DNA from: Chloroflexota bacterium
GTDB lineage: Bacteria; Chloroflexota; Anaerolineae; Aggregatilineales; J027
Direction of reading: 5' to 3'
NCBI GenBank assembly: GCA_013112715.1
Contig: JABFGB010000007.1
Coordinates: 124,001 to 188,000, forward strand
Length of the DNA: 64,000 nt
Shown here: positions 1 through 64,000 of the stretch, in pieces
Layout: each line of letters begins with the position of its first letter
How positions within the stretch are numbered: the stretch's first letter is position 1
Translations under genes and position numbers: made by a program
The notes under the pieces: model-generated
Databases searched by the model: none
The model's input: the letters and a program-made list of their open reading frames with translations, nothing else
Told to the model about the DNA's origin: nothing

Positions 1-2
1 TC

Positions 3-713
3 TATAAGTGGTTCGTGGCGCATGAAGACCCACTTGGTGAGGCAGCCCATAGCGAAATTAACAAAAACGGCCCTTATTGGGCAATGGTTATTGATCTGCA
101 AACATGTATTGGCTGTCGGCGCTGCGTTTATGCTTGCCAAGCGACCAACGACACCGCCAACGGTCATCTGTGGAATATCTTGCTTGAAGACGAGGATACC
201 TTCGCCAAACCCGTCTTTATCACTCGCCCCTGTATGCACTGCGAACATGCCCCTTGTGTCGAGGTTTGTCCAGTACAAGCCACCTTCCACCGCGAAGACG
301 GCCTTGTCGCAATGGACTATGACCGCTGCATCGGTTGTCGCTATTGCATGGTCGCGTGTCCTTATGGTGTGCGGGTCTTCAATTGGGAAGAAAACGACGG
401 CGAAAACCCGCAAGTGCCGACATGGGGCGAACCCGAAGTGCCACGTCGTCCGCGCGGGGTTGTCGAAAAATGCACCTTCTGTGCTCATCGCTTGGACAAA
501 GCCGAAGAGCGCGGTCTAACTCCCGGCAAAGACCCAGCTGTAACCCCGGCTTGCTGTGTGATCTGCCCCACCGAAGCCCGTGTTTTTGGCGACCTGCGCG
601 ACCCCAGCAGTCCAGCATCGCTTAAATTAGCTGGGCGACAGTCAGTAGTCCTACGTTCCGATCTTGGGACAAATCCGCGTGTTTTTTATCTGCTACCAAA
701 TGAGCAGGCCTAA
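3..713 (+). CDS. 4Fe-4S dicluster ferredoxin-like subunit of a respiratory oxidoreductase (5' end outside window)
   Basis: The electron-transfer subunit of a membrane oxidoreductase of the PsrB/DmsB/HybA type. Four cysteine groups are visible: CIGCRRCVYAC, CMHCEHAPCVEVCP, CIGCRYCMVACP and CTFC...CCVICP, giving sixteen cysteines, enough for four [4Fe-4S] clusters that would pass electrons between a catalytic subunit and the membrane partner. The frame is open to the left window edge (Y-K-W-F before the GTG at 15), and that GTG has no visible ribosome-binding site, so the true start and any Tat signal probably lie upstream. The NrfD-like gene follows after 17 bases with a good Shine-Dalgarno site, so the two form one operon. 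The catalytic (probably molybdopterin or hydrogenase) subunit is not in the window, so the substrate is unknown. Confidence 0.85.
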   Translation, partial: YKWFVAHEDPLGEAAHSEINKNGPYWAMVIDLQTCIGCRRCVYACQATNDTANGHLWNILLEDEDTFAKPVFITRPCMHCEHAPCVEVCPVQATFHREDGLVAMDYDRCIGCRYCMVACPYGVRVFNWEENDGENPQVPTWGEPEVPRRPRGVVEKCTFCAHRLDKAEERGLTPGKDPAVTPACCVICPTEARVFGDLRDPSSPASLKLAGRQSVVLRSDLGTNPRVFYLLPNEQA

Positions 714-730
714 CGAAAGGAGCCTCAACG

Positions 731-2014
731 ATGACCGCTAAGAACAATCGGCTTCAGTCTATCGGGGCAAAGGCACGCGCCGTACCACTGTTTTGGTGGT
801 GGGTGGCCTTCCTGCTTATCCCCATCACATTTGGTTTGGCATCAGGCCTATGGGTATTTTACAAAGGTCTGGGTGTCACCAATCTCACCGATGGTGCGCC
901 TTGGGGCCTGTGGATTGTGCTTGACCTATCCTGCATCGGTTTAGCTGCTGGCGCATTTTCGCTCTCGGCCATGACCTATCTGCTAGGACGCAAAGAATAC
1001 CAACCCCTTGCGCGGATCGCCGTGTTTATCGGGTTACTGGGCTACAGCGGGGCTTTGATGTGCCTCATTCTAGACATCGGACGCCCTGACCGTTTCTGGC
1101 ACGGGTGGGTCTACTGGAATATCCACTCCATGCTATGGGAAGTGACGATGTGCATCACACTCTACTTCTCGGTGCTTGCGCTAGAAGTCTTTCCGATGGT
1201 CGTGGAAATGCCCTTGTTTAATCGGTTTAAGCGTTTACAGCATTTCGGCCACACCGTCCATCATTTCGCCCCTGTACTGGCAGTCATTGGCATGTGCCTC
1301 TCTCTGCTGCATCAATCCAGCCTCGGCGGAACCTATGGGGTTGTGGTCGGGCGTGCCTCTTTGTTCCGTGCCACCATGCCCCTGTTGTTCATCGTCTCCG
1401 CCGTCGCAGGTGGGATGGCTTTCTCCGTCCATATGACGCTTATTGTGCAGTGGTTAAAGAAACGTACCCTTGTCCCCCTGTCTGTATTGTTTGAAGTGGG
1501 CCAAATGGCAGGAGCAATTCTGCTGATCTACCTATACATGCGTTTTTGGGACACCACTGTCGGCAATTACGGCTATTCACCGGGGCGCACCGAAGCCTTT
1601 ACCTCGCTAATGTCGGGGTCGTTTGCCATTTCGTTCTGGTCGTGGGAGATCATCTTGGGTGGGCTACTAGCGGCCTATCTGCTGATTCGTGCCCGTCAAG
1701 CCCAAAGTGTTGCCATGCTGCTGATCGGCAGTGGGCTGACGATGGGGGGCCTCGTTGCAAATCGGTTACATACAACTTTGCTGGCCTTTACCGAGCCTTT
1801 GACCGAATCGCCTGCTGTGACAAGCCCATTGGTGTCACACTATTTCCCGGCATGGACAGAAATCGGGACAGGCATTGGCATTGTAGCGGGCCTCACGCTG
1901 ATTTTCTCGTTGGGGATGCGCTACTTGCCCGCCTATCGAGGCGAACCTGTTGAAATTCCAGAGGAAGCCGTCGCCCCAACAGCATCGGCTGTCCCTGTTC
2001 CAGCGAGTGATTAA
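731..2014 (+). CDS. NrfD/PsrC/HybB-like integral membrane quinone-interacting subunit
   Basis: A 427-residue, very hydrophobic protein with about nine to ten transmembrane segments, starting near residue 20. Its length and pattern match the NrfD/PsrC family, including a GRPDRFWHGW stretch after the third segment (glycine-arginine-proline motifs are typical of this family). Family members exchange electrons between a quinone pool and an Fe-S partner, here the gene just upstream. AAAGGAG at 716-722 lies 8 bases before the ATG. The C-terminal tail after about residue 405 is short, hydrophilic and rich in Ala/Pro/Val. A strong hairpin follows the stop, so this gene ends the transcription unit. 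The direction of electron flow (quinone reduction or quinol oxidation) cannot be told without the missing catalytic subunit. Confidence 0.85.
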   Translation: MTAKNNRLQSIGAKARAVPLFWWWVAFLLIPITFGLASGLWVFYKGLGVTNLTDGAPWGLWIVLDLSCIGLAAGAFSLSAMTYLLGRKEYQPLARIAVFIGLLGYSGALMCLILDIGRPDRFWHGWVYWNIHSMLWEVTMCITLYFSVLALEVFPMVVEMPLFNRFKRLQHFGHTVHHFAPVLAVIGMCLSLLHQSSLGGTYGVVVGRASLFRATMPLLFIVSAVAGGMAFSVHMTLIVQWLKKRTLVPLSVLFEVGQMAGAILLIYLYMRFWDTTVGNYGYSPGRTEAFTSLMSGSFAISFWSWEIILGGLLAAYLLIRARQAQSVAMLLIGSGLTMGGLVANRLHTTLLAFTEPLTESPAVTSPLVSHYFPAWTEIGTGIGIVAGLTLIFSLGMRYLPAYRGEPVEIPEEAVAPTASAVPVPASD

Positions 2015-2025
2015 CAATGAAGTTT

Positions 2026-2080
2026 GGGGAGTACCGCAAAAATGCTATCAAAAGCATGACGGGTGGTACTCCTCGTTTTA
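2026..2080 (+). terminator. Branched hairpin terminator after the NrfD gene
   Basis: An outer 8-bp stem, GGAGTACC at 2028-2035 with GGTACTCC at 2065-2072, encloses an inner 5-bp stem, ATGCT at 2042-2046 with AGCAT at 2053-2057. A short T run (TTTT, 2076-2079) follows. The position directly after the NrfD stop fits a terminator separating that module from the hydrogenase operon. Confidence 0.6.
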
Positions 2081-2199
2081 CACCACATAAATTATTGTAG
2101 AAGTAGTAGATTTTTAAAAAGGGTTGTTGAGCTAGAGTAAATTTTCACATTTTACACTGTCATCGTCGTCATCATTGTTTGAATCAAAGGATGGTGTGG

Positions 2200-3372
2200 A
2201 TGACTTTGAACACCAACAGCAGTACCAAATATGTTTTAGAGAGTACCGATTTTCAGCAGTTGATTGATGTACTTGTGGGTATCGGTTATCGGGTGATCGG
2301 CCCAACCCTTGACCACAACGCCGTAATCTACGACGACATCACCGCCGTAACCGATCTTCCCATTGGTTGGACAGATGAACAAGATGCCGCAACCTACCGC
2401 CTGAACCGTCGCTCGGATGAGGCATTTTTCGGCTATGTCATCGCGCCCCAAGCATGGAAAAAATTCCTCTATCCCTCCCAAGTCCGACTCTGGCAAGCCG
2501 CCCTCAGCAATGGCAGTTTCGAAATCTTGCTAGACTCCGAAAAGCCTGAACCAATGGCCTTCATTGGCGTAAGGTCTTGTGAGCTTCATGCCATTGCCAT
2601 TCAAGATCGGGTCTTCATCGAAGGGGAATATGTAGACCCCACCTATCACGCCCACCGTGAGAATCTATTTATGGTCGCCGTCAATTGCGGGCAAGCTGGC
2701 GGGACATGCTTCTGTACCTCCGTCAATACTGGCCCCAAAGTGGAGGCGGGATATGATCTAGCGCTTACCGAAGTCATTGACCACGAAACCCATTATTTTG
2801 TAGTCGAAGTTGGCACGGAACGCGGTCAGCATGTCTTGGAACAGCTACCCGTTCGCAACGCCGATAAACGGGAAGCCAAACTTCCAAAGACCATTACCGA
2901 CCAAGCTGCGCATCAGATCAAGCGGCATCTCAACACTGACGGGATCAAAGAACTGCTCTATACCAATAGTGAGAACCCCCGCTGGGATGAGATCGCCACA
3001 CGATGTTTGACTTGCGCCAACTGCACGATGGTCTGCCCAACCTGTTTCTGCACGACGGTTGAAGATGTCACGGATTTGACAGGTCGGCAGGCTGAACGGG
3101 TTCGCAAATGGGACTCGTGTTTTACGATGGATTTTTCGTACATTCATGGTGGGAGTGTCCGCTATACCTCAAAGTCCCGCTATCGCCAGTGGATGACCCA
3201 TAAACTAGCAACATGGATAGATCAATTTGGCACACTCGGCTGTGTTGGCTGCGGGCGCTGCATTACATGGTGTCCAGTAGGCATTGACATCACCGCCGAA
3301 CTTGAGGCCATTCGTCAAACCAAAGCAAAAGGCGAGACTATCAAAGAGGGTAGCGATGAAAACATTGGATGA
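2200..3372 (+). CDS. hydB: NiFe hydrogenase (sulfhydrogenase-type) beta subunit, Fe-S protein
   Basis: First gene of a group 3b-type hydrogenase operon. The 390-residue protein carries two [4Fe-4S] motifs in its C-terminal third: [16 protein letters not shown] from residue 269 and [16 protein letters not shown] from residue 348, as in sulfhydrogenase beta subunits. It should wire the FAD-containing gamma subunit to the hydrogenase dimer in the cytoplasm. An in-frame TTG at 2179 and ATG at 2191 exist, but AAAGGA at 2186-2191 lies 8 bases before the ATG at 2200, which was chosen. The last 17 bases overlap the next gene, so translation is probably coupled. Cysteine pairs near residues 168-172 ([10 protein letters not shown]) may bind a further cluster or structural metal. 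Confidence 0.88.
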
Positions 3373-3808
3373 GCTTTTACATGAGCATGAATTCTTCAAA
3401 GGGTTTAAGCCGGAGCATTTGGAACTGATGGCGGGCTGTGCCACGAATGTCATCTTTGAAGCAGGCGAGTATATTTTCCGCGAAGGCGAAAATGCCGATG
3501 TATTCTACGTCATTCGGCACGGCCATGTCACCCTTGAAATTCATGACCCCCGACGTGGCCCGATTGCGATTGATACTTTGCAGGAAAATGACGTCCTCGG
3601 TTGGTCATGGCTGTTCGCGCCCTACCAATGGCACTTTGATGCAAAAGCCGTCAAGCTCACTCGCGCTGTAGCGATGGATGGGAAATGCCTGCGTACCAAA
3701 TGTGAGAACGATCATACACTCGGTTACTTGATGATGCAGCGGTTTGCGACAGTCTTGGCAGACCGTCTACAGCAAACCCGACTACAGGTGCTAAAACTCT
3801 ATGATTAA
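3356..3808 (+). CDS. Stand-alone cyclic nucleotide-binding (CRP-like sensor) domain protein within hydrogenase operon
   Basis: A 150-residue protein made almost only of a cNMP-binding beta-roll. The family pattern is visible: [29 protein letters not shown], then [14 protein letters not shown], then an alpha-helical tail. There is no C-terminal helix-turn-helix, so it is not a complete CRP/FNR regulator. The ATG at 3356 follows AGAGGG at 3345-3350. A longer frame upstream only re-reads the hydB 3' end. It overlaps hydB by 17 bases and hydG by 8, so it is translated together with the hydrogenase. The position suggests a regulatory or assembly role tied to the enzyme. The ligand (cAMP, c-di-GMP or none) cannot be told from the sequence. 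Confidence 0.85.
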
Positions 3809-4664
3809 TCTGACACCTCAACTGAAAACCCAGCAACTCACTGACCCAATGCAACCGGAGCCATTTCGTGTGAAACGGGTTATGAAAGAATCCTATGATA
3901 CCTTTACTCTAGAGATGGAACCCGTTAACTCCGAACGGCTGTTTACCTTCGCCCCCGGTCAATTTAATATGCTCTATATCTTTGGTGTGGGCGAAATCCC
4001 GATTTCGATCAGTGGTGATCCCAATCAGCCCGCTATGCTTGTCCATACCACCCGTATTGTCGGGGCGGTGACTAAGGCAATGAGCAAACTGAAAGCCGGG
4101 GATGTCTTAGGCGTGCGTGGCCCATTTGGAACAGGTTGGCCCGTGAGCGCGGCCAAGGGCTGCGATGTCGTACTTGTCGCAGGTGGGATTGGGCTTGCCC
4201 CCCTTCGTCCGGTGCTCTACCAAATGTTGGCCCATCGTGATCGCTACGGCAAAGTCGTTTTGCTGTATGGCTGCCGCAGCCCCGAAGATATTCTATTCCG
4301 TAAAGAACTCGAAAAATGGCGTGCCCGCTTTGACCTCGAAATCTTTGTGACAGTGGACTATGGGGACAGCGATTGGCACGGCAATGTCGGTGTTGTCACC
4401 AAACTCATCCCCAAAGCGCCCTTCGATGCGCTCAACGCGGTGACGATGGTCTGTGGCCCCGAAGTCATGATGCGTTTTACCGCGATTGAGTTACAAAAAC
4501 GCGGCGTGCAGGGCGACGCTATCGCCCTTTCGATGGAACGTAATATGAAATGCGCCATCGGCCTGTGTGGGCACTGTCAGTTCGGGCCGACCTTCATCTG
4601 CAAAGATGGGCCGGTGTTTACCTATCCCCAGCTTCAAAGCTGGTTGGCACAGTGGGAGATCTAA
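3801..4664 (+). CDS. hydG: NiFe hydrogenase (sulfhydrogenase-type) gamma subunit, FAD/NAD(P)H and 2Fe-2S binding
   Basis: The 287-residue diaphorase-like subunit that reduces or oxidises NAD(P). An N-terminal ferredoxin-reductase FAD domain is followed by a nucleotide-binding domain ([18 protein letters not shown] near residue 130; VCGPEVMM near 217). A C-terminal cysteine motif, CAIGLCGHC from residue 251 plus Cys267, fits the [2Fe-2S] site of the HydG/PyrK/dihydroorotate dehydrogenase electron-transfer family. The ATG at 3801 overlaps the previous stop by 8 bases. An internal ATG at 3849 is an alternative start that would remove a poorly conserved leader. With hydB it forms the NAD(P)-reactive half of the enzyme. 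Confidence 0.88.
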
Positions 4665-4666
4665 AA

Positions 4667-5455
4667 ATGACACACAATAAAAAACCGAAACTGGCAGTCT
4701 GGAAATTTGCCTCATGCGATGGTTGCCAATTGAGCATCCTCGATTGCGAAGATGAACTACTGGCCGTCGCCGGGGCAGTCGAAATCGCCTACTTCCCCGA
4801 AGCTACTCGTGCGACCGTGCGTGGCCCTTATGATGTCTCGTTGGTCGAAGGTTCGGTTACGACCTACCACGATGCCAAACGGATTCAACAAATCCGCGCC
4901 AACTCCAAATTCTTAATCACGATTGGGGCGTGTGCCACCTCTGGCGGAATTCAAGCTCTACGGAATTTCAAGGATGTGGACGAATTTATCCGCATCGTCT
5001 ATGCCCGGCCCTCTTACATAGAGACGCTAGAGCGCTCCACACCGATTAGCGAACACGTCTTTGTAGATTTTGAACTGCGCGGTTGCCCCATCAACAAATA
5101 TCAGTTAGTGGAAGTTCTCAGTGCCCATCTACATGGACGCAAACCCAACACCCCGGCCTACAGCGTGTGTGTAGAATGCAAGCGGCGTGCGACCACCTGT
5201 GTCATGGTAGCAAGTGGGACGCCTTGCTTAGGCCCGGTTACTCATGCGGGCTGTGGGGCGCTGTGCCCGGCCTATCATCGCGGGTGTTATGGCTGTTTCG
5301 GCCCAATGGAAACCCCCAATACCGCCTCTCTCAGTGCCCAGTGGCAGGAATTAGGTGTGACCGACGAAGGATTAGTCCGCGCATTCCGAGGATTTAACGC
5401 CTATTCCGAAGCCTTCCGAAAGGAGAGTCAAGCACATGAGCACGACGACAATTAA
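4667..5455 (+). CDS. hydD: NiFe hydrogenase small (delta) subunit
   Basis: The small subunit of a cytoplasmic NiFe hydrogenase, 262 residues, with no Tat signal peptide. Proximal-cluster ligands are visible as Cys17 and Cys20 (CDGC), Cys89 (IGACATSGG) and Cys140 (RGCPIN). A C-terminal run with [26 protein letters not shown] and CYGCFG supplies ligands for two more [4Fe-4S] clusters, the three-cluster arrangement of group 3 enzymes. GGGAG at 4654-4658 lies 8 bases before the ATG at 4667; an upstream extension of the frame lies inside hydG and was rejected. The 3' end overlaps hydA by 20 bases, which implies coupled synthesis of the two hydrogenase subunits. Confidence 0.92.
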
Positions 5456-6725
5456 AGTAGACATGCTCGCACGGGTTGAGGGCGAAGGCGGCCTCTATGT
5501 CAAAGTCCGCAATGACCAAGTACAAGAAGTCAAACTGAAATTCTTCGAACCCCCGCGCTTCTTTGAGGCATTTTTGCGGGGTCGTCAGTTTACCGAAGCG
5601 CCCGACATCACCGCCCGTATTTGTGGCATTTGTCCGGTGGCCTATCAAATGAGTTCCGTTCATGCGATGGAAGATGCACTGGGCATCAAGGTCGAAGGCC
5701 AACTTCGAGAACTGCGGCGTTTGTTATACTGCGGGGAATGGATCGAAAGCCATGTCCTGCACGTGTATATGCTGCACGCTCCCGATTTTCTAGGCTATTC
5801 CGATGCCATTCAACTCGCCAAAGACCATCCCGATGCTGTTAAGCGCGGCTTGCAGATGAAAAAGATCGGCAATGAGATTGTGACATTGGTCGGGGGACGC
5901 GAAATCCATCCCATCAATGTGCGGGTGGGCGGTTTCTATCGGGCACCAACCAAACGTGAACTGCTGACCCTTAAGGAAAAACTCGAATGGGCACATGACG
6001 CGGCCATAGAAACCATTTTATGGGTCGCCACCTTGCCCTATCCCGATTTCGAACAAGATTACGAGTTCGTCGCACTCCGTCATCCCGATGAATACCCCTA
6101 TAATGAGGGACATGTAGTTTCTAGCAAGGGCATTGACATCCCCGTGCAGAAATATGAAGAGTTTTTCCGCGAGGAACACGTTGAGCATTCAACCGCGCTC
6201 CATTCGGTCGTGCGTGGGACAGACAACTATTTTGTTGGCCCGCTGGCCCGCTATAACCTGAATTTCGACCAACTACCTGCCCACATCCAAAAAATCGCGC
6301 AGGATATTGGGTTTGAACCGCCTCAGCGAAATCCCTTTAAGAGTATTATCGTGCGGGCGATTGAAACCCTCTACGCAATTGACGAGTCCCTTCGCATCAT
6401 TGACCAATACGAGCGTCCGGCCCAACCGTATGTCGAAGGCAAACCCCGTGCGGGAGTCGGCTGTGGCTGTACCGAAGCTCCACGCGGCATCCTATATCAT
6501 CGGTATCGGATTGGTAAGGACGGCGCGATTTTGGATGCCAAGATTACCCCGCCCACTGCGCAGAATCAGAAAACGATTGAAAAAGACGTGTGGCATTTTG
6601 TCGAGACGGCGCTTGATTTACCGCAAGATCAGTTGGTGTGGCAATGTGAACAAGCCGTGCGGAACTATGACCCCTGCATTTCTTGTTCCACCCACTACCT
6701 AAAACTTGAAATGGATCGGGAATAA
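5436..6725 (+). CDS. hydA: NiFe hydrogenase large (alpha) catalytic subunit
   Basis: The catalytic subunit that binds the NiFe(CN)2CO site. Both signature motifs are intact: RICGICP with Cys63 and Cys66, and DPCISCSTH with Cys414 and Cys417 near the C-terminus. Nine residues follow His420, the usual cleavage point, so the protein has the short tail that the maturation protease removes. The length of 429 residues and the operon order indicate a group 3b (bidirectional, NADP-linked, sulfhydrogenase-like) enzyme; a subgroup tree would be needed to be certain. AGGAG precedes the ATG by about 8 bases. The physiological direction (H2 production to dispose of electrons, or H2 uptake) is not shown by the sequence. 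Confidence 0.93.
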
Positions 6726-6729
6726 CTTC

Positions 6730-7191
6730 ATGAAGGTGCTGTGCATTGGGGTTGGTAATGAAATGCGCGGGGATGATGTCGTAGGGCGTCTCGCCGTGCG
6801 CCTCCTGCGTTATCAACCCCTGCCAGACACCACCTTCATTGAAGCAACTGGTGAAGGTGCAGCCTTAATGGAGGCATGGGTTGGTGCAGACGCTGTATTT
6901 CTGATTGATGCGGTGTCGGCGGGTCAACCAAGCGGTACGATCTATCGCTTTTTGGCCCACAGCCAACCCCTCCCCGCTCAGTTTTTTTCATACTCCACCC
7001 ATGCCTTTAGTGTGGCCGAGGCCGTCGAAATGGCGCGGGTCTTGGGTCAACTTCCGGCCCATTTTGTGATCTATGGCATTGAAGGGGAGAACTTCGCGGC
7101 GGGCGCATCCATCACCCCATCAGTTGAAAAAGCTGTCCACGAGGTTATCCGCCAAATTTCCGCCGAAATCCACGCTTTACATCATCTATAA
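6730..7191 (+). CDS. Hydrogenase maturation protease (HyaD/HybD/HycI family)
   Basis: A 153-residue endopeptidase that would remove the nine-residue C-terminal tail of the large subunit encoded 4 bases upstream. It starts MKVLCIGVGNEMRGDDVVG, the family's N-terminal signature, whose acidic residue (in GVGNEMRGDD) contacts nickel. A second acidic position, FLIDAVSAG, and the STHAFSVAEA histidine complete the expected metal-sensing residues. The ATG at 6730 was chosen because it begins exactly at the conserved beta strand; an upstream ATG at 6706 lies inside hydA. No hypA-F genes are present here, so nickel and cyanide ligand insertion must be encoded elsewhere. Confidence 0.9.
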   Translation: MKVLCIGVGNEMRGDDVVGRLAVRLLRYQPLPDTTFIEATGEGAALMEAWVGADAVFLIDAVSAGQPSGTIYRFLAHSQPLPAQFFSYSTHAFSVAEAVEMARVLGQLPAHFVIYGIEGENFAAGASITPSVEKAVHEVIRQISAEIHALHHL

Positions 7192-7196
7192 AATTA

Positions 7197-7228
7197 AAAA
7201 GGGCGAGTCTTGGTAAACCCGCCCTTTT
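7197..7228. terminator. Bidirectional terminator between hydrogenase operon and ppdK
   Basis: A perfect inverted repeat, AAAAGGGCG at 7197-7205 and CGCCCTTTT at 7220-7228, with a 14-base loop. It has T runs on both strands and lies between convergent genes, so it can stop transcription from either side. Confidence 0.8.
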
Positions 7229-7252
7229 CAAATTCCCTTTATTCAGCCGAGG

Positions 7253-10027
7253 TTAGAGGTCTTCTTTAGAAGATTGCCCCTTATCCTTTAGGGCTGCATG
7301 GGCCGCCGCCAACCGTGCCACTGGGACGCGGAAGGGTGAGCAGCTTACATAGTTCAGGTTGGCGCGATGGCAGAAATCAATACTCTTGGGTTCGCCACCG
7401 TGTTCGCCGCAAATCCCGACTTCGAGTTCGGGGCGCTGCTTGCGACCACGTTCAACCGCCAATTGAATCAGATAGCCTACGCCGTCTTCGTCAATGACTT
7501 GGAATGGATTCTCCGGCAGAATGCCCTGTTCAACATAGTTCAACAGGAATTTACCTTCGGCGTCGTCACGGCTAATCCCAAATGTGGTTTGGGTTAGGTC
7601 GTTTGTGCCGAATGAGAAGAATTCGGAGTGTTCAGCCATCTTATGGGCAGTAATGGCAGCGCGGGGCAGTTCGATCATCGTACCAACTTTGTACTCGACC
7701 TTGACCTTCATCTTGCCCATCACATCATCCGCGATCTGAATGATCAGATCGCGCACCAGCTTGACTTCGTTGGCATGGTTGGTCACGGCGATCATGACTT
7801 CGGGGTGAACATCCACACCTTCGAGTTTCAGTTGGCAGGCCGCTTCAAACAAAGCACGTACTTGCATGGCGGTGATGGCTGGACGGGTGATCCCCAGACG
7901 GACGCCACGCAGACCCAGCATGGGGTTAAATTCACGTAGACCCTCAACTGCTGCCAGCAGATTTTCGGTGCGGGCCAGTTCGTTGGGACGATTGCCCATC
8001 AAACGCAGACCAACCACCTGACGCAGCAATTGTTCGTGGTCAGGCATAAATTCATGCAGTGGTGGGTCGAGCAGACGGATAATGACGGGTTGGCCTTCCA
8101 TCGCCTTGAAAATGCCATAGAAGTCGTCATACTGGAAGTGCAGCAGTTTCTCAAGTTCGGTTGCTTCTTCGGCGCTGTTGGGTTCAGAGAGAATCATCGC
8201 CTGTACAATCGGCAAACGGTCTTCTTGGAAGAACATATGCTCCGTGCGGCACAGGCCAACACCTTCGGCTCCATATTCCCGAGCGCGGCGTGCATCTACT
8301 GGATAATCGGCATTGGCATAGATTCCCAAACGACGGAAATCATCCGCCCAGCCCAGCAGTTTTTGCAGATATTTTTCGCGGGCAAAATCAGGTTCAACAC
8401 GATTGATTTCACCAACAAACACTTCACCGGTTGAGCCGTCAATCGAGAGGGTATCCCCTTCATGAACTTCCACTTCGCCAACCGTCATAACGCGATCACG
8501 CACGTTGATGTCGAGGGCTTCCGCACCGCAGACGCACGGCACCCCAAATTGACGGGCGACCACTGCGGCGTGGCTTGTTGCACCACCGCGACTGGTCAAA
8601 ATACCCTTTGATGCCAACATCCCGTGTACGTCATCAGGCTTGGTTTCGGGGCGAACCATAATCACGGACTTCTTCGCCTTGCCCCATTTTTCGGCTAGGT
8701 CGGCATCAAACGCCGCCACACCTACCGCAGCACCGGGGGAGGCATTCACGCCTGTCGCAATGCGGCGACCCGCTTTGACAGCCTGTGTTTTGGAATCAAT
8801 ATCAAATTGCGGGTGCAGCAGCTGAGAAACATGGTCGGGGGTCACGCGCAAAACGGCTTCTTGCTTGGTGATAACACCTGCTTCAGCCATTTCTACCGCG
8901 ATACGAACAGCGGCGCGGGCGGTACGTTTGCCATCACGGGTTTGCAGCATAAACAACTTGCCGCGTTCAATCGTGAATTCCACGTCCTGCATTTCACGAT
9001 AATGGTGTTCCAATTTGCTCACAATATCATTAAATTGAGCAAACACCGCTTTGTTTTCTTTTTCCATCTCAGAAATCGGACGCGGGGTGCGGATACCAGC
9101 CACCACGTCTTCACCCTGAGCATTCATGAGGAAGTCGCCGAACAGTTTGGCCTCACCAGTGGCAGGATTACGAGTAAAGGCCACACCTGTACCGGAATCG
9201 TTCCCCATATTGCCAAAGACCATCATCTGAACGTTGACGGCTGTCCCCAAGTTATGTGGAATATTAGCGGCATTACGATAATCAATCGCACGCTTGCCAT
9301 TCCATGAACCAAACACCGCTTCAATTGCATGTTCAAGTTGTTTGATGGGGTCTTGTGGGAATTCGCTGCCGACGTGTTCCTTGTAAATCTCTTGGAACTT
9401 GGCCGTGACATGCTTCCAATCGTCGGCGTTCAAATCCACGTCCGATGGCACGCCTTTTTTGGCCTTGACTTCGGTCAGATAATCTTCAAATGGTTCATCC
9501 GGAATACCCATCACGACGGAGCCAAACATCTGCACCAGACGGCGATAGGCATCATATACAAAGCGGGGATTATTGGTCAGCTTGACCATACCTGCGGCAA
9601 CGGCGTCATTCATACCGAGATTGAGCACCGTGTCCATCATACCGGGCATGGAGAATTTGGCCCCGGAGCGTACCGATACCAGCAGTGGGTTTTCGGCATT
9701 CCCCAGCTTCTTGCCCGCTTTTTCTTCCAATTGGCTCAGGGCATGAATCACCTGTTCCCATAAACCTTCGGGCCAAGTGTTGCCATTTTCCAAATAAGAA
9801 TTGCAGGCCTGTGTCGTAACCGAAAAACCGGGCGGAACGGGTAAACCCACGCGGGTCATTTCCGCAAGGTTGGCACCCTTGCCACCCAGCAGGGCCTTCA
9901 CATTATCCCATTTGGTTCCAGTTACTTGTTCTACAAGATCGAGTTCACTAAAAAGATAGACCCAACGAGACGGAGATTTATCATCAGATCGTTTCTTGGG
10001 AAGGGGTTTTGCGGCAGTTACGGCCAT
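7253..10027 (-). CDS. ppdK: Pyruvate, phosphate dikinase
   Basis: Interconverts ATP, pyruvate and phosphate with AMP, PEP and pyrophosphate in the cytoplasm, linking glycolysis and gluconeogenesis. The 924 residues follow the family order: an ATP-grasp domain starting at GGKGANLAEM, the phosphohistidine domain with catalytic His486 in GGATSHAAVVARQFG, and a PEP/pyruvate TIM barrel with SFGTNDLTQTTFG and the catalytic-cysteine region GICGEHGGEP. About 26 extra residues, rich in Lys/Pro/Ser, precede the usual start (VYLF), so the protein is slightly longer than typical. AGGAGG (complement of 10036-10041) lies 8 bases before the ATG and no better downstream site is seen. It is a single-gene unit ended by the shared terminator. 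Confidence 0.96.
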   Translation of the reverse strand: MAVTAAKPLPKKRSDDKSPSRWVYLFSELDLVEQVTGTKWDNVKALLGGKGANLAEMTRVGLPVPPGFSVTTQACNSYLENGNTWPEGLWEQVIHALSQLEEKAGKKLGNAENPLLVSVRSGAKFSMPGMMDTVLNLGMNDAVAAGMVKLTNNPRFVYDAYRRLVQMFGSVVMGIPDEPFEDYLTEVKAKKGVPSDVDLNADDWKHVTAKFQEIYKEHVGSEFPQDPIKQLEHAIEAVFGSWNGKRAIDYRNAANIPHNLGTAVNVQMMVFGNMGNDSGTGVAFTRNPATGEAKLFGDFLMNAQGEDVVAGIRTPRPISEMEKENKAVFAQFNDIVSKLEHHYREMQDVEFTIERGKLFMLQTRDGKRTARAAVRIAVEMAEAGVITKQEAVLRVTPDHVSQLLHPQFDIDSKTQAVKAGRRIATGVNASPGAAVGVAAFDADLAEKWGKAKKSVIMVRPETKPDDVHGMLASKGILTSRGGATSHAAVVARQFGVPCVCGAEALDINVRDRVMTVGEVEVHEGDTLSIDGSTGEVFVGEINRVEPDFAREKYLQKLLGWADDFRRLGIYANADYPVDARRAREYGAEGVGLCRTEHMFFQEDRLPIVQAMILSEPNSAEEATELEKLLHFQYDDFYGIFKAMEGQPVIIRLLDPPLHEFMPDHEQLLRQVVGLRLMGNRPNELARTENLLAAVEGLREFNPMLGLRGVRLGITRPAITAMQVRALFEAACQLKLEGVDVHPEVMIAVTNHANEVKLVRDLIIQIADDVMGKMKVKVEYKVGTMIELPRAAITAHKMAEHSEFFSFGTNDLTQTTFGISRDDAEGKFLLNYVEQGILPENPFQVIDEDGVGYLIQLAVERGRKQRPELEVGICGEHGGEPKSIDFCHRANLNYVSCSPFRVPVARLAAAHAALKDKGQSSKEDL

Positions 10028-10368
10028 AGCCCTATCCTCCTGTTTATATTATTGGCTATGCTACGTTCTCCATTGTCGCACCGCTCTCGTATCTACCACA
10101 TTGTCATGAGGCATAAGCGTTCGTGATAAAAGTAACATTCTCATTTTTTTCTAACCCGCTGGGGATGTTTTTAATAGAACTGTGAACCCCACTAGGCCAT
10201 TCAAAGAGTCTCCAAAATTTGCAAGTCATGTGATCTTCTATTAAATTTAATGAAAAGATGTCACCTGCAAGCACGGGAGATGATAAATGTCACTCCCTCC
10301 CAACATGGGCCGATGTATAAATTTAGGTCTCTTCTTTTTTGGTTTAAAGTATAAAAAGGCAGAATCCG
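10028..10368. other. Divergent intergenic region between ppdK and the cytochrome operon
   Basis: A 341-base AT-rich gap with no convincing gene. It must hold the promoters of ppdK (leftward, ribosome-binding site at 10036-10041) and of the multihaem cytochrome operon (rightward). No clear -35/-10 pair stands out; the run around 10340-10360 (TTTAAAGTATAAAA) is the best -10-like stretch for the rightward genes. Short open frames in it lack ribosome-binding sites. Confidence 0.5.
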
Positions 10369-12150
10369 ATGAAGCACCGTTATTTATGGTGGGGTTTCAT
10401 TATCATTGGATTGATATTGATTCTGGCGACACTCACAATGAGCCAGATTCACGCTCAAGACGGTGGTGATGAAGAGGAAAAAGAGTATTATGGAGCTAGG
10501 GTCTGTGGGGAGTGTCATTCTGATTTACGGAGTGACCAACGCGAGACGCATCACGGCCTAACCTTACAGGAAGTGGATGAAGAAACGGTCTTTGAGCCAT
10601 TCGATCAAGGCGAAGACGCCCGCATGGTTCAATTCCCCGGTTCGGGCACCCCGCGTGCCCTTCAATTAGAGGATGTCGCCTTTATCATTGGATCAGGGCG
10701 TAATGTTCAGCGCTTCCTCTATGCTGTCGCCGAAGATGAATATCAAGTGCTGCCTGTCGAATGGAATGTAGTAGAACAAAAATGGCAGCCTTTCCAATTA
10801 GCCGAAAGTTGGCCTGACCCCGCTTATGACTGGACACAAAACTGTGCCTATTGTCATACGACGGGTTTGAACCTTGAGCGTGGCCGTTGGGAAGATGAAG
10901 GTGTTCAATGTGAAGCCTGTCATGGCCCCGGTAGCCTACATGTAGATATTGTAGATGAGGTTGGCTCACGACCCACCCCCGAAGAACTACAGCAAATTCG
11001 GGATGCCATCTATGTCAGCCCGGATGCACAGGTCTGCGGTCAATGTCACAGTCAAGGGATGGATGCGGATGGAATTCACCCCTATCCGACCCAATATCTA
11101 CCCGGTGATGATCTGTTTGCCGCTTTCACCCTCGTTGCCGAAGATGATCCGGCCCATTGGTGGGCAACCGGCCATGCCTCACAGAAATATATGCAGTTTA
11201 ATGAATGGACAAAATCAGCCCATTCGCAGGCGCTCACCAATGCCAAAGACCAAGATTTTGCCTCGGATGAATGTCTGCGCTGCCACAGTGCGGACTATGG
11301 TTTCACCGAGCGCATAATCGCCCTAACTGAAGAGGGTAAGCGCGATGGTGATCCACCTGCGCTGCCGACGCTTGATACCGCACAATACGGCGTGACCTGC
11401 TCTGGTTGCCACAATCCACATAATGTTGAGAGTCAAGGGGCATTGATTACAGAGGATGCCTATACGAGCTGCATCAGCTGTCATAATACCCAAGACCTCC
11501 CCGTGATTCATCACCCCAATCAAGAGATGTTTGAGGGATTGACTATCATTGAAAATGTCGAAGGCATCCCTTCCGCACATTTCACTGCCGAAAATGGCCC
11601 AGATTGCGTGACCTGTCACCTGCCCGCTGTACCTGTAGGCGAAGGCAATCGCCTCAGTCATACCTTCCAACCCATCCTGCCCGGTGAGGCCATGAATGTA
11701 GAAGGGTTGCTCGATAGCTGCACGACCTGTCACGAAGAACAGGCTGATCAAGCCGGGATGCAGCAGTTGATTGACGATGTGCAAACCAGCACCCAAACCC
11801 GATTAGAAGCCGCCCGCGCCGCCGTCTCAGAAAACAGCCCTGAATGGATTACTGCCGCATTGGATTTCATTGAAGGCGACGGCAGTCTTGGCATCCACAA
11901 TTACTCCTATTCGAATGCTATGCTTGGCGCAGTCGAAAAAGAACTCAATATCGCCCCTGAAACTGATGAGGGACCGCAACTTAGTCCCGCTCCAACAGGC
12001 ACAACGCCTACCACTGATGAAGAAACGGCGGTTACGGAGGAAGAAACTGGCCTCGCCACACAATCGGTCATCATCATCGTCGCCTGTTTGCTGGCAATGG
12101 CCGTCGCGGGCTGGGTGTTTTTTGTGAAACAGAAGGGTAGTGCCCAATGA
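10369..12150 (+). CDS. Membrane-anchored nine-haem cytochrome c
   Basis: A 593-residue exported electron-transfer protein. Residues 8-24 form a signal/anchor helix. Nine CxxCH haem-binding motifs follow at about residues 46, 159, 181, 223, 302, 344, 368, 413 and 451. A helical stretch (about 460-535) and a Thr/Glu/Pro-rich linker lead to a second transmembrane helix at about 565-587 with a positively charged end, so the haem domain sits outside the membrane and is anchored at the C-terminus. The haem spacing resembles the cytochrome c554/HAO-like multihaem proteins, but no known enzyme signature was identified, so it is called only a cytochrome. It overlaps the next gene by 4 bases (ATGA), the start of a three-gene operon. 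Confidence 0.88.
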   Translation: MKHRYLWWGFIIIGLILILATLTMSQIHAQDGGDEEEKEYYGARVCGECHSDLRSDQRETHHGLTLQEVDEETVFEPFDQGEDARMVQFPGSGTPRALQLEDVAFIIGSGRNVQRFLYAVAEDEYQVLPVEWNVVEQKWQPFQLAESWPDPAYDWTQNCAYCHTTGLNLERGRWEDEGVQCEACHGPGSLHVDIVDEVGSRPTPEELQQIRDAIYVSPDAQVCGQCHSQGMDADGIHPYPTQYLPGDDLFAAFTLVAEDDPAHWWATGHASQKYMQFNEWTKSAHSQALTNAKDQDFASDECLRCHSADYGFTERIIALTEEGKRDGDPPALPTLDTAQYGVTCSGCHNPHNVESQGALITEDAYTSCISCHNTQDLPVIHHPNQEMFEGLTIIENVEGIPSAHFTAENGPDCVTCHLPAVPVGEGNRLSHTFQPILPGEAMNVEGLLDSCTTCHEEQADQAGMQQLIDDVQTSTQTRLEAARAAVSENSPEWITAALDFIEGDGSLGIHNYSYSNAMLGAVEKELNIAPETDEGPQLSPAPTGTTPTTDEETAVTEEETGLATQSVIIIVACLLAMAVAGWVFFVKQKGSAQ

Positions 12151-13373
12151 AAAGAATACTCCGACACCTTTTTACCTTCTGTTTTGGAGCAGGACTAGCT
12201 TTGGTCATAATTGCCTTGTGGCCGAGTTCTTCTCCCTCACCGTCGGTATTTAAACATCCCATTGTTGAAGCGCAAGATGGAGGGAGTGGTACAGCCAAAC
12301 AACCCACCGGCAATAATGCTTACTGCGCGGTATGCCATTCCCAAGAAGGCCGCACCGTTGAATTGGCCGATGGCTTGACCCTCGATTTGCATGTCACACC
12401 CGATATGATCGCCGATTCGGTACACGGTACCAGCAATCCGGAGGGGGTACTGGGCTGTGTGGATTGTCATGGTGAAGATGCCTTCCCACACGACGATCCC
12501 CTACCGGAAAATGGTCGAGCATTTACCATCCAAATGTCGCAAATTTGTACCGACTGCCATGTTGACCAAGCCCAAGACAACCTCGATGGTGTTCATGCTC
12601 AAGGGTTAGCCAACGGCAACTTGCGGGCGGCGGTCTGTGTGGACTGTCACGGCGCACACGATGTTCAACCCATCCAAAACCATCCTGAACTTGCAGCACA
12701 AACCTGTGGCACCTGCCATACCAGCATTTTTGATGAATACAAAGAGAGCATTCATGGTGAGGCACTTTTGGTAGAGGGCAATTCTGATGTCCCGACCTGC
12801 ATTACCTGTCATGGCGTGCATGGCATCAATACCCCAACAACTGCCCAATTTCGCAACCGTTCACCCGAGCTTTGCGCCAGTTGCCACGCCGACAAAGACT
12901 TGATGGCAAAATATGACATCTCTACGAATGTCTTTGACACCTATCTCAATGATTTTCACGGCACAACCGTCGCCATGTTTGAGCAGGATGATCCCGATGT
13001 CGCCAGCAACAAAGCGGTCTGTTATGACTGTCACGGTGTTCATAACATCACACCTGCCGACGATTCCAAGAGCCAAGTCGCTAAAGAAAATCTGTTGGCA
13101 ACCTGCCAGCAGTGCCATCCAAACGCCAGTAGCGATTTTCCTGATGCTTGGGTCGGTCACTTTGAGCCATCACGAGATCGGCATCCGCTGGTGTTTGTTG
13201 TAGACCTCTTCTATAAAATCCTCATTCCGGGTGTCATTGGCGGCTTTGCGTTCTTGGTTGGCACCGACATTTTTGCCCGAGCACGTCATATCGGCGGTGG
13301 CAAAAAAGATAAAGGGCACCGCGCACCGGATTCTGACGTCTTAGCTAAATCTGATCCGAAGAAGGAAGGCTAA
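12147..13373 (+). CDS. Second membrane-anchored nine-haem cytochrome c
   Basis: A 408-residue exported protein with a signal/anchor helix (about 8-26), nine CxxCH motifs at residues 60, 104, 134, 164, 187, 218, 243, 292 and 320, and one C-terminal transmembrane helix at about 349-371 followed by a Lys-rich cytoplasmic tail. Repeated HG-type histidines between motifs (SVHG, GVHA, SIHG, DFHG) are good candidates for distal haem ligands, suggesting bis-histidine haems for electron transfer rather than catalysis. The ATGA overlap with the upstream nine-haem gene and the 2-base gap to the cytochrome b gene suggest the three proteins form one complex. The layout resembles NapC/NrfH-like or cytochrome c3-like conduits, but it has more haems. 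Confidence 0.88.
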   Translation: MKRILRHLFTFCFGAGLALVIIALWPSSSPSPSVFKHPIVEAQDGGSGTAKQPTGNNAYCAVCHSQEGRTVELADGLTLDLHVTPDMIADSVHGTSNPEGVLGCVDCHGEDAFPHDDPLPENGRAFTIQMSQICTDCHVDQAQDNLDGVHAQGLANGNLRAAVCVDCHGAHDVQPIQNHPELAAQTCGTCHTSIFDEYKESIHGEALLVEGNSDVPTCITCHGVHGINTPTTAQFRNRSPELCASCHADKDLMAKYDISTNVFDTYLNDFHGTTVAMFEQDDPDVASNKAVCYDCHGVHNITPADDSKSQVAKENLLATCQQCHPNASSDFPDAWVGHFEPSRDRHPLVFVVDLFYKILIPGVIGGFAFLVGTDIFARARHIGGGKKDKGHRAPDSDVLAKSDPKKEG

Positions 13374-13375
13374 TC

Positions 13376-14476
13376 ATGGCAGCGATTGGCACCACAGTAA
13401 AACAACAATACGTCGAGCGTTTTGGCGCTGCCGAACGTATGGAACACATTGTGCTCATTATTTCGTTCAGCATGTTAGCCATCACCGGATTACCCCAGCG
13501 GTACGCCAACTATCAGATTGCTAAGGATTTTATCGAGCTACTAGGTGGCATCGAGAGCATCCGCATCATGCACCGCTTTTTCGCCACCCTCTTAATGGCG
13601 GGTGCAATCTATCATGGTGGGGCACTGACCTATAAAATCTATGTGCGTGGTTCCAGCCTCAACATGCTTCCCACCGTCAAAGACCTCCGCGATCTAATTG
13701 GATGGGTACTGTACAATCTTGGCCTCCGCAAAGAACACCCCAAGATGGGTCGCTATAATTTTGGCGAAAAGGCCGAATACCTAGCACTGGTTTGGGGAAC
13801 ACTGGTGATGATTGCAACGGGATTTATGATGTGGAATCCCATTGCCACCTCCAAAATCCTACCCGCCGAAGTTATTCCTGCTGCACGTTTGGCACATAGC
13901 TCAGAGGCATTGTTAGCGGTGGCCTCCATCATCATCTGGCATATGTACAATGTGCATGTCCGCCGTTTCAACCGCGCCATGTTCACAGGTAAAATGCCAG
14001 TCCATCATATGGAAGAGGAACACGCCCTTGAATTGGTTGCTATGCAGGAAGGCACCGCTACCCCCGTTGTCCCGGCTGAAATTATGGCCCGTCGTCACAA
14101 GCGATTTTGGCCCTACGCGGTTCTCATGACCATCTTGCTGACCATCGGCCTCTTCTTTTTCGTCACATTCGAAGATAGTGCCCTCGACACTGTTCCACGT
14201 CAGCCCGTTGAAGCATCCGTTGACATCAATCCCGATCAAGGCAATGCCGAGGCAGGGGCGGCTAAATGGGAATCACTCCAATGTGGCAGATGTCATGGCG
14301 AAACCGGACAAGGTGTCCCTCCGATTCCAGCAATCCGCAGCACCCGACTCGAATTCGCACTGTTTGCTGCCGATATTCGGCGTGGCCCAGCCGACATGCC
14401 CGCTTATGGCCCCGGCCAAGCCAGCGAACAAGACATCGCCGATCTGTACGCTTATCTGCGCTCAAGCCTAGAGTAA
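13376..14476 (+). CDS. Cytochrome b561-type membrane protein fused to a C-terminal cytochrome c domain
   Basis: A 366-residue fusion. Residues 15-200 hold four transmembrane helices with histidines placed for b-haem ligation (His24, His66, His80, His189, His194), like formate dehydrogenase gamma/cytochrome b561 proteins. Another helix lies at about 245-264, then a c-type domain with CGRCH at residue 303 and a likely axial methionine in ADMPAYGPG. It would move electrons between membrane quinones and the c-type haems outside. AAGGAAGG lies just upstream of the ATG. It sits 2 bases after the second nine-haem gene and ends the operon. The fusion puts the exit haem directly on the quinone-reactive subunit, so it probably feeds or drains the two nine-haem proteins. 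Confidence 0.85.
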   Translation: MAAIGTTVKQQYVERFGAAERMEHIVLIISFSMLAITGLPQRYANYQIAKDFIELLGGIESIRIMHRFFATLLMAGAIYHGGALTYKIYVRGSSLNMLPTVKDLRDLIGWVLYNLGLRKEHPKMGRYNFGEKAEYLALVWGTLVMIATGFMMWNPIATSKILPAEVIPAARLAHSSEALLAVASIIIWHMYNVHVRRFNRAMFTGKMPVHHMEEEHALELVAMQEGTATPVVPAEIMARRHKRFWPYAVLMTILLTIGLFFFVTFEDSALDTVPRQPVEASVDINPDQGNAEAGAAKWESLQCGRCHGETGQGVPPIPAIRSTRLEFALFAADIRRGPADMPAYGPGQASEQDIADLYAYLRSSLE

Positions 14477-14482
14477 TTGTGA

Positions 14483-14510
14483 AGGGGGGTTAGCCACCCT
14501 CTTTTATTTT
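14483..14510 (+). terminator. Terminator of the cytochrome operon
   Basis: A G-rich arm (GGGGGGT, 14484-14490) pairs with ACCCTCT (14496-14502, with G-U pairs) across a 5-base loop and is followed by TTTTATTTT. It lies directly after the cytochrome b/c stop. Confidence 0.6.
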
Positions 14511-14516
14511 CACTAA

Positions 14517-14544
14517 TTGACCAGAACAAATTTTCTGATAAAAT
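14517..14544 (+). promoter_or_regulatory. Promoter of the AraC-type regulator; predicted leaderless start
   Basis: TTGACC at 14517-14522, a 16-base spacer ending in TGA, and TAAAAT at 14539-14544 form a good sigma-70 promoter with an extended -10. Seven bases after the -10 is the ATG at 14551, so transcription would begin at or next to the start codon. Confidence 0.6.
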
Positions 14545-14550
14545 GGGGGT

Positions 14551-15381
14551 ATGTATCATCTTTTCATCCCTAACCTCCCTCTAAGACCTTTCATTGAGTG
14601 TTATTGGATTGCAAAATCCATGCCCTCTCAATCTAACACCCTCTACGAACACGTTTTTGTGGATGCCCGCGCCGACATTTTGTTCAATTTCGGCTGTCCC
14701 TATGCCCGAACCCGACTCGATGAAACGAGCAGCGAAAGTATGGGTACCTCGAATCTGGATACCCAGCGCACATATCCGGTGATTATTCAGCAAACAGGCG
14801 AAATTTACTTGATCGGCTTGCGCTTTAAGCCGGGAGGGTTATCGGCCTTTCTGCCCATCCCTATCCACGAAATTTCAAACCTCACGTTGGATATCGGTAT
14901 GATGTTTAGTGCATCCATGATGGAACTTCAATCACGGCTATATGATGCAGCCTCCTTTTCACAACAAATTGAGTTATTAAATACCTTTTTCCTAAAACGG
15001 CTGAACCCCAACGCAGTTCATCCCTATGCCAATGAGGTCGCCCGACAAATTGAACAATATGGCGGCGAAATCAACATCCACGCTCTTTGTCAGCAGGTGG
15101 GTTATTCTATTCGCACGGTTGACCGCATCTTCAACATCACCTATGGCATTTCCCCCAAGGCCTATGCACGTATTGTGCGTTTTCAGCGTGCCCTACGGCA
15201 GATGAGACAAAATCCCTCCCTAAATCTTGCCAGCGTTGCCCAAAACTGCGGCTATTATGACCAAGCCCATTTCGCTAAAGACTTCAGCGCCCTCGCCGGA
15301 CAAAACGCTGATCAATTCCGCAAATATCTTTTGGCAAAAAGCCTTGCTCCCAATCTTGTCCAAATTTTACAAGCTCCCTGA
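14551..15381 (+). CDS. AraC-family transcriptional regulator with DUF6597-type N-terminal domain
   Basis: A 276-residue cytoplasmic regulator. The first 120 residues (FIPNLPLRPFIECYW...; GLRFKPGGLSAFLPIP) match the N-terminal domain common in this AraC subfamily. The last 110 residues contain two helix-turn-helix units: one near INIHALCQQVGYSIRTVDR and a second near LASVAQNCGYYDQAHFAKDF, the classic AraC signature. The effector is unknown. It is followed after 52 bases by a VOC-domain protein on the same strand, a pairing often seen for small-molecule or electrophile sensing, so that gene is a likely target or partner (inference). The ATG sits at the predicted transcription start. Confidence 0.88.
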   Translation: MYHLFIPNLPLRPFIECYWIAKSMPSQSNTLYEHVFVDARADILFNFGCPYARTRLDETSSESMGTSNLDTQRTYPVIIQQTGEIYLIGLRFKPGGLSAFLPIPIHEISNLTLDIGMMFSASMMELQSRLYDAASFSQQIELLNTFFLKRLNPNAVHPYANEVARQIEQYGGEINIHALCQQVGYSIRTVDRIFNITYGISPKAYARIVRFQRALRQMRQNPSLNLASVAQNCGYYDQAHFAKDFSALAGQNADQFRKYLLAKSLAPNLVQILQAP

Positions 15382-15433
15382 ATCTAATTCGCCTATGCTA
15401 AATGCCATACACCATAGCTGAAAGGAACTCCGC

Positions 15434-15841
15434 ATGATTACCAAATTGACGCATGTAACACTGATGGTACAGGATCAAGAAGAAGCCGCAAACTGGTTTA
15501 TGGAAAATTTGGGTCTCATCAAAGTAAGTGACAGTCCAATGGGCGAAAACGCTCGCTGGGTGACGCTCGGCATCCAAAATCAACCCGGCCTTGAAATCAT
15601 CTTGCAACATTACACTTGGGGGCCGGGGGATGCTACCGAGGCAGGTCGCGCTGCACGGATTGGCAAGGAGCAGGGTTTTATTTTTCAGGTGGATGATTGC
15701 CACAAAATGACCGCCGAGATGAAGACCAAAGGGGTGAAATTTGTTATGGAACCCAGCGATTTCCCTTGGGGCATTCAGGCGATGTTCCTAGATTTATATG
15801 GCAACTGCCATTCGTTAAGCCAACCTCCGAGCCAAGCCTAA
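15434..15841 (+). CDS. VOC-superfamily (glyoxalase/bleomycin resistance-type) protein
   Basis: A 135-residue protein with the paired beta-alpha-beta-beta-beta fold of the vicinal oxygen chelate family: start TKLTHVTLMVQDQEEAANWF, and second half FIFQVDDCHKMTAEMKTKGVKF ending LDLYGNCHSL. Candidate metal ligands are the early His8 and the histidine and glutamates around EIILQH. Members may be lyases, dioxygenases or binding proteins for toxic compounds; the substrate cannot be predicted. AAAGGAAC lies 7 bases upstream of the ATG. It follows the AraC-type regulator on the same strand and stops only 10 bases before the serS promoter. Confidence 0.85.
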   Translation: MITKLTHVTLMVQDQEEAANWFMENLGLIKVSDSPMGENARWVTLGIQNQPGLEIILQHYTWGPGDATEAGRAARIGKEQGFIFQVDDCHKMTAEMKTKGVKFVMEPSDFPWGIQAMFLDLYGNCHSLSQPPSQA

Positions 15842-15850
15842 ATCACTCTC

Positions 15851-15880
15851 TTGACAGCAGTTTATGCTTCTTGTTATGCT
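15851..15880 (+). promoter_or_regulatory. Promoter of the serS T-box operon
   Basis: A perfect -35 TTGACA (15851-15856), an 18-base spacer and TATGCT (15875-15880) as -10 lie just before the T-box leader. Confidence 0.6.
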
Positions 15881-15914
15881 AGTTCACATAGGTAAAAACT
15901 CTGACGGAGACATG

Positions 15915-16155
15915 CCTGCCCATAAAATGTCAACAGAGAGCCGCCGGATGGTGTGAGGCGGTGACACACCGGACAGTGTTCCACTCCTGAGTAGGTTGTA
16001 TCATGATGAATGATGCCGGGAGCGCCCGTTAAAGCGCCGAGTCTGCACGACTCAATAAGGTCACAGACCGTGAGGTTGTGACAAATCTAGGTGGCACCAC
16101 GAGTCCCCTCGTCCTAGTTACAAATCGTAACAGGGTGGGCGGGGCTTTTTTGTTT
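15915..16155 (+). promoter_or_regulatory. T-box riboswitch (serine) controlling the serS operon
   Basis: A transcriptional T-box leader that senses uncharged tRNA-Ser. The Stem I 3' side reads TCC-A-CTCCTGAG at 15980-15990, which aligns with the specifier-A-UUCUUGAG pattern of known T-boxes and gives a UCC (Ser) specifier at 15980-15982. The antiterminator box AGGTGGCACCACG is at 16089-16101. Its UGGC bulge would pair with the tRNA 3' end GCCA, fitting the G discriminator of bacterial tRNA-Ser. A terminator arm (CCCCTCGTCC, 16105-16114, with GTTAC/GTAAC inside) pairs with GGGTGGGCGGGG (16133-16144) before a TTTTTT run. Uncharged tRNA-Ser should prevent termination and raise expression of the three downstream genes. 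Confidence 0.92.
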
Positions 16156-16188
16156 TCCCGCCTATCCAGCCAATGGAAAGGAAGGCAC

Positions 16189-16350
16189 ATGAGCACACGC
16201 GATATTTTTGACTACATTATCTACGGGGTTATTGCCATTGGTTCTATTTTGGCAGTGCGGCGGCTGTATCAAGATTTAACACGCCCACTACCGGAAGATA
16301 ATTGGCATACAACGCGATCAACTGACCAAAAACGCGAACAACCCAAATAA
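16189..16350 (+). CDS. 53-residue single-pass membrane protein in the serS T-box operon
   Basis: A small protein (MSTRDIFDYIIYGVIAIGSI...) with one hydrophobic segment at about residues 7-22, a basic stretch after it and a hydrophilic C-terminus. AGGAAGG at 16179-16185 lies 3-4 bases before the ATG; a longer frame from 16078 runs through the T-box terminator and was rejected. It is the first gene read after the T-box and serS starts 19 bases after it, so it should be made when charged serine is short. No family is recognised. It may be a membrane-linked accessory of unknown role, or may act mainly as a translated leader. Confidence 0.6.
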   Translation: MSTRDIFDYIIYGVIAIGSILAVRRLYQDLTRPLPEDNWHTTRSTDQKREQPK

Positions 16351-16369
16351 GCTAAGGAGCACAACCAAC

Positions 16370-17797
16370 ATGCTGGATATTACCCTTATCCGCGAAAAAC
16401 CCGACTGGGTAAAAGATCAACTGCGTAAACTGAATGACGAGGCCGCCGTCGCCCGCATTGACAAGATATTGGAACTCGATCAACGCCGCCGCGCCTTATT
16501 GACCGAGGTCGAACAGCTAAAAGCGTTACGCAATAACTTGAGCAAGGCGACGGGTCAACTGCGGGGTAACAAGAAATTGGAGGTCGGGGTTAAACACGCC
16601 ACTGCCCAAGCCGTGATTGCCGCCCTCGAAGCCGACGACTATCAAAAGGCGCAGGGCTTCTTTGAAAATCCACCCCAGCATGGCAATAGCGCGACAGAAG
16701 CCGAATTTCAGGAAACGATGAACACCCTGTTTGCCCGTCTAGGTGGACTCGGTGACAAAATCACCGCTCTTGATGAGCAGGTGCGTGGGGTCGAGGAGGC
16801 ATTTTATGAGGAGCAGTTGTGGGTTCCCAATATGCCCCATGCCAGCGTTCCGGTAGCCGATAGTGACGAAGCCAATATTGCCCATCCAGTGCAGGGTGAA
16901 ATCCGCAAATTTGACTTCAAAGCGCAACCCCATTGGGAACTCGGCCCCGCACTGGGCATCATTGATTTCGAGCGCGGGGTCAAAATCGCTGGAACGCGCT
17001 TCTATATTCTGGCAGGCATGGGCGCACGGTTACAGCGTGCCCTCATTAATTTCCTACTGGACGAATTGACCACCCTCTGGAATTTTGAAGAACTCTACGT
17101 GCCGCTAATGGTCAAACGCGAGGCGATGTACGGCTCTGGTCAGTTCCCCAAGTTTGTGGATACCAGCTACCCCCTAGCCGATCTCGATATGTATATGCTG
17201 CCGACAGCGGAAGTGGCAATTGCCAATATGCTCAGTGGGGAGATTTTGGATGAGGCCAGCTTGCCACGCAACTATGTCGGGCATACCCCCTGCTTTCGTC
17301 AGGAAAAAATGAGCGCGGGTCGGGATGTGCGGGGCATCAAACGGGTGCATCAATTTGAAAAGGTGGAGATGTTCAAACTCGCTAGCCAAGACACCAGCTA
17401 TGATGAAATGGAAAAGATGATGCAAATTGCTGAAAGCATGATCGCCAAGCTAGAAATCCCCTATCGTCGGCTGGAAATCGTGACGGGTGATCTTGGCTTT
17501 ACCGCCACCAAGAAATTCGATATTGAAATGTGGGCACCCGGCTGCGAAGAATGGCTAGAAGTGTCTTCTATCAGCAATACCGAAGATTTCCAAGCCCGCC
17601 GCGCTAACATCAAATATCGTCCGTCGGATGGGGGTAAAGCCAAATTTGTGCATATGCTGAACGGTTCTTGCCTCGGCATTCCGCGCACTGTGATTGCGAT
17701 TATGGAAAACTACCAGACCGCTGACGGCGCGATTGTTATTCCGAACGTGCTACGGCCTTATCTCGGTGGTCAAGAAATCATCGAGCCAAAGGGCTAA
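16370..17797 (+). CDS. serS: Seryl-tRNA synthetase with enlarged N-terminal arm
   Basis: Charges tRNA-Ser with serine using ATP (class II synthetase). The N-terminal tRNA-binding coiled coil starts MLDITLIREKPDWVKDQLRK. The catalytic core has motif 2 (FRQEKMSAGRDVRGIKRVHQF) and motif 3 (GSCLGIPRTVIAIMENYQ). AAGGAG lies about 10 bases before the ATG. The protein has 475 residues against the usual 420-430; the extra 40-45 residues lie in the coiled-coil arm, about residues 62-120 (with ALEADDYQKAQGFF and NPPQHGNSATEAEF), between NNLSK and PNMPH. Expression is controlled by the serine T-box upstream, which gives feedback on its own product. Confidence 0.95.
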   Translation: MLDITLIREKPDWVKDQLRKLNDEAAVARIDKILELDQRRRALLTEVEQLKALRNNLSKATGQLRGNKKLEVGVKHATAQAVIAALEADDYQKAQGFFENPPQHGNSATEAEFQETMNTLFARLGGLGDKITALDEQVRGVEEAFYEEQLWVPNMPHASVPVADSDEANIAHPVQGEIRKFDFKAQPHWELGPALGIIDFERGVKIAGTRFYILAGMGARLQRALINFLLDELTTLWNFEELYVPLMVKREAMYGSGQFPKFVDTSYPLADLDMYMLPTAEVAIANMLSGEILDEASLPRNYVGHTPCFRQEKMSAGRDVRGIKRVHQFEKVEMFKLASQDTSYDEMEKMMQIAESMIAKLEIPYRRLEIVTGDLGFTATKKFDIEMWAPGCEEWLEVSSISNTEDFQARRANIKYRPSDGGKAKFVHMLNGSCLGIPRTVIAIMENYQTADGAIVIPNVLRPYLGGQEIIEPKG

Positions 17798-17802
17798 TCC
17801 GG

Positions 17803-18258
17803 ATGTTTAGACGAGTTCTCGCCAGACTGGTACATGGGGTGGGGACGATGCGCCGCTTTCACGCATTGGCCTCCCGCCACCGCACCGATTTTCAGGCTGC
17901 CGAACGCTGGTTTACCCGCGCCCTAAACTTGGATAACGGCTACCAGTTGGCACGCTTTAATCGGGGTTTACTACGCTGGCGAGAACTCGACGATTGGGCG
18001 GGGGCAATCGCGGATTTCACGACGCTCCTCACCCAAAATGCCGATTATGTGGATGCACTGTTTAATCGGGCCATGACCTATGCTCGTGCTGGCAATTACC
18101 AATCGGCGATTGAGGATTTTGAACGCTTTCTGGACATTGCCCCCAATTCCCGTTGGGCACGCCACGCCTATAATCAACTTGACGGACTGTACGCTATTGC
18201 CGATGATCTAGCCAAACCTCTGCCACCAACGGAATCCCCGCCACTGCTAGGGCCATAG
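17803..18258 (+). CDS. Small tetratricopeptide-repeat protein
   Basis: A 151-residue protein with about three TPR units: AAERWFTRALNLDNGYQLARF, then WAGAIADFTTLLTQNADYVDALF, then YQSAIEDFERFLDIAPNSRWA. It begins with a basic segment (MFRRVLARLVHGVGTMRRF) that is amphipathic rather than a clear signal peptide. It starts 5 bases after the serS stop and is probably co-transcribed under the T-box. The role is unknown; TPRs usually mediate protein contacts. A Pro-rich tail ends the protein. The ribosome-binding site is weak, so it may rely on translational coupling to serS. Confidence 0.75.
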   Translation: MFRRVLARLVHGVGTMRRFHALASRHRTDFQAAERWFTRALNLDNGYQLARFNRGLLRWRELDDWAGAIADFTTLLTQNADYVDALFNRAMTYARAGNYQSAIEDFERFLDIAPNSRWARHAYNQLDGLYAIADDLAKPLPPTESPPLLGP

Positions 18259-18262
18259 ATAA

Positions 18263-19351
18263 TTATTCAGATGTGACCACCCGCCAAATATCAAGTCCCC
18301 TGTCGCAACCGATAACCAATGTTGTGCCATCGCGGGAAAGTTGCACCAAATCGGGTTGGACGCGGTCACACTGGCGATACGGGCCAAGATCAATGCGTTC
18401 GCCTGTTTCAACCACCCACGCACTCACCGTGCCGGGCCTATCCTTTGGATCAGCGCCGATAATCACATCTGCATTCTGTGTCAATTTGAGATGTGAGATA
18501 TAGAACCCCTCTCCCAATGATGCGACCTCCCGATCAGACAGCGCCTCAAAATCCACAAGATGCAGCGCGTTATAGTCCTCATTCAGCCATACATAATGTG
18601 TACCGGACTGATTAACCGCCCCAAACATCGCTAATTCGCCAACAGACACCGTTGCAGTCAGCGTATTATCATTCATATCCCACCGATACAAATGTCCATC
18701 AAAATCCATCGTGAGCGCGAGTGGGGGTGGCACACGACCAACCCTTGCCGCCGCATCCTGATCGGGGATGACAAACAATTGGTCGTATACAAAAACGGGT
18801 GTATCCGGTTGATTCACATCCAACTGCCAGACTGCCGTTTGGCCCATCCTATCGGTGATTTCGACGTAGACGATGTTTCCACACACTGCCGGGTCTTGCA
18901 GCCACAAATCGTTCACAAAATCCGTTGGCGCATTCAAGGCCATCCGAACAACACGATCTTCTGCTTGATCAAGCCGATAAACTTCGACAAAACCTTGATA
19001 CCCGGCATAGAGACACCTTCCATCACCGGACAACATGCGAAAAATGCTGCTGTCAGTGATCGGCATGACCGATAAATCCTCACCATAGCCCCATAAAATC
19101 GCAAAGCTGAGGGGCGGCTGTCCCGGCTCATTGCCAAAGGTGAGGATTTTGCTGCCATCGCTATTGATGACAAACAAGCCCGACGCCGACTCAAGACCTT
19201 CTGGTATGGCAGCGAAATCAAACTGTTGCACCGACTGTAAATCCTGAATATTTTCGGCAGTAATCACGGCGTAACCCGATTGCTGCGCCTGTACGGGTGC
19301 AACTAACACCAGCAACCCGACGAATATCCATATTCCTAAATGCTTCGCCAA
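18263..19351 (-). CDS. Exported beta-propeller-like protein of unknown function
   Basis: A 362-residue protein with a signal peptide (LAKHLGIWIFVGLLVLVAPVQAQ region) and a chain of short beta-rich repeats, e.g. LFVINSDGSKILTFG, MLSGDGRCLYAGYQG, ALTMDFDGHLYRWDM and QLSRDGTTLVIGCDRGLDIWRV, similar to WD40/YVTN propellers. The start is a TTG at 19351 with AAGGAG 6 bases upstream; a longer frame to 19435 lies in the preceding gene and has no such site. It overlaps the upstream TolB-like gene by 16 bases, so the two are coupled. No catalytic motif was seen. A likely surface or periplasmic-space binding protein. Confidence 0.7.
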   Translation of the reverse strand: MAKHLGIWIFVGLLVLVAPVQAQQSGYAVITAENIQDLQSVQQFDFAAIPEGLESASGLFVINSDGSKILTFGNEPGQPPLSFAILWGYGEDLSVMPITDSSIFRMLSGDGRCLYAGYQGFVEVYRLDQAEDRVVRMALNAPTDFVNDLWLQDPAVCGNIVYVEITDRMGQTAVWQLDVNQPDTPVFVYDQLFVIPDQDAAARVGRVPPPLALTMDFDGHLYRWDMNDNTLTATVSVGELAMFGAVNQSGTHYVWLNEDYNALHLVDFEALSDREVASLGEGFYISHLKLTQNADVIIGADPKDRPGTVSAWVVETGERIDLGPYRQCDRVQPDLVQLSRDGTTLVIGCDRGLDIWRVVTSE

Positions 19352-20343
19352 AACCGTCTCCTTTTCGAAAAGCCTGCCCCTAACAAAATGGCCCCTATCA
19401 CACAAGCCCAAATAGGTAAAAACGGTTTTGTCCATGCCCTAACCATCGGCGGCGACCATGCCGGAGCGGTATCATGCACCAAGTTATCGGTCAGTCGCTG
19501 CACATCCGACCCATCGGGCCGCATCCGATAGATTTCACGGTTGCCGTCGCGTTCGGATACAAACGCAATCCATTTGCCATCCGGCGACCACGCGGGCATC
19601 CCATCAAAACCGGAGGCATCCGTCAGACGGCGAACGACCTGTCCATTAAAATCCGTAACATAAAGATCGGTATCGCCCTCTCGAAAAGATTGAAACACAA
19701 TCCATTTACCATCCGGTGACCACGCCGGCGCAAGATCGCGTCCGTTGTTATAGGTCAAGCGTATTAAATCCGAACCATCAGGCCGCATTCGATAAAGCTC
19801 ATAATCAACGTGCCGATTGGATTCAAAGGCAATCCACTGTCCATCGGGCGACCACGCTGGGGAGTTATCCTCGTGCATATCGGTGGTAATTTTGGTCACC
19901 TGTGTTCCATCGGCCCGCACGGTATAGAGTTCAGAGCTATGTTGCGACAGAGGATCCGCCGAAACAAACGCGATTTGACTACCATCGGGTGACCAATCAG
20001 GGGCACGTGATGTCAAAGAAAATGCCGTAATCCGCTTCAAGTGTGTTCCGTCTGGAGCAATACGATATAAACCCGCCCCGTTATCCCGATACGAATAAAA
20101 CACAATCCAATTCCCATCGGGTGACCATGCTGGCTCAAAATCACCCCCAACGCTTTGCGGTAGAGGGCGCAAAAACTTGCCATCTACACGCACAGTAAAA
20201 AGCTGCCATTCTTGTCCAACGCGGGAGTTAAAAATCACCCACATCGGCTCGGCTTCTTGATGCCGCCCCCACGCGATGACACCCGTAGTCATCCAGATCA
20301 GCAGTGCGGCAGCAACGGCAAATGAACGAATCATCAATCGCAT
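19336..20343 (-). CDS. TolB-like (PD40) beta-propeller protein with terminal membrane anchors
   Basis: A 335-residue protein with a signal/anchor helix (MRLMIRSFAVAAALLIWMTTG), six PD40 repeats of the AWSPDGxWIxFxSxRDG type spaced about 43 residues apart, and a C-terminal hydrophobic segment (PFLPIWACVIGAILLGAGF) followed by Lys/Arg, so it is probably held at the outer face of the membrane. PD40 blades often read out binding or carbohydrate interactions; a pre-enzyme or substrate is not evident. The ATG at 20343 has AAGGA 7 bases upstream; extension to 20526 lacks one. It is translated with the following beta-propeller gene. Confidence 0.8.
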   Translation of the reverse strand: MRLMIRSFAVAAALLIWMTTGVIAWGRHQEAEPMWVIFNSRVGQEWQLFTVRVDGKFLRPLPQSVGGDFEPAWSPDGNWIVFYSYRDNGAGLYRIAPDGTHLKRITAFSLTSRAPDWSPDGSQIAFVSADPLSQHSSELYTVRADGTQVTKITTDMHEDNSPAWSPDGQWIAFESNRHVDYELYRMRPDGSDLIRLTYNNGRDLAPAWSPDGKWIVFQSFREGDTDLYVTDFNGQVVRRLTDASGFDGMPAWSPDGKWIAFVSERDGNREIYRMRPDGSDVQRLTDNLVHDTAPAWSPPMVRAWTKPFLPIWACVIGAILLGAGFSKRRRFWRSI

Positions 20344-20386
20344 TGGTAAATCCTTACTACTAGCGATAAAAGTTATAAGTAGTCGC

Positions 20387-21430
20387 TTAGATATGCTCCT
20401 CGTCCATTGTCTGGCCCCAACGGATGGCGGCAGCACTCCATGTATAGCCTGTACCTGCGCCTGCCATGACCACCAAATCACCGTTATGGAGCAACCCGCG
20501 CTTATGCGCAAGATCAAGCGCCACAATCTGATCTACCGATTGCATATGCCCATACTCATCCAGATAAATCGCCTGTTCCTGTTTCAAATTGAGTTCTTCC
20601 AACAGCGCATCATGGAAGGAGCGTTTCATATGCACTAATGCCAAAAACTTAATGTCTGCGAGAGTATACCCTTCGGCATCCGTTTCTACTGCCCGTTGAA
20701 TGACCTCTTTGAAATTTGGCATGGAAACTTCACCCAAGTGTTCCCCCATATAGGTCAGGTCAGTCACATCCAGTTGATGTTGATGATGCGCCACCGTATC
20801 AGCACTGGCAGGTGCGACACTACCGCCCGCCTGCATCACCACCGTTTTGCTAAGTGACCCATCACTCAGGGCCGCCGCCCCCAGCACCAAATTTTCCGCG
20901 TAACCCCGTTCAAGCAGCATCGCCCCACCGCCCGCCCCAAAATTGAACATAAAACGGGCACGTTCATTACGATAGTCTACCAAGTCATTTTCTCGTGAGG
21001 CCGTCACCAACAGCACATGCCGCAGATGATGATCGTCGCGCATCATGGCCCGTGCCGATTTGAGGGCAATCGGTGCCCCCGCACACAACGCATACAACTC
21101 AAAGGCGGCGGCTTTTTTCGCCCCCAAAAGTTGCTGGATACGAGTCGCGGCTGACCACACAATATGATCTTTATACTCGCTGCCATGATAGAGGACTAAA
21201 TCAAGGTCGGCGGGGTCAAAATTGGCTTTTTCAAGCGCCTGTAAACCCGCCTTTGCCGCCATTTCCGCGCAGTGGTCATCTGGCCCAGCCACATGTTTTT
21301 GGCGCAGGCCCATTTTTTCGATAACCACCTGTTCCGGTACACCACTGGCTGCAGCGACATCGGCGGCTGTTTCAATTTTTTCAGGGAAGTAAGTTCCCCA
21401 CGAACGAATTCCAATCATCGGCAATGTCAT
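20387..21430 (-). CDS. KAS III/FabH-like condensing enzyme with an unusual catalytic triad
   Basis: A 347-residue thiolase-fold protein of the ketoacyl-ACP synthase III family. The nucleophile is Cys116 (ELYALCAGAPIAL) and the catalytic His is His267 (LALVHMKRSF). Where FabH has the third residue Asn (HGNTSA), this protein has His295 in DEYGHMQSVDQ. The C-terminal GAGTGYTWSAAAIRW matches the family's glycine-rich end. It is therefore probably not the housekeeping FabH but a relative acting on other acyl-CoA/ACP substrates. The ATG at 21430 has AAGGGG 8 bases upstream and was preferred to a TTG at 21454. No fatty-acid genes are near. Confidence 0.82.
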   Translation of the reverse strand: MTLPMIGIRSWGTYFPEKIETAADVAAASGVPEQVVIEKMGLRQKHVAGPDDHCAEMAAKAGLQALEKANFDPADLDLVLYHGSEYKDHIVWSAATRIQQLLGAKKAAAFELYALCAGAPIALKSARAMMRDDHHLRHVLLVTASRENDLVDYRNERARFMFNFGAGGGAMLLERGYAENLVLGAAALSDGSLSKTVVMQAGGSVAPASADTVAHHQHQLDVTDLTYMGEHLGEVSMPNFKEVIQRAVETDAEGYTLADIKFLALVHMKRSFHDALLEELNLKQEQAIYLDEYGHMQSVDQIVALDLAHKRGLLHNGDLVVMAGAGTGYTWSAAAIRWGQTMDEEHI

Positions 21431-21496
21431 AGGGGTATCCCCTTTTCTGCGCAAATCAGAATAACATCTCTACTTCAATTGTAATCCTTTCAAATC

Positions 21497-21530
21497 AAAA
21501 AGGGACGGATTATCACCACCATCCCTTTTT
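21497..21530 (-). terminator. Terminator downstream of the TlpA/PPC gene
   Basis: AAAAAGGGA at 21497-21505 pairs with TCCCTTTTT at 21522-21530, extended by GG/CC inside. Read on the minus strand it is a hairpin followed by a T run, directly after the stop of the PPC-repeat gene. Confidence 0.75.
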
Positions 21531-21562
21531 CTTATGTACCTTGCTAAGTTTTGCTGATCGGT

Positions 21563-23788
21563 TTAGTTCTCAACCGTGATGACCAATTCATAGGTCCCTG
21601 CCGAGAGGCCATTAAATGCTCCATAGCGGGTAGCAACGATGGTATAGGTTCCATCCGCAGGTAGTTTAAACCGACGAATAGCGGCGTCCTTACCGATACC
21701 CGCGAAATCCTCATCATTAAAGACCAATTCTTGCCCTGCCGCATCAAATACACTGAGATAGCTGTCCAAGTCGCCATCGGTGCGCTGCATCGTAATGGTG
21801 ACAATATCCCCCGCCTTGCCCACAAACACATAGCGCTGTTCAAGGTTGGTACTGTCTACCGCACCGACTACCGTCGTGCCATATTCAATTTCCATCCCCT
21901 CCGCATTTCCGGTGGGAGGATTAGAAACGACGGGTGGCGTAGTGGGCGTTTCCCCACCGCTATTGGTCTCCCCGCTGCCGAGGGTCAAGGTCAGAGTGTA
22001 GTCGCCAAAACTCGTGCCATCAGTTGAAAGGTAGCGACTAGCGACAATCTGATAGGTCCCATTATCGGTCAAGGTATAAGTCAATTCCGAATCGGTGGTG
22101 GTCATATCGGCGTCGTCATTCGCACCGCGCAGTGTGCCATCTGGCCCATACAATGTCAGTTGCGTATCCAGCGTCCGGCCCGCGTCGGCCACCATTTGAA
22201 TCACGACGGTATCGCCTGCCGTACCTTCAAATTCATAGAGATGAAAAGGCGTGCTGTCATCAATCGAGCCAGTCACACTATCGCCATAAGCGAGGGTTGC
22301 CTCGACCTGACCATCGCCGCCCGCTTGACCGCCATCGCTGCCAGCATCGCCACCTGAACTCGTATCGGTAGCTGTTTCAAGGCCATTGGTCGCAGGTGTA
22401 CCGTCCGCATTGACGCCGGAAACCATCAGCGTGAAGGTAATTGCCCCCGCCCGTGACCGCATTGGACGTGAGACATAGACGCTGTAAGAGCCATCTTGTG
22501 GTATGGTCGCCTCGTAGGTCAATAAGCCATTTTCAGTAGACTCAAAGGGTACCACTCGTTCACCTGCCCCCAAACGCACCTCTAAGTGGAGGATTTCCGT
22601 CGGGACATCATGTTCCAGCGTAAAGGTCAAGACCTGTCCGGCTTTCGCATCCATCAAATAGGCCGCTTGCGTAAAGTCGGTGGTCAAGCGCGAACTGACC
22701 GGAATATCAAAGATAATTTGATTGCCCAACTCTGCCCCGGCCTTTGAGACGACCAGATTGTATCCCCCCTCGGCAAGCCCATCCCGTTCAAGGAAACGGG
22801 TCGCTACGAGGACATAGGTTCCGTCGGAGGGCAGGGTCAGTTCAAGATGCGAATAGGGCGGGTTGGGGCCATCATCATTTTCAGCAATTCGCTCACCATC
22901 TGGCCCAAATAGTACGAGGTACGCATCAAAATCAGGCTCAGTGGAGGTCATATCAATCGTGACCTCATCCCCGGCCTTCCCTTCAAAGCTGTAGACATCC
23001 TGCCACTGCTCGTCGGTAATCTCGCCCGTCACCTGTTGATAATAGACAATCGGTGTGGCGCTGGCCGCATCTACGGGGTCAAGTGTAGCAATAAACTCTG
23101 GCACTTCAATCGTCGAGGTATCAATACTGCCTTCACTGGGAGCCGCCGCCACTGCGTTAAAAAACTCCATCACGGTGCGGGTCACAATGCCTGAGTGGGC
23201 CAGCAAAATTGTGCCATCGGTATCTATCAAGAGGGTGGTCGGAAAAACCTGCAATCCGATGGAACGAATATAGGCATCACCGGGATCAACATACAACGTT
23301 AGACCATCCGCGCCCCCTTCAATATCATTCCGCAAAAACCGCTGTGCTGCGTCGGGGTCATCGTTAGCATTCAAAAACCACAGATCGTAATTTAACCCAC
23401 CTGCGCGAGCCATCTCCGCAAGGAAGGGAAATTCAAATCGGCACGGCCCGCACCATGAAGCCCATATGTTAATTGCGGCTGGTCGCGTCATGGAAGAGGT
23501 GTCAATTTCGATGGATTCATCGTATAAGTCGGTGAAATACCAGTCAGCAAACACCGTCCCGGCTGGGGCGTTGATTTCTGAACCATTCATTTCGCCCAAA
23601 TCGCCCCCACGCCAACGGGTGACATTATGCGTGCGTAGATTTTGCAGATGAACCGCTTCGGCTAGTTCGTTAATCCGTTGCGTGGCATCACCTTGAGCAG
23701 CGACGGGTTTGAGACGGGGATTGCTGTCCAAAAACAACCAACACACGAGTCCTACCAATAACACTATTTTCACGGCGTTTTTCATCAT
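21563..23788 (-). CDS. Exported TlpA-like thioredoxin protein with four PPC domains
   Basis: A 741-residue secreted protein. After a signal peptide (about residues 5-30) comes a thioredoxin/TlpA-like redox domain with the active-site motif WCGPC (in INIWASWCGPCRFEFPF) and a cis-proline region LQVFPTTLLIDTDG. Four bacterial pre-peptidase C-terminal (PPC) beta domains follow, each with a DxxL/YLxVFGPDG-type strand and DGTYxIVATR ending, separated by a Gly/Ser/Asp-rich linker and a Pro/Thr-rich linker. It probably reduces or isomerises disulfides outside the cell while PPC domains bind a surface. GGAG lies 8 bases before the first ATG of the MM pair. The combination of TlpA with PPC repeats is unusual. 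Confidence 0.85.
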   Translation of the reverse strand: MMKNAVKIVLLVGLVCWLFLDSNPRLKPVAAQGDATQRINELAEAVHLQNLRTHNVTRWRGGDLGEMNGSEINAPAGTVFADWYFTDLYDESIEIDTSSMTRPAAINIWASWCGPCRFEFPFLAEMARAGGLNYDLWFLNANDDPDAAQRFLRNDIEGGADGLTLYVDPGDAYIRSIGLQVFPTTLLIDTDGTILLAHSGIVTRTVMEFFNAVAAAPSEGSIDTSTIEVPEFIATLDPVDAASATPIVYYQQVTGEITDEQWQDVYSFEGKAGDEVTIDMTSTEPDFDAYLVLFGPDGERIAENDDGPNPPYSHLELTLPSDGTYVLVATRFLERDGLAEGGYNLVVSKAGAELGNQIIFDIPVSSRLTTDFTQAAYLMDAKAGQVLTFTLEHDVPTEILHLEVRLGAGERVVPFESTENGLLTYEATIPQDGSYSVYVSRPMRSRAGAITFTLMVSGVNADGTPATNGLETATDTSSGGDAGSDGGQAGGDGQVEATLAYGDSVTGSIDDSTPFHLYEFEGTAGDTVVIQMVADAGRTLDTQLTLYGPDGTLRGANDDADMTTTDSELTYTLTDNGTYQIVASRYLSTDGTSFGDYTLTLTLGSGETNSGGETPTTPPVVSNPPTGNAEGMEIEYGTTVVGAVDSTNLEQRYVFVGKAGDIVTITMQRTDGDLDSYLSVFDAAGQELVFNDEDFAGIGKDAAIRRFKLPADGTYTIVATRYGAFNGLSAGTYELVITVEN

Positions 23789-23933
23789 CGTGGAGACTCC
23801 ATTTCAATCTCACAGGACTATGGAAAAATATTTTTCCAAAAAAGTCTATCTCTCTAGTCTATCATTTTTTGTGAAGAGAGGTTCATGAGAATCAGGCGTT
23901 TTCGCACCGGAAAATTTACACTCTAAAGAACTA

Positions 23934-23964
23934 TGGACAAGATAGCAACTTTTCCATATATAAT
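23934..23964 (+). promoter_or_regulatory. Probable promoter of the HEAT-repeat gene
   Basis: A perfect -10, TATAAT at 23959-23964, with a weak -35-like TGGACA at 23934-23939 (19-base spacer). Confidence 0.4.
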
Positions 23965-24032
23965 GTGAATAAAGCGAATTTTTTGTGAATTATCAAATCA
24001 GAATTCATTTTAGTTCAATGAAAGAGTTTGTA

Positions 24033-24668
24033 ATGGATACCAAAAAAGAGATTACTGGCCTTGCCCGTCGCATGGCAAAATGTAAAACCTACGATGAAGC
24101 GTGGATGTTAGGACTAGAACTTGAAGCCTTTGGGCAGGTCAGCACAGTGGCCTTTAAATATGTGCTGGAACATGGTACACAAATGGCCCGCCACGCTGCC
24201 GCCTTTTGGTTATCCGATGAAGCTGAAATCGTCCCCGCCGAAGTTTTCTTGAAGATGGCCTCCGATGACGACCACGAAATCCGTTTTCACGCCGCCTATG
24301 GCCTCGGTTATGTCCGCCATGCGGATGTCGTCAAAACCCTCCAAAAACTGATGCGCCACGACTCCAACCCCGAAGTCCGTCAAACGGCTGCCCAAAGCCT
24401 TTTCGCCGCTGCTAAAATCAATAATGCGGTTGATGCCATCATTGATGATTTTGCCCACACCTTGATTCATGACGAATCCTCAATGGTACGGGAAGAAGCC
24501 GCCACCAGCCTTGCCAACTTCCTAAAAACACCCGTCTTGCACAGAGCGATAGACCTGCTAGAAAAAAGCCTTGAGGATACGGATGAGGCAGTTCGGGTTC
24601 AGGCCAGAATTTCGCTCGCGGTGTTGCGTAACGAAATTTGGGAAGAACTCCGCGCTGCCTCAATCTGA
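24033..24668 (+). CDS. HEAT-repeat protein
   Basis: A 211-residue all-helical protein built of tandem HEAT-like repeats: HAAAFWLSDEAEIVP, IRFHAAYGLGYVRHADVV, VRQTAAQSLFAAAKI, VREEAATSLANFLKT and VRVQARISLAVL. Such repeats make protein-protein docking solenoids, as in phycobilin lyase-like and PBS lyase HEAT proteins. No enzyme motif or export signal is seen. Three in-frame starts exist (GTG 23985, ATG 24018, ATG 24033); the last was chosen because GAAAGAG precedes it by about 7 bases. It ends 11 bases before a convergent membrane-protein gene. Function unknown. Confidence 0.75.
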   Translation: MDTKKEITGLARRMAKCKTYDEAWMLGLELEAFGQVSTVAFKYVLEHGTQMARHAAAFWLSDEAEIVPAEVFLKMASDDDHEIRFHAAYGLGYVRHADVVKTLQKLMRHDSNPEVRQTAAQSLFAAAKINNAVDAIIDDFAHTLIHDESSMVREEAATSLANFLKTPVLHRAIDLLEKSLEDTDEAVRVQARISLAVLRNEIWEELRAASI

Positions 24669-24679
24669 GGAATAAGGGA

Positions 24680-25105
24680 TTAGGTGGTTTGAGAATCGTC
24701 TTTCCGAATTAGGCCAATTCCAAGCACCAAGAGACCTGCCACCAGTACAACCGCGCCCCCATAGGCCAGATAGATGAGCGCATTGGGGTCGGTAGCGTCG
24801 GGCGATAAAACCGAAAGAAAGAATCCCAGCGGCAGCAAAAGTGCTGATGCTGGAATCGCTTCTCGTACAAACCACTTGAGACGGTTAGAAAGATTCGTCT
24901 CATCCACATAACGCAGGGCTACTAGCGACAGTATCAACAAAACACCCGCATGGGCATGGCCCGCTCGCCACAAATCTTGGCGCAACGCATTTTCCTGATA
25001 TTCAGGGTCATTGATGAGCAGAGTCAACACACTGACCCCACCAAATACCACTGTCGGTAATATCACCAGCAAAATTCCTGCCATTCGACGCGATTCCCGG
25101 CTCAT
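24680..25105 (-). CDS. Small four-helix membrane protein of unknown function
   Basis: A 141-residue protein with four predicted transmembrane segments (about residues 9-27, 50-65, 84-100 and 111-129). A polar motif WRAGHAHAG sits at the start of the second helix, with two histidines that could bind metal or haem; this is an observation, not a known signature to me. The start ATG at 25105 has AAGGAG 9 bases upstream; an ATG at 25129 lacks a site. It lies next to the ABC-2 exporter genes, 48 bases downstream of the last permease, and may be co-transcribed with them. Confidence 0.65.
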   Translation of the reverse strand: MSRESRRMAGILLVILPTVVFGGVSVLTLLINDPEYQENALRQDLWRAGHAHAGVLLILSLVALRYVDETNLSNRLKWFVREAIPASALLLPLGFFLSVLSPDATDPNALIYLAYGGAVVLVAGLLVLGIGLIRKDDSQTT

Positions 25106-25153
25106 GATGAAGTTCTCCTTTGCTGCCATGTGGCTTTGATGTTGGGAACATCA

Positions 25154-26383
25154 TTATTCGTAGCGAAAACGCGCTACCCCGATGATTCCAAATACAAGGG
25201 CCATCGCCAGCAGCACGCCGACTTCAGGCAGGACATCTAGCACGGTGCCATCGTAGTAAATCAAATCTTGGAAACCATCCATCACCCACGCGATGGGTGA
25301 TATATGCCCGATAATCCGCATGAATTCCGGCACAATATCCAGCGGCCACCATGCCCCACCTAGCGGAGCCAAGATAAATCCTGCTAACGACGCAATCGCC
25401 CCGGCCTGATTTTCATTTTTAACAAACGTCGCCAGCGCAAACCCCAATGCACCCCCGCATAGCAAAAACGCGATCACCAGTAGCGCAATTGCCAGATAGT
25501 TGCTGCCAAATTCTGCCCCCAAAAATCCACCGACGATATACAAGATAATGAACTGGATACCCGCATAAACCATCTGGGTCAGCATCTTGCCCGCCACGAC
25601 CTGATACTTGGGAATAGGCAGGGTAAATAGGCGCTGCAATGTGCCCGAATTGCGCTCACTGACCAATACACTCGCGGCATTGAGTAGGGTAAACAGCAAA
25701 AACATGCTGGAGACCCCCGGCACAGATTGATTCGCCCCCGTGCCAATTTCAGTTTCTTCGCCAGACGATTCTTCTTCAATCCTTGCTGGAGCATTTTGCC
25801 ACTGCTGTTCCGCCTGTGTATAAAGGGCGGTGAAATTTTCGGTTGTTCCTGTTGTTCCGGTAAGTGTCGCTAATTCTGGGTCATAGGCCAACTGCGCCAC
25901 GACGACTGAACTGCCCACCCGATTGCGAGCCGTGTTAATCATATTGGTCACAATTGTTGGGGCATTTAGGCTGTCGTTGCTGCGATATTCCAATGCCACA
26001 CTTGCGCCGCGCTGCAAGGCTTCCCCAAAACCTCCCGGAATGAGGATCGCCCCGCTGGTATCGCCTTCTTCAACCCGCTCCTTACCGACATCCGACCACG
26101 CATCGTCTTTACTTAAATCGCAGTCATCGGAATTTTCCCGGTTATACACGCATACTACTAGACTATCACCCCCGACAGCCTCTAATTGGTCAATAAAGGC
26201 TTTGGAGAGGGCCGTGTGGTCATTGTCCACCACATCAAGTCGGATGATCGGGTCGCCAGTGGTGATAGCCAGAGATAGCACCGACATAATCACCACTGGC
26301 ATGATAAGGGTGAATACGGCCAGATTGCGATCTTTGAACAGGCGTATCAAGTCATATCGGGTAATACTGAGTACCGTTCGCAT
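25154..26383 (-). CDS. ABC-2 type transporter permease (second of pair)
   Basis: A 409-residue membrane protein with one N-terminal helix (about residues 20-42), a long extracellular domain (residues 45-220) and five to six C-terminal helices, the layout of ABC-2 exporters such as the LnrMN/YhaP type. The extracytoplasmic domain carries Glu/Ser-rich stretches and a pair of cysteines (VVCVYNRENSDDCD). It follows the other permease by 16 bases and pairs with it in the membrane to export a hydrophobic compound, powered by the ATPase encoded first. GAGGG lies upstream of the ATG. The substrate is unknown; PadR control suggests a toxic or phenolic compound. Confidence 0.85.
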   Translation of the reverse strand: MRTVLSITRYDLIRLFKDRNLAVFTLIMPVVIMSVLSLAITTGDPIIRLDVVDNDHTALSKAFIDQLEAVGGDSLVVCVYNRENSDDCDLSKDDAWSDVGKERVEEGDTSGAILIPGGFGEALQRGASVALEYRSNDSLNAPTIVTNMINTARNRVGSSVVVAQLAYDPELATLTGTTGTTENFTALYTQAEQQWQNAPARIEEESSGEETEIGTGANQSVPGVSSMFLLFTLLNAASVLVSERNSGTLQRLFTLPIPKYQVVAGKMLTQMVYAGIQFIILYIVGGFLGAEFGSNYLAIALLVIAFLLCGGALGFALATFVKNENQAGAIASLAGFILAPLGGAWWPLDIVPEFMRIIGHISPIAWVMDGFQDLIYYDGTVLDVLPEVGVLLAMALVFGIIGVARFRYE

Positions 26384-26399
26384 GATTTTCCCTCACCCC

Positions 26400-27677
26400 C
26401 TATGAACGGAAACGCCGACCAAATTGGAACAGGGCAATCGTGAAAAATACGACGGCCATGCCCAGCAAAACCGCCACATTGGGCAAAATATCCATCACCG
26501 TCCCCCCATCAAAGGACAGTGTGGTAAACCCATCCAATCCCCAGCGATTGAGGGTGAGCATGGAAAGCTGACCCAGAACTGGCACATCACTGACGGGTAG
26601 AAATGCGCCGCCCAGCAAACCCGAGATGGTCAAAACAAGGGTGCTGATTGAACCACCCTGATCGGGATTTTTGGCAAACGAGGCAATCACAAGCGCAAAC
26701 CCCGCCCCTGCCGCAACTACCGACGCTAGCACCAACACAATCCCGATGGCATCCGTCCCCCAAACCGCGACCCCGCTGCCAAAAACGACATTGGCCGCAA
26801 ATATCATCGCCAGCATTAGGATCAACATCTGGAAGATGCCCGTTACATAGATACCAACCATCTTGCCCCCCAAATAGACGGTGCGCGGTGAGGGGGTAGT
26901 CCAAATACGCTGCATCGTCCAATTGCGTTGATCTACCAAAATACTGATCGCGCCATTAGAAAGGGCATAGGTCATGAACAGAATCGCCATCCCCGGCCCA
27001 AAATATTGCAGCGAATTAAATTCTTGCACATCGCCTTCAATACTCACCCGATTGAGGGTAATGGCTTCTTTTTCGCGCAATTGTTGGCTGGCCTGCCGCA
27101 CATACGCGACGGCAGCATCAACGGCCTGATTATTACGGGCAGCCTGCTCGGACGCATAGGGAATCCCGACCTGCAACGCGATATTTTGGTTATTGAGTTG
27201 GGTCGTCATACCATCAATAATCGAACGGGCTACATCACCGGGGATGCCTGCGCCGGGATTGTAATAGATCCGCAAGGTGCCGCCTTTGTCCGGGGTGATG
27301 ACATTCGCGGTGAAATCCTCCGGCACCACCACCAACACATCCAAATCGCCATCCCCAATCTGTCGACGAGCTTTCTTTTCATCAGTGATCGTCTTGCCGT
27401 CTATAAAATCGCTCAATTCCTCCGGTGGGGCTTCGACCAGAACCTGTGTGTAAATGTCGCCAAAGGCCTGCTCGACCTGTGTGCTACCCGTATCAAGATT
27501 CAGCACCCCAACTTTGGCTGCTTCAACGTCCACATCATTGGAGCCGCCCCCAAACGCCGCGCCGATAATCATGCTGATGGCAAGTGGACTAGCGAAATTA
27601 AACAGCAGGGCAGAACGATCTGTAAGCGCTTGGTAAATATCGGCCCAAGCGATGGCTTGGATTTTTCGCCATATCAT
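26400..27677 (-). CDS. ABC-2 type transporter permease (first of pair)
   Basis: A 425-residue permease with the same plan as its neighbour: an N-terminal helix (about residues 18-40), a 180-residue extracellular domain, and C-terminal helices from about residue 225 (MAILFMTYALSNGAISILV) to the end. TTPSPRTVYLGGK in the loop before the third helix is typical of ABC-2 coupling regions. AGGAG ends 9 bases before the ATG at 27677; the ATG at 27683 is only 3 bases from the site and was rejected. It lies 17 bases after the ATPase stop, within the PadR-controlled operon. The two permeases are paralogues that probably form a heterodimer. Confidence 0.85.
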   Translation of the reverse strand: MIWRKIQAIAWADIYQALTDRSALLFNFASPLAISMIIGAAFGGGSNDVDVEAAKVGVLNLDTGSTQVEQAFGDIYTQVLVEAPPEELSDFIDGKTITDEKKARRQIGDGDLDVLVVVPEDFTANVITPDKGGTLRIYYNPGAGIPGDVARSIIDGMTTQLNNQNIALQVGIPYASEQAARNNQAVDAAVAYVRQASQQLREKEAITLNRVSIEGDVQEFNSLQYFGPGMAILFMTYALSNGAISILVDQRNWTMQRIWTTPSPRTVYLGGKMVGIYVTGIFQMLILMLAMIFAANVVFGSGVAVWGTDAIGIVLVLASVVAAGAGFALVIASFAKNPDQGGSISTLVLTISGLLGGAFLPVSDVPVLGQLSMLTLNRWGLDGFTTLSFDGGTVMDILPNVAVLLGMAVVFFTIALFQFGRRFRS

Positions 27678-27694
27678 GGTCATCTTCTCCTAAG

Positions 27695-28651
27695 TTAATC
27701 GCGGAGGGCGCGTCCGGTCAGTTGCAGGAACACGGCTTCGAGGTTGGGTTCTTCAATCTCGACTCCGTGCAGCGCAAGCCCAGCCTCGTTGATAATCCGA
27801 ATTGCTTCTGGCAGTTGTTGGCGACCATCCCGCGCAATCAGCCGCACTTCGCCATCAGTAGTCTCGGCCCGTTGAATATTCGGAATCGCACCTAGCCGTT
27901 CAACCACTAACGCAGGTGGTTCTGGCAGTGTCAACCGAATAACATCGTATTCCCCAACTGTCTTGACCAATTCATCTAGCGTTCCCAATGCGATGATCTG
28001 CCCGTGATCTATAATGCCGATCCGGTTGCTCAGTTCTTGGGCCTCTTCCATATAGTGCGTGGTATACAGCACGGTCATGCCCTGCTGATTGAGTTCTTTG
28101 ACCGTATCCAAAATATTGCGACGGCTCTGCGGGTCAATGGCAACAGTGGGTTCATCCAAAAATAGCATTTTGGGGCGGTGCATCAATCCGACCCCGATAT
28201 TGACGCGCCGCTTCATTCCACCCGAATACTCACTGATTTTGTCGTTGGCCCGATCTTTGAGGTCAATAAATTCCAGCACCTCATCGGTTCGCTTGCTCAA
28301 ATTTTTGCCAGACAACCCATACAGCGTGCCAAATAAATTCAGATTTTGGCGGGCGCTGAGATTAGGGTAGAGCGCCAAATCTTGTGGCACGACCCCGATC
28401 TGTTTTTTTACATCCAGCGGCTGCTTGGTGATGCTAAATCCCCCCAGCACCACATCCCCCGCCGTTGGGGTCAACAAGCCGCTCATCATGCTGATAATGG
28501 TCGTTTTGCCCGCCCCGTTTGGCCCCAGCAGGCTAAAAATCTCACCTTCCAAAATTTCGAGATTCACCCCCTCTTTTGGCCCAACCGCATACGGGCCATC
28601 GGGTGGCGAATACTGTTTCCGAAGATGGTCGAGCTTTACAAATGTCGCCAT
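27695..28651 (-). CDS. ABC transporter ATPase (drug-export type)
   Basis: A 318-residue ATP-binding subunit. Walker A is GPNGAGKTT, the Q-loop is near VVPQDLAL, the ABC signature is SGGMKRR and Walker B is MLFLDEPTV, followed by the H-loop TTHYMEEA. The C-terminal 80 residues form the extension of daunorubicin-resistance (DrrA/CcmA)-type ATPases. It powers the two permeases downstream. It starts 35 bases after the padR-type gene on the same strand, so sensor and exporter are one unit. AAGGGAG precedes the ATG by about 10 bases. Confidence 0.9.
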   Translation of the reverse strand: MATFVKLDHLRKQYSPPDGPYAVGPKEGVNLEILEGEIFSLLGPNGAGKTTIISMMSGLLTPTAGDVVLGGFSITKQPLDVKKQIGVVPQDLALYPNLSARQNLNLFGTLYGLSGKNLSKRTDEVLEFIDLKDRANDKISEYSGGMKRRVNIGVGLMHRPKMLFLDEPTVAIDPQSRRNILDTVKELNQQGMTVLYTTHYMEEAQELSNRIGIIDHGQIIALGTLDELVKTVGEYDVIRLTLPEPPALVVERLGAIPNIQRAETTDGEVRLIARDGRQQLPEAIRIINEAGLALHGVEIEEPNLEAVFLQLTGRALRD

Positions 28652-28686
28652 GATAAGGCATTCTCCCTTCGCCTAATTGCGCTTGC

Positions 28687-29235
28687 TCATTCCCTAGTTT
28701 CCAAATCGCCTAACTGCTGGATCGTCTCGTCACACCATTCCAACCACGCCTGTGTGATCTTGAGACCAGCTTGCAAAGTGAGCATCCAAAAAAACGCATC
28801 TTTTGGATACTGTTCCGCATGTTGGGCAATCAAGGTTTTGACTGCATGGTATTGCTGCAATATCTTGGTAAATTGATTACGTTGGGCAGTTACTTGTTGT
28901 TTCAAAACACTGGGTGGCGTAAGCGTTCCGAAAAATACACGCAGCAAATTCGATTCGCGGATGGGAGGACATTCAAAATCCTCTTGAAGCCACTCTTGAA
29001 GCGCTTTCTGACCTACTTCGGTAATGGTATATACCTTGCGATTCCGAGCGTTAGCTGGATCAGCTTCAACCACGACATACTTGGCCTGCTCCAATTGGTC
29101 GAGCGTGCGATAGATTTGTGGCAAATCGGCCTGCCAAACATAGCTTGGCCCTTCTTCAAAATAGGTCTTGATGTCGTAGCCAGATTGCGGCCCTGCACTT
29201 GCCAGTATCCCCAAAATCCCAAATTTGAGTGACAT
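28687..29235 (-). CDS. PadR-family transcriptional regulator
   Basis: A 182-residue regulator. The N-terminal winged helix shows the PadR pattern GILGILASAGPQSGYDIKTYFEE...QIYRTLDQLEQAKYV and the C-terminal half is the helical dimer/ligand domain (long QVTAQRNQFTKILQQYHAVKTLIA helix). PadR proteins repress exporter genes until a ligand binds. It is the first gene of the exporter operon and a 32-bp palindrome lies 35 bases upstream, so autorepression is likely. GGAGG lies 12 bases before the ATG. Confidence 0.9.
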   Translation of the reverse strand: MSLKFGILGILASAGPQSGYDIKTYFEEGPSYVWQADLPQIYRTLDQLEQAKYVVVEADPANARNRKVYTITEVGQKALQEWLQEDFECPPIRESNLLRVFFGTLTPPSVLKQQVTAQRNQFTKILQQYHAVKTLIAQHAEQYPKDAFFWMLTLQAGLKITQAWLEWCDETIQQLGDLETRE

Positions 29236-29269
29236 AGCAGATAAATGCCTCCATATAGATACCTAATCA

Positions 29270-29301
29270 TATATGTCAACACATCTATGTATTGACATAT
29301 A
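29270..29301. promoter_or_regulatory. Palindromic operator and promoter of the PadR/ABC operon
   Basis: TATATGTCAA (29270-29279) and its exact complement TTGACATATA (29292-29301) flank a 12-base spacer. On the minus strand the TTGACA within 29274-29279 can act as the -35 of the padR operon, so a bound dimer would block polymerase. PadR operators are of this kind (two half-sites spaced around one turn). Confidence 0.7.
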
Positions 29302-29341
29302 CGATACGCGATATTTTTGAGAACGTCAAGAGGGCAAAAAT

Positions 29342-30124
29342 TTAGGGAAGGGTTGGAAGATGTGTTTTGAGCGAGGGAATCGCCACCCGTTCATCTATCA
29401 TCCGCTGGTCATAGACAAAATCTTCATTTGGCTCAATTTTCCAACGATTGCCATGTCGCTGATTCAACGCAACCGCGATTTCATAAAATGTCCATCGAGT
29501 ATTGGAATCCACCAGATATAACCCCGGTGTGCCATTTGCCAATTTAACGAGTGTCTCAGCAGTATCAGTGATAAACGAGCACGCGGGATACCAACGGGTA
29601 CTGGCGGTTATCTGGCCTTCTTTTTGCATCTGCGTCTCAAAAAAACCAACCATGTGGCGGCTGTTCGTATCCTCGCCGATCTGCCACCCAATCCGAGCAA
29701 TCACGGCGTTCGGGTTTTGTTCCATTACCCTTTCTTCGGCACGGCGCTTTTCATAACCATACCCCTCGGTGGCATTCGGCTTGGATTCTGGGGTAAACGG
29801 CCCTTTGGCAAAATCAGTAAAAACCATGATTGAACTGGTAAACACAAAACGGACATCCAATACGCGGCAAATCCACGCCAGTTCACTCGTCCATTCATAA
29901 TTGACCAACCACAATTCATTTTCGCGGCCTGTCGGGGTGGAGGCAGTAGCAAGGTGAAACAATACCTCTGGTTTTTCGGCCCGCACAAAGGCTTCCATCG
30001 CTGCATAATCATCAATCGGCGTCTGTTGGCGATTCCATGCCACCACCATGTTGCCCTGTGATTCCAGATAATGTTTTAATCCCGTACCAACCGCGCCACT
30101 TGCACCTGTTATCAACACTCGCAT
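29342..30124 (-). CDS. Extended SDR / NAD-dependent epimerase-like protein (RmlD-like)
   Basis: A 260-residue Rossmann-fold protein. The NAD(P)-binding glycine motif is GASGAVGTGL, Ser in FTSSIMVF and the YxxxK active pair (YGYEK) are present, and FHLATAST is the typical fourth-strand motif. It resembles dTDP-4-dehydrorhamnose reductases/UDP-sugar epimerases; the substrate is unknown. There is no neighbouring sugar-nucleotide pathway. GAGGAGAT lies about 8 bases before the ATG. It is a single gene between the PadR operon and greA, reading in the same direction. Confidence 0.8.
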   Translation of the reverse strand: MRVLITGASGAVGTGLKHYLESQGNMVVAWNRQQTPIDDYAAMEAFVRAEKPEVLFHLATASTPTGRENELWLVNYEWTSELAWICRVLDVRFVFTSSIMVFTDFAKGPFTPESKPNATEGYGYEKRRAEERVMEQNPNAVIARIGWQIGEDTNSRHMVGFFETQMQKEGQITASTRWYPACSFITDTAETLVKLANGTPGLYLVDSNTRWTFYEIAVALNQRHGNRWKIEPNEDFVYDQRMIDERVAIPSLKTHLPTLP

Positions 30125-30233
30125 AGTTCAAACATCTCCTCTGCAAAAAAATAAATTCGCAGCGCCAAAGCCGATACGACCTTCGACGCTGCGTGTGAGT
30201 AGTCATTTAGCGTTGTGAGATGCGGAGGGTAAA

Positions 30234-30701
30234 TCAGTGGACTTTCTTGATCTTGACTTTCATCTGACCATCAGGGGTTTGATACTTGACGGTTTGTCCG
30301 ACTTTTTTCCCAAGCAGTGCCGCTCCAAGCGGGCTTTCATTGGAGATGCGGCCTTCACGCGGATTGGCTTCGGCTGGCCCGACAATACGGTAGGTTTCGG
30401 GATCAAATCCCTCTTCCTGAATCGTCACCTCGGAACCAACCCGCACCACGCCATTACTACCATCTTCATCAATGATGGTAGCACTACGTAAAATAGCTTC
30501 CAGATAACGGATGCGGCCTTCCAAAAAACCCTGCCGTTCTTTGGCGTCATGATAATCGGCGTTTTCCGAAAGGTCGCCCATCGCAATCGCCTCTTTGAGT
30601 TTCGCGGCCAATGCTGGACGTTCGACATTCAGCAGTTGGTCAAGCTCCTCGCGTAGGGTTTTGGCACCATCAGCGGTCAGGAAATTTTGCTCATCAGTCA
30701 T
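30234..30701 (-). CDS. greA: Transcription elongation factor GreA
   Basis: A 155-residue factor that makes stalled RNA polymerase cleave its back-tracked transcript. The N-terminal coiled coil with its tip acidic motif is visible (GDLSENADYHDAKERQGFLEGR), and the C-terminal FKBP-like domain ends with GRISNESPLGAALLGKKVG and YQTPDGQMKVKIKKV. The ATG at 30701 has GGGAG 8 bases upstream; a TTG at 30716 is less likely. It lies downstream of dgt on the same strand with a 75-base gap, so the two may be transcribed together. Confidence 0.95.
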   Translation of the reverse strand: MTDEQNFLTADGAKTLREELDQLLNVERPALAAKLKEAIAMGDLSENADYHDAKERQGFLEGRIRYLEAILRSATIIDEDGSNGVVRVGSEVTIQEEGFDPETYRIVGPAEANPREGRISNESPLGAALLGKKVGQTVKYQTPDGQMKVKIKKVH

Positions 30702-30776
30702 AGCACGTTCTCCCAATGAATAAAAACAAAATCAGGATTTCGTTCAACAAGGTTTAATAAATGAGTTTATTGATCG

Positions 30777-31937
30777 TCAAGGTCGCTCAAAGGGGGAAAA
30801 TAATCGCTCCCATTCTTGCAAAGCATAACGGTCAGTCATCCCTGCAATATAATCCGTAACGGCCCGATGCTGACCGCGTTCATCAAACTTTTCACGCACC
30901 GATACTGGCAATTGTGCTGGTTCATCAACGTAAGCTGTGAACAAATCCTGCAAAAAACGCCGCGCTTTACGGCTCATCCGCACCACCCGAAAATGGCGAT
31001 ACAAATTGTCGAACAAAAAGGTTTTGAATTGGCGGTTCATGGTCGCAAAACGCTCTGAATGCCGCACCAAGTTATAATCCAACCGTTGCACATCTTCGGG
31101 TGTCTGCACACCAGAAGCATCTATCGCGTCGGAAGTGCTGTTGATCGCATCAAATAGCTGCAATCCGACCATACGACGAATCAGCCGATGCCGCATCAAC
31201 TCCGCCAACGTGCCATTTTTATATCCAACCTCATTCGAAAGATACTGCCACCATTCAATCCCGGCGAGTTGGTCAGGGACTAAAAGGCCACTGCGCAGAC
31301 CGTCATCCAGATCATGCGCGTTATACGCCATTTCATCGGAGATGTTGGCAATTTGCGCTTCAAGGCTGGCTCTTAGGTTTGGGTCAAAACCAAAACCCGA
31401 CGCATCACTATTATCGTACTCTGTCTCGTGTTTGACAATTCCTTCTCGTGCTTCATACGAAAGATTGAGGCCCGGCCAATTCGGATAGCGCCGTTCCAAT
31501 TCGGTGACAATGCGATAGGATTGCTTGTTATGCTCAAAGCCGCCGTGTGCCGCCATACATTCATTCAGGGCACTCTCGCCAGCATGACCAAAGGGCGGAT
31601 GACCTAAATCATGCGCTAGACAGATAACCTCCACTAAATCTTCATTGGCCCCTATTGCCCGTGCCAAACTGCGTCCAATTTGAGCCACTTCTAAGGTATG
31701 GGTCAGCCGCGTCCGATAATAATCCCCCTCAAAATTGACAAACACCTGCGTCTTATATTCGAGGCGACGAAACGCTGTCGTATGAATAACCCGATCGCGG
31801 TCACGTTGAAAAATGGTACGATGTTCCGGGTCTGCATCGGGATATTCCGTCCCTCGGCTGTCGGCGCTTTTTAGGGCATATGAAGCCAAGAACTGTTTTT
31901 CTTGCTCTTCTAACCGCTCCCTCGAAATTTTGACCAC
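30777..31937 (-). CDS. dgt: Deoxyguanosinetriphosphate triphosphohydrolase (dGTPase-like HD protein)
   Basis: A 386-residue HD-domain phosphohydrolase that removes triphosphate from dNTPs and so lowers dNTP pools. The family signature is clear: HTTAFRRLEYKTQVF, YRTRLTHTLEVAQIGRS, and the metal-binding AHDLGHPPFGHAGE, then SYEAREGIVKHE and the second HD-type site ISDEMAYNAHDLDDGL. The start is a GTG at 31937 preceded by GAGGA; no better start is seen. It lies upstream of greA on the same strand. Members of the shorter dGTPase class act on several dNTPs, so substrate range is not fixed. Confidence 0.93.
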   Translation of the reverse strand: MVKISRERLEEQEKQFLASYALKSADSRGTEYPDADPEHRTIFQRDRDRVIHTTAFRRLEYKTQVFVNFEGDYYRTRLTHTLEVAQIGRSLARAIGANEDLVEVICLAHDLGHPPFGHAGESALNECMAAHGGFEHNKQSYRIVTELERRYPNWPGLNLSYEAREGIVKHETEYDNSDASGFGFDPNLRASLEAQIANISDEMAYNAHDLDDGLRSGLLVPDQLAGIEWWQYLSNEVGYKNGTLAELMRHRLIRRMVGLQLFDAINSTSDAIDASGVQTPEDVQRLDYNLVRHSERFATMNRQFKTFLFDNLYRHFRVVRMSRKARRFLQDLFTAYVDEPAQLPVSVREKFDERGQHRAVTDYIAGMTDRYALQEWERLFSPFERP

Positions 31938-32013
31938 TGCATCCTCGGCGTTGACAAATCATTACTAAATATTAACCGAATTTTAGCCTAAATTCCCACC
32001 TATGGGGTAACAA

Positions 32014-32043
32014 ATAAAAAGGGCGAGTGACCGACCCCGCCCC
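32014..32043 (-). terminator. Terminator downstream of uvrB
   Basis: GGGCG at 32021-32025 pairs with CGCCC at 32038-32042. Read on the minus strand the hairpin is followed by TTTTTATTTG. It closely resembles the hairpin at 47094-47123. Confidence 0.65.
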
Positions 32044-32081
32044 TATTGGTTTCTCGTTGGTGACTGGTGGGTTTCTAGCAC

Positions 32082-34187
32082 CTAATTCATGCGGGCATTC
32101 CGCCGTCCCCGACCTTGCTTGGGGTTTGCGGCGGCCTCCATCTCTTGCACCAACATCAACGAGAGGTCATCGCTGGTCTGGCCCTTCTTGAGTACAAGGG
32201 CTTGACGCAGTTCGATGATCTGGTCACGCAGCAAGGCCGCTTTCTCAAATTCCAGTGACTTGGCAGCGCGGCGCATTTCCTCTTCCAATTCTTGCACCAA
32301 CCGCATAATCTCCTCAGTGGGTAATTCATGTAGCGGCACAGCAGGCGCGACTTCTGCTTCGGCCTCGCCCGCCTCTTCCACATGCAAACTGCGCACTCGA
32401 TCCGTCAAATCGCGTACCTCTTTGATGATGCTCTTGGGTTCGATGCCATGTTCAGTATTATAGGCAATCTGGATGTCGCGGCGGCGGTCGGTCTCATCAA
32501 TCGCCTCTTTCATCGAGTCCGTCATCTTATCGGCATACATGATGACTTTGCCTTCGACATGCCGTGCCGCCCGTCCGATGTTTTGAATCAGGGCACGGGT
32601 CGAACGCAGGAACCCTTCTTTATCCGCGTCCAGAATAGCGACCAACGATACTTCCGGCAGGTCAAGCCCTTCACGCAAAAGGTTGACGCCGACCACCACA
32701 TCATAGACCCCCAACCGCAAGTCGCGTAGAATCTCGATACGTTCAATCGTATCAATCTCGGCGTGTAGATAGTGCGTCTTGATGCCGGACTCAATCATGT
32801 ATTCCGACAAATCCTCCGCCATACGCTGCGTCAGTGTCACAATCAAGGCCCGTTGACCGATGGCGACCCGCTGCGTCACTTCGCGCAGTAAATCATCAAT
32901 CTGCCCATTCGTCGGACGCACCTCGACCATCGGATCAACAATCCCCGTCGGGCGGATGACTTGCTGAACAACTCGATCTTTGCGCTTTTCTTCATACGGG
33001 CCGGGAGTCGCCGACATATAAATCGTTGTCCCCATCCGGGCTTCAAATTCGGCAAAATTGAGAGGGCGGTTATCAAGCGCACTCGGTAAACGAAAGCCGT
33101 GCTGCACCAGCAATTCCTTGCGTGAACGGTCTCCCCCCGACATACCGTTAATCTGCGGGATGGTCATGTGGCTTTCATCAATGACCAACAAGTGATCTTT
33201 AGGGAGATAGTCCAACAACGTCCACGGGGCCGTGCCCGCCAACCGCCGATCCAAATGCCGCGAATAGTTTTCAATCCCGCCGCAAAACCCGACCTCACGC
33301 AGCATCTCAAGGTCATAACGAGTACGCTGTTCCAAGCGTTGGGCCTCCAACAGCTTACCCGCTTGTTTCATATTGGAAAGCTGTACTTCCAGTTCCAATT
33401 CAATATCGCGGATGGCCTCTTCCATTTTTTCGCTTTCGGCGACAAAGTGCTTGACTGGGAAGATGGATATTTCATCACGTTCGGTGATGATCTCGCCCGT
33501 CAGTGGCTCAAATTCGACAATCCGTTCAATCTCATCCCCGAACATCGAAACCCGAATCGCGTTCTGGCTATAGGTGGGCCAAATTTCGAGTGTATCCCCA
33601 CGTACCCGGAACGTGCCTGTCTGCAATTCCATATCGTTACGGTTGAAATAGATACTGACCAGATGGCGCAAAATCAAGTCACGCCGTTGGTTCTGCCCGA
33701 CCTTTAAATCGAGCATCAGGCGCCCCCACGCCACCGGGCTGCCGATACCATAAATACACGATACCGACGCCACAATCAGCACATCTTTGCGGGTCATCAG
33801 GGAAAACGTCGCGGCAAGGCGCAGGCGGTCAATATCCTCATTAATCTGCGAGACCTTCTCGATATACAGGTCATGCTTGGGCACATACGCTTCCGGCTGA
33901 TAGTAATCGTAATAACTGACAAAATATTCCACCGCGTTGTTGGGAAAGAACTGCTTAAATTCCGAATACAACTGCGCGGCCAGCGTCTTGTTATGCGCGA
34001 TAATCAGGGTCGTGCGGTTGGTTTGGGCCACCACATTCGCCAATGTAAAAGTCTTACCTGTGCCTGTCGCACCGAGTAAAATTTGATTGGTCAATCCAGA
34101 ATTGATGCCTTCGACCAGTTCACGAATGGCTTGGGGCTGGTCGCCGGTGGGCTGATAATCCGAGACAAGTTGGAACTTGGCTTCCAT
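32082..34187 (-). CDS. uvrB: UvrABC system protein B
   Basis: A 701-residue damage-recognition helicase of nucleotide-excision repair. Walker A is [10 protein letters not shown], the DNA-clamping beta-hairpin is [13 protein letters not shown], the DEAD-type box is VIDESHMT, and the C-terminal UvrC-interacting domain is [20 protein letters not shown] with a coiled coil. It acts with UvrA and UvrC, which are not in the window. The ATG at 34187 starts at the conserved MEAKFQLV and has GGTGGAGG upstream; extension to 34235 has no site. A terminator with a T run lies after the stop. Confidence 0.96.
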
Positions 34188-34373
34188 AATCCTCCACCTA
34201 GATTGGGTAATATGAGTCAGGGGGTCAGCGAACAATCGTTCTATTCTAGCGCATCCTAAGCCGATTGACCAGTATCAAATCTCCGCCGAAAGCAGTAGGA
34301 ACGGGTTATCGCTGAAATTCGTTATGGGCATGTCGTAAATTTCAAAGGAATTATCACTGAGAGGAAACTCATC

Positions 34374-34928
34374 ATGTTCATCAACAAAGACCTTCAAGCC
34401 CGACTCAACAACTTCGACAAACTGGCAACTCGCCTAATGGCAAAACACAGCATTGCCCTGTTACGTATCAGTGTTGGTATCGTATTTTTCTGGTTCGGTG
34501 TCCTGAAATTCTTCCCCAGTCTCAGTCCTGCCGAAGACCTTGCCGCCCGTACCATTGAAACGCTGACTTTTGGCCTGATGAAAGAAAATATCTCGCTGCC
34601 CATCTTGGCGCTGTGGGAATGTGCCATCGGTGTCGGCCTAATCACTGGGAAATTCATGCGCGGTACATTGCTGCTGCTGTTTGCCCAAATGAGTGGAACG
34701 ATTATGCCATTGTTTTTCTTCCCCAATGAAACGTTTACCCACTTCCCCTATGCCGCCACGTTGGAAGGGCAGTACATCATCAAGAATATGGTGCTGATTA
34801 GCGCGGGCTTGGTCATGTGGGCAACGGTACGTGGTGGGCAATTGGTCGCTGAACCAAACCAAAAGCGCCAATCCATGACCGTCAAGGCCATCCTGCAATC
34901 CCAAACCATGCCCCAAGTGAAACTCTAA
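34374..34928 (+). CDS. DoxX/DUF417-like membrane protein
   Basis: A 184-residue protein with four predicted transmembrane helices (about residues 29-45, 80-97, 103-122 and 140-158). The pattern IALLRISVGIVFFWFGVLKFFPS and WECAIGVGLITG fits the DoxX-like/DUF417 (YkgB) family of unknown-function membrane proteins. AGAGGAA lies about 9 bases before the ATG. It is a single rightward gene between the leftward uvrB and LIV operons. Function unknown; relatives are linked to stress or redox. Confidence 0.78.
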   Translation: MFINKDLQARLNNFDKLATRLMAKHSIALLRISVGIVFFWFGVLKFFPSLSPAEDLAARTIETLTFGLMKENISLPILALWECAIGVGLITGKFMRGTLLLLFAQMSGTIMPLFFFPNETFTHFPYAATLEGQYIIKNMVLISAGLVMWATVRGGQLVAEPNQKRQSMTVKAILQSQTMPQVKL

Positions 34929-34959
34929 TTGTCACTATCTATAACTATCCCCCATCAAC

Positions 34960-34987
34960 AAGGGCCGATTTTAAACAGTCGGCCCTT
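34960..34987. terminator. Hairpin between convergent DoxX-like and livM genes
   Basis: A perfect 9-bp inverted repeat, AAGGGCCGA at 34960-34968 and TCGGCCCTT at 34979-34987, with a 10-base loop. No long T run follows, so it may act on both strands by stem stability. Confidence 0.55.
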
Positions 34988-34996
34988 CGTCAAATC

Positions 34997-36406
34997 TCAA
35001 CCTGTCCGTTTTTTCTGGAAACGTTGCCCCAAAGCAATAATCCGCAAGGGGACAGAAATCAGCAGCAAGAACAGCATCCATGACACCGCCACCCGCCAAC
35101 TCCAACTCAGCAGTCCCATCAACACCCCAATAACCGCTGTTACCCCGTTCATCGCAGCAAACGGATAGACCAGCGCCCACCCCTTGAGGTCATGTTCGGG
35201 GGGGATATGAGCCAGCGCCTTTGCCACTTCCGGCGGTTCGCCTGTAAAGGGTTCAGCCCATGTCGCCAATTGAGGATATTTTCTGACTAGCGGGTTGTAG
35301 AAATATTTCCGACCCCAACGGCGAATTTCGATCCATGTCTTGTTCAGCGACCCGATCAAGCCATATGGGATGAGCAGCACAAACAAAATAAAGGCTATCC
35401 CCAATGCTACCGCCCAATATTTTTCGGCATCTACAGTGGTACTGAGGCGGAAAATGATGAAATTTAAATCTACCTGCAAATCTTCTTTGCGGAGGAATTG
35501 TTCACCAATTCGCAGCAGACCTGCCCCCAACACTGGGCCGGGATTGGTTCCAATGCCACCAATTAACGACATAATCAGGGGATCAACCGTGCGATCCAAT
35601 CCTAAGGCTGTTGGTTCGGCTTGACGGAAATTGACCGTGTGCATGATTCCGGCAAAGGTTGCCAGAAAGCCTGATACCACAATGGATAGGGTGCGGTAAA
35701 GGTAGATATTGAAACCCAATGTCTCAGCTCTCACTGGATTATCTCGTAGGGCGATCAAGACTTTGCCCGATGGTGAATTCATCAAGCGGCGCACCAGCAT
35801 AAATGCAAATATAAACACCGCCATCGCCACATAATAGAGAGTCAGCCTATTTCTGACTGCATTAATCCAGTCTGGCGCCGTCCACGTAATGCCGTCATCG
35901 CCACCAGTTAAGAAGTCAAAAAGTGATATCTTTGAAAGTTCATAAAATATCTGAGCAAACGCGAGGGTGAACATAGCAAAGTACACCCCCTTCAATCGAA
36001 ATGATGCCATTGCCCAAATCAGGGCAATGAGCACACCTAGGGCAAGGGCGATAATAATACTTACTTCAAAAGATTGCTGATATTTCGATACTAATATCGC
36101 AACGGTATAGACGCCTGTACCAAAAAACACGCCATGCCCAAACGAGATGAGGCCCGTAAAGCCAAACATCAAGTTATAGCTGATGGCAAGCACCCCTAGC
36201 GTAAACACCTCAATCATGACTCCCTGCCAGAACTTTGCTTCAGATACAACGCGGGGAGAGTCGGGAGATACTTCACTGTTGGTAATGTCGGCAACGATAT
36301 AGGGGAACCGCCATAATAATATCAAGGCCAATATGTAGGGCCAATTATCATACAACGTCTGCACCAGCGGATGGCGACGGCGCAAGCGATTTTCTGTCTG
36401 GGTCAT
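34997..36406 (-). CDS. livM: Branched-chain amino acid-type ABC transporter permease LivM
   Basis: A 469-residue membrane protein with about ten helices, last gene of the LIV operon. The permease core has the LivM signature GFTGLISFGHGVFFGTGVY and the coupling loop TLGFNIYLYRTLSIVVSGFLAT...EPTALGLDRTVDPLIMSLIGG. It is larger than typical LivM (about 320-400 residues) because of a C-terminal extension of about 110 residues (KYPQLATWAEPFTGEPPEVAKALAH... plus two more helices). The start lies 3 bases after the livH stop. Confidence 0.9.
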   Translation of the reverse strand: MTQTENRLRRRHPLVQTLYDNWPYILALILLWRFPYIVADITNSEVSPDSPRVVSEAKFWQGVMIEVFTLGVLAISYNLMFGFTGLISFGHGVFFGTGVYTVAILVSKYQQSFEVSIIIALALGVLIALIWAMASFRLKGVYFAMFTLAFAQIFYELSKISLFDFLTGGDDGITWTAPDWINAVRNRLTLYYVAMAVFIFAFMLVRRLMNSPSGKVLIALRDNPVRAETLGFNIYLYRTLSIVVSGFLATFAGIMHTVNFRQAEPTALGLDRTVDPLIMSLIGGIGTNPGPVLGAGLLRIGEQFLRKEDLQVDLNFIIFRLSTTVDAEKYWAVALGIAFILFVLLIPYGLIGSLNKTWIEIRRWGRKYFYNPLVRKYPQLATWAEPFTGEPPEVAKALAHIPPEHDLKGWALVYPFAAMNGVTAVIGVLMGLLSWSWRVAVSWMLFLLLISVPLRIIALGQRFQKKRTG

Positions 36407-36409
36407 CGC

Positions 36410-37969
36410 CTAGTGTTCCTTTCCAAAGAGGCCGGATGGCTTGACCAGCAGAATCAAGCATAGTAAGACCAACACCGCAACAGGGGCTAATCCTGTACTA
36501 TTAAACTGCTTGCCTGCAAAGTATTCAGCGACAGACCGTGTGATGCCCACAACAACGGCCGCAATTGACGTTCCAGCATAACTGCCTAAGCCGCCAATAA
36601 TGACCACTGCAATCGCCTGTAGCAAATACAGATCACCCATCACTGGGTTAATGCTGATGAATCCTGCTGAAATGATTCCGCCAAATGCTGCAATGCCTGC
36701 GCCAAGACCAAAAACCGCCGTGAAAACCAGACGCACATTGACGCCAAGAGCCTCAACCATTTCGCTGTCTTGTACGCCAGCCCGAATGATAATCCCAATG
36801 CGCGACCGCATCAGCAACACTTGGACACCGATCATCATAAGAAGTCCCATCATGATCATGAAAATCCAATAGTTAGAAATACTGGTTTCAAGGTTGGGGA
36901 AAACATCTTGTAAAAATGCTGGCGGAAACGTCCCCCGCAGGGTTGATGGAAGATGGGCGGCCAAAGTGCCTTTTGCAGCTACCCCATACTTGTAGATAAT
37001 CACTTCACGAACAACCAGCGCAATCCCAAAGGTTAGCACGATTTGGAAAAAGGGGCGCACATAGGTCGGGCGAATAAACACCGTTTCCATGACAACGCCT
37101 GCTAATGCCCCTGCGAAAACCGCCGCTGTCGCAGCAATGCCAAAACGCAACGTTGTCGCTTCAGTAGAATTAAACAATATTCCTAGTGACGTACTCAAAA
37201 GAACTGCTGACACTAATTGAATTATCGGTACGCCATTTTCGGGTAAAGGACTGGGTCTGTATTTCAAAGCTTCAACTGGAAGTGCTTGATGCCCTTGAAT
37301 TATCGCAAGGCCTCTTTGAAAACGGGTGCTGATTTCATTAAATAACCACTTAATACTGAACAGCAGTGGGTCACGTGCTATATCCACCCATGTCAGCGCC
37401 GTCACCACTACCGCGCCAATCACTCGAATCAAATCTGCTGAACTGCCAAGATCGTTGGCAACGGTGTTTCCTAGCAGTACGCCGAGTGGAGCGCCGACAA
37501 GGGCCGCTGTCGTCAGTTTGGCAAGTAAATGTCCAGAGGGACGAACACCTCCCGATTGACGTGACATAAACCGATAGAACAACCATGTCCCAATTTCGAC
37601 CAAAAGCGTAACGGCTATCGGGGTAAATGTGACCACATGTATCGAGAGCAAGGCAGCATTTGTCTTGGTATCATTAGACAACCCACTAAGAACCTCAACC
37701 CCAACATAGGCCCCAATCATGAAAAGCGATCCCTGTGCAAAATTCAGGACATCCATCAAACCAAAGACGATGCTGAGGCCCGCCGCGACCATGAAAATCA
37801 GCATTCCTTGATAGAGACCACCCGCCACAATCTGGCTGAAACGCTTGCCATCATTGACATCCAATGCCGTCAAAATCAGCAGAAATACTACAAACGCAAT
37901 TGCAATGCCGCCCCACAATAAATTTTTGTCTATTTTAAAAGTGGGCCGACGTTTAATAGTGTTATCCAT
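36410..37969 (-). CDS. livH: Branched-chain amino acid-type ABC transporter permease LivH
   Basis: A 519-residue permease. The family core is split by a long insertion: N-terminal half QGMLIFMVAAGLSIVFGLMDVLNFAQGSLFMIGAYVGVE and C-terminal half with VLTFGIALVVREVI, FGLGAGIAAFGGIISAGF and VIIGGLGSYAGTSIAAVVVG. Between them, residues about 105-280 add extra helices (SGHLLAKLTTAALVGAPLG...). Typical LivH is near 290-310 residues. The start ATG shares one base with the livF stop (TAATG), so translation is coupled. It forms the transmembrane pair with LivM. Confidence 0.9.
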   Translation of the reverse strand: MDNTIKRRPTFKIDKNLLWGGIAIAFVVFLLILTALDVNDGKRFSQIVAGGLYQGMLIFMVAAGLSIVFGLMDVLNFAQGSLFMIGAYVGVEVLSGLSNDTKTNAALLSIHVVTFTPIAVTLLVEIGTWLFYRFMSRQSGGVRPSGHLLAKLTTAALVGAPLGVLLGNTVANDLGSSADLIRVIGAVVVTALTWVDIARDPLLFSIKWLFNEISTRFQRGLAIIQGHQALPVEALKYRPSPLPENGVPIIQLVSAVLLSTSLGILFNSTEATTLRFGIAATAAVFAGALAGVVMETVFIRPTYVRPFFQIVLTFGIALVVREVIIYKYGVAAKGTLAAHLPSTLRGTFPPAFLQDVFPNLETSISNYWIFMIMMGLLMMIGVQVLLMRSRIGIIIRAGVQDSEMVEALGVNVRLVFTAVFGLGAGIAAFGGIISAGFISINPVMGDLYLLQAIAVVIIGGLGSYAGTSIAAVVVGITRSVAEYFAGKQFNSTGLAPVAVLVLLCLILLVKPSGLFGKEH

Positions 37970-38676
37970 TAGGCCGCCCCCAAATATTTACTAATCAATT
38001 CATCATCCCCCGCCAAATCTGCCATCCGACCCGCTAAAACCGACTTGCCTTCTTCAATAATCACAAAACGATCTGCCAAGTGGCTCGCCATATGAAAATT
38101 CTGTTCTACCAACAGCACCGTCGTATGGTCGCTAAGGTGGCGAATCGCAGCCATCAACTGCTCAATAATCACTGGGGCCAAACCCTCGCTGGGTTCATCA
38201 ATCAGCAGTAGTTCATTTTGGGCAACCAGTGCCCGTGCAATAGCCAACATCTGCTGTTGACCACCCGAAAGCTGTGCCCCACCCAATTTTCGCAGGCGTT
38301 GGAGGTCTGGAAAAAGCGTATAAATAGAGTCAAGGCGTCGTGCCAAGTCCCCCGCCTCGCGCTCGGCAATTTTGAGGTTTTCCTCCACCGTCAAATCACG
38401 GAAAATCGCCCGATATTCAGGCACATAACCAATCCCTAAGCGGGCAACTTTGTAGGGGCGCATCTGGCGGATTTCGCGCCCATTAAACCGAATCTCTCCA
38501 CTGCGAACATTGGCTAATCCCATAATGCTGCGGAGGGTCGTCGTTTTGCCTGCGCCATTGCGACCCAGTAAGACGGTAATCTCACCACGATTCACGGTGA
38601 CATTGACCCCTTCTAAAATATGAAATTGACCGATGAAGGTGTGGATGTTTTTGACTTCTAAAATGGGTTCACTCAT
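37969..38676 (-). CDS. livF: LIV-type ABC transporter ATP-binding protein LivF
   Basis: A 235-residue ATPase. Walker A GRNGAGKTT, signature LSGGQQQMLAIARAL, Walker B LLLIDEPSEGLAP and the H-loop LLVEQNFHM match LivF. Together with LivG it powers import through LivHM. AAAGAG lies 7 bases before the ATG. The gene sits 23 bases after the livG stop, and its stop overlaps the livH start by one base. Confidence 0.93.
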   Translation of the reverse strand: MSEPILEVKNIHTFIGQFHILEGVNVTVNRGEITVLLGRNGAGKTTTLRSIMGLANVRSGEIRFNGREIRQMRPYKVARLGIGYVPEYRAIFRDLTVEENLKIAEREAGDLARRLDSIYTLFPDLQRLRKLGGAQLSGGQQQMLAIARALVAQNELLLIDEPSEGLAPVIIEQLMAAIRHLSDHTTVLLVEQNFHMASHLADRFVIIEEGKSVLAGRMADLAGDDELISKYLGAA

Positions 38677-38699
38677 GCAAAAACTCTTTACTGTATTGT

Positions 38700-39485
38700 T
38701 TAGTGGGATTGCGCCATTTGATTGAGATCACCATACAACTCGCCTAGATAAGCACTACGAACGGTGGCATCGGCGGCGATTTCCGCAGGCGTCCCTTCAG
38801 CCAGAAGCGCCCCTTGGTGCATCACCGTAATTCTGTGGCTAACGCTCATCACCACGTTCATATTGTGTTCCACCAGCATAATCGTTTTATTGCCGATGCT
38901 GCGGATGGCATCAATCGTTCGCAGCAGTTCCGGCACTTGCTCGGTTGCCATGCCCGCTGTCGGCTCATCCAGCAGCAGTAATTGGGGGTCGGTTGCCAAA
39001 ATAATGGCTAATTCCAATTTACGCTTATCCCCATGTGGCAAAACGCTGGCAGGCACATTTTCCATACCGCGCAGTCCAACCGCCTCAATCGCTTCAAGCG
39101 CCTTGCGTTCATAGGAGCTAAAACGGGTGTAATGGCTCAATATCACCATGCTGCCGCCATCAATTGCTTGGGCTGCCAATCGAACGTTTTCAAAAACACT
39201 CAGGCTGGTAAACACATTCGTGATCTGAAACGAGCGGCCAATGCCCACGTGAGCACGGCGATAGAGGGGGAGGCGGGTAATATCTTTCCCGTTATACATC
39301 AAACGCCCTTTGGTGGGGCGCAAATTGCCTGACAGCAGATTAAACAGGGTGGTTTTGCCAGCCCCATTTGGCCCGATAATGCTGTGCATCGTGCCGCGTT
39401 CGACCTGCAAGCTGACATCATTCACGGCGACGAGGCTGCCAAATTCTTTGCGAAGGCTAATGGCTTCCAAAATAATGTTCGACAT
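38700..39485 (-). CDS. livG: LIV-type ABC transporter ATP-binding protein LivG
   Basis: A 261-residue ATPase with Walker A GPNGAGKTT, the LivG-type NLRPTKGRLMYNGKDITRL stretch, LSVFENVRLA, a degenerate ABC signature SVLPHGDKRKLELAIILA, Walker B LLLLDEPTAGMA and MLVEHNMNVVM. The ABC signature here reads LPHGDKRK rather than LSGGQ, a common feature of LivG proteins. The ATG at 39485 was chosen over an in-frame TTG at 39497. A hairpin terminator lies just upstream, between the binding-protein gene and this gene. Confidence 0.92.
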   Translation of the reverse strand: MSNIILEAISLRKEFGSLVAVNDVSLQVERGTMHSIIGPNGAGKTTLFNLLSGNLRPTKGRLMYNGKDITRLPLYRRAHVGIGRSFQITNVFTSLSVFENVRLAAQAIDGGSMVILSHYTRFSSYERKALEAIEAVGLRGMENVPASVLPHGDKRKLELAIILATDPQLLLLDEPTAGMATEQVPELLRTIDAIRSIGNKTIMLVEHNMNVVMSVSHRITVMHQGALLAEGTPAEIAADATVRSAYLGELYGDLNQMAQSH

Positions 39486-39512
39486 AAAAAATCTCAAGCT
39501 ATTTTGATGGAC

Positions 39513-39541
39513 AAAAAGGGGCAGGCATCACACCTACCCCC
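39513..39541 (-). terminator. Hairpin after the LIV binding-protein gene (intra-operon attenuator)
   Basis: On the minus strand a GGGG-TAGG arm pairs with CCTGCCCC and runs into TTTTTG (A run at 39513-39517). It lies between the substrate-binding protein and livG, so it would lower ATPase and permease expression relative to the binding protein. Confidence 0.65.
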
Positions 39542-39559
39542 ATAAAAGTTGCCGTTTAT

Positions 39560-40861
39560 TTACTCAGCGGCGGGTGGGCATTCGAGCGTATCGGAACTGC
39601 GTCCGGGTGCAAGGCACGGCGGAGCAGTTTGTTCGGCACTAATGGTCTGTACCCATTCGTAATATTTAAATTCGGGGTCATCGGTGCTGACGACTTTGGC
39701 AATGTACATCGGGACGAGTACCTGATGATCTTCGGCACGTAGATGATAGAGACCCTTCGGGCCAGCCCATTCCAGACCTTCCAGCGCCGCAATCAAGTCA
39801 GCCGGGTCGGTTGAGCCTTCGGTAATTTCCAACGCCGCCACGAGAGCCTGAGCGCTGGCAAAACCGCATTCCGCAAAGAAGCCGGGGAATGCGCCCTCAA
39901 ATACTTCTTGGTGGCGCTCAACGAACCATTCATTCACTTCTGGATTGGGATTATCGGGGTCTTGACCGGGCAGTGTGTACTGATAGGTTGTGAAGCCTAC
40001 CGCGCCCATATAATAGTCAGCGAGGGTGGGGTCAGCGAACACCGGGGCCATAATCGCATCGGAGTTCCACACCAACACAGCAGGCACGTCTTCATTAATG
40101 CCAAGCGCCGCCGTTTGTTGGGTCAATTCAACCGTTCCCGCACCAGCCCAAGTGAGTTGCCAGAAATCTGCACCACTAGCGCGAACCTGTTCCAGCGCGT
40201 CGGTGAAGTCGGTGGTATCAGCCGAGACGAGGATGGTATCGCGGACGGGCGTACCACCCGCAGCTTGGAATACGAAATCGAATGCGGCGGCGGAGGTACT
40301 GCCAAACGCATTATCAACCGCCAGTTGGACGTAGTTGGGCCCAAAGGTTTCAATCGCATACGACGCGACAGTATAGGAGTCTTGGAAACTCTGGCGGCAC
40401 GCCCGGAAAGTATATTCATTAAAGCTCTCGCCCGTAATCGCGGGGGAAGCAGCCGGGCCAGCCATCAAAATCATTTCATATTCAGCAGCCGCAGCTTGCA
40501 CCGCGAGGGTAACGGTGCTGCTCACACTACCATGTAGGACTTCAACACCTTCTTGTTCAATCAATTCACGCACTTGGCTGTTAGCGGTGTCAATATCGCT
40601 GGCGTTGTCGCGCTCCACGATTTCAAGTTTACGACCCGCCACTTCCATCGTGCCGCCTGTTGCGTATTCTAGGCCCAGTTGGAAGCCACGACTTTGCTCA
40701 ATGCCATAGATTTGCAGAGCGCCGCTGTGGTCGGTCAAAACCCCAATTTTTAGCACATCGTCCTGACGCGCCGAGGAGGGACGCGCAAAGGTGGGGAGAG
40801 CCAAAGCCAGAACGGTGATGAATACAATTCCGGTCACAAGAACCGATTTTTTCCCAAACAT
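39560..40861 (-). CDS. LIV-type ABC transporter substrate-binding protein
   Basis: A 433-residue exported solute-binding protein. The signal peptide is MFGKKSVLVTGIVFITVLALALPTFA. The mature part has the type I periplasmic binding fold of the LivK family: IGVLTDHSGALQIYGIEQSRGFQLGLEYA, VEVLHGSVSSTVTLAVQAAA and the C-terminal DPADLIAALEGLEWAGPKG. The ATG at 40861 has AAGGAG 5 bases upstream; a longer frame to 40933 lacks one. The ligand need not be an amino acid: the gene beside it encodes an acyl-CoA synthetase, so an aromatic or aliphatic acid is plausible (inference). Confidence 0.88.
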   Translation of the reverse strand: MFGKKSVLVTGIVFITVLALALPTFARPSSARQDDVLKIGVLTDHSGALQIYGIEQSRGFQLGLEYATGGTMEVAGRKLEIVERDNASDIDTANSQVRELIEQEGVEVLHGSVSSTVTLAVQAAAAEYEMILMAGPAASPAITGESFNEYTFRACRQSFQDSYTVASYAIETFGPNYVQLAVDNAFGSTSAAAFDFVFQAAGGTPVRDTILVSADTTDFTDALEQVRASGADFWQLTWAGAGTVELTQQTAALGINEDVPAVLVWNSDAIMAPVFADPTLADYYMGAVGFTTYQYTLPGQDPDNPNPEVNEWFVERHQEVFEGAFPGFFAECGFASAQALVAALEITEGSTDPADLIAALEGLEWAGPKGLYHLRAEDHQVLVPMYIAKVVSTDDPEFKYYEWVQTISAEQTAPPCLAPGRSSDTLECPPAAE

Positions 40862-40964
40862 ACTAGCTCCTTTTAGATATAAACACTCAAAAAACCTACC
40901 CAAAGACGCACTTCTTCTGTTTCGATTTATCACTGCCTCCTTTTGGAATTTTCAAAAGTGCTGT

Positions 40965-42506
40965 CTATCTACCATAGTGGTCGGATAATAACTTTTTATC
41001 AATTTTGCCGGGGCCAGTGCGCGGTAGGGCATCTACCAATACCACCGATTTGGGCACTTTATAACGGGCCAGTCGTTGATGCAGATAGTTTATAAAATCG
41101 GCCTCATCAAATTCCTGTCCAACGGCCACTACCACAATCGCCCGCCCAACTTCACCCCATTTTTCATCCGGCACACCAATCAAAGCCGCCTCAGCCACCG
41201 CTGGGTAGCCGTGCATAATGCTCTCAACCTCAGCCGGATACACATTCTCACCGCCAGAAATAATCATATCTTTCAGGCGGCCCATGATCTTGTAATATCC
41301 TTCGGCGTCGCAGCTGGCAAGATCACCCGTATGCAGCCATCCCCCATGAATTGCTTTCGCCGTTTCGTCGGGTTTATTCCAATAACCGGGGGTCACATGC
41401 GGCCCACGAATAATCAATTCGCCAATCTCATCTGCCCCACATTCCGAGCCATCGTCGCGCACCACCTTGACATCAATGTGCATCAAGGGGAAACCCACTG
41501 CCCCCGGCTTACGGCGCACATCTTTTTGCGGCAAGACAAACGTATTTGGCCCTGCTTCGGTCAAGCCATAACCCGTCTTAAAATCTACCCCTTTGGCCCA
41601 GAATTCCTCAAATATCGGCATGGGGCAGGGCGCACCACCCGAAATCACCATCTTGAGCCGGGTAAAATCCGCCGATGCCCAACGTGCATGTTGTTGCAGC
41701 ATGAGGAACATGGTCGGCACACCAAAAAACAAAGTGACCTCGCCGTATTCAATCAAATCAAACACTTGGTCGGCATTAAATCCCGAGCAGAGGATATTTT
41801 TGCCCCCTGTACTGATCAGCGGCAGAGTGAACACATTGAGCGCCCCTGTGTGGAACAGCGGAGAATTTAAAATCGCCACATCATGCTGATCGAGACCCCA
41901 ACTACTGACCGTATTGATGGCATTCCACGTCATATTGCCATGTGTCAAAATCGCGCCTTTGGGCAGACCCGTTGTGCCACCTGTATAACAAATCACCCAC
42001 GCATCATCAAGGGTTAGGCTTGGGTCGGCAGCACAGAAATCGCTAAAGGCATACCGTTCGCTGATATGGCAGTCGGCATCATTGGCTAAGTTGCCAAACG
42101 CCACAAACGAGCGCACGGAATCAAGCTTAGGCCGAATTTGATTCACTTGAGGGATGAAATCACTGGAATAACACAAAACTACTGGAGCAGCATCAGCAAG
42201 TAATTGTTCCAATTCAATGGGGGTCAAACGCCAATTGAGATTTTGCAGAATCGCCCCAATCTTCCCACAAGCCATCCATACGTCCAAATATTCAAGGCTG
42301 TTGGTGGCATAGACGGCTACGCGGTCTCCCTTACGGACACCGAGCGAATCGTAGAGAAAATTGGCGGTGCGGTTGGCGGCACCGTTCCATTCAAAGTAGG
42401 AGATGTCGCGCTGGTCTCTAGTATCGAAGAGTGCGATGCGGTCAGGGGTGATTTTTGCGCGTCTATCTAACCAATCGGCGACATAAAAAGACGTCTGCCT
42501 AAACAT
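40965..42506 (-). CDS. AMP-dependent acyl-CoA synthetase/ligase
   Basis: A 513-residue adenylate-forming enzyme. Core motifs are YTGGTTGLPKGAILTHGN (P-loop), GYGLTEAGP, WLHTGDLASCDAEGYYKIMGR and the catalytic lysine end RYKVPKSVVLVDALPRTGPGKIDKK. It activates a carboxylic acid with ATP and CoA in the cytoplasm. It is the first gene of the operon that encodes the LIV-type importer, so it probably activates what the importer brings in. The substrate class (fatty, branched or aromatic acid) is not fixed by the sequence. A weak AAAGAG site lies upstream of the ATG. Confidence 0.88.
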   Translation of the reverse strand: MFRQTSFYVADWLDRRAKITPDRIALFDTRDQRDISYFEWNGAANRTANFLYDSLGVRKGDRVAVYATNSLEYLDVWMACGKIGAILQNLNWRLTPIELEQLLADAAPVVLCYSSDFIPQVNQIRPKLDSVRSFVAFGNLANDADCHISERYAFSDFCAADPSLTLDDAWVICYTGGTTGLPKGAILTHGNMTWNAINTVSSWGLDQHDVAILNSPLFHTGALNVFTLPLISTGGKNILCSGFNADQVFDLIEYGEVTLFFGVPTMFLMLQQHARWASADFTRLKMVISGGAPCPMPIFEEFWAKGVDFKTGYGLTEAGPNTFVLPQKDVRRKPGAVGFPLMHIDVKVVRDDGSECGADEIGELIIRGPHVTPGYWNKPDETAKAIHGGWLHTGDLASCDAEGYYKIMGRLKDMIISGGENVYPAEVESIMHGYPAVAEAALIGVPDEKWGEVGRAIVVVAVGQEFDEADFINYLHQRLARYKVPKSVVLVDALPRTGPGKIDKKLLSDHYGR

Positions 42507-42625
42507 CCATCGCTCTTTACATAAACTAATAATATATTTATTGGGTGATTATCCCTTGCCGACTGGAATTTTGCAAAAACATCTGATGAATAGGCACAAA
42601 GCCCCTATATTGTACCATCGGGTTC

Positions 42626-42634
42626 TGCTAAAAT
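42626..42634 (+). promoter_or_regulatory. Extended -10 promoter of typA
   Basis: TGC-TAAAAT at 42626-42634 matches the extended -10 consensus (TGnTATAAT-like), about 40 bases before the GTG start of typA. No good -35 is seen, as is common for extended -10 promoters. Confidence 0.4.
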
Positions 42635-42675
42635 GAAAATTGCCCACTATGTACTGAGAGATTAGGAAACTGTCT

Positions 42676-44523
42676 GTGATTGAAACGCGATCAGATATTC
42701 GCAACATTGCTATCATCGCCCATGTTGATCATGGGAAAACCACATTAGTAGACGGAATGCTCAAGCAATCCAAAGTATTCCGCGATTCTGCCAATGTTGG
42801 TGAACGTATCTTGGATTCTAATGCGCTAGAGCGTGAGCGCGGCATTACCATCTTAGCCAAAAACACCGCCGTGACGTGGGGCGGAATCAAAATCAATATT
42901 GTTGATACTCCCGGCCACGCCGATTTTGGTGGCGAAGTGGAGCGCGTCTTAAATATGGTAGACGGCGCCCTGTTGCTCATTGACGCGGTGGAAGGCCCAA
43001 TGCCTCAAACCCGTTTTGTACTCCGCAAAGCCCTTGCCCTCAATCTACGGGTAATTGTGGTCATCAATAAAGTTGACCGGGCCGCCTCCCGTTTGGACGA
43101 AGTGCTTAATGAGACATTTGACCTATTTATCGAACTAGGCGCGACCGATGCCCAAGCCGAATTCCCGGTGGTCTATGCTATTGGCTTGACGGGTAATGCG
43201 GGTTACGCCGCCGAAACACTGACTGGTGATTTGACCCCCCTATTTGAAACCATTATCAAAGAAATTCCCGGCCCGTCGGTTGACCACGATGCACCCGCTA
43301 AAATGCTGGTGACAACGCTGGACTATGACAACTACAAAGGACAAATCGGGGTTGCACGGCTGCTGTCTGGTACAATCCGCAAAGGCATGAGTGTGGCCCG
43401 CATCACCCCACAAGGCGAACGCAGTGTCGGCAAGATTGAATATCTATTTACCCACCACAATCTGGCTCGCCAAGAAGTCGATGAAGTCACCGCTGGCGAT
43501 ATTTTGGCCTTCAGCGGGATTGATGATGTTGGTATCAGCGATACCATCGGCGATATTGGCATGGAAGAAGGTCTGCCACCTATCAGTGTGGAAGAACCCA
43601 CCGTGCGGATGACCTTTGGGGTCAACACCTCCCCCTTTGCGGGGCGCGAAGGTAAAACCGGCTGGGGCACCTCCCGCCGTCTGCGTCAACGGCTATACGA
43701 TGAAACCCGTACTAATGTGGCCCTGCGCGTCGCTGATGGCGATTCGCCAGATCGTTTTATCGTCAGTGGTCGTGGTGAACTGCATCTCGGCATTTTGATT
43801 GAAACTATGCGCCGCGAAGGGTATGAGTTCGATGTCAGCAAACCCGAAGTCATCTATCATGAAGACCCCGATACTGGCGAGGTGTTGGAACCCGTCGAAG
43901 AAGTTCATATTGATGTAACCGACAATTTGGCAGGGACAGTCGTGGAATTGTTAGGTGCGCGGCGAGGTCAAATGATTGACATGACCAGCGAAAATGGCAC
44001 GACCTTTCTCAAATATCTCGTGCCAACCCGTGCCCTGCTTGGTTTCCGATCCCAATTTATGCGTTCGACCAGCGGCATGGGCCAAATGCATAGTATTTTT
44101 TATGGCTACGAACCCGTCTCCGGCCCAGTACCCAGCCGTCAATTTGGCAGCCTCGTCGCGTGGGAAGGGGGTATGGCGACCACCTACGGTCTGCAAAATG
44201 CACAGGAACGTGGCTCCCTATTCATCGGGCCGGGGGTAGATGTCTATGAAGGCATGGTCGTGGGGGAACACATTCGCGCTGAGGATTTGGCGGTGAATGT
44301 CGCCAAGACCAAACACCTGACCAATCATCGCGCCAAGCCCACCGAAAAGGACTTCGGCTTGACCCCGGCTCGCAACATGAGTTTGGACGACTGTATTGAA
44401 TTTCTGGCAGAAGATGAACTGCTAGAAGTGACCCCGCAAAGCCTACGGATTCGCAAACGCATTCTCAACAACGAACTGCGTCTGAAAGACCTCAAGCGCC
44501 GCGAAGCCATCATTACTGGCTGA
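42676..44523 (+). CDS. typA: Translational GTPase TypA/BipA
   Basis: A 615-residue ribosome-binding GTPase involved in 50S assembly and stress adaptation. The G1 motif is [10 protein letters not shown]3 [16 protein letters not shown]4 VINKVDR, and G5 near YAIGLTGN. The family's C-terminal domains follow ([22 protein letters not shown] type: here [30 protein letters not shown]; and the BipA-specific C-terminal [13 protein letters not shown]). The start is GTG with AGGA 8 bases upstream. A strong terminator follows. Confidence 0.96.
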
Positions 44524-44540
44524 TATGCTAACGTGAATCT

Positions 44541-44573
44541 TTGGGAACAGATATTTTCTCTGTTCCCAATTTT
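44541..44573 (+). terminator. Terminator of typA
   Basis: A perfect 11-bp stem, TTGGGAACAGA (44541-44551) with TCTGTTCCCAA (44559-44569), has a 7-base loop and a TTTT end. Confidence 0.85.
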
Positions 44574-44661
44574 CAGTCTGAAGCCAAGAACCACTGTAAA
44601 GGTTACAAGGCTACCTAGATCATAGACAGCCTCGTGCGAGGTGAGGTTGATTTTGGAGCGG

Positions 44662-46893
44662 TTAATCAGCTTCGGCAAGCGCAAAGGCTTGGAGATCACC
44701 CCGATCAAAATTGGTGAGGCGCCCATGACCATTGGTGGCTGTGCCATAGACGCCGAGATGTTGGGCAAATGCGGCATTGCTGCATGTACCCAAGAAATCT
44801 TCGATTGGGATGTCGGCAGTAAAATTACCATCGCCATCGCCGGAATAGAGACCCGCGCTTAAAGCACCGACCCCGCCACTGGCACTCACGGCTGGTAGAG
44901 GGGTTTGACCCCGTACCACCGTCATGCCAAACGTAGCAAAATCATTGGGGTGATGGGCACGGAAGGAAACGGTCAAATCAGCGGGCAGTTCGTAACGCAG
45001 GAAACCACATTCATCAGCAACGGCGGTTGAACCAATATGCACCAGATGTAACTCGGCTTCGCACGGGTTGTTATCAATGTGCAGGTTAAACACGAACCCG
45101 CTGAACGTTTCGCCGCCCGTTACTTCGCTGACGATTTCACTTGACTGCGCGACACGGGTATCAATACCATTCACCAAATCATTGCTGATGGGCACGATAA
45201 AGCTGAATGAGCCGCCATGTGATTGACAGACACCCGCCGCATTAAACACTTCCAAGCGAATTTGATATTGACCCGCCGCTGTAAGGACATCGGGGGGCAG
45301 GGAAGCGGTGTTGAGATAGGCGTGATAGATGTCGCCGACTTCATCCGGCGGCCAATACGTGAGCGTGCCGGGTGGGTCGCTGGGGTCGGGTGGCGGCGGA
45401 TTATCGGGTTTGAAGGTGAACAGATTATCCTTGCCAAACACCGTGAATGGCCCCATCGGAGTTGTCGGCAGGGAAATATGGTGTCCGGTGACCGATGAGG
45501 GGTCGGGAGCGTCTTTGACATAATGACGAACAACGGTTGCGTTCATATGGTGCCATGTGCCGCTACTCCCTTTGCGATAGGCCCAACGATAGTAACGCAG
45601 GCCGTTTTCGGGAATGTTTTGCGAGAATACCAGCCGGAAGCCGAGGGTGGTGGCAAAAGGCGCTCCGGTGATGCCGCCATAATCGGTTAATCCATCCGGA
45701 CGTACCCAGCCAGTCAGGGTTGGGTCGGGGTTGCCAGTGCCCCAAATGAATGTGCCGCCAACCGCCATTGGCATAACCCATGTGCCGATGCCATGCGGGT
45801 CAACGGGGGTAGGTGGAGTGCTGGGAATAGCGGCGGGACTGGTCACATTAATGTTGACTTCCGTGCCACATTCATAATCCCAATAGGTGCTGCATCGCAC
45901 CGACGGTTGGTAGATGTTGACAAAGCCGCTGGTCTGCCATTGCGACGCCTTAAAATACAGGTCGGGTTTGTCGCCAAAACAGGGATAGAGAATGGTGGTT
46001 TCAAACTCACCATTCTCATCTACCCAGACAGACTTGATGCAGTCCACATCGTAATAATAGGGGCTGAGAATATCCAGCCAGCAGATGAGCGGTGAAATAA
46101 TATCAGTGATTTGGCTGAGGCCGATTCGCAAATCATCGGCAGTAGAGGCGCTGTAGACGGCCAACACGCGGCTCTTGGATTCTTGATCGAGCAGTTGGAA
46201 GCGCGACAAGGCTTGATTTTCAAAAGCGACGGCGCGGTTGATGGCACGGGTCATCGCTCTGGGCATCAGTGCGGCGCTAAACGGGGCAGGATCAGGGCCG
46301 GGTGGGTTCGGCGGGAAAATAGGGCCGGGGTCTGGTTCGGGAATTGGGATGGGGCGGCGGATGAGGTCCAAAATGTCATCGCGCAGACGGAAGAGAATAT
46401 CGTCGGGCAGGATAGGCAGGATGTACCACAGCTTGTCCACCTCGCAAATGGTGACCAGCGTGTTCGTGATAGGCAGTTCTACAACTGTCCCGTTTGGCAA
46501 CGTCACGCGCTTAAAGATGCGGCCTCGCACCGTGCAGCTACACAGCAGCCATTTCCACCAATCGGGTTTGAAAATTTCGATGGCGAGGTCGTCTACTTGG
46601 CGGGAGAGGGAAATACGGCGTTCATAGGCTTGTTGGCGACGCAGCGAACGCAGGGACGGGATTTGTTCTTTGTCGGTGGGTGGCCCGACGATGACACGCA
46701 AGGTTTTCCCACGATAGGCGGTATCAAGTTGGAATCTGGCGCGACCTTCTTTGATTGGCGCAGTGTCTAGCAATTCCCCGTTGGCATCAAAGGCATAGGC
46801 AGTGGTTTCGGGGAGCTGTTCATCAGGCCCAGCCCCCTTCAAATCCACCCGGACAACTAAGTCAAATTTTCGGCGATTCGGTTTGTCAGACAC
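44662..46893 (-). CDS. Large cytoplasmic protein of unknown function (743 residues)
   Basis: No family was recognised. The 743-residue protein has no signal peptide or strong transmembrane helix. The N-terminal 100 residues look like a beta-rich carboxypeptidase-like domain (DLVVRVDLKGAGPDEQLPETTAYAFDANGELL). There follow a WWKWLLCSCTVRGRIFKRVTLPNG stretch, a Pro-rich linker near residue 210 (IPIPEPDPGPIFPPNPPG), a long central part with WLDILSPYYYDVDC and DLYFKASQ, a Pro/Gly/Thr-rich region, and a C-terminal beta-rich domain with several conserved-looking cysteines. The start is a GTG at 46893 with AGGAGG 7 bases upstream; in-frame ATGs upstream lack a site. Confidence 0.7.
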   Translation of the reverse strand: MSDKPNRRKFDLVVRVDLKGAGPDEQLPETTAYAFDANGELLDTAPIKEGRARFQLDTAYRGKTLRVIVGPPTDKEQIPSLRSLRRQQAYERRISLSRQVDDLAIEIFKPDWWKWLLCSCTVRGRIFKRVTLPNGTVVELPITNTLVTICEVDKLWYILPILPDDILFRLRDDILDLIRRPIPIPEPDPGPIFPPNPPGPDPAPFSAALMPRAMTRAINRAVAFENQALSRFQLLDQESKSRVLAVYSASTADDLRIGLSQITDIISPLICWLDILSPYYYDVDCIKSVWVDENGEFETTILYPCFGDKPDLYFKASQWQTSGFVNIYQPSVRCSTYWDYECGTEVNINVTSPAAIPSTPPTPVDPHGIGTWVMPMAVGGTFIWGTGNPDPTLTGWVRPDGLTDYGGITGAPFATTLGFRLVFSQNIPENGLRYYRWAYRKGSSGTWHHMNATVVRHYVKDAPDPSSVTGHHISLPTTPMGPFTVFGKDNLFTFKPDNPPPPDPSDPPGTLTYWPPDEVGDIYHAYLNTASLPPDVLTAAGQYQIRLEVFNAAGVCQSHGGSFSFIVPISNDLVNGIDTRVAQSSEIVSEVTGGETFSGFVFNLHIDNNPCEAELHLVHIGSTAVADECGFLRYELPADLTVSFRAHHPNDFATFGMTVVRGQTPLPAVSASGGVGALSAGLYSGDGDGNFTADIPIEDFLGTCSNAAFAQHLGVYGTATNGHGRLTNFDRGDLQAFALAEAD

Positions 46894-47093
46894 GAGTGTC
46901 CCTCCTATAGACTCGTCGGTCATGCTTTCGGAACGACTAGGCCCAGTCTGCAATTAATAATAGGACAAATTTACAAAATTCAGGTGTTTTTAATCTTGGC
47001 GTAGGGGGTGCGTGGGGAAATCGTACTTGCGAAAAGTGCCGAATTAGACTAGGGGACTATTTTAGGTTAGGAAAAGGTTTCGATCTTTGGCGA

Positions 47094-47123
47094 ATAAAAA
47101 TGGGCGGGCACGGCGACCCGCCC
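47094..47123 (-). terminator. Terminator of the xanthine dehydrogenase-type operon
   Basis: GGGCGGG (47102-47108) pairs with CCCGCCC (47117-47123). On the minus strand the hairpin is followed by ATTTTTATT, 26 bases after the last gene's stop. It belongs to a hairpin family also seen at 32014-32043. Confidence 0.75.
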
Positions 47124-47148
47124 CTACGAGGATATGTGCCAATTCCTT

Positions 47149-49953
47149 CTAGCGAACGTCATGCCATGCGGTGTAAACCTCGGTTTGGCCTGCGCGGATG
47201 GCTCGCAGTAGCGCATCTTGGTCAACGGGTAGGCTGAAAATGCGAACCCCCGTCGCGTGATAAATGGCGTTGCAGATGGCAGGGGAGGTGTTGATGGAGC
47301 AGATTTCCCCTACCCCCTTTGCGCCATATGGCCCGGTAGAAACACGATCTTCAATCAGATGAGAGATGATTTCCGGCGCGTGTTTGATACTCGGCATCTT
47401 GTAGCGGGAAAGTAGATTCGTCCAAGGGATGCCATTTTCGACGATATACGATTCGGTCAGGCAGTTGCCCATTGCCATGACGATGCCGCCTTCGACCTGC
47501 CCTTGCAGCATCAGGGGGTTGATGGCCCGCCCAATATCCGTGCCTGCGATAATCTTCAAAACTTTGACCGCGCCTGTCTCCATATCCACCTCGACCAACG
47601 CGGCTTGAGTGGCATAACTAAAAGCAAAGTGCATATCACCACCCGTACCCAGTGGCTGCGTGGCAGGGGCGTGATATTCGTGGCGCACTTTGGAGGATAG
47701 GCCGTTGGCTTTCATCCAGCCGACCAATTGACCCAATTCAACGCTTTTGCCGTTGTGACGCAGCAGGCCCTCTTCATAATAGAGGGTTTCGGGAGGGACA
47801 TCCAAAAATTCGGCAGCAGAACGGGTGAGGGCTTCGCGCAAAAGGGCGGATGTCACCCGTGCGGCGTTGCCACTGACAAAGGTTTGGCGAGAAGCAGTGG
47901 TCGGGCCACCGTTGGGGGTTAAATCGGTGTCGCAGAGCAAGACACGCACCCGGTTGTAGGGCAGTTTAAGTTCTTCGGCGGTACATTGGGCCACGACATG
48001 TGCCAACCCTTGACCCATATCGGCGGAGGCTACCCGCACTTCCACCGAGCCATCTTCAAAGGCTTCAACTTCGGCTTCGGCACGATCTGGCGCACCCCCA
48101 CCGAGGCCCGTGTTTTTATAGGCACAGGCCAACCCCCACGCATAGGCTTTGTGACCGTCACGCCATGCCCAACGAAAATCACCGTCAGAAGTCACCATAT
48201 CGTGCTCAACATGACTGAGAGTTTCCAATAGACCAACGGATTCGCGCAAAACTTGACCTGTCGCGGTGGTTGTGCCGACTTTTTGGGCGTTGATGCGGCG
48301 AAATTCAATTGGGTCAATGCCGATCATTTCTGCCAGCATATCCATATTCGATTCAACGGCAAAAGCGGATTGGGTTACGCCGAAACCACGAAATGCACCA
48401 GATGGCGGGTTGTTGGTATACATGGCGTAACAATCAATTTTGGCGTTGGGTACGACATACGGGCCAGTGGCATGAGTCGTCGCACGGGTCATCACTTTAT
48501 CGGAGAGGGAGGCATACGCGCCGCCGTCGCCATACAATTCCGCTTCAACCGCGACGAGTTTACCGTCTTTGGTTGCACCCGTTTTCATGCGGATGATGGT
48601 GGCATGGCGCTTAGGGTGGACAGCAAGCGATTCTTGGCGGGTATATAACATTTTGACCGGGCGGCCTGTGGCTTGGGCCAGCATCGCCACATGAATTTGA
48701 CCTGTGATGTCCTCCTTGCCACCAAAACCGCCGCCGATCAATGTGCCAATGACGCGCACTTTTTCTTCGGGCAGACCCAATGCCAGCGCAATTTGGTTAC
48801 GGTCTTGATAGGGGATTTGGGAACCGACCAAAATGGTCAATTTTTCATGACCCTCGACCCCCGGCGGAATCCCAATCGAACATTCGGGTTCTAGAAAGGC
48901 GTGTTCAACAGTAGGGGTGCGATATTCCCGCTCGACAATGTAATCGGCCTGTGCGAACCCCTGCTCAATATCACCATGCCGCACTTTGATGTGTTTCAGC
49001 AGATTACCTGTGGGATGATTGGGATGCAGCACCGGGGCTTCGGGCGAATGGGCAAATTTGGGGTCGCCGACAACCAGCAGGGGTTCGTATTCCACCTCAA
49101 TCAACTTCAGGGCTTCGGCGGCAATGTCTTCAGTTTCAGCAGCGACAATCGCTACCGCATCGCCTATATAGCGCACCACATCCCCGCATAGGACGGGCCA
49201 ATCTCGATAGACTAGACCATGTAAATTTTCACCGGGGACATCCGCATGGGTCAACACGGCGACCACACCGGGGAGGGATTTGGCTTTTTCGGTGTTGATA
49301 CTCAAAATGCGGGCATGGGGATAGGCCGCACGCAGCGTACGAGCGAATAACATGCCGTCAAAGCAATAATCATCGGTATATTTCGCTGCACCAGTGACTT
49401 TTTCACGCACGTATTGAGGAGGGACAGAACGGCTAATCGCGTGCATAGGTTCACTGACATCCGGCTCATTGACAGGCAGCGGCCCTTCACCGCGCATTTC
49501 GCTGGCGGCGGATTTGATGGCGGCAATCACACTGGCATAGCCTGTGCAGCGGCAGTAGGTATCCTTCAGGGCCACTTTGATGGCATGGTCGTCGGGGTCG
49601 GGGTTTTCATTCAACAGGGCGGTAGCGGTCATCATCAGGCCGGGGGTGCAAAAACCACACTGAACCGCACCATGCTCGATGAAATTTTGTTGAATGGGGT
49701 GTAGTTCGCCATCATGAGCCAAGCCTTCGACGGTTTGAACCTCGCGCCCCTGTGCTTTGAAAGCAGGGAAGATACATGAATTGACAGGTGTGCCGTTGAC
49801 CAAAACAGTGCAGATGCCGCATTCCGCCTCTTCACAGCCAATCTTCGTACCCGTCAGGCCTAGATCGTAGCGCAGCACTTGGGCCAGCGTGCGCGATTCG
49901 GGAACGTCTAAATGATGGATTTGTCCGTTAACGGTGATGTTTAGTTTGCTCAT
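47149..49953 (-). CDS. Xanthine dehydrogenase-family protein: fused 2Fe-2S and molybdopterin-binding subunits
   Basis: A 934-residue cytoplasmic oxidase/dehydrogenase subunit. Residues 1-150 are the two-cluster ferredoxin domain: Cys40, 45, 48 and 60 for the plant-type cluster and Cys99, 102, 134 and 136 for the second. The rest is the molybdenum domain, with GGGFGGKED, FRGFGV, MGQG and the C-terminal GAKGVGE carrying the expected catalytic glutamate. GAFRGFG replaces the CO-dehydrogenase AYRCSFR loop, so it is not a CO dehydrogenase. In many relatives these are two proteins; here they are fused, with FAD on a separate chain encoded upstream. It probably hydroxylates a purine or N-heterocycle. 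Confidence 0.93.
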   Translation of the reverse strand: MSKLNITVNGQIHHLDVPESRTLAQVLRYDLGLTGTKIGCEEAECGICTVLVNGTPVNSCIFPAFKAQGREVQTVEGLAHDGELHPIQQNFIEHGAVQCGFCTPGLMMTATALLNENPDPDDHAIKVALKDTYCRCTGYASVIAAIKSAASEMRGEGPLPVNEPDVSEPMHAISRSVPPQYVREKVTGAAKYTDDYCFDGMLFARTLRAAYPHARILSINTEKAKSLPGVVAVLTHADVPGENLHGLVYRDWPVLCGDVVRYIGDAVAIVAAETEDIAAEALKLIEVEYEPLLVVGDPKFAHSPEAPVLHPNHPTGNLLKHIKVRHGDIEQGFAQADYIVEREYRTPTVEHAFLEPECSIGIPPGVEGHEKLTILVGSQIPYQDRNQIALALGLPEEKVRVIGTLIGGGFGGKEDITGQIHVAMLAQATGRPVKMLYTRQESLAVHPKRHATIIRMKTGATKDGKLVAVEAELYGDGGAYASLSDKVMTRATTHATGPYVVPNAKIDCYAMYTNNPPSGAFRGFGVTQSAFAVESNMDMLAEMIGIDPIEFRRINAQKVGTTTATGQVLRESVGLLETLSHVEHDMVTSDGDFRWAWRDGHKAYAWGLACAYKNTGLGGGAPDRAEAEVEAFEDGSVEVRVASADMGQGLAHVVAQCTAEELKLPYNRVRVLLCDTDLTPNGGPTTASRQTFVSGNAARVTSALLREALTRSAAEFLDVPPETLYYEEGLLRHNGKSVELGQLVGWMKANGLSSKVRHEYHAPATQPLGTGGDMHFAFSYATQAALVEVDMETGAVKVLKIIAGTDIGRAINPLMLQGQVEGGIVMAMGNCLTESYIVENGIPWTNLLSRYKMPSIKHAPEIISHLIEDRVSTGPYGAKGVGEICSINTSPAICNAIYHATGVRIFSLPVDQDALLRAIRAGQTEVYTAWHDVR

Positions 49954-49959
49954 GTTGGA

Positions 49960-50874
49960 TTACTCCATTCCAATACCTTCGGGGATGGCTTGACCTGTTC
50001 GGGCACGCTGAACGGCAAGTTGCAAGGTGCGGCGCAGCAGGACGGCGATCATTTCTTTACGATAATCCCCCGTCGCACGATATTTGCTGGTGCGGGGTTT
50101 GAGAATTTGCAGCGCGGTTTCAATCGCGTGTTCAATGGTGATGTCAGTGGCGGGTTGCCCGATGAGAACATCTTCGACCTCCGCAGCACGACCCGGCGTC
50201 GGGCCAAGTGGGGTAATCGAAAGACGGGCGACCTCGAAATGGGTTTGGGCAGGATTTAGCCGCACCCATGTGGCACAGCCGAGGATGGGGAGGGCTACCC
50301 CCTGCGGACGCATGATACGCTTAAAAGCTGTCGCCTCGTTATCACCACATAGGGCAAAACGAAAGCCGATAATCACGTCGCGGGTGGAATCAATCAGCGA
50401 TTGGCCCGGCCCCCGAAACATTTCCAAAATTGGGACGACACGGCGCTGACCATTCATGACAATTTCGGCTTCGGCATCAAGCGCGACCAGTGAGGTTGTG
50501 CCATCCCCAGCAGGCAGGGCATGGGCGACATTGCCACCGAGCGTGCCTACATTGCGTACCTGTGGCCCGCCGATCACTCCACAGCTTTCGACAAGGCAGG
50601 TGGCACGGGCAGCTAGAACGGCGGATTTCACAATCTCGCTGTGGGTGATACCTGCGCCTACATAAATCTCATTGTCAGTCGTGGTAAGGCGGGTCAATTC
50701 GGGAATTTGGGTGACATCAATCAGGGCTTCTTGAATGGGATGGTGGCCTTCGCGCAATTCGACAATCAAATCCGTGCCACCCGCAACAACTTTGGCCTTG
50801 CCCTGATATTGGTTCAGTAGGGCGAGGGCTTGATCAATTGAATGAGGGGTATGGTAATGGTTCCACAGTTTCAT
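49960..50874 (-). CDS. FAD-binding subunit of xanthine dehydrogenase-family enzyme (CoxM/XdhB-like)
   Basis: A 304-residue flavoprotein subunit. The FAD-binding motifs are AGGTDLIVELREG and CGVIGGPQVRNVGTLGGNVAHALPAGD. The C-terminal third is the CO-dehydrogenase flavoprotein C-terminal domain (RVARLSITPLGPTPGRAAEVEDVLIG). It takes electrons from the fused Fe-S/Mo subunit encoded 6 bases downstream and passes them to NAD or another acceptor. AGGAGGAC lies about 8 bases before the ATG. It follows the transporter ATPase gene after 104 bases on the same strand. Confidence 0.92.
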   Translation of the reverse strand: MKLWNHYHTPHSIDQALALLNQYQGKAKVVAGGTDLIVELREGHHPIQEALIDVTQIPELTRLTTTDNEIYVGAGITHSEIVKSAVLAARATCLVESCGVIGGPQVRNVGTLGGNVAHALPAGDGTTSLVALDAEAEIVMNGQRRVVPILEMFRGPGQSLIDSTRDVIIGFRFALCGDNEATAFKRIMRPQGVALPILGCATWVRLNPAQTHFEVARLSITPLGPTPGRAAEVEDVLIGQPATDITIEHAIETALQILKPRTSKYRATGDYRKEMIAVLLRRTLQLAVQRARTGQAIPEGIGME

Positions 50875-50978
50875 GAGGATCGTCCTCCTAAAACCGCTGG
50901 TGCTTTTCGGAGGGAGGGCATCCCAACGCCGCCACTATTGGCGACCCGCAGTCGTTTAATACGATGTTGGTAATCTTA

Positions 50979-52529
50979 TTATACAGTCACTTTTGAACCT
51001 GCCATCATCAATCCCAGAGTGCGAACGTCAGCTGCGTCACGTTTGACCTCACCCACAATCGTGCCTTCGTACATGACGACAATGCGATCCGATAGGGCTA
51101 AAATTTCATCCAAGTCTTCTGAAATGAGCAGAATCGCCGTACCCTTGCTGCGTTCTTCTAACAAACGATGGTGAATATACTCGCTCGCGCCAATATCCAC
51201 CCCGCGCGTGGGTTGGGCAGCAATTAAGACACGTGGCTGACGGGATAATTCACGAGCTAATACTAATTTTTGGATATTGCCCCCTGATAGACTTTTGATC
51301 GGAGTTTCGTGGCTCGGCGTCTTGATTTCATAATCTTTGATAGCTGTTTTGCATTGGCGGGTAATGCTGCGGAAATTCATGAATAGGCCACCCCACGCAT
51401 AGGGTTTGCGTCCGTGATTCTGTAAGACAAAATTTTCGGCGACGGTGAAATTTTTGATGACGCCATCGGTCATGCGGGCTTCGGGAATATGCGAGAGACC
51501 GTGTTGATTCATGGCGGCGGGGGAGTGATTGGTTACATTATCGTTATCCAGCCAAATTTTGCCTGCTGTGGTGGGGCGCATCCCCGCGATGACTTGGGCC
51601 AATTCGCGCTGACCATTGCCGGATACACCCGCCACGCCGACAATTTCACCCGCATGGACATTGAGCGAAATATTTTTGAGACCCTCATCCCCTCGATCAC
51701 TGGTGGCGCTGACACCTTCTAAACGCAGCAGAGCCGGGCCGGGTTCGATGGGCGGCAAATCGTAACGCAGGACAACAGGACGGCCTACCATCATTTGGGC
51801 CAATATTTCTTTGGTGGCCGATTCCGCCGGGATGCTGTAGACCCGTTTACCATCACGCAGGACAGTAATACGGTGACTGATGGCAAGGACTTCGTGTAAT
51901 TTGTGCGAAATAAAAATCAGGGCGTGACCATCGGCGGTCATTTGGTTCAAAATGCGGAATAGGTCGTCTACCTCTTGAGGAGTCAGCACTGCGGTAGGTT
52001 CATCCAAAATGAGCAGGGCCGCGCCTCGATAGAGTGCCCGCAAAATTTCGACACGCTGCTGCTCGCCAACCGCCAACTGCCAGATGGGGCTATTGGGATT
52101 GACTTGTAGACCGTAAATCTCAGAAAGCTCCCGGATACGGTTGGATACAACCTCCAGATCGAGTATCAGGCCACGTGAAGATTTCATTCCCAGTGCCACA
52201 TTTTCGGCGACGGTCAGGGAGGGCACAAGCATAAAATGTTGGTGAATCATGCCAATGCCGTGTTGAATAGCATGATTGGGAGAGCGAATGACGACGGATT
52301 GGTCATTTAAGTAGATATGGCCTTCTTCCGGATGGTAGAGGCCATACAAAATTTTCATGAGGGTGCTTTTGCCCGCGCCATTTTCACCCAAGAGGGCGTG
52401 GATTTCACCCGCTTTGACATCAAAATCCACATGGTCAACCGCCAGCACGCCGGGGAATTTTTTGACAATTCCCTGCATACGCATTTGTTCAATGCGGCGG
52501 TGTCCGGTGGGCAATAGGTTCTCTGGCAT
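50979..52529 (-). CDS. BMP-type (nucleoside-like) ABC transporter duplicated ATP-binding protein
   Basis: A 516-residue ATPase made of two nucleotide-binding halves. The first has Walker A GENGAGKSTLMK, signature LAVGEQQRVEILRAL, Walker B LILDEPTAVLTPQE and FISHKLHEV. The second has a changed Walker A (GVSGNGQRELAQ), signature LSGGNIQKLVLAREL and SEDLDEILALSD. This layout matches the NupO/YufO-type ATPases that import nucleosides or purines with a BMP-family binding protein. A hairpin with a T run lies upstream, after the binding protein gene. A GGAG site lies about 10 bases before the ATG. Confidence 0.92.
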   Translation of the reverse strand: MPENLLPTGHRRIEQMRMQGIVKKFPGVLAVDHVDFDVKAGEIHALLGENGAGKSTLMKILYGLYHPEEGHIYLNDQSVVIRSPNHAIQHGIGMIHQHFMLVPSLTVAENVALGMKSSRGLILDLEVVSNRIRELSEIYGLQVNPNSPIWQLAVGEQQRVEILRALYRGAALLILDEPTAVLTPQEVDDLFRILNQMTADGHALIFISHKLHEVLAISHRITVLRDGKRVYSIPAESATKEILAQMMVGRPVVLRYDLPPIEPGPALLRLEGVSATSDRGDEGLKNISLNVHAGEIVGVAGVSGNGQRELAQVIAGMRPTTAGKIWLDNDNVTNHSPAAMNQHGLSHIPEARMTDGVIKNFTVAENFVLQNHGRKPYAWGGLFMNFRSITRQCKTAIKDYEIKTPSHETPIKSLSGGNIQKLVLARELSRQPRVLIAAQPTRGVDIGASEYIHHRLLEERSKGTAILLISEDLDEILALSDRIVVMYEGTIVGEVKRDAADVRTLGLMMAGSKVTV

Positions 52530-52557
52530 TTTTCAACTGCTCCGGGCAAAGTCGGAC

Positions 52558-52588
52558 AAAAAAAAGGGGTGAACGGATTGTCCACCCC
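52558..52588 (-). terminator. Hairpin after the BMP binding-protein gene (intra-operon attenuator)
   Basis: GGGGTG at 52566-52571 pairs with CACCCC at 52583-52588. On the minus strand the stem is followed by eight Ts (52558-52565). It sits between the binding protein and the ATPase genes, so it should reduce downstream expression relative to the binding protein. Confidence 0.75.
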
Positions 52589-52598
52589 AAGTTCGTTT

Positions 52599-53603
52599 TT
52601 ATTCGAGTGTATAGGTAATCGTGCCGTCAATGATACCTTGAATGACCGCATCGGCGACAAATTTATCAAAGGCGCTGAGGGCGTAGGCTTCGTTATATTC
52701 GATGACCAAGCCACCATTTTCCAGCGTCAGCTTGTAGGAAGTGCCGCCGAGCGTACCCGCCTGAACTTGGGCGATGATTTCTTTCAGCACGACTTCCCAG
52801 TGATAGACCTGATTGGCAACCACAATTTCAGGGGCGAGTTCGGTTTGATTGGACTGCTGACCAAACCACAGCACATTGCCTGTTTCTTTGGCGACACCGA
52901 CTGCACCGACGACCATTTGGGCTGAACCAGTCATCACGTCCGCGCCATTGGCGATGTGGGCTTGGGCGGCTTCGGAGGCCAATGCTACGTCGCTGAACGA
53001 TTGGATGTAGTTGACGTTGACGGCGATTTCGGGGTTGACCCACGCCACACCAGCCTTGAAGCCATCTACATACAGCTTGGCGTCACCGACTTCGATGGGG
53101 CCAACCACACCGATGACATTGCTGTTGGTCAACAAGGCGGCCAACACGCCGTTGACGAAGCCACCTTGATCGGAACCGGCTTCATAGGCATACACATTGT
53201 CATAACCAAAGGTATCCACATCCGTACCCCATGCAAACGACACATCAGGGAATTCAGGTGCCAGTTCTTCAAGGATCGCACCATATTGTGAGCCGTGTGC
53301 GATGATGAGGTTATATTCACCGGAGGCAGCCCATTCACGCAGGGCGATGGCGGCATCATCTACGACAAAAGTGTTTTCCTGAAAGACGAACTCAAAACCA
53401 TCACCCATTTCTTCATCAATGGCGGTGAGTGCGTCAATCATACTTTGGCTAAAGGCGAGGTCGTTGCTGGCACTGGGCATAACCACCGCGACCTTGAAGG
53501 TGTCTTGGGCTTTGGCGGATCGGGTATGGCCTTGTGTCGGGACGACCAATGCCATTATGAGGAGAATTAACGGGAGCAGTAACCATTTCTTGCGAGAAAG
53601 CAT
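52599..53603 (-). CDS. BMP-family ABC transporter substrate-binding protein
   Basis: A 334-residue exported protein. Signal peptide MLSRKKWLLLPLILLIMALVVPTQG, no lipoprotein cysteine, then the BmpA/PnrA-like domain: KVAVVMPSASNDLAFSQSMIDAL, LIIAHGSQYGAILEELAPEFPDVSFAWG, GVVGPIEVGDAKLYVDGFKAGV and ANGADVMTGSAQMVVGAVGVAKETG. Family members bind purine nucleosides or other ligands such as autoinducer-like molecules. AAGGAG lies 9 bases before the ATG. The neighbouring molybdenum hydroxylase genes favour a purine-type ligand, by inference. Confidence 0.9.
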   Translation of the reverse strand: MLSRKKWLLLPLILLIMALVVPTQGHTRSAKAQDTFKVAVVMPSASNDLAFSQSMIDALTAIDEEMGDGFEFVFQENTFVVDDAAIALREWAASGEYNLIIAHGSQYGAILEELAPEFPDVSFAWGTDVDTFGYDNVYAYEAGSDQGGFVNGVLAALLTNSNVIGVVGPIEVGDAKLYVDGFKAGVAWVNPEIAVNVNYIQSFSDVALASEAAQAHIANGADVMTGSAQMVVGAVGVAKETGNVLWFGQQSNQTELAPEIVVANQVYHWEVVLKEIIAQVQAGTLGGTSYKLTLENGGLVIEYNEAYALSAFDKFVADAVIQGIIDGTITYTLE

Positions 53604-53710
53604 ACTCTTCGACTCCTTTGAAATTTGAAATATTCATATACGAACAGCCTGATAAGGCCGTAAAACACTAGTCTAGGTGCTTTCACCGACCACTTGGTGA
53701 AAGAAATTGC

Positions 53711-54646
53711 CTAAGATTCGCCGCGCTCAAAAGGTTTGGTCAATGCGGTGGGCTGCTCCACCCGTTTTGAGGCGAAAATCAGGGTAATAATGGTGACGAC
53801 ATAGGGCGCCATGACCGCAAATTCGGATGGCACATTGATGCCAAGTGCGTTTTCAATGGTCTTGACCTGAAGTTGTAGAGCGTTGACGGTGCTGAACAAC
53901 AACGCCCCACCCATCACCCAATAGGGCCGCCATGCCCCAAAATAGACCAGCGCGACGGCGATAAATCCCTGACCAGCGGTGAGGTTGCTCTGGAAAATAT
54001 TGAGTAGAGCAATAGACAAGGATGCCCCGGCCAGCCCTGCGAATCCACCCCCAATCGTAACCGTCATATAACGCACGCGGGCCACACTAATGCCCATCGC
54101 GTCGGCGGCTTCGGGATTTTGCCCGACAGCCCGAATCTGCAAACCAAAGGTGGTGCGATTCAACACAAAGGCAGAAATCGGCACAAGGGCGAAGGCGATA
54201 TAGACCAATAGATTGTGATGGAAGAAAATTTCACCCAATACGGGGAGGTCGGTTAGTATCGGTAAATTGACACGGGGGAAGCCGTCAATGGGGGTGGGCG
54301 TGACGACGGTCTTTTGAAAGAGCAGTTCACTGAGGCCTAGACCAAAAAGATAGAGGCCGATGCCGCTGATGCCTTGCTCGGCTTGTAGGGTGACGCTGAT
54401 AAACGCCATTGCCAACCCCAACAGCATTCCCACGATTAAGGCGGCAAGTACCCCTAGTAGCAGATTGCCCGTTTCAAAAACGGCATAATAGGCGGCGAAT
54501 GCCCCCAAGAGCATGATGCCGTCCACTCCAAGATTGAGAACACCGCTGCGCTGCCCAAATGTCTCACCGAGACTGGCAAAGATATAGGGAGTCGCCAAAC
54601 GGATTGCCGAGGCTGCGACACTGGCTTTCAAAATATCGGTAATCAT
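53711..54646 (-). CDS. BMP-type ABC transporter permease 2 (NupQ-like)
   Basis: A 311-residue permease with about eight helices. The family signature is FGQRSGVLNLGVDGIMLLGAFAAYYA near residue 30 and RAVGQNPEAADAMGISVARVRYMTVTIGGGFAGLAGASLS in the coupling loop and next helix. It pairs with the upstream permease and overlaps it by 4 bases (ATGA). Confidence 0.9.
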   Translation of the reverse strand: MITDILKASVAASAIRLATPYIFASLGETFGQRSGVLNLGVDGIMLLGAFAAYYAVFETGNLLLGVLAALIVGMLLGLAMAFISVTLQAEQGISGIGLYLFGLGLSELLFQKTVVTPTPIDGFPRVNLPILTDLPVLGEIFFHHNLLVYIAFALVPISAFVLNRTTFGLQIRAVGQNPEAADAMGISVARVRYMTVTIGGGFAGLAGASLSIALLNIFQSNLTAGQGFIAVALVYFGAWRPYWVMGGALLFSTVNALQLQVKTIENALGINVPSEFAVMAPYVVTIITLIFASKRVEQPTALTKPFERGES

Positions 54647-55854
54647 TTGGCGGCCTCCTCTTGTAAGGCGGGAAGGGATTTGGGAGTAGCAGGGGTCGGC
54701 TGCGGTGGGACACTGGCACGGCGCTTGGTCAGGCGCTTAGTAAAAATTTGGGTGCTGACCACAAAAATGACTACCAAACCGTTGAGGGTCGTAATCAATG
54801 AGGCGGGTACTTGCACCTCCCGCTGGATGCTTTGGGCGCCAATTAACAATGCCCCAAAAAATACCGAGGCCGGAATGGTGCCGACGGGATGCAGACCGCC
54901 AAATAGGGCTGCGACAATACCATTAAAGCCTGCATTCCCAGTGAAGCCCGCTGCCGAGCCATCGGTTTGCAAGCGATATTGGAGGCCAATCACTTGTACT
55001 GCCCCCGCGAGACCCGCACATCCACCCGAAATTAGGATGGAATAGAGTACCTGCCGCTTAACATTAATCCCTGCATAACGGGAGGCCCGGTCACTTTGAC
55101 CAACGGCGCGAATACGATAGCCGAGGGTGGTACGCCACAACAAAATATAGACGACCACCGCCAATGCCAAGCCGACGATTAAGCCAGCGTGGAGGCGGGT
55201 TGGGGTGTCACTAAACCAATCTATACGGGGGAGTTTGGCATGTTCTTCAATACGAGCCGTTTTGGGGATGCGATTGACACGATCTTTTTGCTCAGGATCG
55301 AGTAGGACACCATTCAATAGGTAATTCATCAGTTGTAGGGCGATTTGATTCAGCATGATGGTACTGAGGATTTCGTTGACGCCAAAATAGGCTTTGAGCA
55401 CCCCGGCAATGCCACCCCACAGCGCTCCTGCCAAAAAGCCCGCCAGCAATGAGAGGGTCACAACGGTGATCTGCGGGAAATCGTTGATGGGCACATTTTC
55501 GATGAAACGCGGGACGGTATCGAGGGAAAGGGCAATCCAGACACCCGCCAACGCCCCGATAATCATTTGGCCTTCACCGCCGACGTTGATGACCCCTCCA
55601 CGAAAGGCTACACAAATGCCAATGCCGACAAATAACAATGGGGTTGCTTTGACCAGTGTTTCGGCGCGGGAATTGGTAGTGCCGAAAGCACCTTCATAGA
55701 GAGCTTGATAGGCTTTGATGGGGTCAGCGTCCATCAGCATAATCATGACTGAGCCAACCAACAAAGCCGCCCCAACTGCTAATAACAACAGGGTGATGTT
55801 GAGGGAAATATTGACTAATTTTGAGGTATTTAAAAAGCGGCGAACGATAGCCAT
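54643..55854 (-). CDS. BMP-type ABC transporter permease 1 (NupP-like)
   Basis: A 403-residue permease, first gene of the uptake and oxidation operon. Conserved pieces are KATPLLFVGIGICVAFRGGVINVGGEGQMIIGA near residue 70 and RAVGQSDRASRYAGINVKRQVLYSILISGGCAGLAGA in the coupling loop. It ends with an Arg/Pro/Thr-rich cytoplasmic tail. The ribosome-binding site is weak (GGAA). It is the partner of the next permease (overlap of 4 bases). Confidence 0.9.
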   Translation of the reverse strand: MAIVRRFLNTSKLVNISLNITLLLLAVGAALLVGSVMIMLMDADPIKAYQALYEGAFGTTNSRAETLVKATPLLFVGIGICVAFRGGVINVGGEGQMIIGALAGVWIALSLDTVPRFIENVPINDFPQITVVTLSLLAGFLAGALWGGIAGVLKAYFGVNEILSTIMLNQIALQLMNYLLNGVLLDPEQKDRVNRIPKTARIEEHAKLPRIDWFSDTPTRLHAGLIVGLALAVVVYILLWRTTLGYRIRAVGQSDRASRYAGINVKRQVLYSILISGGCAGLAGAVQVIGLQYRLQTDGSAAGFTGNAGFNGIVAALFGGLHPVGTIPASVFFGALLIGAQSIQREVQVPASLITTLNGLVVIFVVSTQIFTKRLTKRRASVPPQPTPATPKSLPALQEEAAK

Positions 55855-56114
55855 TGACTATTCCATGCTGCGATCATAAATGTCTCTTTAGTGTTGCAGT
55901 ATGGCGCAAACTTATTTAAATTTCAAATGGCATATGTATCAACTTTATACAGCTTTTCGACACCTCCGATCATTTGGAAATGATTGAAAGGCCGAAAAAT
56001 AGAGGGTAGCAGGCGTGAGGGAGTAGGTGTGTCGTTGAAAACTGCCAAGACAAGCGGGCGGGGTTCTGGTAAAATCCCACCCAGATAATTCTCTATTAGG
56101 CTTGAGGATGCAGT

Positions 56115-57458
56115 GTGACCACTCCACTCAATCGTTTGAAGCAGTATAAATCGTGGGGGCGCTATCCCACCGTTGAACATAAGGCAATCCACCAGATTCA
56201 CTGGCGGAGTGATTTGCCGGACGTTAATCAATTTGAAGAAACCGTACTGCCCTATGGTTATGGGCGCAGTTATGGGGATAGCTGCCTGAATGAGGGCGGT
56301 ATCTTGTTGGATACCAGCTATATGCAGCAGTTTATGGTCTTTGATGCCGAACAAGGCCTTGTGCGCTGTGAAGCAGGGGTCTCGCTAGAACAGGTATTGG
56401 AAGTGATTGTGCCGTGTGGCTGGTTTTTACCCGTCACCCCCGGTACAAAATTTGTATCTATTGGTGGGGCGATTGCCAATGATGTGCATGGCAAAAATCA
56501 CCACCGCGCCGGAACCTTTGGCTGTCATGTCACCCAATTTGAATTGGTGCGTTCGGATGGCACCTATATTTGTTCACCGACGGAAAATGCAGAATTGTTT
56601 CGGGCGACCATCGGTGGTTTGGGCCTGACAGGGATCATTACATGGGCCGAGTTTAAGCTCAAACGAATTCCCAGCCCGTTGATTGACCAAGAGAAAATCC
56701 GCTTTGCCAACCTAGACGAATTTTTTGCGATTTCGGCGGAGATGGATCAAAGGTTTGAATACCTTATGTCTTGGTCGGACTGCCTTTCGGGTGGGGACAG
56801 CATGGGACGCGGCATTTTTATGGCGGGGAATTTTTATGACCCCCCTCTCGGCGCTGAACCATCCACCAAAAAACTGAAGCCGTTTGTGCCCTTTGATCTA
56901 CCTTCGATTGCGTTAAATACACTCTCGGTGAAGGCATTTAACGCCGTTTTGTATCGCGTGCCGCTGGGTAAGCGTGTGCGCAGCATTGTCCATTATGAAC
57001 CGTTTTATTACCCATTAGATGCTATCAATAATTGGTATCGGCTGTATGGCAAACGGGGCTTTTTGCAGTATCAATTGGTTGTGCCATTTGAGGGTGATAA
57101 TGAACCCATCCGGGAGGTGTATCGGCGCATTGCCCAATCGGGTGAGGGGTCGTTTTTAGTGGTGCTGAAGGCCTTTGGCGATATTGTCTCACCGGGGATG
57201 ATGTCGTTCCCGATGCCGGGGGTGACATTGGCGCTCGATTTTGCATTTAATGGCGAAAAGACCCTAAAATTGTTGGATGAGTTGGATATGATTGTGCGCG
57301 AAGCTAAGGGTCGGGTGTATCCAGCAAAAGATGCGCGGATGTCGCCGGAGAATTTCCGAGCCTATTACCCTCAATGGGAAGAATTTGCACACTATATTGA
57401 CCCGAAATTCTCGTCCAGTTTCTGGCGGCGGGTCACAGCATCAGCGAATGGACAATAA
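56115..57458 (+). CDS. FAD-binding oxidoreductase, DprE1-like
   Basis: A 447-residue FAD-linked oxidase of the family of decaprenylphosphoryl-ribose 2'-epimerase subunit DprE1. The FAD motif is YGYGRSYGDSCLNEGG, followed by GTKFVSIGGAIANDVHGKNHHRAGTFGCHV and LGLTGIITWAEFKLKRI. The C-terminal substrate-binding region ends KDARMSPENFRAYYPQWEEF. It would oxidise a lipid-linked sugar alcohol so that the reductase encoded 3 bases downstream can re-reduce it, inverting a hydroxyl. The lipid-sugar substrate in this organism is not known. The start is GTG with GAGG upstream. Confidence 0.85.
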   Translation: MTTPLNRLKQYKSWGRYPTVEHKAIHQIHWRSDLPDVNQFEETVLPYGYGRSYGDSCLNEGGILLDTSYMQQFMVFDAEQGLVRCEAGVSLEQVLEVIVPCGWFLPVTPGTKFVSIGGAIANDVHGKNHHRAGTFGCHVTQFELVRSDGTYICSPTENAELFRATIGGLGLTGIITWAEFKLKRIPSPLIDQEKIRFANLDEFFAISAEMDQRFEYLMSWSDCLSGGDSMGRGIFMAGNFYDPPLGAEPSTKKLKPFVPFDLPSIALNTLSVKAFNAVLYRVPLGKRVRSIVHYEPFYYPLDAINNWYRLYGKRGFLQYQLVVPFEGDNEPIREVYRRIAQSGEGSFLVVLKAFGDIVSPGMMSFPMPGVTLALDFAFNGEKTLKLLDELDMIVREAKGRVYPAKDARMSPENFRAYYPQWEEFAHYIDPKFSSSFWRRVTASANGQ

Positions 57459-57460
57459 CT

Positions 57461-58198
57461 ATGTTGAAAATTATGATTATCGGCGCGACCTCTACAATCG
57501 CGCAGGAAACCGCCCGTTTTTTTGCCACCGAGGGGGCTGAATTTTTCCTTGTCGGTATCCCGGCTGACAAACTTGCGCTGATAAAAGATGATTTGGTTGC
57601 ACGGGGGGCTAAACGGGCCGAAATCTATGAAGCCGACTTAACCGATTTTGACAAGCACCCCCAAATCATCGAATCAGCTGTTCAGGCAATGGGTAGCATT
57701 GACGCGGTGCTGATTGCACACGGCACACTGGGGAATCAGAAGGCTGCCGAAGCCAGTGTTGAGGTTGCGTTGAAAGAAATCAACCTGAATCTCCTCAGCA
57801 ATATATCGCTACTGACCCTGTTAGCCAATTATTTTGAGAAACAACGGCGCGGTTGTATTGCGGTTATTTCATCAGTCGCAGGAGATCGTGGACGCGGTAG
57901 TAATTATGTTTATGGCACCGCGAAGGCCGGTACCACCACATTTATGCAAGGGTTACGCAATCGGTTAGCGAAATCCGGTGTAGCGGTAGTGACGATTAAG
58001 CCCGGTTTGGTGGATACCCCGATGACTGCCGATATTAAAAAGAACTTCCTGTTCTCCGACCCCGCCACCGTTGGGAAAGCCATTTACCTCGGCATGAAAA
58101 AGGGCAAGGATACGGTGTATGCCCCGTGGTTCTGGCGCTATATCATGGCGATCATTATCCACATCCCCGAATTCATCTTTAAGAAGATGAGCCTGTAA
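57461..58198 (+). CDS. Short-chain dehydrogenase, DprE2-like
   Basis: A 245-residue SDR. The NAD(P)H-binding motif is IIGATSTIAQETARFF (GxxxxIG-type), IAHGTLGNQ in the fourth strand, catalytic Ser in ISSVAGDRG and the YGTAKAG (YxxxK) pair. It has a hydrophobic C-terminus (MAIIIHIPEFIFKKM), which places it at the membrane as DprE2 proteins are. It completes the epimerisation with the DprE1-like protein. The next feature is a terminator, so the two genes form an operon on their own. No UbiA-type phosphoribosyltransferase is nearby. Confidence 0.85.
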   Translation: MLKIMIIGATSTIAQETARFFATEGAEFFLVGIPADKLALIKDDLVARGAKRAEIYEADLTDFDKHPQIIESAVQAMGSIDAVLIAHGTLGNQKAAEASVEVALKEINLNLLSNISLLTLLANYFEKQRRGCIAVISSVAGDRGRGSNYVYGTAKAGTTTFMQGLRNRLAKSGVAVVTIKPGLVDTPMTADIKKNFLFSDPATVGKAIYLGMKKGKDTVYAPWFWRYIMAIIIHIPEFIFKKMSL

Positions 58199-58221
58199 AC
58201 GACCTTCAAGAACTTTCTACA

Positions 58222-58255
58222 GGGCAGGTCATTTGTGTAGGCCTGCCTTTTGTTT
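58222..58255 (+). terminator. Terminator of the DprE1/E2-like operon
   Basis: GGCAGG (58223-58228) pairs with CCTGCC (58242-58247), followed by TTTTGTTT. Confidence 0.7.
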
Positions 58256-58260
58256 ATCTC

Positions 58261-59694
58261 CTAAAGGCCAATATCCGTACAGGTAATTGGGTCAGTTCCG
58301 CGACTTGCCATCACGAGTGTCCAATAATGGTCTAAATCGCTATTGGGATTAGAGACATGTCCCAAGCCCATTTCGCGCATGTTGGGGTCAAGGCTATACT
58401 CCGTGCCCCATGAACCAAGTGCGGCTGCCACACTGGTCGGGCCACCCGCGATGTTTTGTCCAACGAATATCCAAGGATAGCCTTGATCGGTGACACGATC
58501 CCCGACTGTGCTACCGTTTGAGCCAATATGATCCACAAAATTGTTGACGGCCATATCCACGCTGTGGTTTACAGCGGCGTTGTTTAGCAATGGGCTAAGA
58601 ATCACCGGATTCAGACCATTCGAGCAGCGGGCCTGATTAATTAGCGCCAACATATCATAGCTGTTGTCAATAATGGTATAGCCCGGTGTACTCGTCGGTG
58701 TTGGTGTGGCAGTTTCAACGATTGAGGTTGCGGTCTCCGTTGGTGTCGCGGTAGGTGTCGCTGTGTGCGTCTCAGTTGGACTGGAAGTGACAGTAGGTGA
58801 CGCCGTTTCATCAATAAAGGATGCTGCCGTATCGGTTGCGGTAGGTGTCGCCGTAGCGGTTGCTGTCGGCGTCGGCGTGGGTGTGTCCGAAGCAACAGGC
58901 GGGTTGATGGATGAGTCTTCGGTAGATGTTGCCGTCGCTGTCAGAGTTACTGTTGAAGTCGCGGTTGGGGTAGACGTATTGGAATTACCTCCCGGATTCG
59001 GCGCAGTGGTGCTTGAGGGGGTAGAACTTGCCGCAATGAGTTCCGTCGCACTCCCGGTTGGCGTTGGCGTGTCGGACAGTGTGCCGGTGGGGGTTGCTGT
59101 GGTGGTCGGGGTTTCCGTCATCAGCGTGCCCGTTGGGGTTTCGGTAGCAGTTGGGCCAAACGAAATAATGATTGGAGAGGGTGGGATAAATTGGTTGGGT
59201 GTTGGCAGCAACCAGTCAATCGGCGTTGGTGAAGCAAAACCCTCGGTGGATAGCGTCGCAGTGGGTGGTACATTATTTGCTGGACGGCGGGTCGGTGTCG
59301 GGCTGGATACTAATGCCTGTACGGTGGGTTCATCGGCGTCATTAATCCCGCCAAACAAATTGAGGCCGAGGAAGACAAATAACCCGATGGCTAGGGCGAC
59401 AAAAGGTACACCTGCGACCAAGAATCCAGTGAGGCGGCGCTGCTGACGCTGTTCAATGTTTAATAGACCGCGCTGGGCTTGGGCATGATAAGGATCGAGT
59501 TGTAACGCCTGCAAAAAATAACGGCGGGCTTCGGCGGGGCGGGAAAGATACCCCATTAAAACCAATGCCTCGACATGATTGGGCACTTGTTTCAGTAAGA
59601 TCAGCAAGGTGCGCCGCGCTTCGGCATGATGGCCTGATTGCACAAGTGCATAGGCTGATTCAAATAATGGGTCGGGCAGTGGCTGGTAGTTCAT
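58261..59694 (-). CDS. TPR - membrane helix - Thr/Pro-rich linker - CAP (SCP/PR-1) domain protein
   Basis: A 477-residue surface protein. Residues 8-80 are a cytoplasmic TPR-like pair (AEARRTLLILLKQVPNHVEALVLMGYL; AEARRYFLQALQLDPYHAQAQ). A transmembrane helix spans about 88-114. A 230-residue Thr/Pro/Ser/Ala linker follows (TPTPTATATATPTAT and the like) that would span the cell wall. The last 125 residues are a CAP domain: LINQARCSNGLNPVILSPLLNNAA, NHSVDMAVNNFVDHIGSNGSTVGDR, FVGQNIAGG and HYWTLVMA, with the usual putative active histidine/glutamate-type residues of the fold. The start ATG has no strong ribosome-binding site. Confidence 0.85.
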   Translation of the reverse strand: MNYQPLPDPLFESAYALVQSGHHAEARRTLLILLKQVPNHVEALVLMGYLSRPAEARRYFLQALQLDPYHAQAQRGLLNIEQRQQRRLTGFLVAGVPFVALAIGLFVFLGLNLFGGINDADEPTVQALVSSPTPTRRPANNVPPTATLSTEGFASPTPIDWLLPTPNQFIPPSPIIISFGPTATETPTGTLMTETPTTTATPTGTLSDTPTPTGSATELIAASSTPSSTTAPNPGGNSNTSTPTATSTVTLTATATSTEDSSINPPVASDTPTPTPTATATATPTATDTAASFIDETASPTVTSSPTETHTATPTATPTETATSIVETATPTPTSTPGYTIIDNSYDMLALINQARCSNGLNPVILSPLLNNAAVNHSVDMAVNNFVDHIGSNGSTVGDRVTDQGYPWIFVGQNIAGGPTSVAAALGSWGTEYSLDPNMREMGLGHVSNPNSDLDHYWTLVMASRGTDPITCTDIGL

Positions 59695-59808
59695 ATGCCG
59701 GGCTACTTATGGTTAGAAATTCACCTTTGCCACAATGGTAGCATATTGTGGGGAGTCAGTACGGGGCGGGTTGCCTACCAACTGTGATTAACCACCAAAA
59801 CGTGGGGT

Positions 59809-59836
59809 TTGCGTAGGTGAGGCTTGAGGCTATAAT
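59809..59836 (+). promoter_or_regulatory. Promoter of gatC
   Basis: TTGCGT (59809-59814), a 16-base spacer and a perfect TATAAT (59831-59836), about 29 bases before the gatC ATG. Confidence 0.6.
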
Positions 59837-59864
59837 GCCCCTTTATAACAGGAGAGAAAATCTT

Positions 59865-60152
59865 ATGTCCCTTAGCCGTGCCGAAGTTGAACATATCGCT
59901 GAACTTGCCAAGCTGAACTTGACCGAAGCTGAACTTGACCAATATGCGGTGCAGCTTTCGGCTATTTTGGATTACATCGCGGAACTGAATGCCCTCAATA
60001 CCGATGATATTCCCCCTACCGCCTCGGTGCTGCCATTGAAAAATGTGTTGGCGGCGGATGACGTGGTGTTTGGCCTTGACCAAAAAGCCGCCCTTGCTAA
60101 TGCGCCGGATGCCGAAGCCGGGCAGTTCCGCGTACAGGCGATTTTGGAGTGA
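59865..60152 (+). CDS. gatC: Asp-tRNA(Asn)/Glu-tRNA(Gln) amidotransferase subunit C
   Basis: A 95-residue protein that stabilises the GatAB amidotransferase, which makes Gln-tRNA or Asn-tRNA from mischarged precursors. The family pattern LSRAEVEHIAELAKLNLTEAELDQYAVQLSAILDYIAELNAL and the C-terminal ANAPDAEAGQFRVQAILE are intact. AGGAG lies about 9 bases before the ATG at 59865; a longer frame from 59817 starts inside the promoter. gatA and gatB do not follow it here, so it stands alone, separated by the 60.2 kb inverted repeat. Confidence 0.92.
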   Translation: MSLSRAEVEHIAELAKLNLTEAELDQYAVQLSAILDYIAELNALNTDDIPPTASVLPLKNVLAADDVVFGLDQKAALANAPDAEAGQFRVQAILE

Positions 60153-60180
60153 TATTGGATTTGTCCGATGCCTATAGAGA

Positions 60181-60326
60181 TCAGCCTAAGCTGCTCTGTT
60201 GCAAGGTTGGGTATTGAAAGCAGGACAAGTCACGAACTATGCCCCTACAAGGCCGTTTTCCACTGTAGGGGTAGGTCTCAGACTTGCCCAATTTTGAACT
60301 TCGCAACTGAGCAGCTTAAGCCGTGA
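60181..60326. repeat. Long imperfect inverted repeat (MITE-like hairpin element)
   Basis: The left arm TCAGCCTAAGCTGCTCTG... (60181-60208) matches the complement of the right arm (60297-60326), which reads GGCTTAAGCTGCTCAGTTGC on the other strand. Inside it, GCCCCTACA (60241-60249) and TGTAGGGGTAGG (60264-60275) form a second nested stem, with ACAAGTC/GACTTG between. The whole 146-bp element could fold into one long hairpin. It has the look of a small non-autonomous repeat; there is no ORF for a transposase. Confidence 0.65.
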
Positions 60327-60810
60327 TTTAATCGAGCTAATTCCAGAGGCTCTAATTATGGCATCGAAGTAGTGGAACGATGATGAAAAAGAGTCAGATC
60401 CTTTGTTGACCATTGTTTTAGCCCCATGACTATCGTTGCCGCAATCCACCTCGTCTGATATATCCGACCCAGCGACATCAAGACCAAAAGCGAATTTGAC
60501 ACAGTGGTCACCAGCCAACCATTGTAGAATACTATAAGAAGCTATGTACGACATGCAGTCTGATGAAACCCGCTACGGACAATTTTGAAAAAGACCTAGC
60601 AGGCACAGCGAAAGTCTTGCGGATTGATTTTCTGAGCATGGTTGGGCACAGCACCATCCGTCAATATGAGGCCAAAATCATTTCGACCAATTTGGTACTT
60701 GATCCCTATAGAGGGGTGGTTTTTCACCAAACCGGGACATTCGATTCCGATTTTATTAAATCAAAGGTGATAGGTCTGCAAAATCCTGAACCTCAACCCA
60801 TGAACTACCT
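60327..60810. other. Low-information region after the inverted repeat
   Basis: About 480 bases with only short frames of no recognised family. A leftward frame (60237-60554) runs into the inverted repeat and shows no ribosome-binding site; a rightward one (60563-60814) is listed separately. It may be the eroded remains of a gene, but no homology is recognised. Confidence 0.4.
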
Positions 60811-60814
60811 CTAA
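60563..60814 (+). CDS. Doubtful small hypothetical protein
   Basis: An 83-residue frame (MKPATDNFEKDLAGTAK..., ending PEPQPMNYL) with ordinary protein-like composition but no ribosome-binding site, no recognised domain and no membrane segment. Its stop overlaps the convergent zinc-finger gene by 4 bases. It could be a real small gene or a remnant of a degraded one. Confidence 0.25.
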   Translation: MKPATDNFEKDLAGTAKVLRIDFLSMVGHSTIRQYEAKIISTNLVLDPYRGVVFHQTGTFDSDFIKSKVIGLQNPEPQPMNYL

Positions 60815-61923
60815 ACCCATTCACTTCCATAAGCACAAACACCCGTGCGTGGTGAATTTACAATCGGCAGCATCATCTCGTCACCACACTTGTGTTTCTT
60901 GGCACACTTTTTGCATACCGCCCCATGATTGGAATAGGCGGCGCCGCCCCAATTACAATTCGTACAAACCAATGTGGCGGGTTGACCACAGACCTCGCAT
61001 AGAATTTCCGGGGCTTCATTACGCGCCAATAACACCACTGGGGCTTTCTTTTTACCGAGGGCAACACCTTCTCGTTCACTCAGAACTTTGAGGGTCAATT
61101 CAGTCGTTGAGCCAAAATCATATTCATGGTCGAATTTCGTGCCCACCTTGAGAACATCCCCCAATGCGCTGCCCATATCTTCTTCGCGGAAATCATCAAA
61201 TAAGAGGGGGAAAGGTGGCAACGACTCTGCCTCTTGAATCGCCTCTTGTTCCAGCGCATCCAACCGTGTCAGCATATCTTTGGCAGAAAGTTTCTTGAGA
61301 TCAACATTAAGTTCTGCCTTAAGATCATTCATGATTGCTGCACCAAGTGTTTTTTCGAGCATATCAGTCATATCTGCGATGAGACGCTTTAAGACGGCTT
61401 GAAAAAAGGCTTCGGCGGTTTCATCCCCGACTTTAGCACGCTGTTCTGCAAGATACTTATGGAAAAGCCCCTCAATATCCATTGACAATAACGGGGCCAG
61501 TTCAGGGGGCGGAGGGGGCAGCGGCGCAGGCATCATTGGGAACATCCCCCCTAATGGGTCATTGCCACCGGGAAACCCCATTGGGAAAAAATCTTCTTCA
61601 GGTGAAATAGAATAAGATACTTTATCTATCCGAAACGCGCTCAGATGCCCACAACATTCCAGCCAAATATCCCGCAGATATTGATCGAGATCAGCCAGTT
61701 TTGCCGAAGCGGGGACTTCCAGATGCAGCCAATACATCGGCAGGCCACGCCCTTCGACCAAAAGATGAAAAAGACGCTCTTTCTTGGTACGGCTTTTCTG
61801 ACTCGCGGCTTCTTGGGCGGCTTGTCGTTCTTTGCAGGTGTTTAAATGTCGCTTAATTACATTTTTGGGGAATGTCTCTTTGCAATAAGCACACGTCCCA
61901 TTCGAAATTTGCTTGTCCGCCAC
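60811..61923 (-). CDS. Zinc-finger protein with pRiA4b ORF-3-like domain
   Basis: A 370-residue protein. The N-terminus has a C2HC zinc knuckle (Cys11, Cys14, His26, Cys30 in CAYCKETFPKNVIKRHLNTC). Residues about 50-290 match the plasmid pRiA4b ORF-3-like fold, with LHLEVPASAKLADLDQYLRDIWLECCGHLSAFRI and the signature FDHEYDFGSTTEL, split by a helical insertion of about 130 residues. The C-terminus carries more cysteine pairs (CEVCGQPATLVCTNC and CKKCAKKHKC) for at least one further zinc site. The family's function is uncertain. It ends close to lspA on the same strand (15-base gap), so the two may be co-transcribed. Confidence 0.8.
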   Translation of the reverse strand: MADKQISNGTCAYCKETFPKNVIKRHLNTCKERQAAQEAASQKSRTKKERLFHLLVEGRGLPMYWLHLEVPASAKLADLDQYLRDIWLECCGHLSAFRIDKVSYSISPEEDFFPMGFPGGNDPLGGMFPMMPAPLPPPPPELAPLLSMDIEGLFHKYLAEQRAKVGDETAEAFFQAVLKRLIADMTDMLEKTLGAAIMNDLKAELNVDLKKLSAKDMLTRLDALEQEAIQEAESLPPFPLLFDDFREEDMGSALGDVLKVGTKFDHEYDFGSTTELTLKVLSEREGVALGKKKAPVVLLARNEAPEILCEVCGQPATLVCTNCNWGGAAYSNHGAVCKKCAKKHKCGDEMMLPIVNSPRTGVCAYGSEWV

Positions 61924-61938
61924 TTAAAAAATCCTCCC

Positions 61939-62472
61939 TCAGATTTCCTTTTTTGCGATCTTACGATCCTCCCACCAAAGAAGCATCACCAGCACCACCA
62001 CGCCCACGACAATGGAGCTATCAGCCACATTAAAAATCGGGTAGCCATGCACATGAAAAAAATCCACTACATAGCCACGTGTGATGCGGTCTAGGGCATT
62101 CCCCAATGCACCCCCCATTTGCAATCCCAATGTAAGGCGAACCAGCCAAGACCCGGTTGGCAATTTGCGATAGTAATAAACAATCGCCCCCACCACAACG
62201 ACAGCGATCAGCAAAAAGATATTGCCGAATTCCTGTGCCATACCAAACGCCGCACCCGTATTGCGCGTATAGGTGATGTCAAAAATACTCTTGAGTGCTG
62301 GAATCGGCACCCACGTTTCGCCATAATCCAGCGATTGCACCACAATCCACTTGGTAATCTGGTCGGTGATGATAGTCTGAACCGCCACCCCAAATAACAA
62401 CGCCCATTGGGGGGTTGCCGCCGTATTTTCTGGGGCAGGATTAGGCGAATCATTTTGCAAAGATGTTTCCAA
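61939..62472 (-). CDS. lspA: Lipoprotein signal peptidase (signal peptidase II)
   Basis: A 177-residue membrane aspartyl protease that cleaves prolipoproteins after lipid modification. The family motifs are ITDQITKWIV, ITYTRNTGAAFGM, GGALGNALDRITRGYVVDFF and FNVADSSIVVG; the catalytic aspartates are Asp128 and Asp151. Four helices are predicted, at about 23-43, 83-101, 112-127 and 150-166. It has an N-terminal Pro/Asn-rich extension of about 20 residues. ileS lies directly upstream on the same strand, a very common bacterial arrangement. Confidence 0.93.
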   Translation of the reverse strand: METSLQNDSPNPAPENTAATPQWALLFGVAVQTIITDQITKWIVVQSLDYGETWVPIPALKSIFDITYTRNTGAAFGMAQEFGNIFLLIAVVVVGAIVYYYRKLPTGSWLVRLTLGLQMGGALGNALDRITRGYVVDFFHVHGYPIFNVADSSIVVGVVVLVMLLWWEDRKIAKKEI

Positions 62473-62553
62473 TGTCGCTACTCCACACTACATTTCGGTG
62501 ATTCACCCCGGCTAACTTCAGCACGGCGGCTTTAGCCCCGTGTCATCATAGCA

Positions 62554-62581
62554 AGGGGTGACCTGATTGTACATCACCCCT
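62554..62581 (-). terminator. Hairpin between ileS and lspA
   Basis: A perfect 8-bp repeat, AGGGGTGA (62554-62561) and TCACCCCT (62574-62581), with a 12-base loop. The T run on the minus strand is weak, so it may be an attenuator or RNA-stability element rather than a full terminator. Confidence 0.4.
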
Positions 62582-62599
62582 AGCGAGAAAATATAGGCT

Positions 62600-64000
62600 T
62601 TATAGCCGACGGAGACTGACGGTTACTTTCGCCCCGTCCACATCGAGCGTTTGGGTGTGCCCCCCATTCGACGGCCCACCAGACAGCCATTCTTCGGCGA
62701 GTGTCTCATTGCGGATATACTGCTCAAATTGGCGCATCACCTCCGCCAATCCACCCTCCGCCTGATACGTCACAGCGATGCGATCACTCAGATCGAAATC
62801 GGCATCCTTACGTAGCGTCTGGATAAACCGCACGATTTCACGCGCCTGCCCTTCACGCACCAAATCATCGGTCAGTTCAGTGCGTAACGCCGCCAAGTAA
62901 CCATGTTCCTCGGCCACCGCAAACCCTTCGGCACTAGTCTGTTTGACGATCACCTGCTGCGGGGTTAGCGCGAACGTTTTGCCATTGGCCTCTACTGAAA
63001 TCGCGTCGCCTGCCAACAAGGTACGGCTCCAATTGACCAACTGCTCTCCACTGGCATTCACCAGCAGGTTACGAACGGCTTGGAAATCACCCCGCAGTTC
63101 TTTGCCCAGTGTGTCAATCGGCTTCAGCGCATACTTGACCATCCCAACGCTTTCCGCCGGATTCAAGATATGCACCGCTTTGACATTCAACTCATCGGCG
63201 ATGACATCCGCCATATCAAGCAGGGTATCCCCTTCTTCATGTGACGGTACGGCGAAATTGACTTCTGAGAGCGGTTGGCGCACGCGGATTTCGGCATTAT
63301 TCCGCGCCGCATGTCCGAGGCTGACCATCCGTTTGACCAGTCCCATCTTATAGTTCAGGTCGTCGTTAATGACAGCCTTGTTCGCGGCGGGCCATGTTGC
63401 CAAATGCACACTTTCCGGCGCGGCAGCATCATGCCCCACCACCAGATTTTGATACATCGCCTCCGCCAAAAACGGCATCGAAGGCGCAAGCAGTTTGGCA
63501 ATCGTCACCAGACATTCATAGAGCGTCTGATAGGCCGCCAATTTATCCTGCGGGTTATCATCCAGCCAGAAGCGACGACGTGAACGCCGCAGATACCAAT
63601 TGCTCAAATCTTCGACAAATTCTTCAATCGGGCGGGTTGCCCCGATCACATCAAAGGTTTCAAAGGCCCGTGTCGTCCGGTCAACCAGCGTATTCAGTTC
63701 ACTCAAAGCCCACTGATCCAACATTTCACGTTTTTGCAGCGGCACTTGCGGTGTATTTGGATCGAAATTGTCCAGATTGGCATAGGTGACAAAGAAGCTG
63801 TAGACATTCCACAACTTCAGATAGAAATTCCGCAAGATTTCCGCGATGGGTGGGATTTCATCTTGCGTATCAGGATTCCGCCATCCCATATATTTGGTGT
63901 CCCCCGGCTGGCTGGCGGTGAACATAAACCAGCGCATCGCATCCGCCCCATATTTCTCAATCACGTCCCAAGGTGCAACAATATTGCCCTTGCTTTTAGA
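62600..64000 (-). CDS. ileS: Isoleucyl-tRNA synthetase, C-terminal part (5' end outside window)
   Basis: The visible 466 residues start inside the class I KMSKS loop (SKSKGNIVAPWDVI at the window edge), followed by the catalytic-core end KYGADAMRWFMF, the anticodon-binding domain (DRTTRAFETFDVIGATRPIEEFVEDLSNWYLRRSRRRFW) and a C-terminal region. There is no C-terminal zinc finger; instead the tail (LTDDLVREGQAREIVRFIQTLRKDADFDLSDRI...) resembles the C-terminal domain of the eukaryote-like type 2 IleRS. The reading frame continues through position 64000 with no start in view, so it is a partial gene. lspA is downstream. Confidence 0.93.
   Translation of the reverse strand, partial: SKSKGNIVAPWDVIEKYGADAMRWFMFTASQPGDTKYMGWRNPDTQDEIPPIAEILRNFYLKLWNVYSFFVTYANLDNFDPNTPQVPLQKREMLDQWALSELNTLVDRTTRAFETFDVIGATRPIEEFVEDLSNWYLRRSRRRFWLDDNPQDKLAAYQTLYECLVTIAKLLAPSMPFLAEAMYQNLVVGHDAAAPESVHLATWPAANKAVINDDLNYKMGLVKRMVSLGHAARNNAEIRVRQPLSEVNFAVPSHEEGDTLLDMADVIADELNVKAVHILNPAESVGMVKYALKPIDTLGKELRGDFQAVRNLLVNASGEQLVNWSRTLLAGDAISVEANGKTFALTPQQVIVKQTSAEGFAVAEEHGYLAALRTELTDDLVREGQAREIVRFIQTLRKDADFDLSDRIAVTYQAEGGLAEVMRQFEQYIRNETLAEEWLSGGPSNGGHTQTLDVDGAKVTVSLRRL

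What the first reader, a model, noticed from the sequence alone, without database searches (positions are those of the whole stretch)
10369..14476. Three-gene electron conduit: two nine-haem cytochromes c and a cytochrome b/c fusion
Counting CxxCH motifs gives 9, 9 and 1 (plus b-haem histidines in the third). The first two have an N-terminal export helix, a C-terminal anchor and tight translational coupling (ATGA, then 2 bases). The third joins a quinone-reactive cytochrome b to a cytochrome c domain. Together they could make a quinone-to-outside (or reverse) chain of at least 19 c-type haems. I know of no described complex with exactly this composition. The terminal acceptor or donor is not encoded nearby.
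Basis: partly seen in the sequence, partly recalled or inferred. Interest (0 to 1): 0.75.

Follow-up and report, generated by a model that had tools for sequence, protein, structure and literature searches.

The report
OcwA-type cytochrome operon in Anaerolineae
Three neighbouring genes in an uncultured Chloroflexota bacterium encode what looks like a membrane 'wire' carrying electrons from the respiratory quinone pool to an outward-facing nine-haem reductase of the OcwA family (known from Thermincola); many relatives keep the trio or plug the same reductase into a different quinone module, so the parts are known but this assembly is a new variant.

Summary
In detail: 9, 9 and 1 CxxCH motifs, ATGA overlap, 2-bp gap, membrane anchors, and an FdnI-like cytochrome b fused to a monohaem c domain. 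The reading needs one large correction: the terminal reductase IS encoded. Gene 1 is a full-length homologue of OcwA (PDB 6I5B), the nine-haem cell-surface reductase of Thermincola potens; all nine haem sites align. Gene 2 is a membrane-anchored, MtrA-like conduit with nine invariant candidate distal histidines for nine haems; gene 3 is the quinone-reactive end. The order gene1-gene2-gene3 occurs at 31 places in 28 of 151 genomes of the same order. The same reductase also occurs with a gene-2 relative plus QrcC/QrcD-like subunits, or fused into a 17-haem protein followed by QrcC/QrcD; one such locus starts 2.5 kb before the window. On the reductase tree the three arrangements interleave, so the quinone module was exchanged repeatedly. 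Genes 2-3 also occur with a flavoprotein instead of gene 1. Best model: a modular menaquinol:acceptor oxidoreductase, probably for extracellular or broad-specificity acceptors. Direction and substrate are inferred. I found no described complex of this make-up; the principle (Nrf, Mcc, CbcL) is known.

The parts
10369..12150 (+). gene 1: OcwA-type nine-haem reductase, 593 aa, membrane-anchored
   Evidence: 9 CxxCH; 6I5B E 7.5e-52 over residues 36-535; profile 2.3e-87
12067..12123 (+). gene 1 C-terminal membrane helix (residues 567-585), absent from the aligned part of OcwA
   Evidence: hydropathy; helix 564-590 in the low-confidence model
11509..11514 (+). gene 1 His381-His382, the distal His pair at the haem-5 pocket (OcwA 380/381)
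   Evidence: alignment and counts 67/69 and 51/69
11185..11190 (+). gene 1 Lys273-Tyr274, where OcwA has the haem-2 His pair 281/282
12147..13373 (+). gene 2: MtrA-like nine-haem electron wire, 408 aa, C-terminal membrane anchor (about residues 348-376)
   Evidence: 9 CxxCH; profile match to MtrA 6R2Q E 1.2e-10; nine invariant further His
13376..14476 (+). gene 3: FdnI-type cytochrome b fused to a monohaem cytochrome c domain, 366 aa
13412..14020 (+). gene 3 cytochrome b part (residues 13-215), candidate haem-b ligands H24, H66, H80, H174, H189
14243..14464 (+). gene 3 C-terminal monohaem c domain (residues 290-363)
   Evidence: PF13442 43.8 bits
14481..14505 (+). terminator-like hairpin after gene 3
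   Evidence: consensus scan only
1..713 (+). paralogous module, part inside the window: QrcC/DsrO-like Fe-S protein (starts at -93); the 17-haem OcwA fusion precedes it at -2543..-90
731..2014 (+). paralogous module: QrcD-like NrfD membrane subunit
   Evidence: PF03916 87.8 bits; QrcD model 267 bits, cut-off 570

Best explanation
The three genes encode one membrane-bound menaquinol:acceptor oxidoreductase. Gene 3 (diheme cytochrome b fused to a monohaem c) oxidises quinol; electrons leave through its c haem to gene 2, a nine-haem bis-His MtrA-like wire held at the outer face of the cytoplasmic membrane; gene 2 passes them to gene 1, an OcwA-type nine-haem reductase, which gives them to an acceptor outside the membrane. 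No outer-membrane marker was found (no Omp85, no MtrB), so the outer face of this membrane is close to the cell surface, and extracellular or shuttle-type acceptors (metal oxides, humics, flavins; preferred) and small oxyanions are both reachable, as for OcwA. SHOWN by sequence: the families, the operon, conserved candidate ligands, conserved gene order, and repeated exchange of the quinone module. INFERRED: complex formation, quinol-to-acceptor direction, identity of the acceptor.
For: Gene 1 = OcwA family; OcwA reduces electrodes, soluble shuttles and oxyanions (PMC6703420). Gene 2: nine haems and nine invariant further His, no sign of a substrate pocket. Gene 3: FdnI-type cytochrome b with c domain. 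Operon: ATGA overlap, 2-bp gap. Gene1-gene2-gene3 at 31 places in 28 of 151 genomes; second copy in the own genome at C15 (L062). The same reductase with gene 2' + QrcC + QrcD, or as 17-haem fusion + QrcC + QrcD; interleaved on the tree, 10 changes. Genes 2-3 next to another kind of extracytoplasmic redox enzyme, a Tat-type FAD protein plus 5-haem cytochrome (L059, L060, L065). Same logic as NrfABCD and MccACD (PMC8076601). Ccm-type maturation genes present; no MtrB or Omp85.
Against: No biochemistry or expression data. OcwA's haem-2 His pair is replaced by K-Y here (N or Y in most relatives), so one of its two open sites is changed. NrfD-type modules run both ways (Qrc reduces quinone), and CbcL/MtrH/MtoC-type cytochromes are implicated in both directions (PMC6295460), so direction is not fixed. 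The gene 1 model is of low confidence (pLDDT 57), and no complex was modelled.
Confidence: 0.58

Rival explanations
1. A dedicated reductase of a small nitrogen or sulfur compound (nitrite, hydroxylamine, NO, sulfite, thiosulfate, tetrathionate), i.e. a Nrf/Mcc-like enzyme with an OcwA-type catalytic subunit, with no role in extracellular electron transfer.
For: Gene 1 belongs to the NrfA/c554/MccA superfamily; OcwA reduces nitrite and hydroxylamine, though slowly (PMC6703420). His pair at haem 5 kept. Modules II and III have the Fe-S + NrfD subunits of NrfABCD/MccACD. Genes 2-3 also serve a flavoenzyme-type partner. NarL-like response regulator beside the paralogous module.
Against: The genome has its own NrfHA. 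OcwA's nitrite turnover is about 1 per minute. A nine-haem wire before a nine-haem reductase is long for a soluble substrate. NrfA's Tyr-Tyr after the third haem (CAQCHVEYYF in the own NrfA) is not seen after the matching haem of gene 1 (CISCHNTQDL; position judged by haem order).
Confidence: 0.27
2. The chain runs inward: gene 1 takes electrons from an extracellular donor (Fe(II), a partner cell, humic hydroquinone) and gene 3 reduces quinone.
For: CbcL/MtrH/MtoC-type modules are found in Fe(II) oxidisers too (PMC6295460); Qrc reduces quinone; the genome has haem-copper oxidases.
Against: Characterised OcwA/OmhA relatives act as reductases; gene 1 keeps a substrate-type haem pocket; genes 2-3 also pair with a reductase-type flavoprotein and 5-haem cytochrome.
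Confidence: 0.1
3. Co-transcribed but separate cytochromes: genes 2-3 form a general quinol dehydrogenase, gene 1 an independent storage or detoxifying cytochrome; no single complex.
For: In L061/L083 gene 1 is separated from genes 2-3 by a two-component system; genes 2-3 occur without gene 1.
Against: 31 conserved triplets with short gaps; fusion of the OcwA part with a further multihaem part in type III; membrane anchors on all three proteins.
Confidence: 0.05

Closest known systems
OcwA of Thermincola potens (PDB 6I5B; mBio 2019, PMC6703420)
   Same: Nine haems, full-length homology, His pair at the haem-5 pocket
   Different: Here membrane-anchored at the C-terminus and encoded with gene 2 and a cytochrome b (the T. 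potens pathway proteins have scattered locus numbers: TherJR_1117, 0333, 1122, 2595); haem-2 His pair replaced by K-Y; His in 69/69 where OcwA has Met402
OmhA of Carboxydothermus ferrireducens (PDB 6QVM; PMC7829351)
   Same: Same superfamily, mainly in the C-terminal half (E 2.2e-22 single sequence, 8.4e-43 profile)
   Different: Eleven haems, secreted, no linked quinone module of this kind described in the passages read
MccACD and NrfABCD (multihaem reductase on an Fe-S/NrfD module)
   Same: The logic: catalytic multihaem cytochrome, electron-transfer subunits, quinone-reactive membrane protein; the paralogous modules II and III do use Fe-S + NrfD subunits
   Different: This operon has an FdnI-type cytochrome b fused to a monohaem c in place of Fe-S/NrfD, and an MtrA-like nine-haem intermediate
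CbcL/MtrH/MtoC and CbcBA (Geobacter and others)
   Same: Multihaem c (nine in CbcL) plus HydC/FdnI-like cytochrome b as quinol oxidase for extracellular electron transfer (PMC6295460, PMC12307469)
   Different: Split into two genes, the cytochrome b carries its own monohaem c domain, and the terminal reductase is in the same operon; the 2018 survey listed no CbcL-type homologue in Chloroflexi
MtrA/DmsE decahaem cytochromes
   Same: Gene 2 profile matches MtrA of 6R2Q (E 1.2e-10)
   Different: Nine haems, C-terminal membrane anchor, no MtrB porin in the genome

Membership tests
OcwA (gene 1) | Full-length sequence homology with nine aligned CxxCH sites | tested here: met
   residues 36-535 against 12-504 of 6I5B, all nine sites aligned
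OcwA (gene 1) | Distal His-His pair at haem 5 (OcwA 380/381) | tested here: met
   H381-H382 in gene 1; 67/69 and 51/69 in relatives. That the iron is five-coordinate is not shown
OcwA (gene 1) | Distal His-His pair at haem 2 (OcwA 281/282) | tested here: not met
   K273-Y274 in gene 1; the second position is N or Y in 61 of 69 family members. So: OcwA-like, not OcwA in the strict sense
OcwA (gene 1) | His/Met coordination of haem 9 | tested here: inconclusive
   OcwA Met402 is His404 in 69/69, Met386 is conserved as Met387; which Met binds haem 9 was not found in the text read
OcwA (gene 1) | Cell-surface reduction of electrodes and shuttles | not testable with these tools
   needs protein
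NrfA nitrite reductase (gene 1) | Five haems and whole-profile match above cut-off | tested here: not met
   nine haems; PF02335 22.3 bits against cut-off 24.1, residues 407-486 only; a true NrfA is elsewhere in the genome
MtrA/DmsE decahaem (gene 2) | Ten haems and family score above cut-off | tested here: not met
   nine haems; TIGR03508 50.5 bits against 192.2
MtrCAB-type conduit | MtrB/PioB porin partner | tested here: not met
   no PF11854 match in the genome; no Omp85 either
FdnI-type cytochrome b (gene 3) | Homology over the four-helix cytochrome b with haem-ligand His | tested here: met
   profile E 5.6e-17 to 1KQF_C; H24, H66, H174 align with FdnI His, H189 lies one residue off
Formate dehydrogenase gamma (gene 3) | Score above NCBIfam cut-off and FdnG/FdnH neighbours | tested here: not met
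   65.9 bits against 115.85; no such neighbours among the adjacent genes
CbcL/MtrH/MtoC | One polypeptide with multihaem c part followed by cytochrome b | tested here: not met
   two genes here
CbcL/MtrH/MtoC | Sequence homology to CbcL | not tested
   no CbcL sequence was at hand
NrfABCD / MccACD complex | NrfD-type membrane subunit with four-cluster Fe-S protein in the operon | tested here: not met
   absent from genes 1-3; present in the paralogous modules II and III

The most novel reading that the evidence does not exclude
A so far undescribed family of quinol-driven respiratory complexes in Anaerolineae, in which one OcwA-type nine-haem reductase is plugged, repeatedly over evolution, into two unrelated quinone modules (FdnI-type cytochrome b/c fusion, or Fe-S + NrfD), and in which the cytochrome b/c module in turn accepts other terminal reductases (flavoprotein, large multihaem proteins): a mix-and-match respiratory system that would give Chloroflexota without an outer membrane a route for extracellular electron transfer.
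Probability: 0.45. Interest if true: 0.65.

Novelty: new variant of a known kind. Interest (0 to 1): 0.52.

Why it matters
Anaerolineae are common in digesters, activated sludge and anammox granules, and what they respire there is poorly known. Here their multihaem cytochromes fall into a readable scheme (reductase + wire + one of two quinone modules), which names the likely terminal reductase and gives concrete proteins to test. It also extends OcwA-type reductases, known from a few Gram-positive iron reducers, to a whole order of Chloroflexota, with changed active-site residues that can be tested directly.

Tried and rejected
Act/alternative complex III: no ActB/ActC-like gene in the operon. 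Porin-cytochrome conduit: no MtrB or Omp85. Gene 1 as the nitrite reductase of the cell: a separate NrfHA exists; hhalign of the gene 1 profile to that NrfA aligns only the last two haems and the helical end. Structure of gene 1: low-confidence model (pLDDT 57); its Foldseek top hit 6I5B is used only as support for the sequence match. Gene 2 fold search: best Foldseek E 0.0098, MtrA and HAO folds tied at VIA Z 7-8, so 'MtrA-like' rests on the profile match. BLASTP between gene 2 and the 17-haem protein gave only repeat-driven matches, so its 8-haem tail is not shown to be a gene-2 relative. One genome-contig scan named only seven relatives. NarG search: no match over cut-off. Paper searches for OcwA together with Anaerolineae found one paper, which uses OcwA only as a specificity control.

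Full report
OBSERVATION. The three ORFs are as described: 10369-12150 (593 aa), 12147-13373 (408 aa) and 13376-14476 (366 aa), with 9, 9 and 1 CxxCH motifs, an ATGA overlap and a 2-base gap. Shuffled versions of the proteins have 0.03, 0.05 and 0.00 motifs on average. Genes 1 and 2 have hydrophobic helices at both ends; gene 3 has an FdnI-type cytochrome b part, a further membrane helix (247-265) and a C-terminal monohaem c domain. A terminator-like hairpin follows gene 3 at 14481-14505 (consensus only). Chance is not an issue.

GENE 1. Against solved structures the best match is 6I5B (E 7.5e-52, residues 36-535 of gene 1 against 12-504), with all nine CxxCH aligned; next is 6QVM. 6I5B is OcwA, the nine-haem terminal reductase at the cell surface of Thermincola potens (PMC6703420; Foldseek lists the entry with that title). 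A profile of 21 family members raises the match to 2.3e-87. OcwA has two open haems, 2 and 5, each under a His-His pair (281/282 and 380/381). My alignment reproduces that numbering at both motifs with a single offset. In gene 1 the haem-5 pair is kept (H381-H382; 67/69 and 51/69 in the family) and the haem-2 pair is not (K273-Y274; N or Y at the second position in 61 of 69). OcwA Met402 is His in all 69; OcwA haem 9 is His/Met, so haem 9 may be bis-His here, but which Met is the ligand I could not establish.

GENE 2. A conserved Anaerolineae family (40-96% identity to gene 2 over 28 members). Besides the nine CxxCH histidines exactly nine other histidines are invariant in 28/28 (H93, H115, H150, H171, H203, H225, H271, H299, H338): nine haems, nine candidate distal ligands, as expected for a low-spin electron wire without a substrate site. 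The profile matches MtrA of 6R2Q (E 1.2e-10); the model (pLDDT 74) superposes on 212 of 265 MtrA residues at Z 7.2 and rmsd 4.9, tied with HAO-type folds. It falls far below the DmsE family cut-off.

GENE 3. Profile match to the cytochrome b subunit of formate dehydrogenase-N (1KQF_C, E 5.6e-17). H24, H66 and H174 align with FdnI histidines and H189 lies one residue off; H66 and H174 are invariant, H24, H80 and H189 kept in 24/26. No formate dehydrogenase neighbours. The c domain resembles cbb3/c6-type monohaem domains. In the wider class the C-terminal part varies from 0 to 10 haem motifs.

CONSERVATION AND MODULES. Searches of 151 genomes of the same order with each protein, combined, give gene1-gene2-gene3 in order at 31 places in 28 genomes; the own genome has a second, diverged copy (C15; L062). 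In 30 places gene 1 is followed by a diverged gene 2 (gene 2') and no gene 3. In the loci of that kind that were fetched, gene 2' is followed by QrcC-like Fe-S and QrcD-like NrfD genes in nearly all cases (exceptions L072 and L146; QrcD not seen in L076 and L144). A third arrangement is a 17-haem protein: its first 545 residues are 51% identical to gene 1, an 8-haem part follows, then QrcC and QrcD (17 rows including the own genome, some of them near-copies). In the own genome this module starts 2543 bases before the window and runs to 2014; in L067, L070, L071, L160 and L161 types I and III also lie in one locus. On a maximum-likelihood tree of 70 reductases the three types interleave: 10 changes by parsimony, and well-supported branches alone force at least 5 (I), 3 (II) and 2 (III) (quick search, no bootstrap). 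Gene conversion between linked copies may account for part of it (types I and III of L160 and L161 fall in one clade). Genes 2-3 also occur without gene 1, preceded by a 5-haem cytochrome and an FAD protein with a Tat-like start (L059, L060, L065), and gene 2-gene 3-like pairs are widespread in the class (gene 3 match at E 1e-20 in 121 of 298 genomes; contexts). Gene 1 itself is nearly confined to this order: only 3 of 400 genomes drawn across the phylum, the own one included, match at E 1e-40.

MECHANISM. The exchange pattern suggests which part does what. What stays while the quinone module changes (gene 1 plus a multihaem partner) is the reductase side; what stays while the reductase changes (genes 2-3) is the quinone side. 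The scheme matches NrfABCD and MccACD, where a multihaem reductase related in haem arrangement to OcwA is fed by an Fe-S/NrfD module (PMC8076601; PMC6703420), and CbcL/MtrH/MtoC, where a multihaem c part is joined to an FdnI-like cytochrome b that is thought to oxidise quinol for extracellular electron transfer or to run in reverse (PMC6295460). I therefore infer: quinol -> b haems of gene 3 -> its c haem -> nine haems of gene 2 -> nine haems of gene 1 -> acceptor. Families, order and candidate ligands are shown; complex formation, direction and acceptor are inferred. The genome lacks Omp85 and MtrB matches (genome 96% complete), which fits an envelope without an outer membrane and argues against a porin conduit; Ccm-type maturation genes are present; two haem-copper oxidases and a separate NrfHA exist, no NarG above cut-off. 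The acceptor may be extracellular/shuttle-type (preferred) or a small N/S compound.

IDENTITY. The closest named records are Anaerolineae/Chloroflexi MAGs (CFX5 of QMIT01, DTUCFX7, MAG_03, a groundwater MAG); the CFX5 of QMIT01 need not be the UTCFX5 of PMC5460018, whose size differs.

NOVELTY. I found no paper describing this gene set (open-access library only). OcwA homologues outside Thermincola are reported in Dethiobacter and Anaerosomatales (PMC10376724, PMC9686372), partly beside MtrA homologues, with no cytochrome b fusion mentioned in the passages I read. The parts are known; the assembly and the module exchange are apparently undescribed: a new variant of a known kind.

Noticed in passing
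G000:C7:121457-126014 = window -2543..2014 (L005): 17-haem cytochrome (OcwA part + 8-haem part) followed by QrcC/DsrO-like Fe-S and QrcD-like NrfD genes; a histidine kinase and LuxR-type response regulator lie just upstream (-5033..-2804).
   Followed up: yes
window 2179-7191: Group 3-type (sulfhydrogenase-like) NiFe hydrogenase gene set with a cNMP-binding-domain gene and a maturation protease, between the two multihaem modules.
   Followed up: partly
L162 (G164:C236:1-14000): Cluster with two OcwA-like ORFs (10 and 6 CxxCH) and ORFs of 22 and 32 CxxCH next to a gene 2-gene 3 pair: a possible large extracellular electron transfer island in another Anaerolineae family.
   Followed up: no
L059, L060, L065: Gene 2-gene 3 pair preceded by a 5-haem cytochrome (weak match to Cgr1) and a Tat-type FAD protein closest to ketosteroid dehydrogenase/flavocytochrome c families: perhaps a quinol-driven flavin-dependent reductase of unknown substrate.
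   Followed up: partly
L062 9153-10823 (-), L066, L070, L071, L076: A 7-haem membrane cytochrome (NapC/NirT-like start in the L062 copy) recurs beside the type I operon on the opposite strand; ImcH-like in outline.
   Followed up: partly
L061 7523-9764; L063 427-2659: A histidine kinase/response regulator pair of the same look as the one upstream of the window's 17-haem gene lies inside or beside type I operons: a likely regulator of these modules.
   Followed up: no
L075, L154, L155: 13-haem fusion of an OcwA part with a short gene-2-like tail (42-47% identity), with no QrcC/QrcD or gene 3 found nearby: a fourth arrangement.
   Followed up: no
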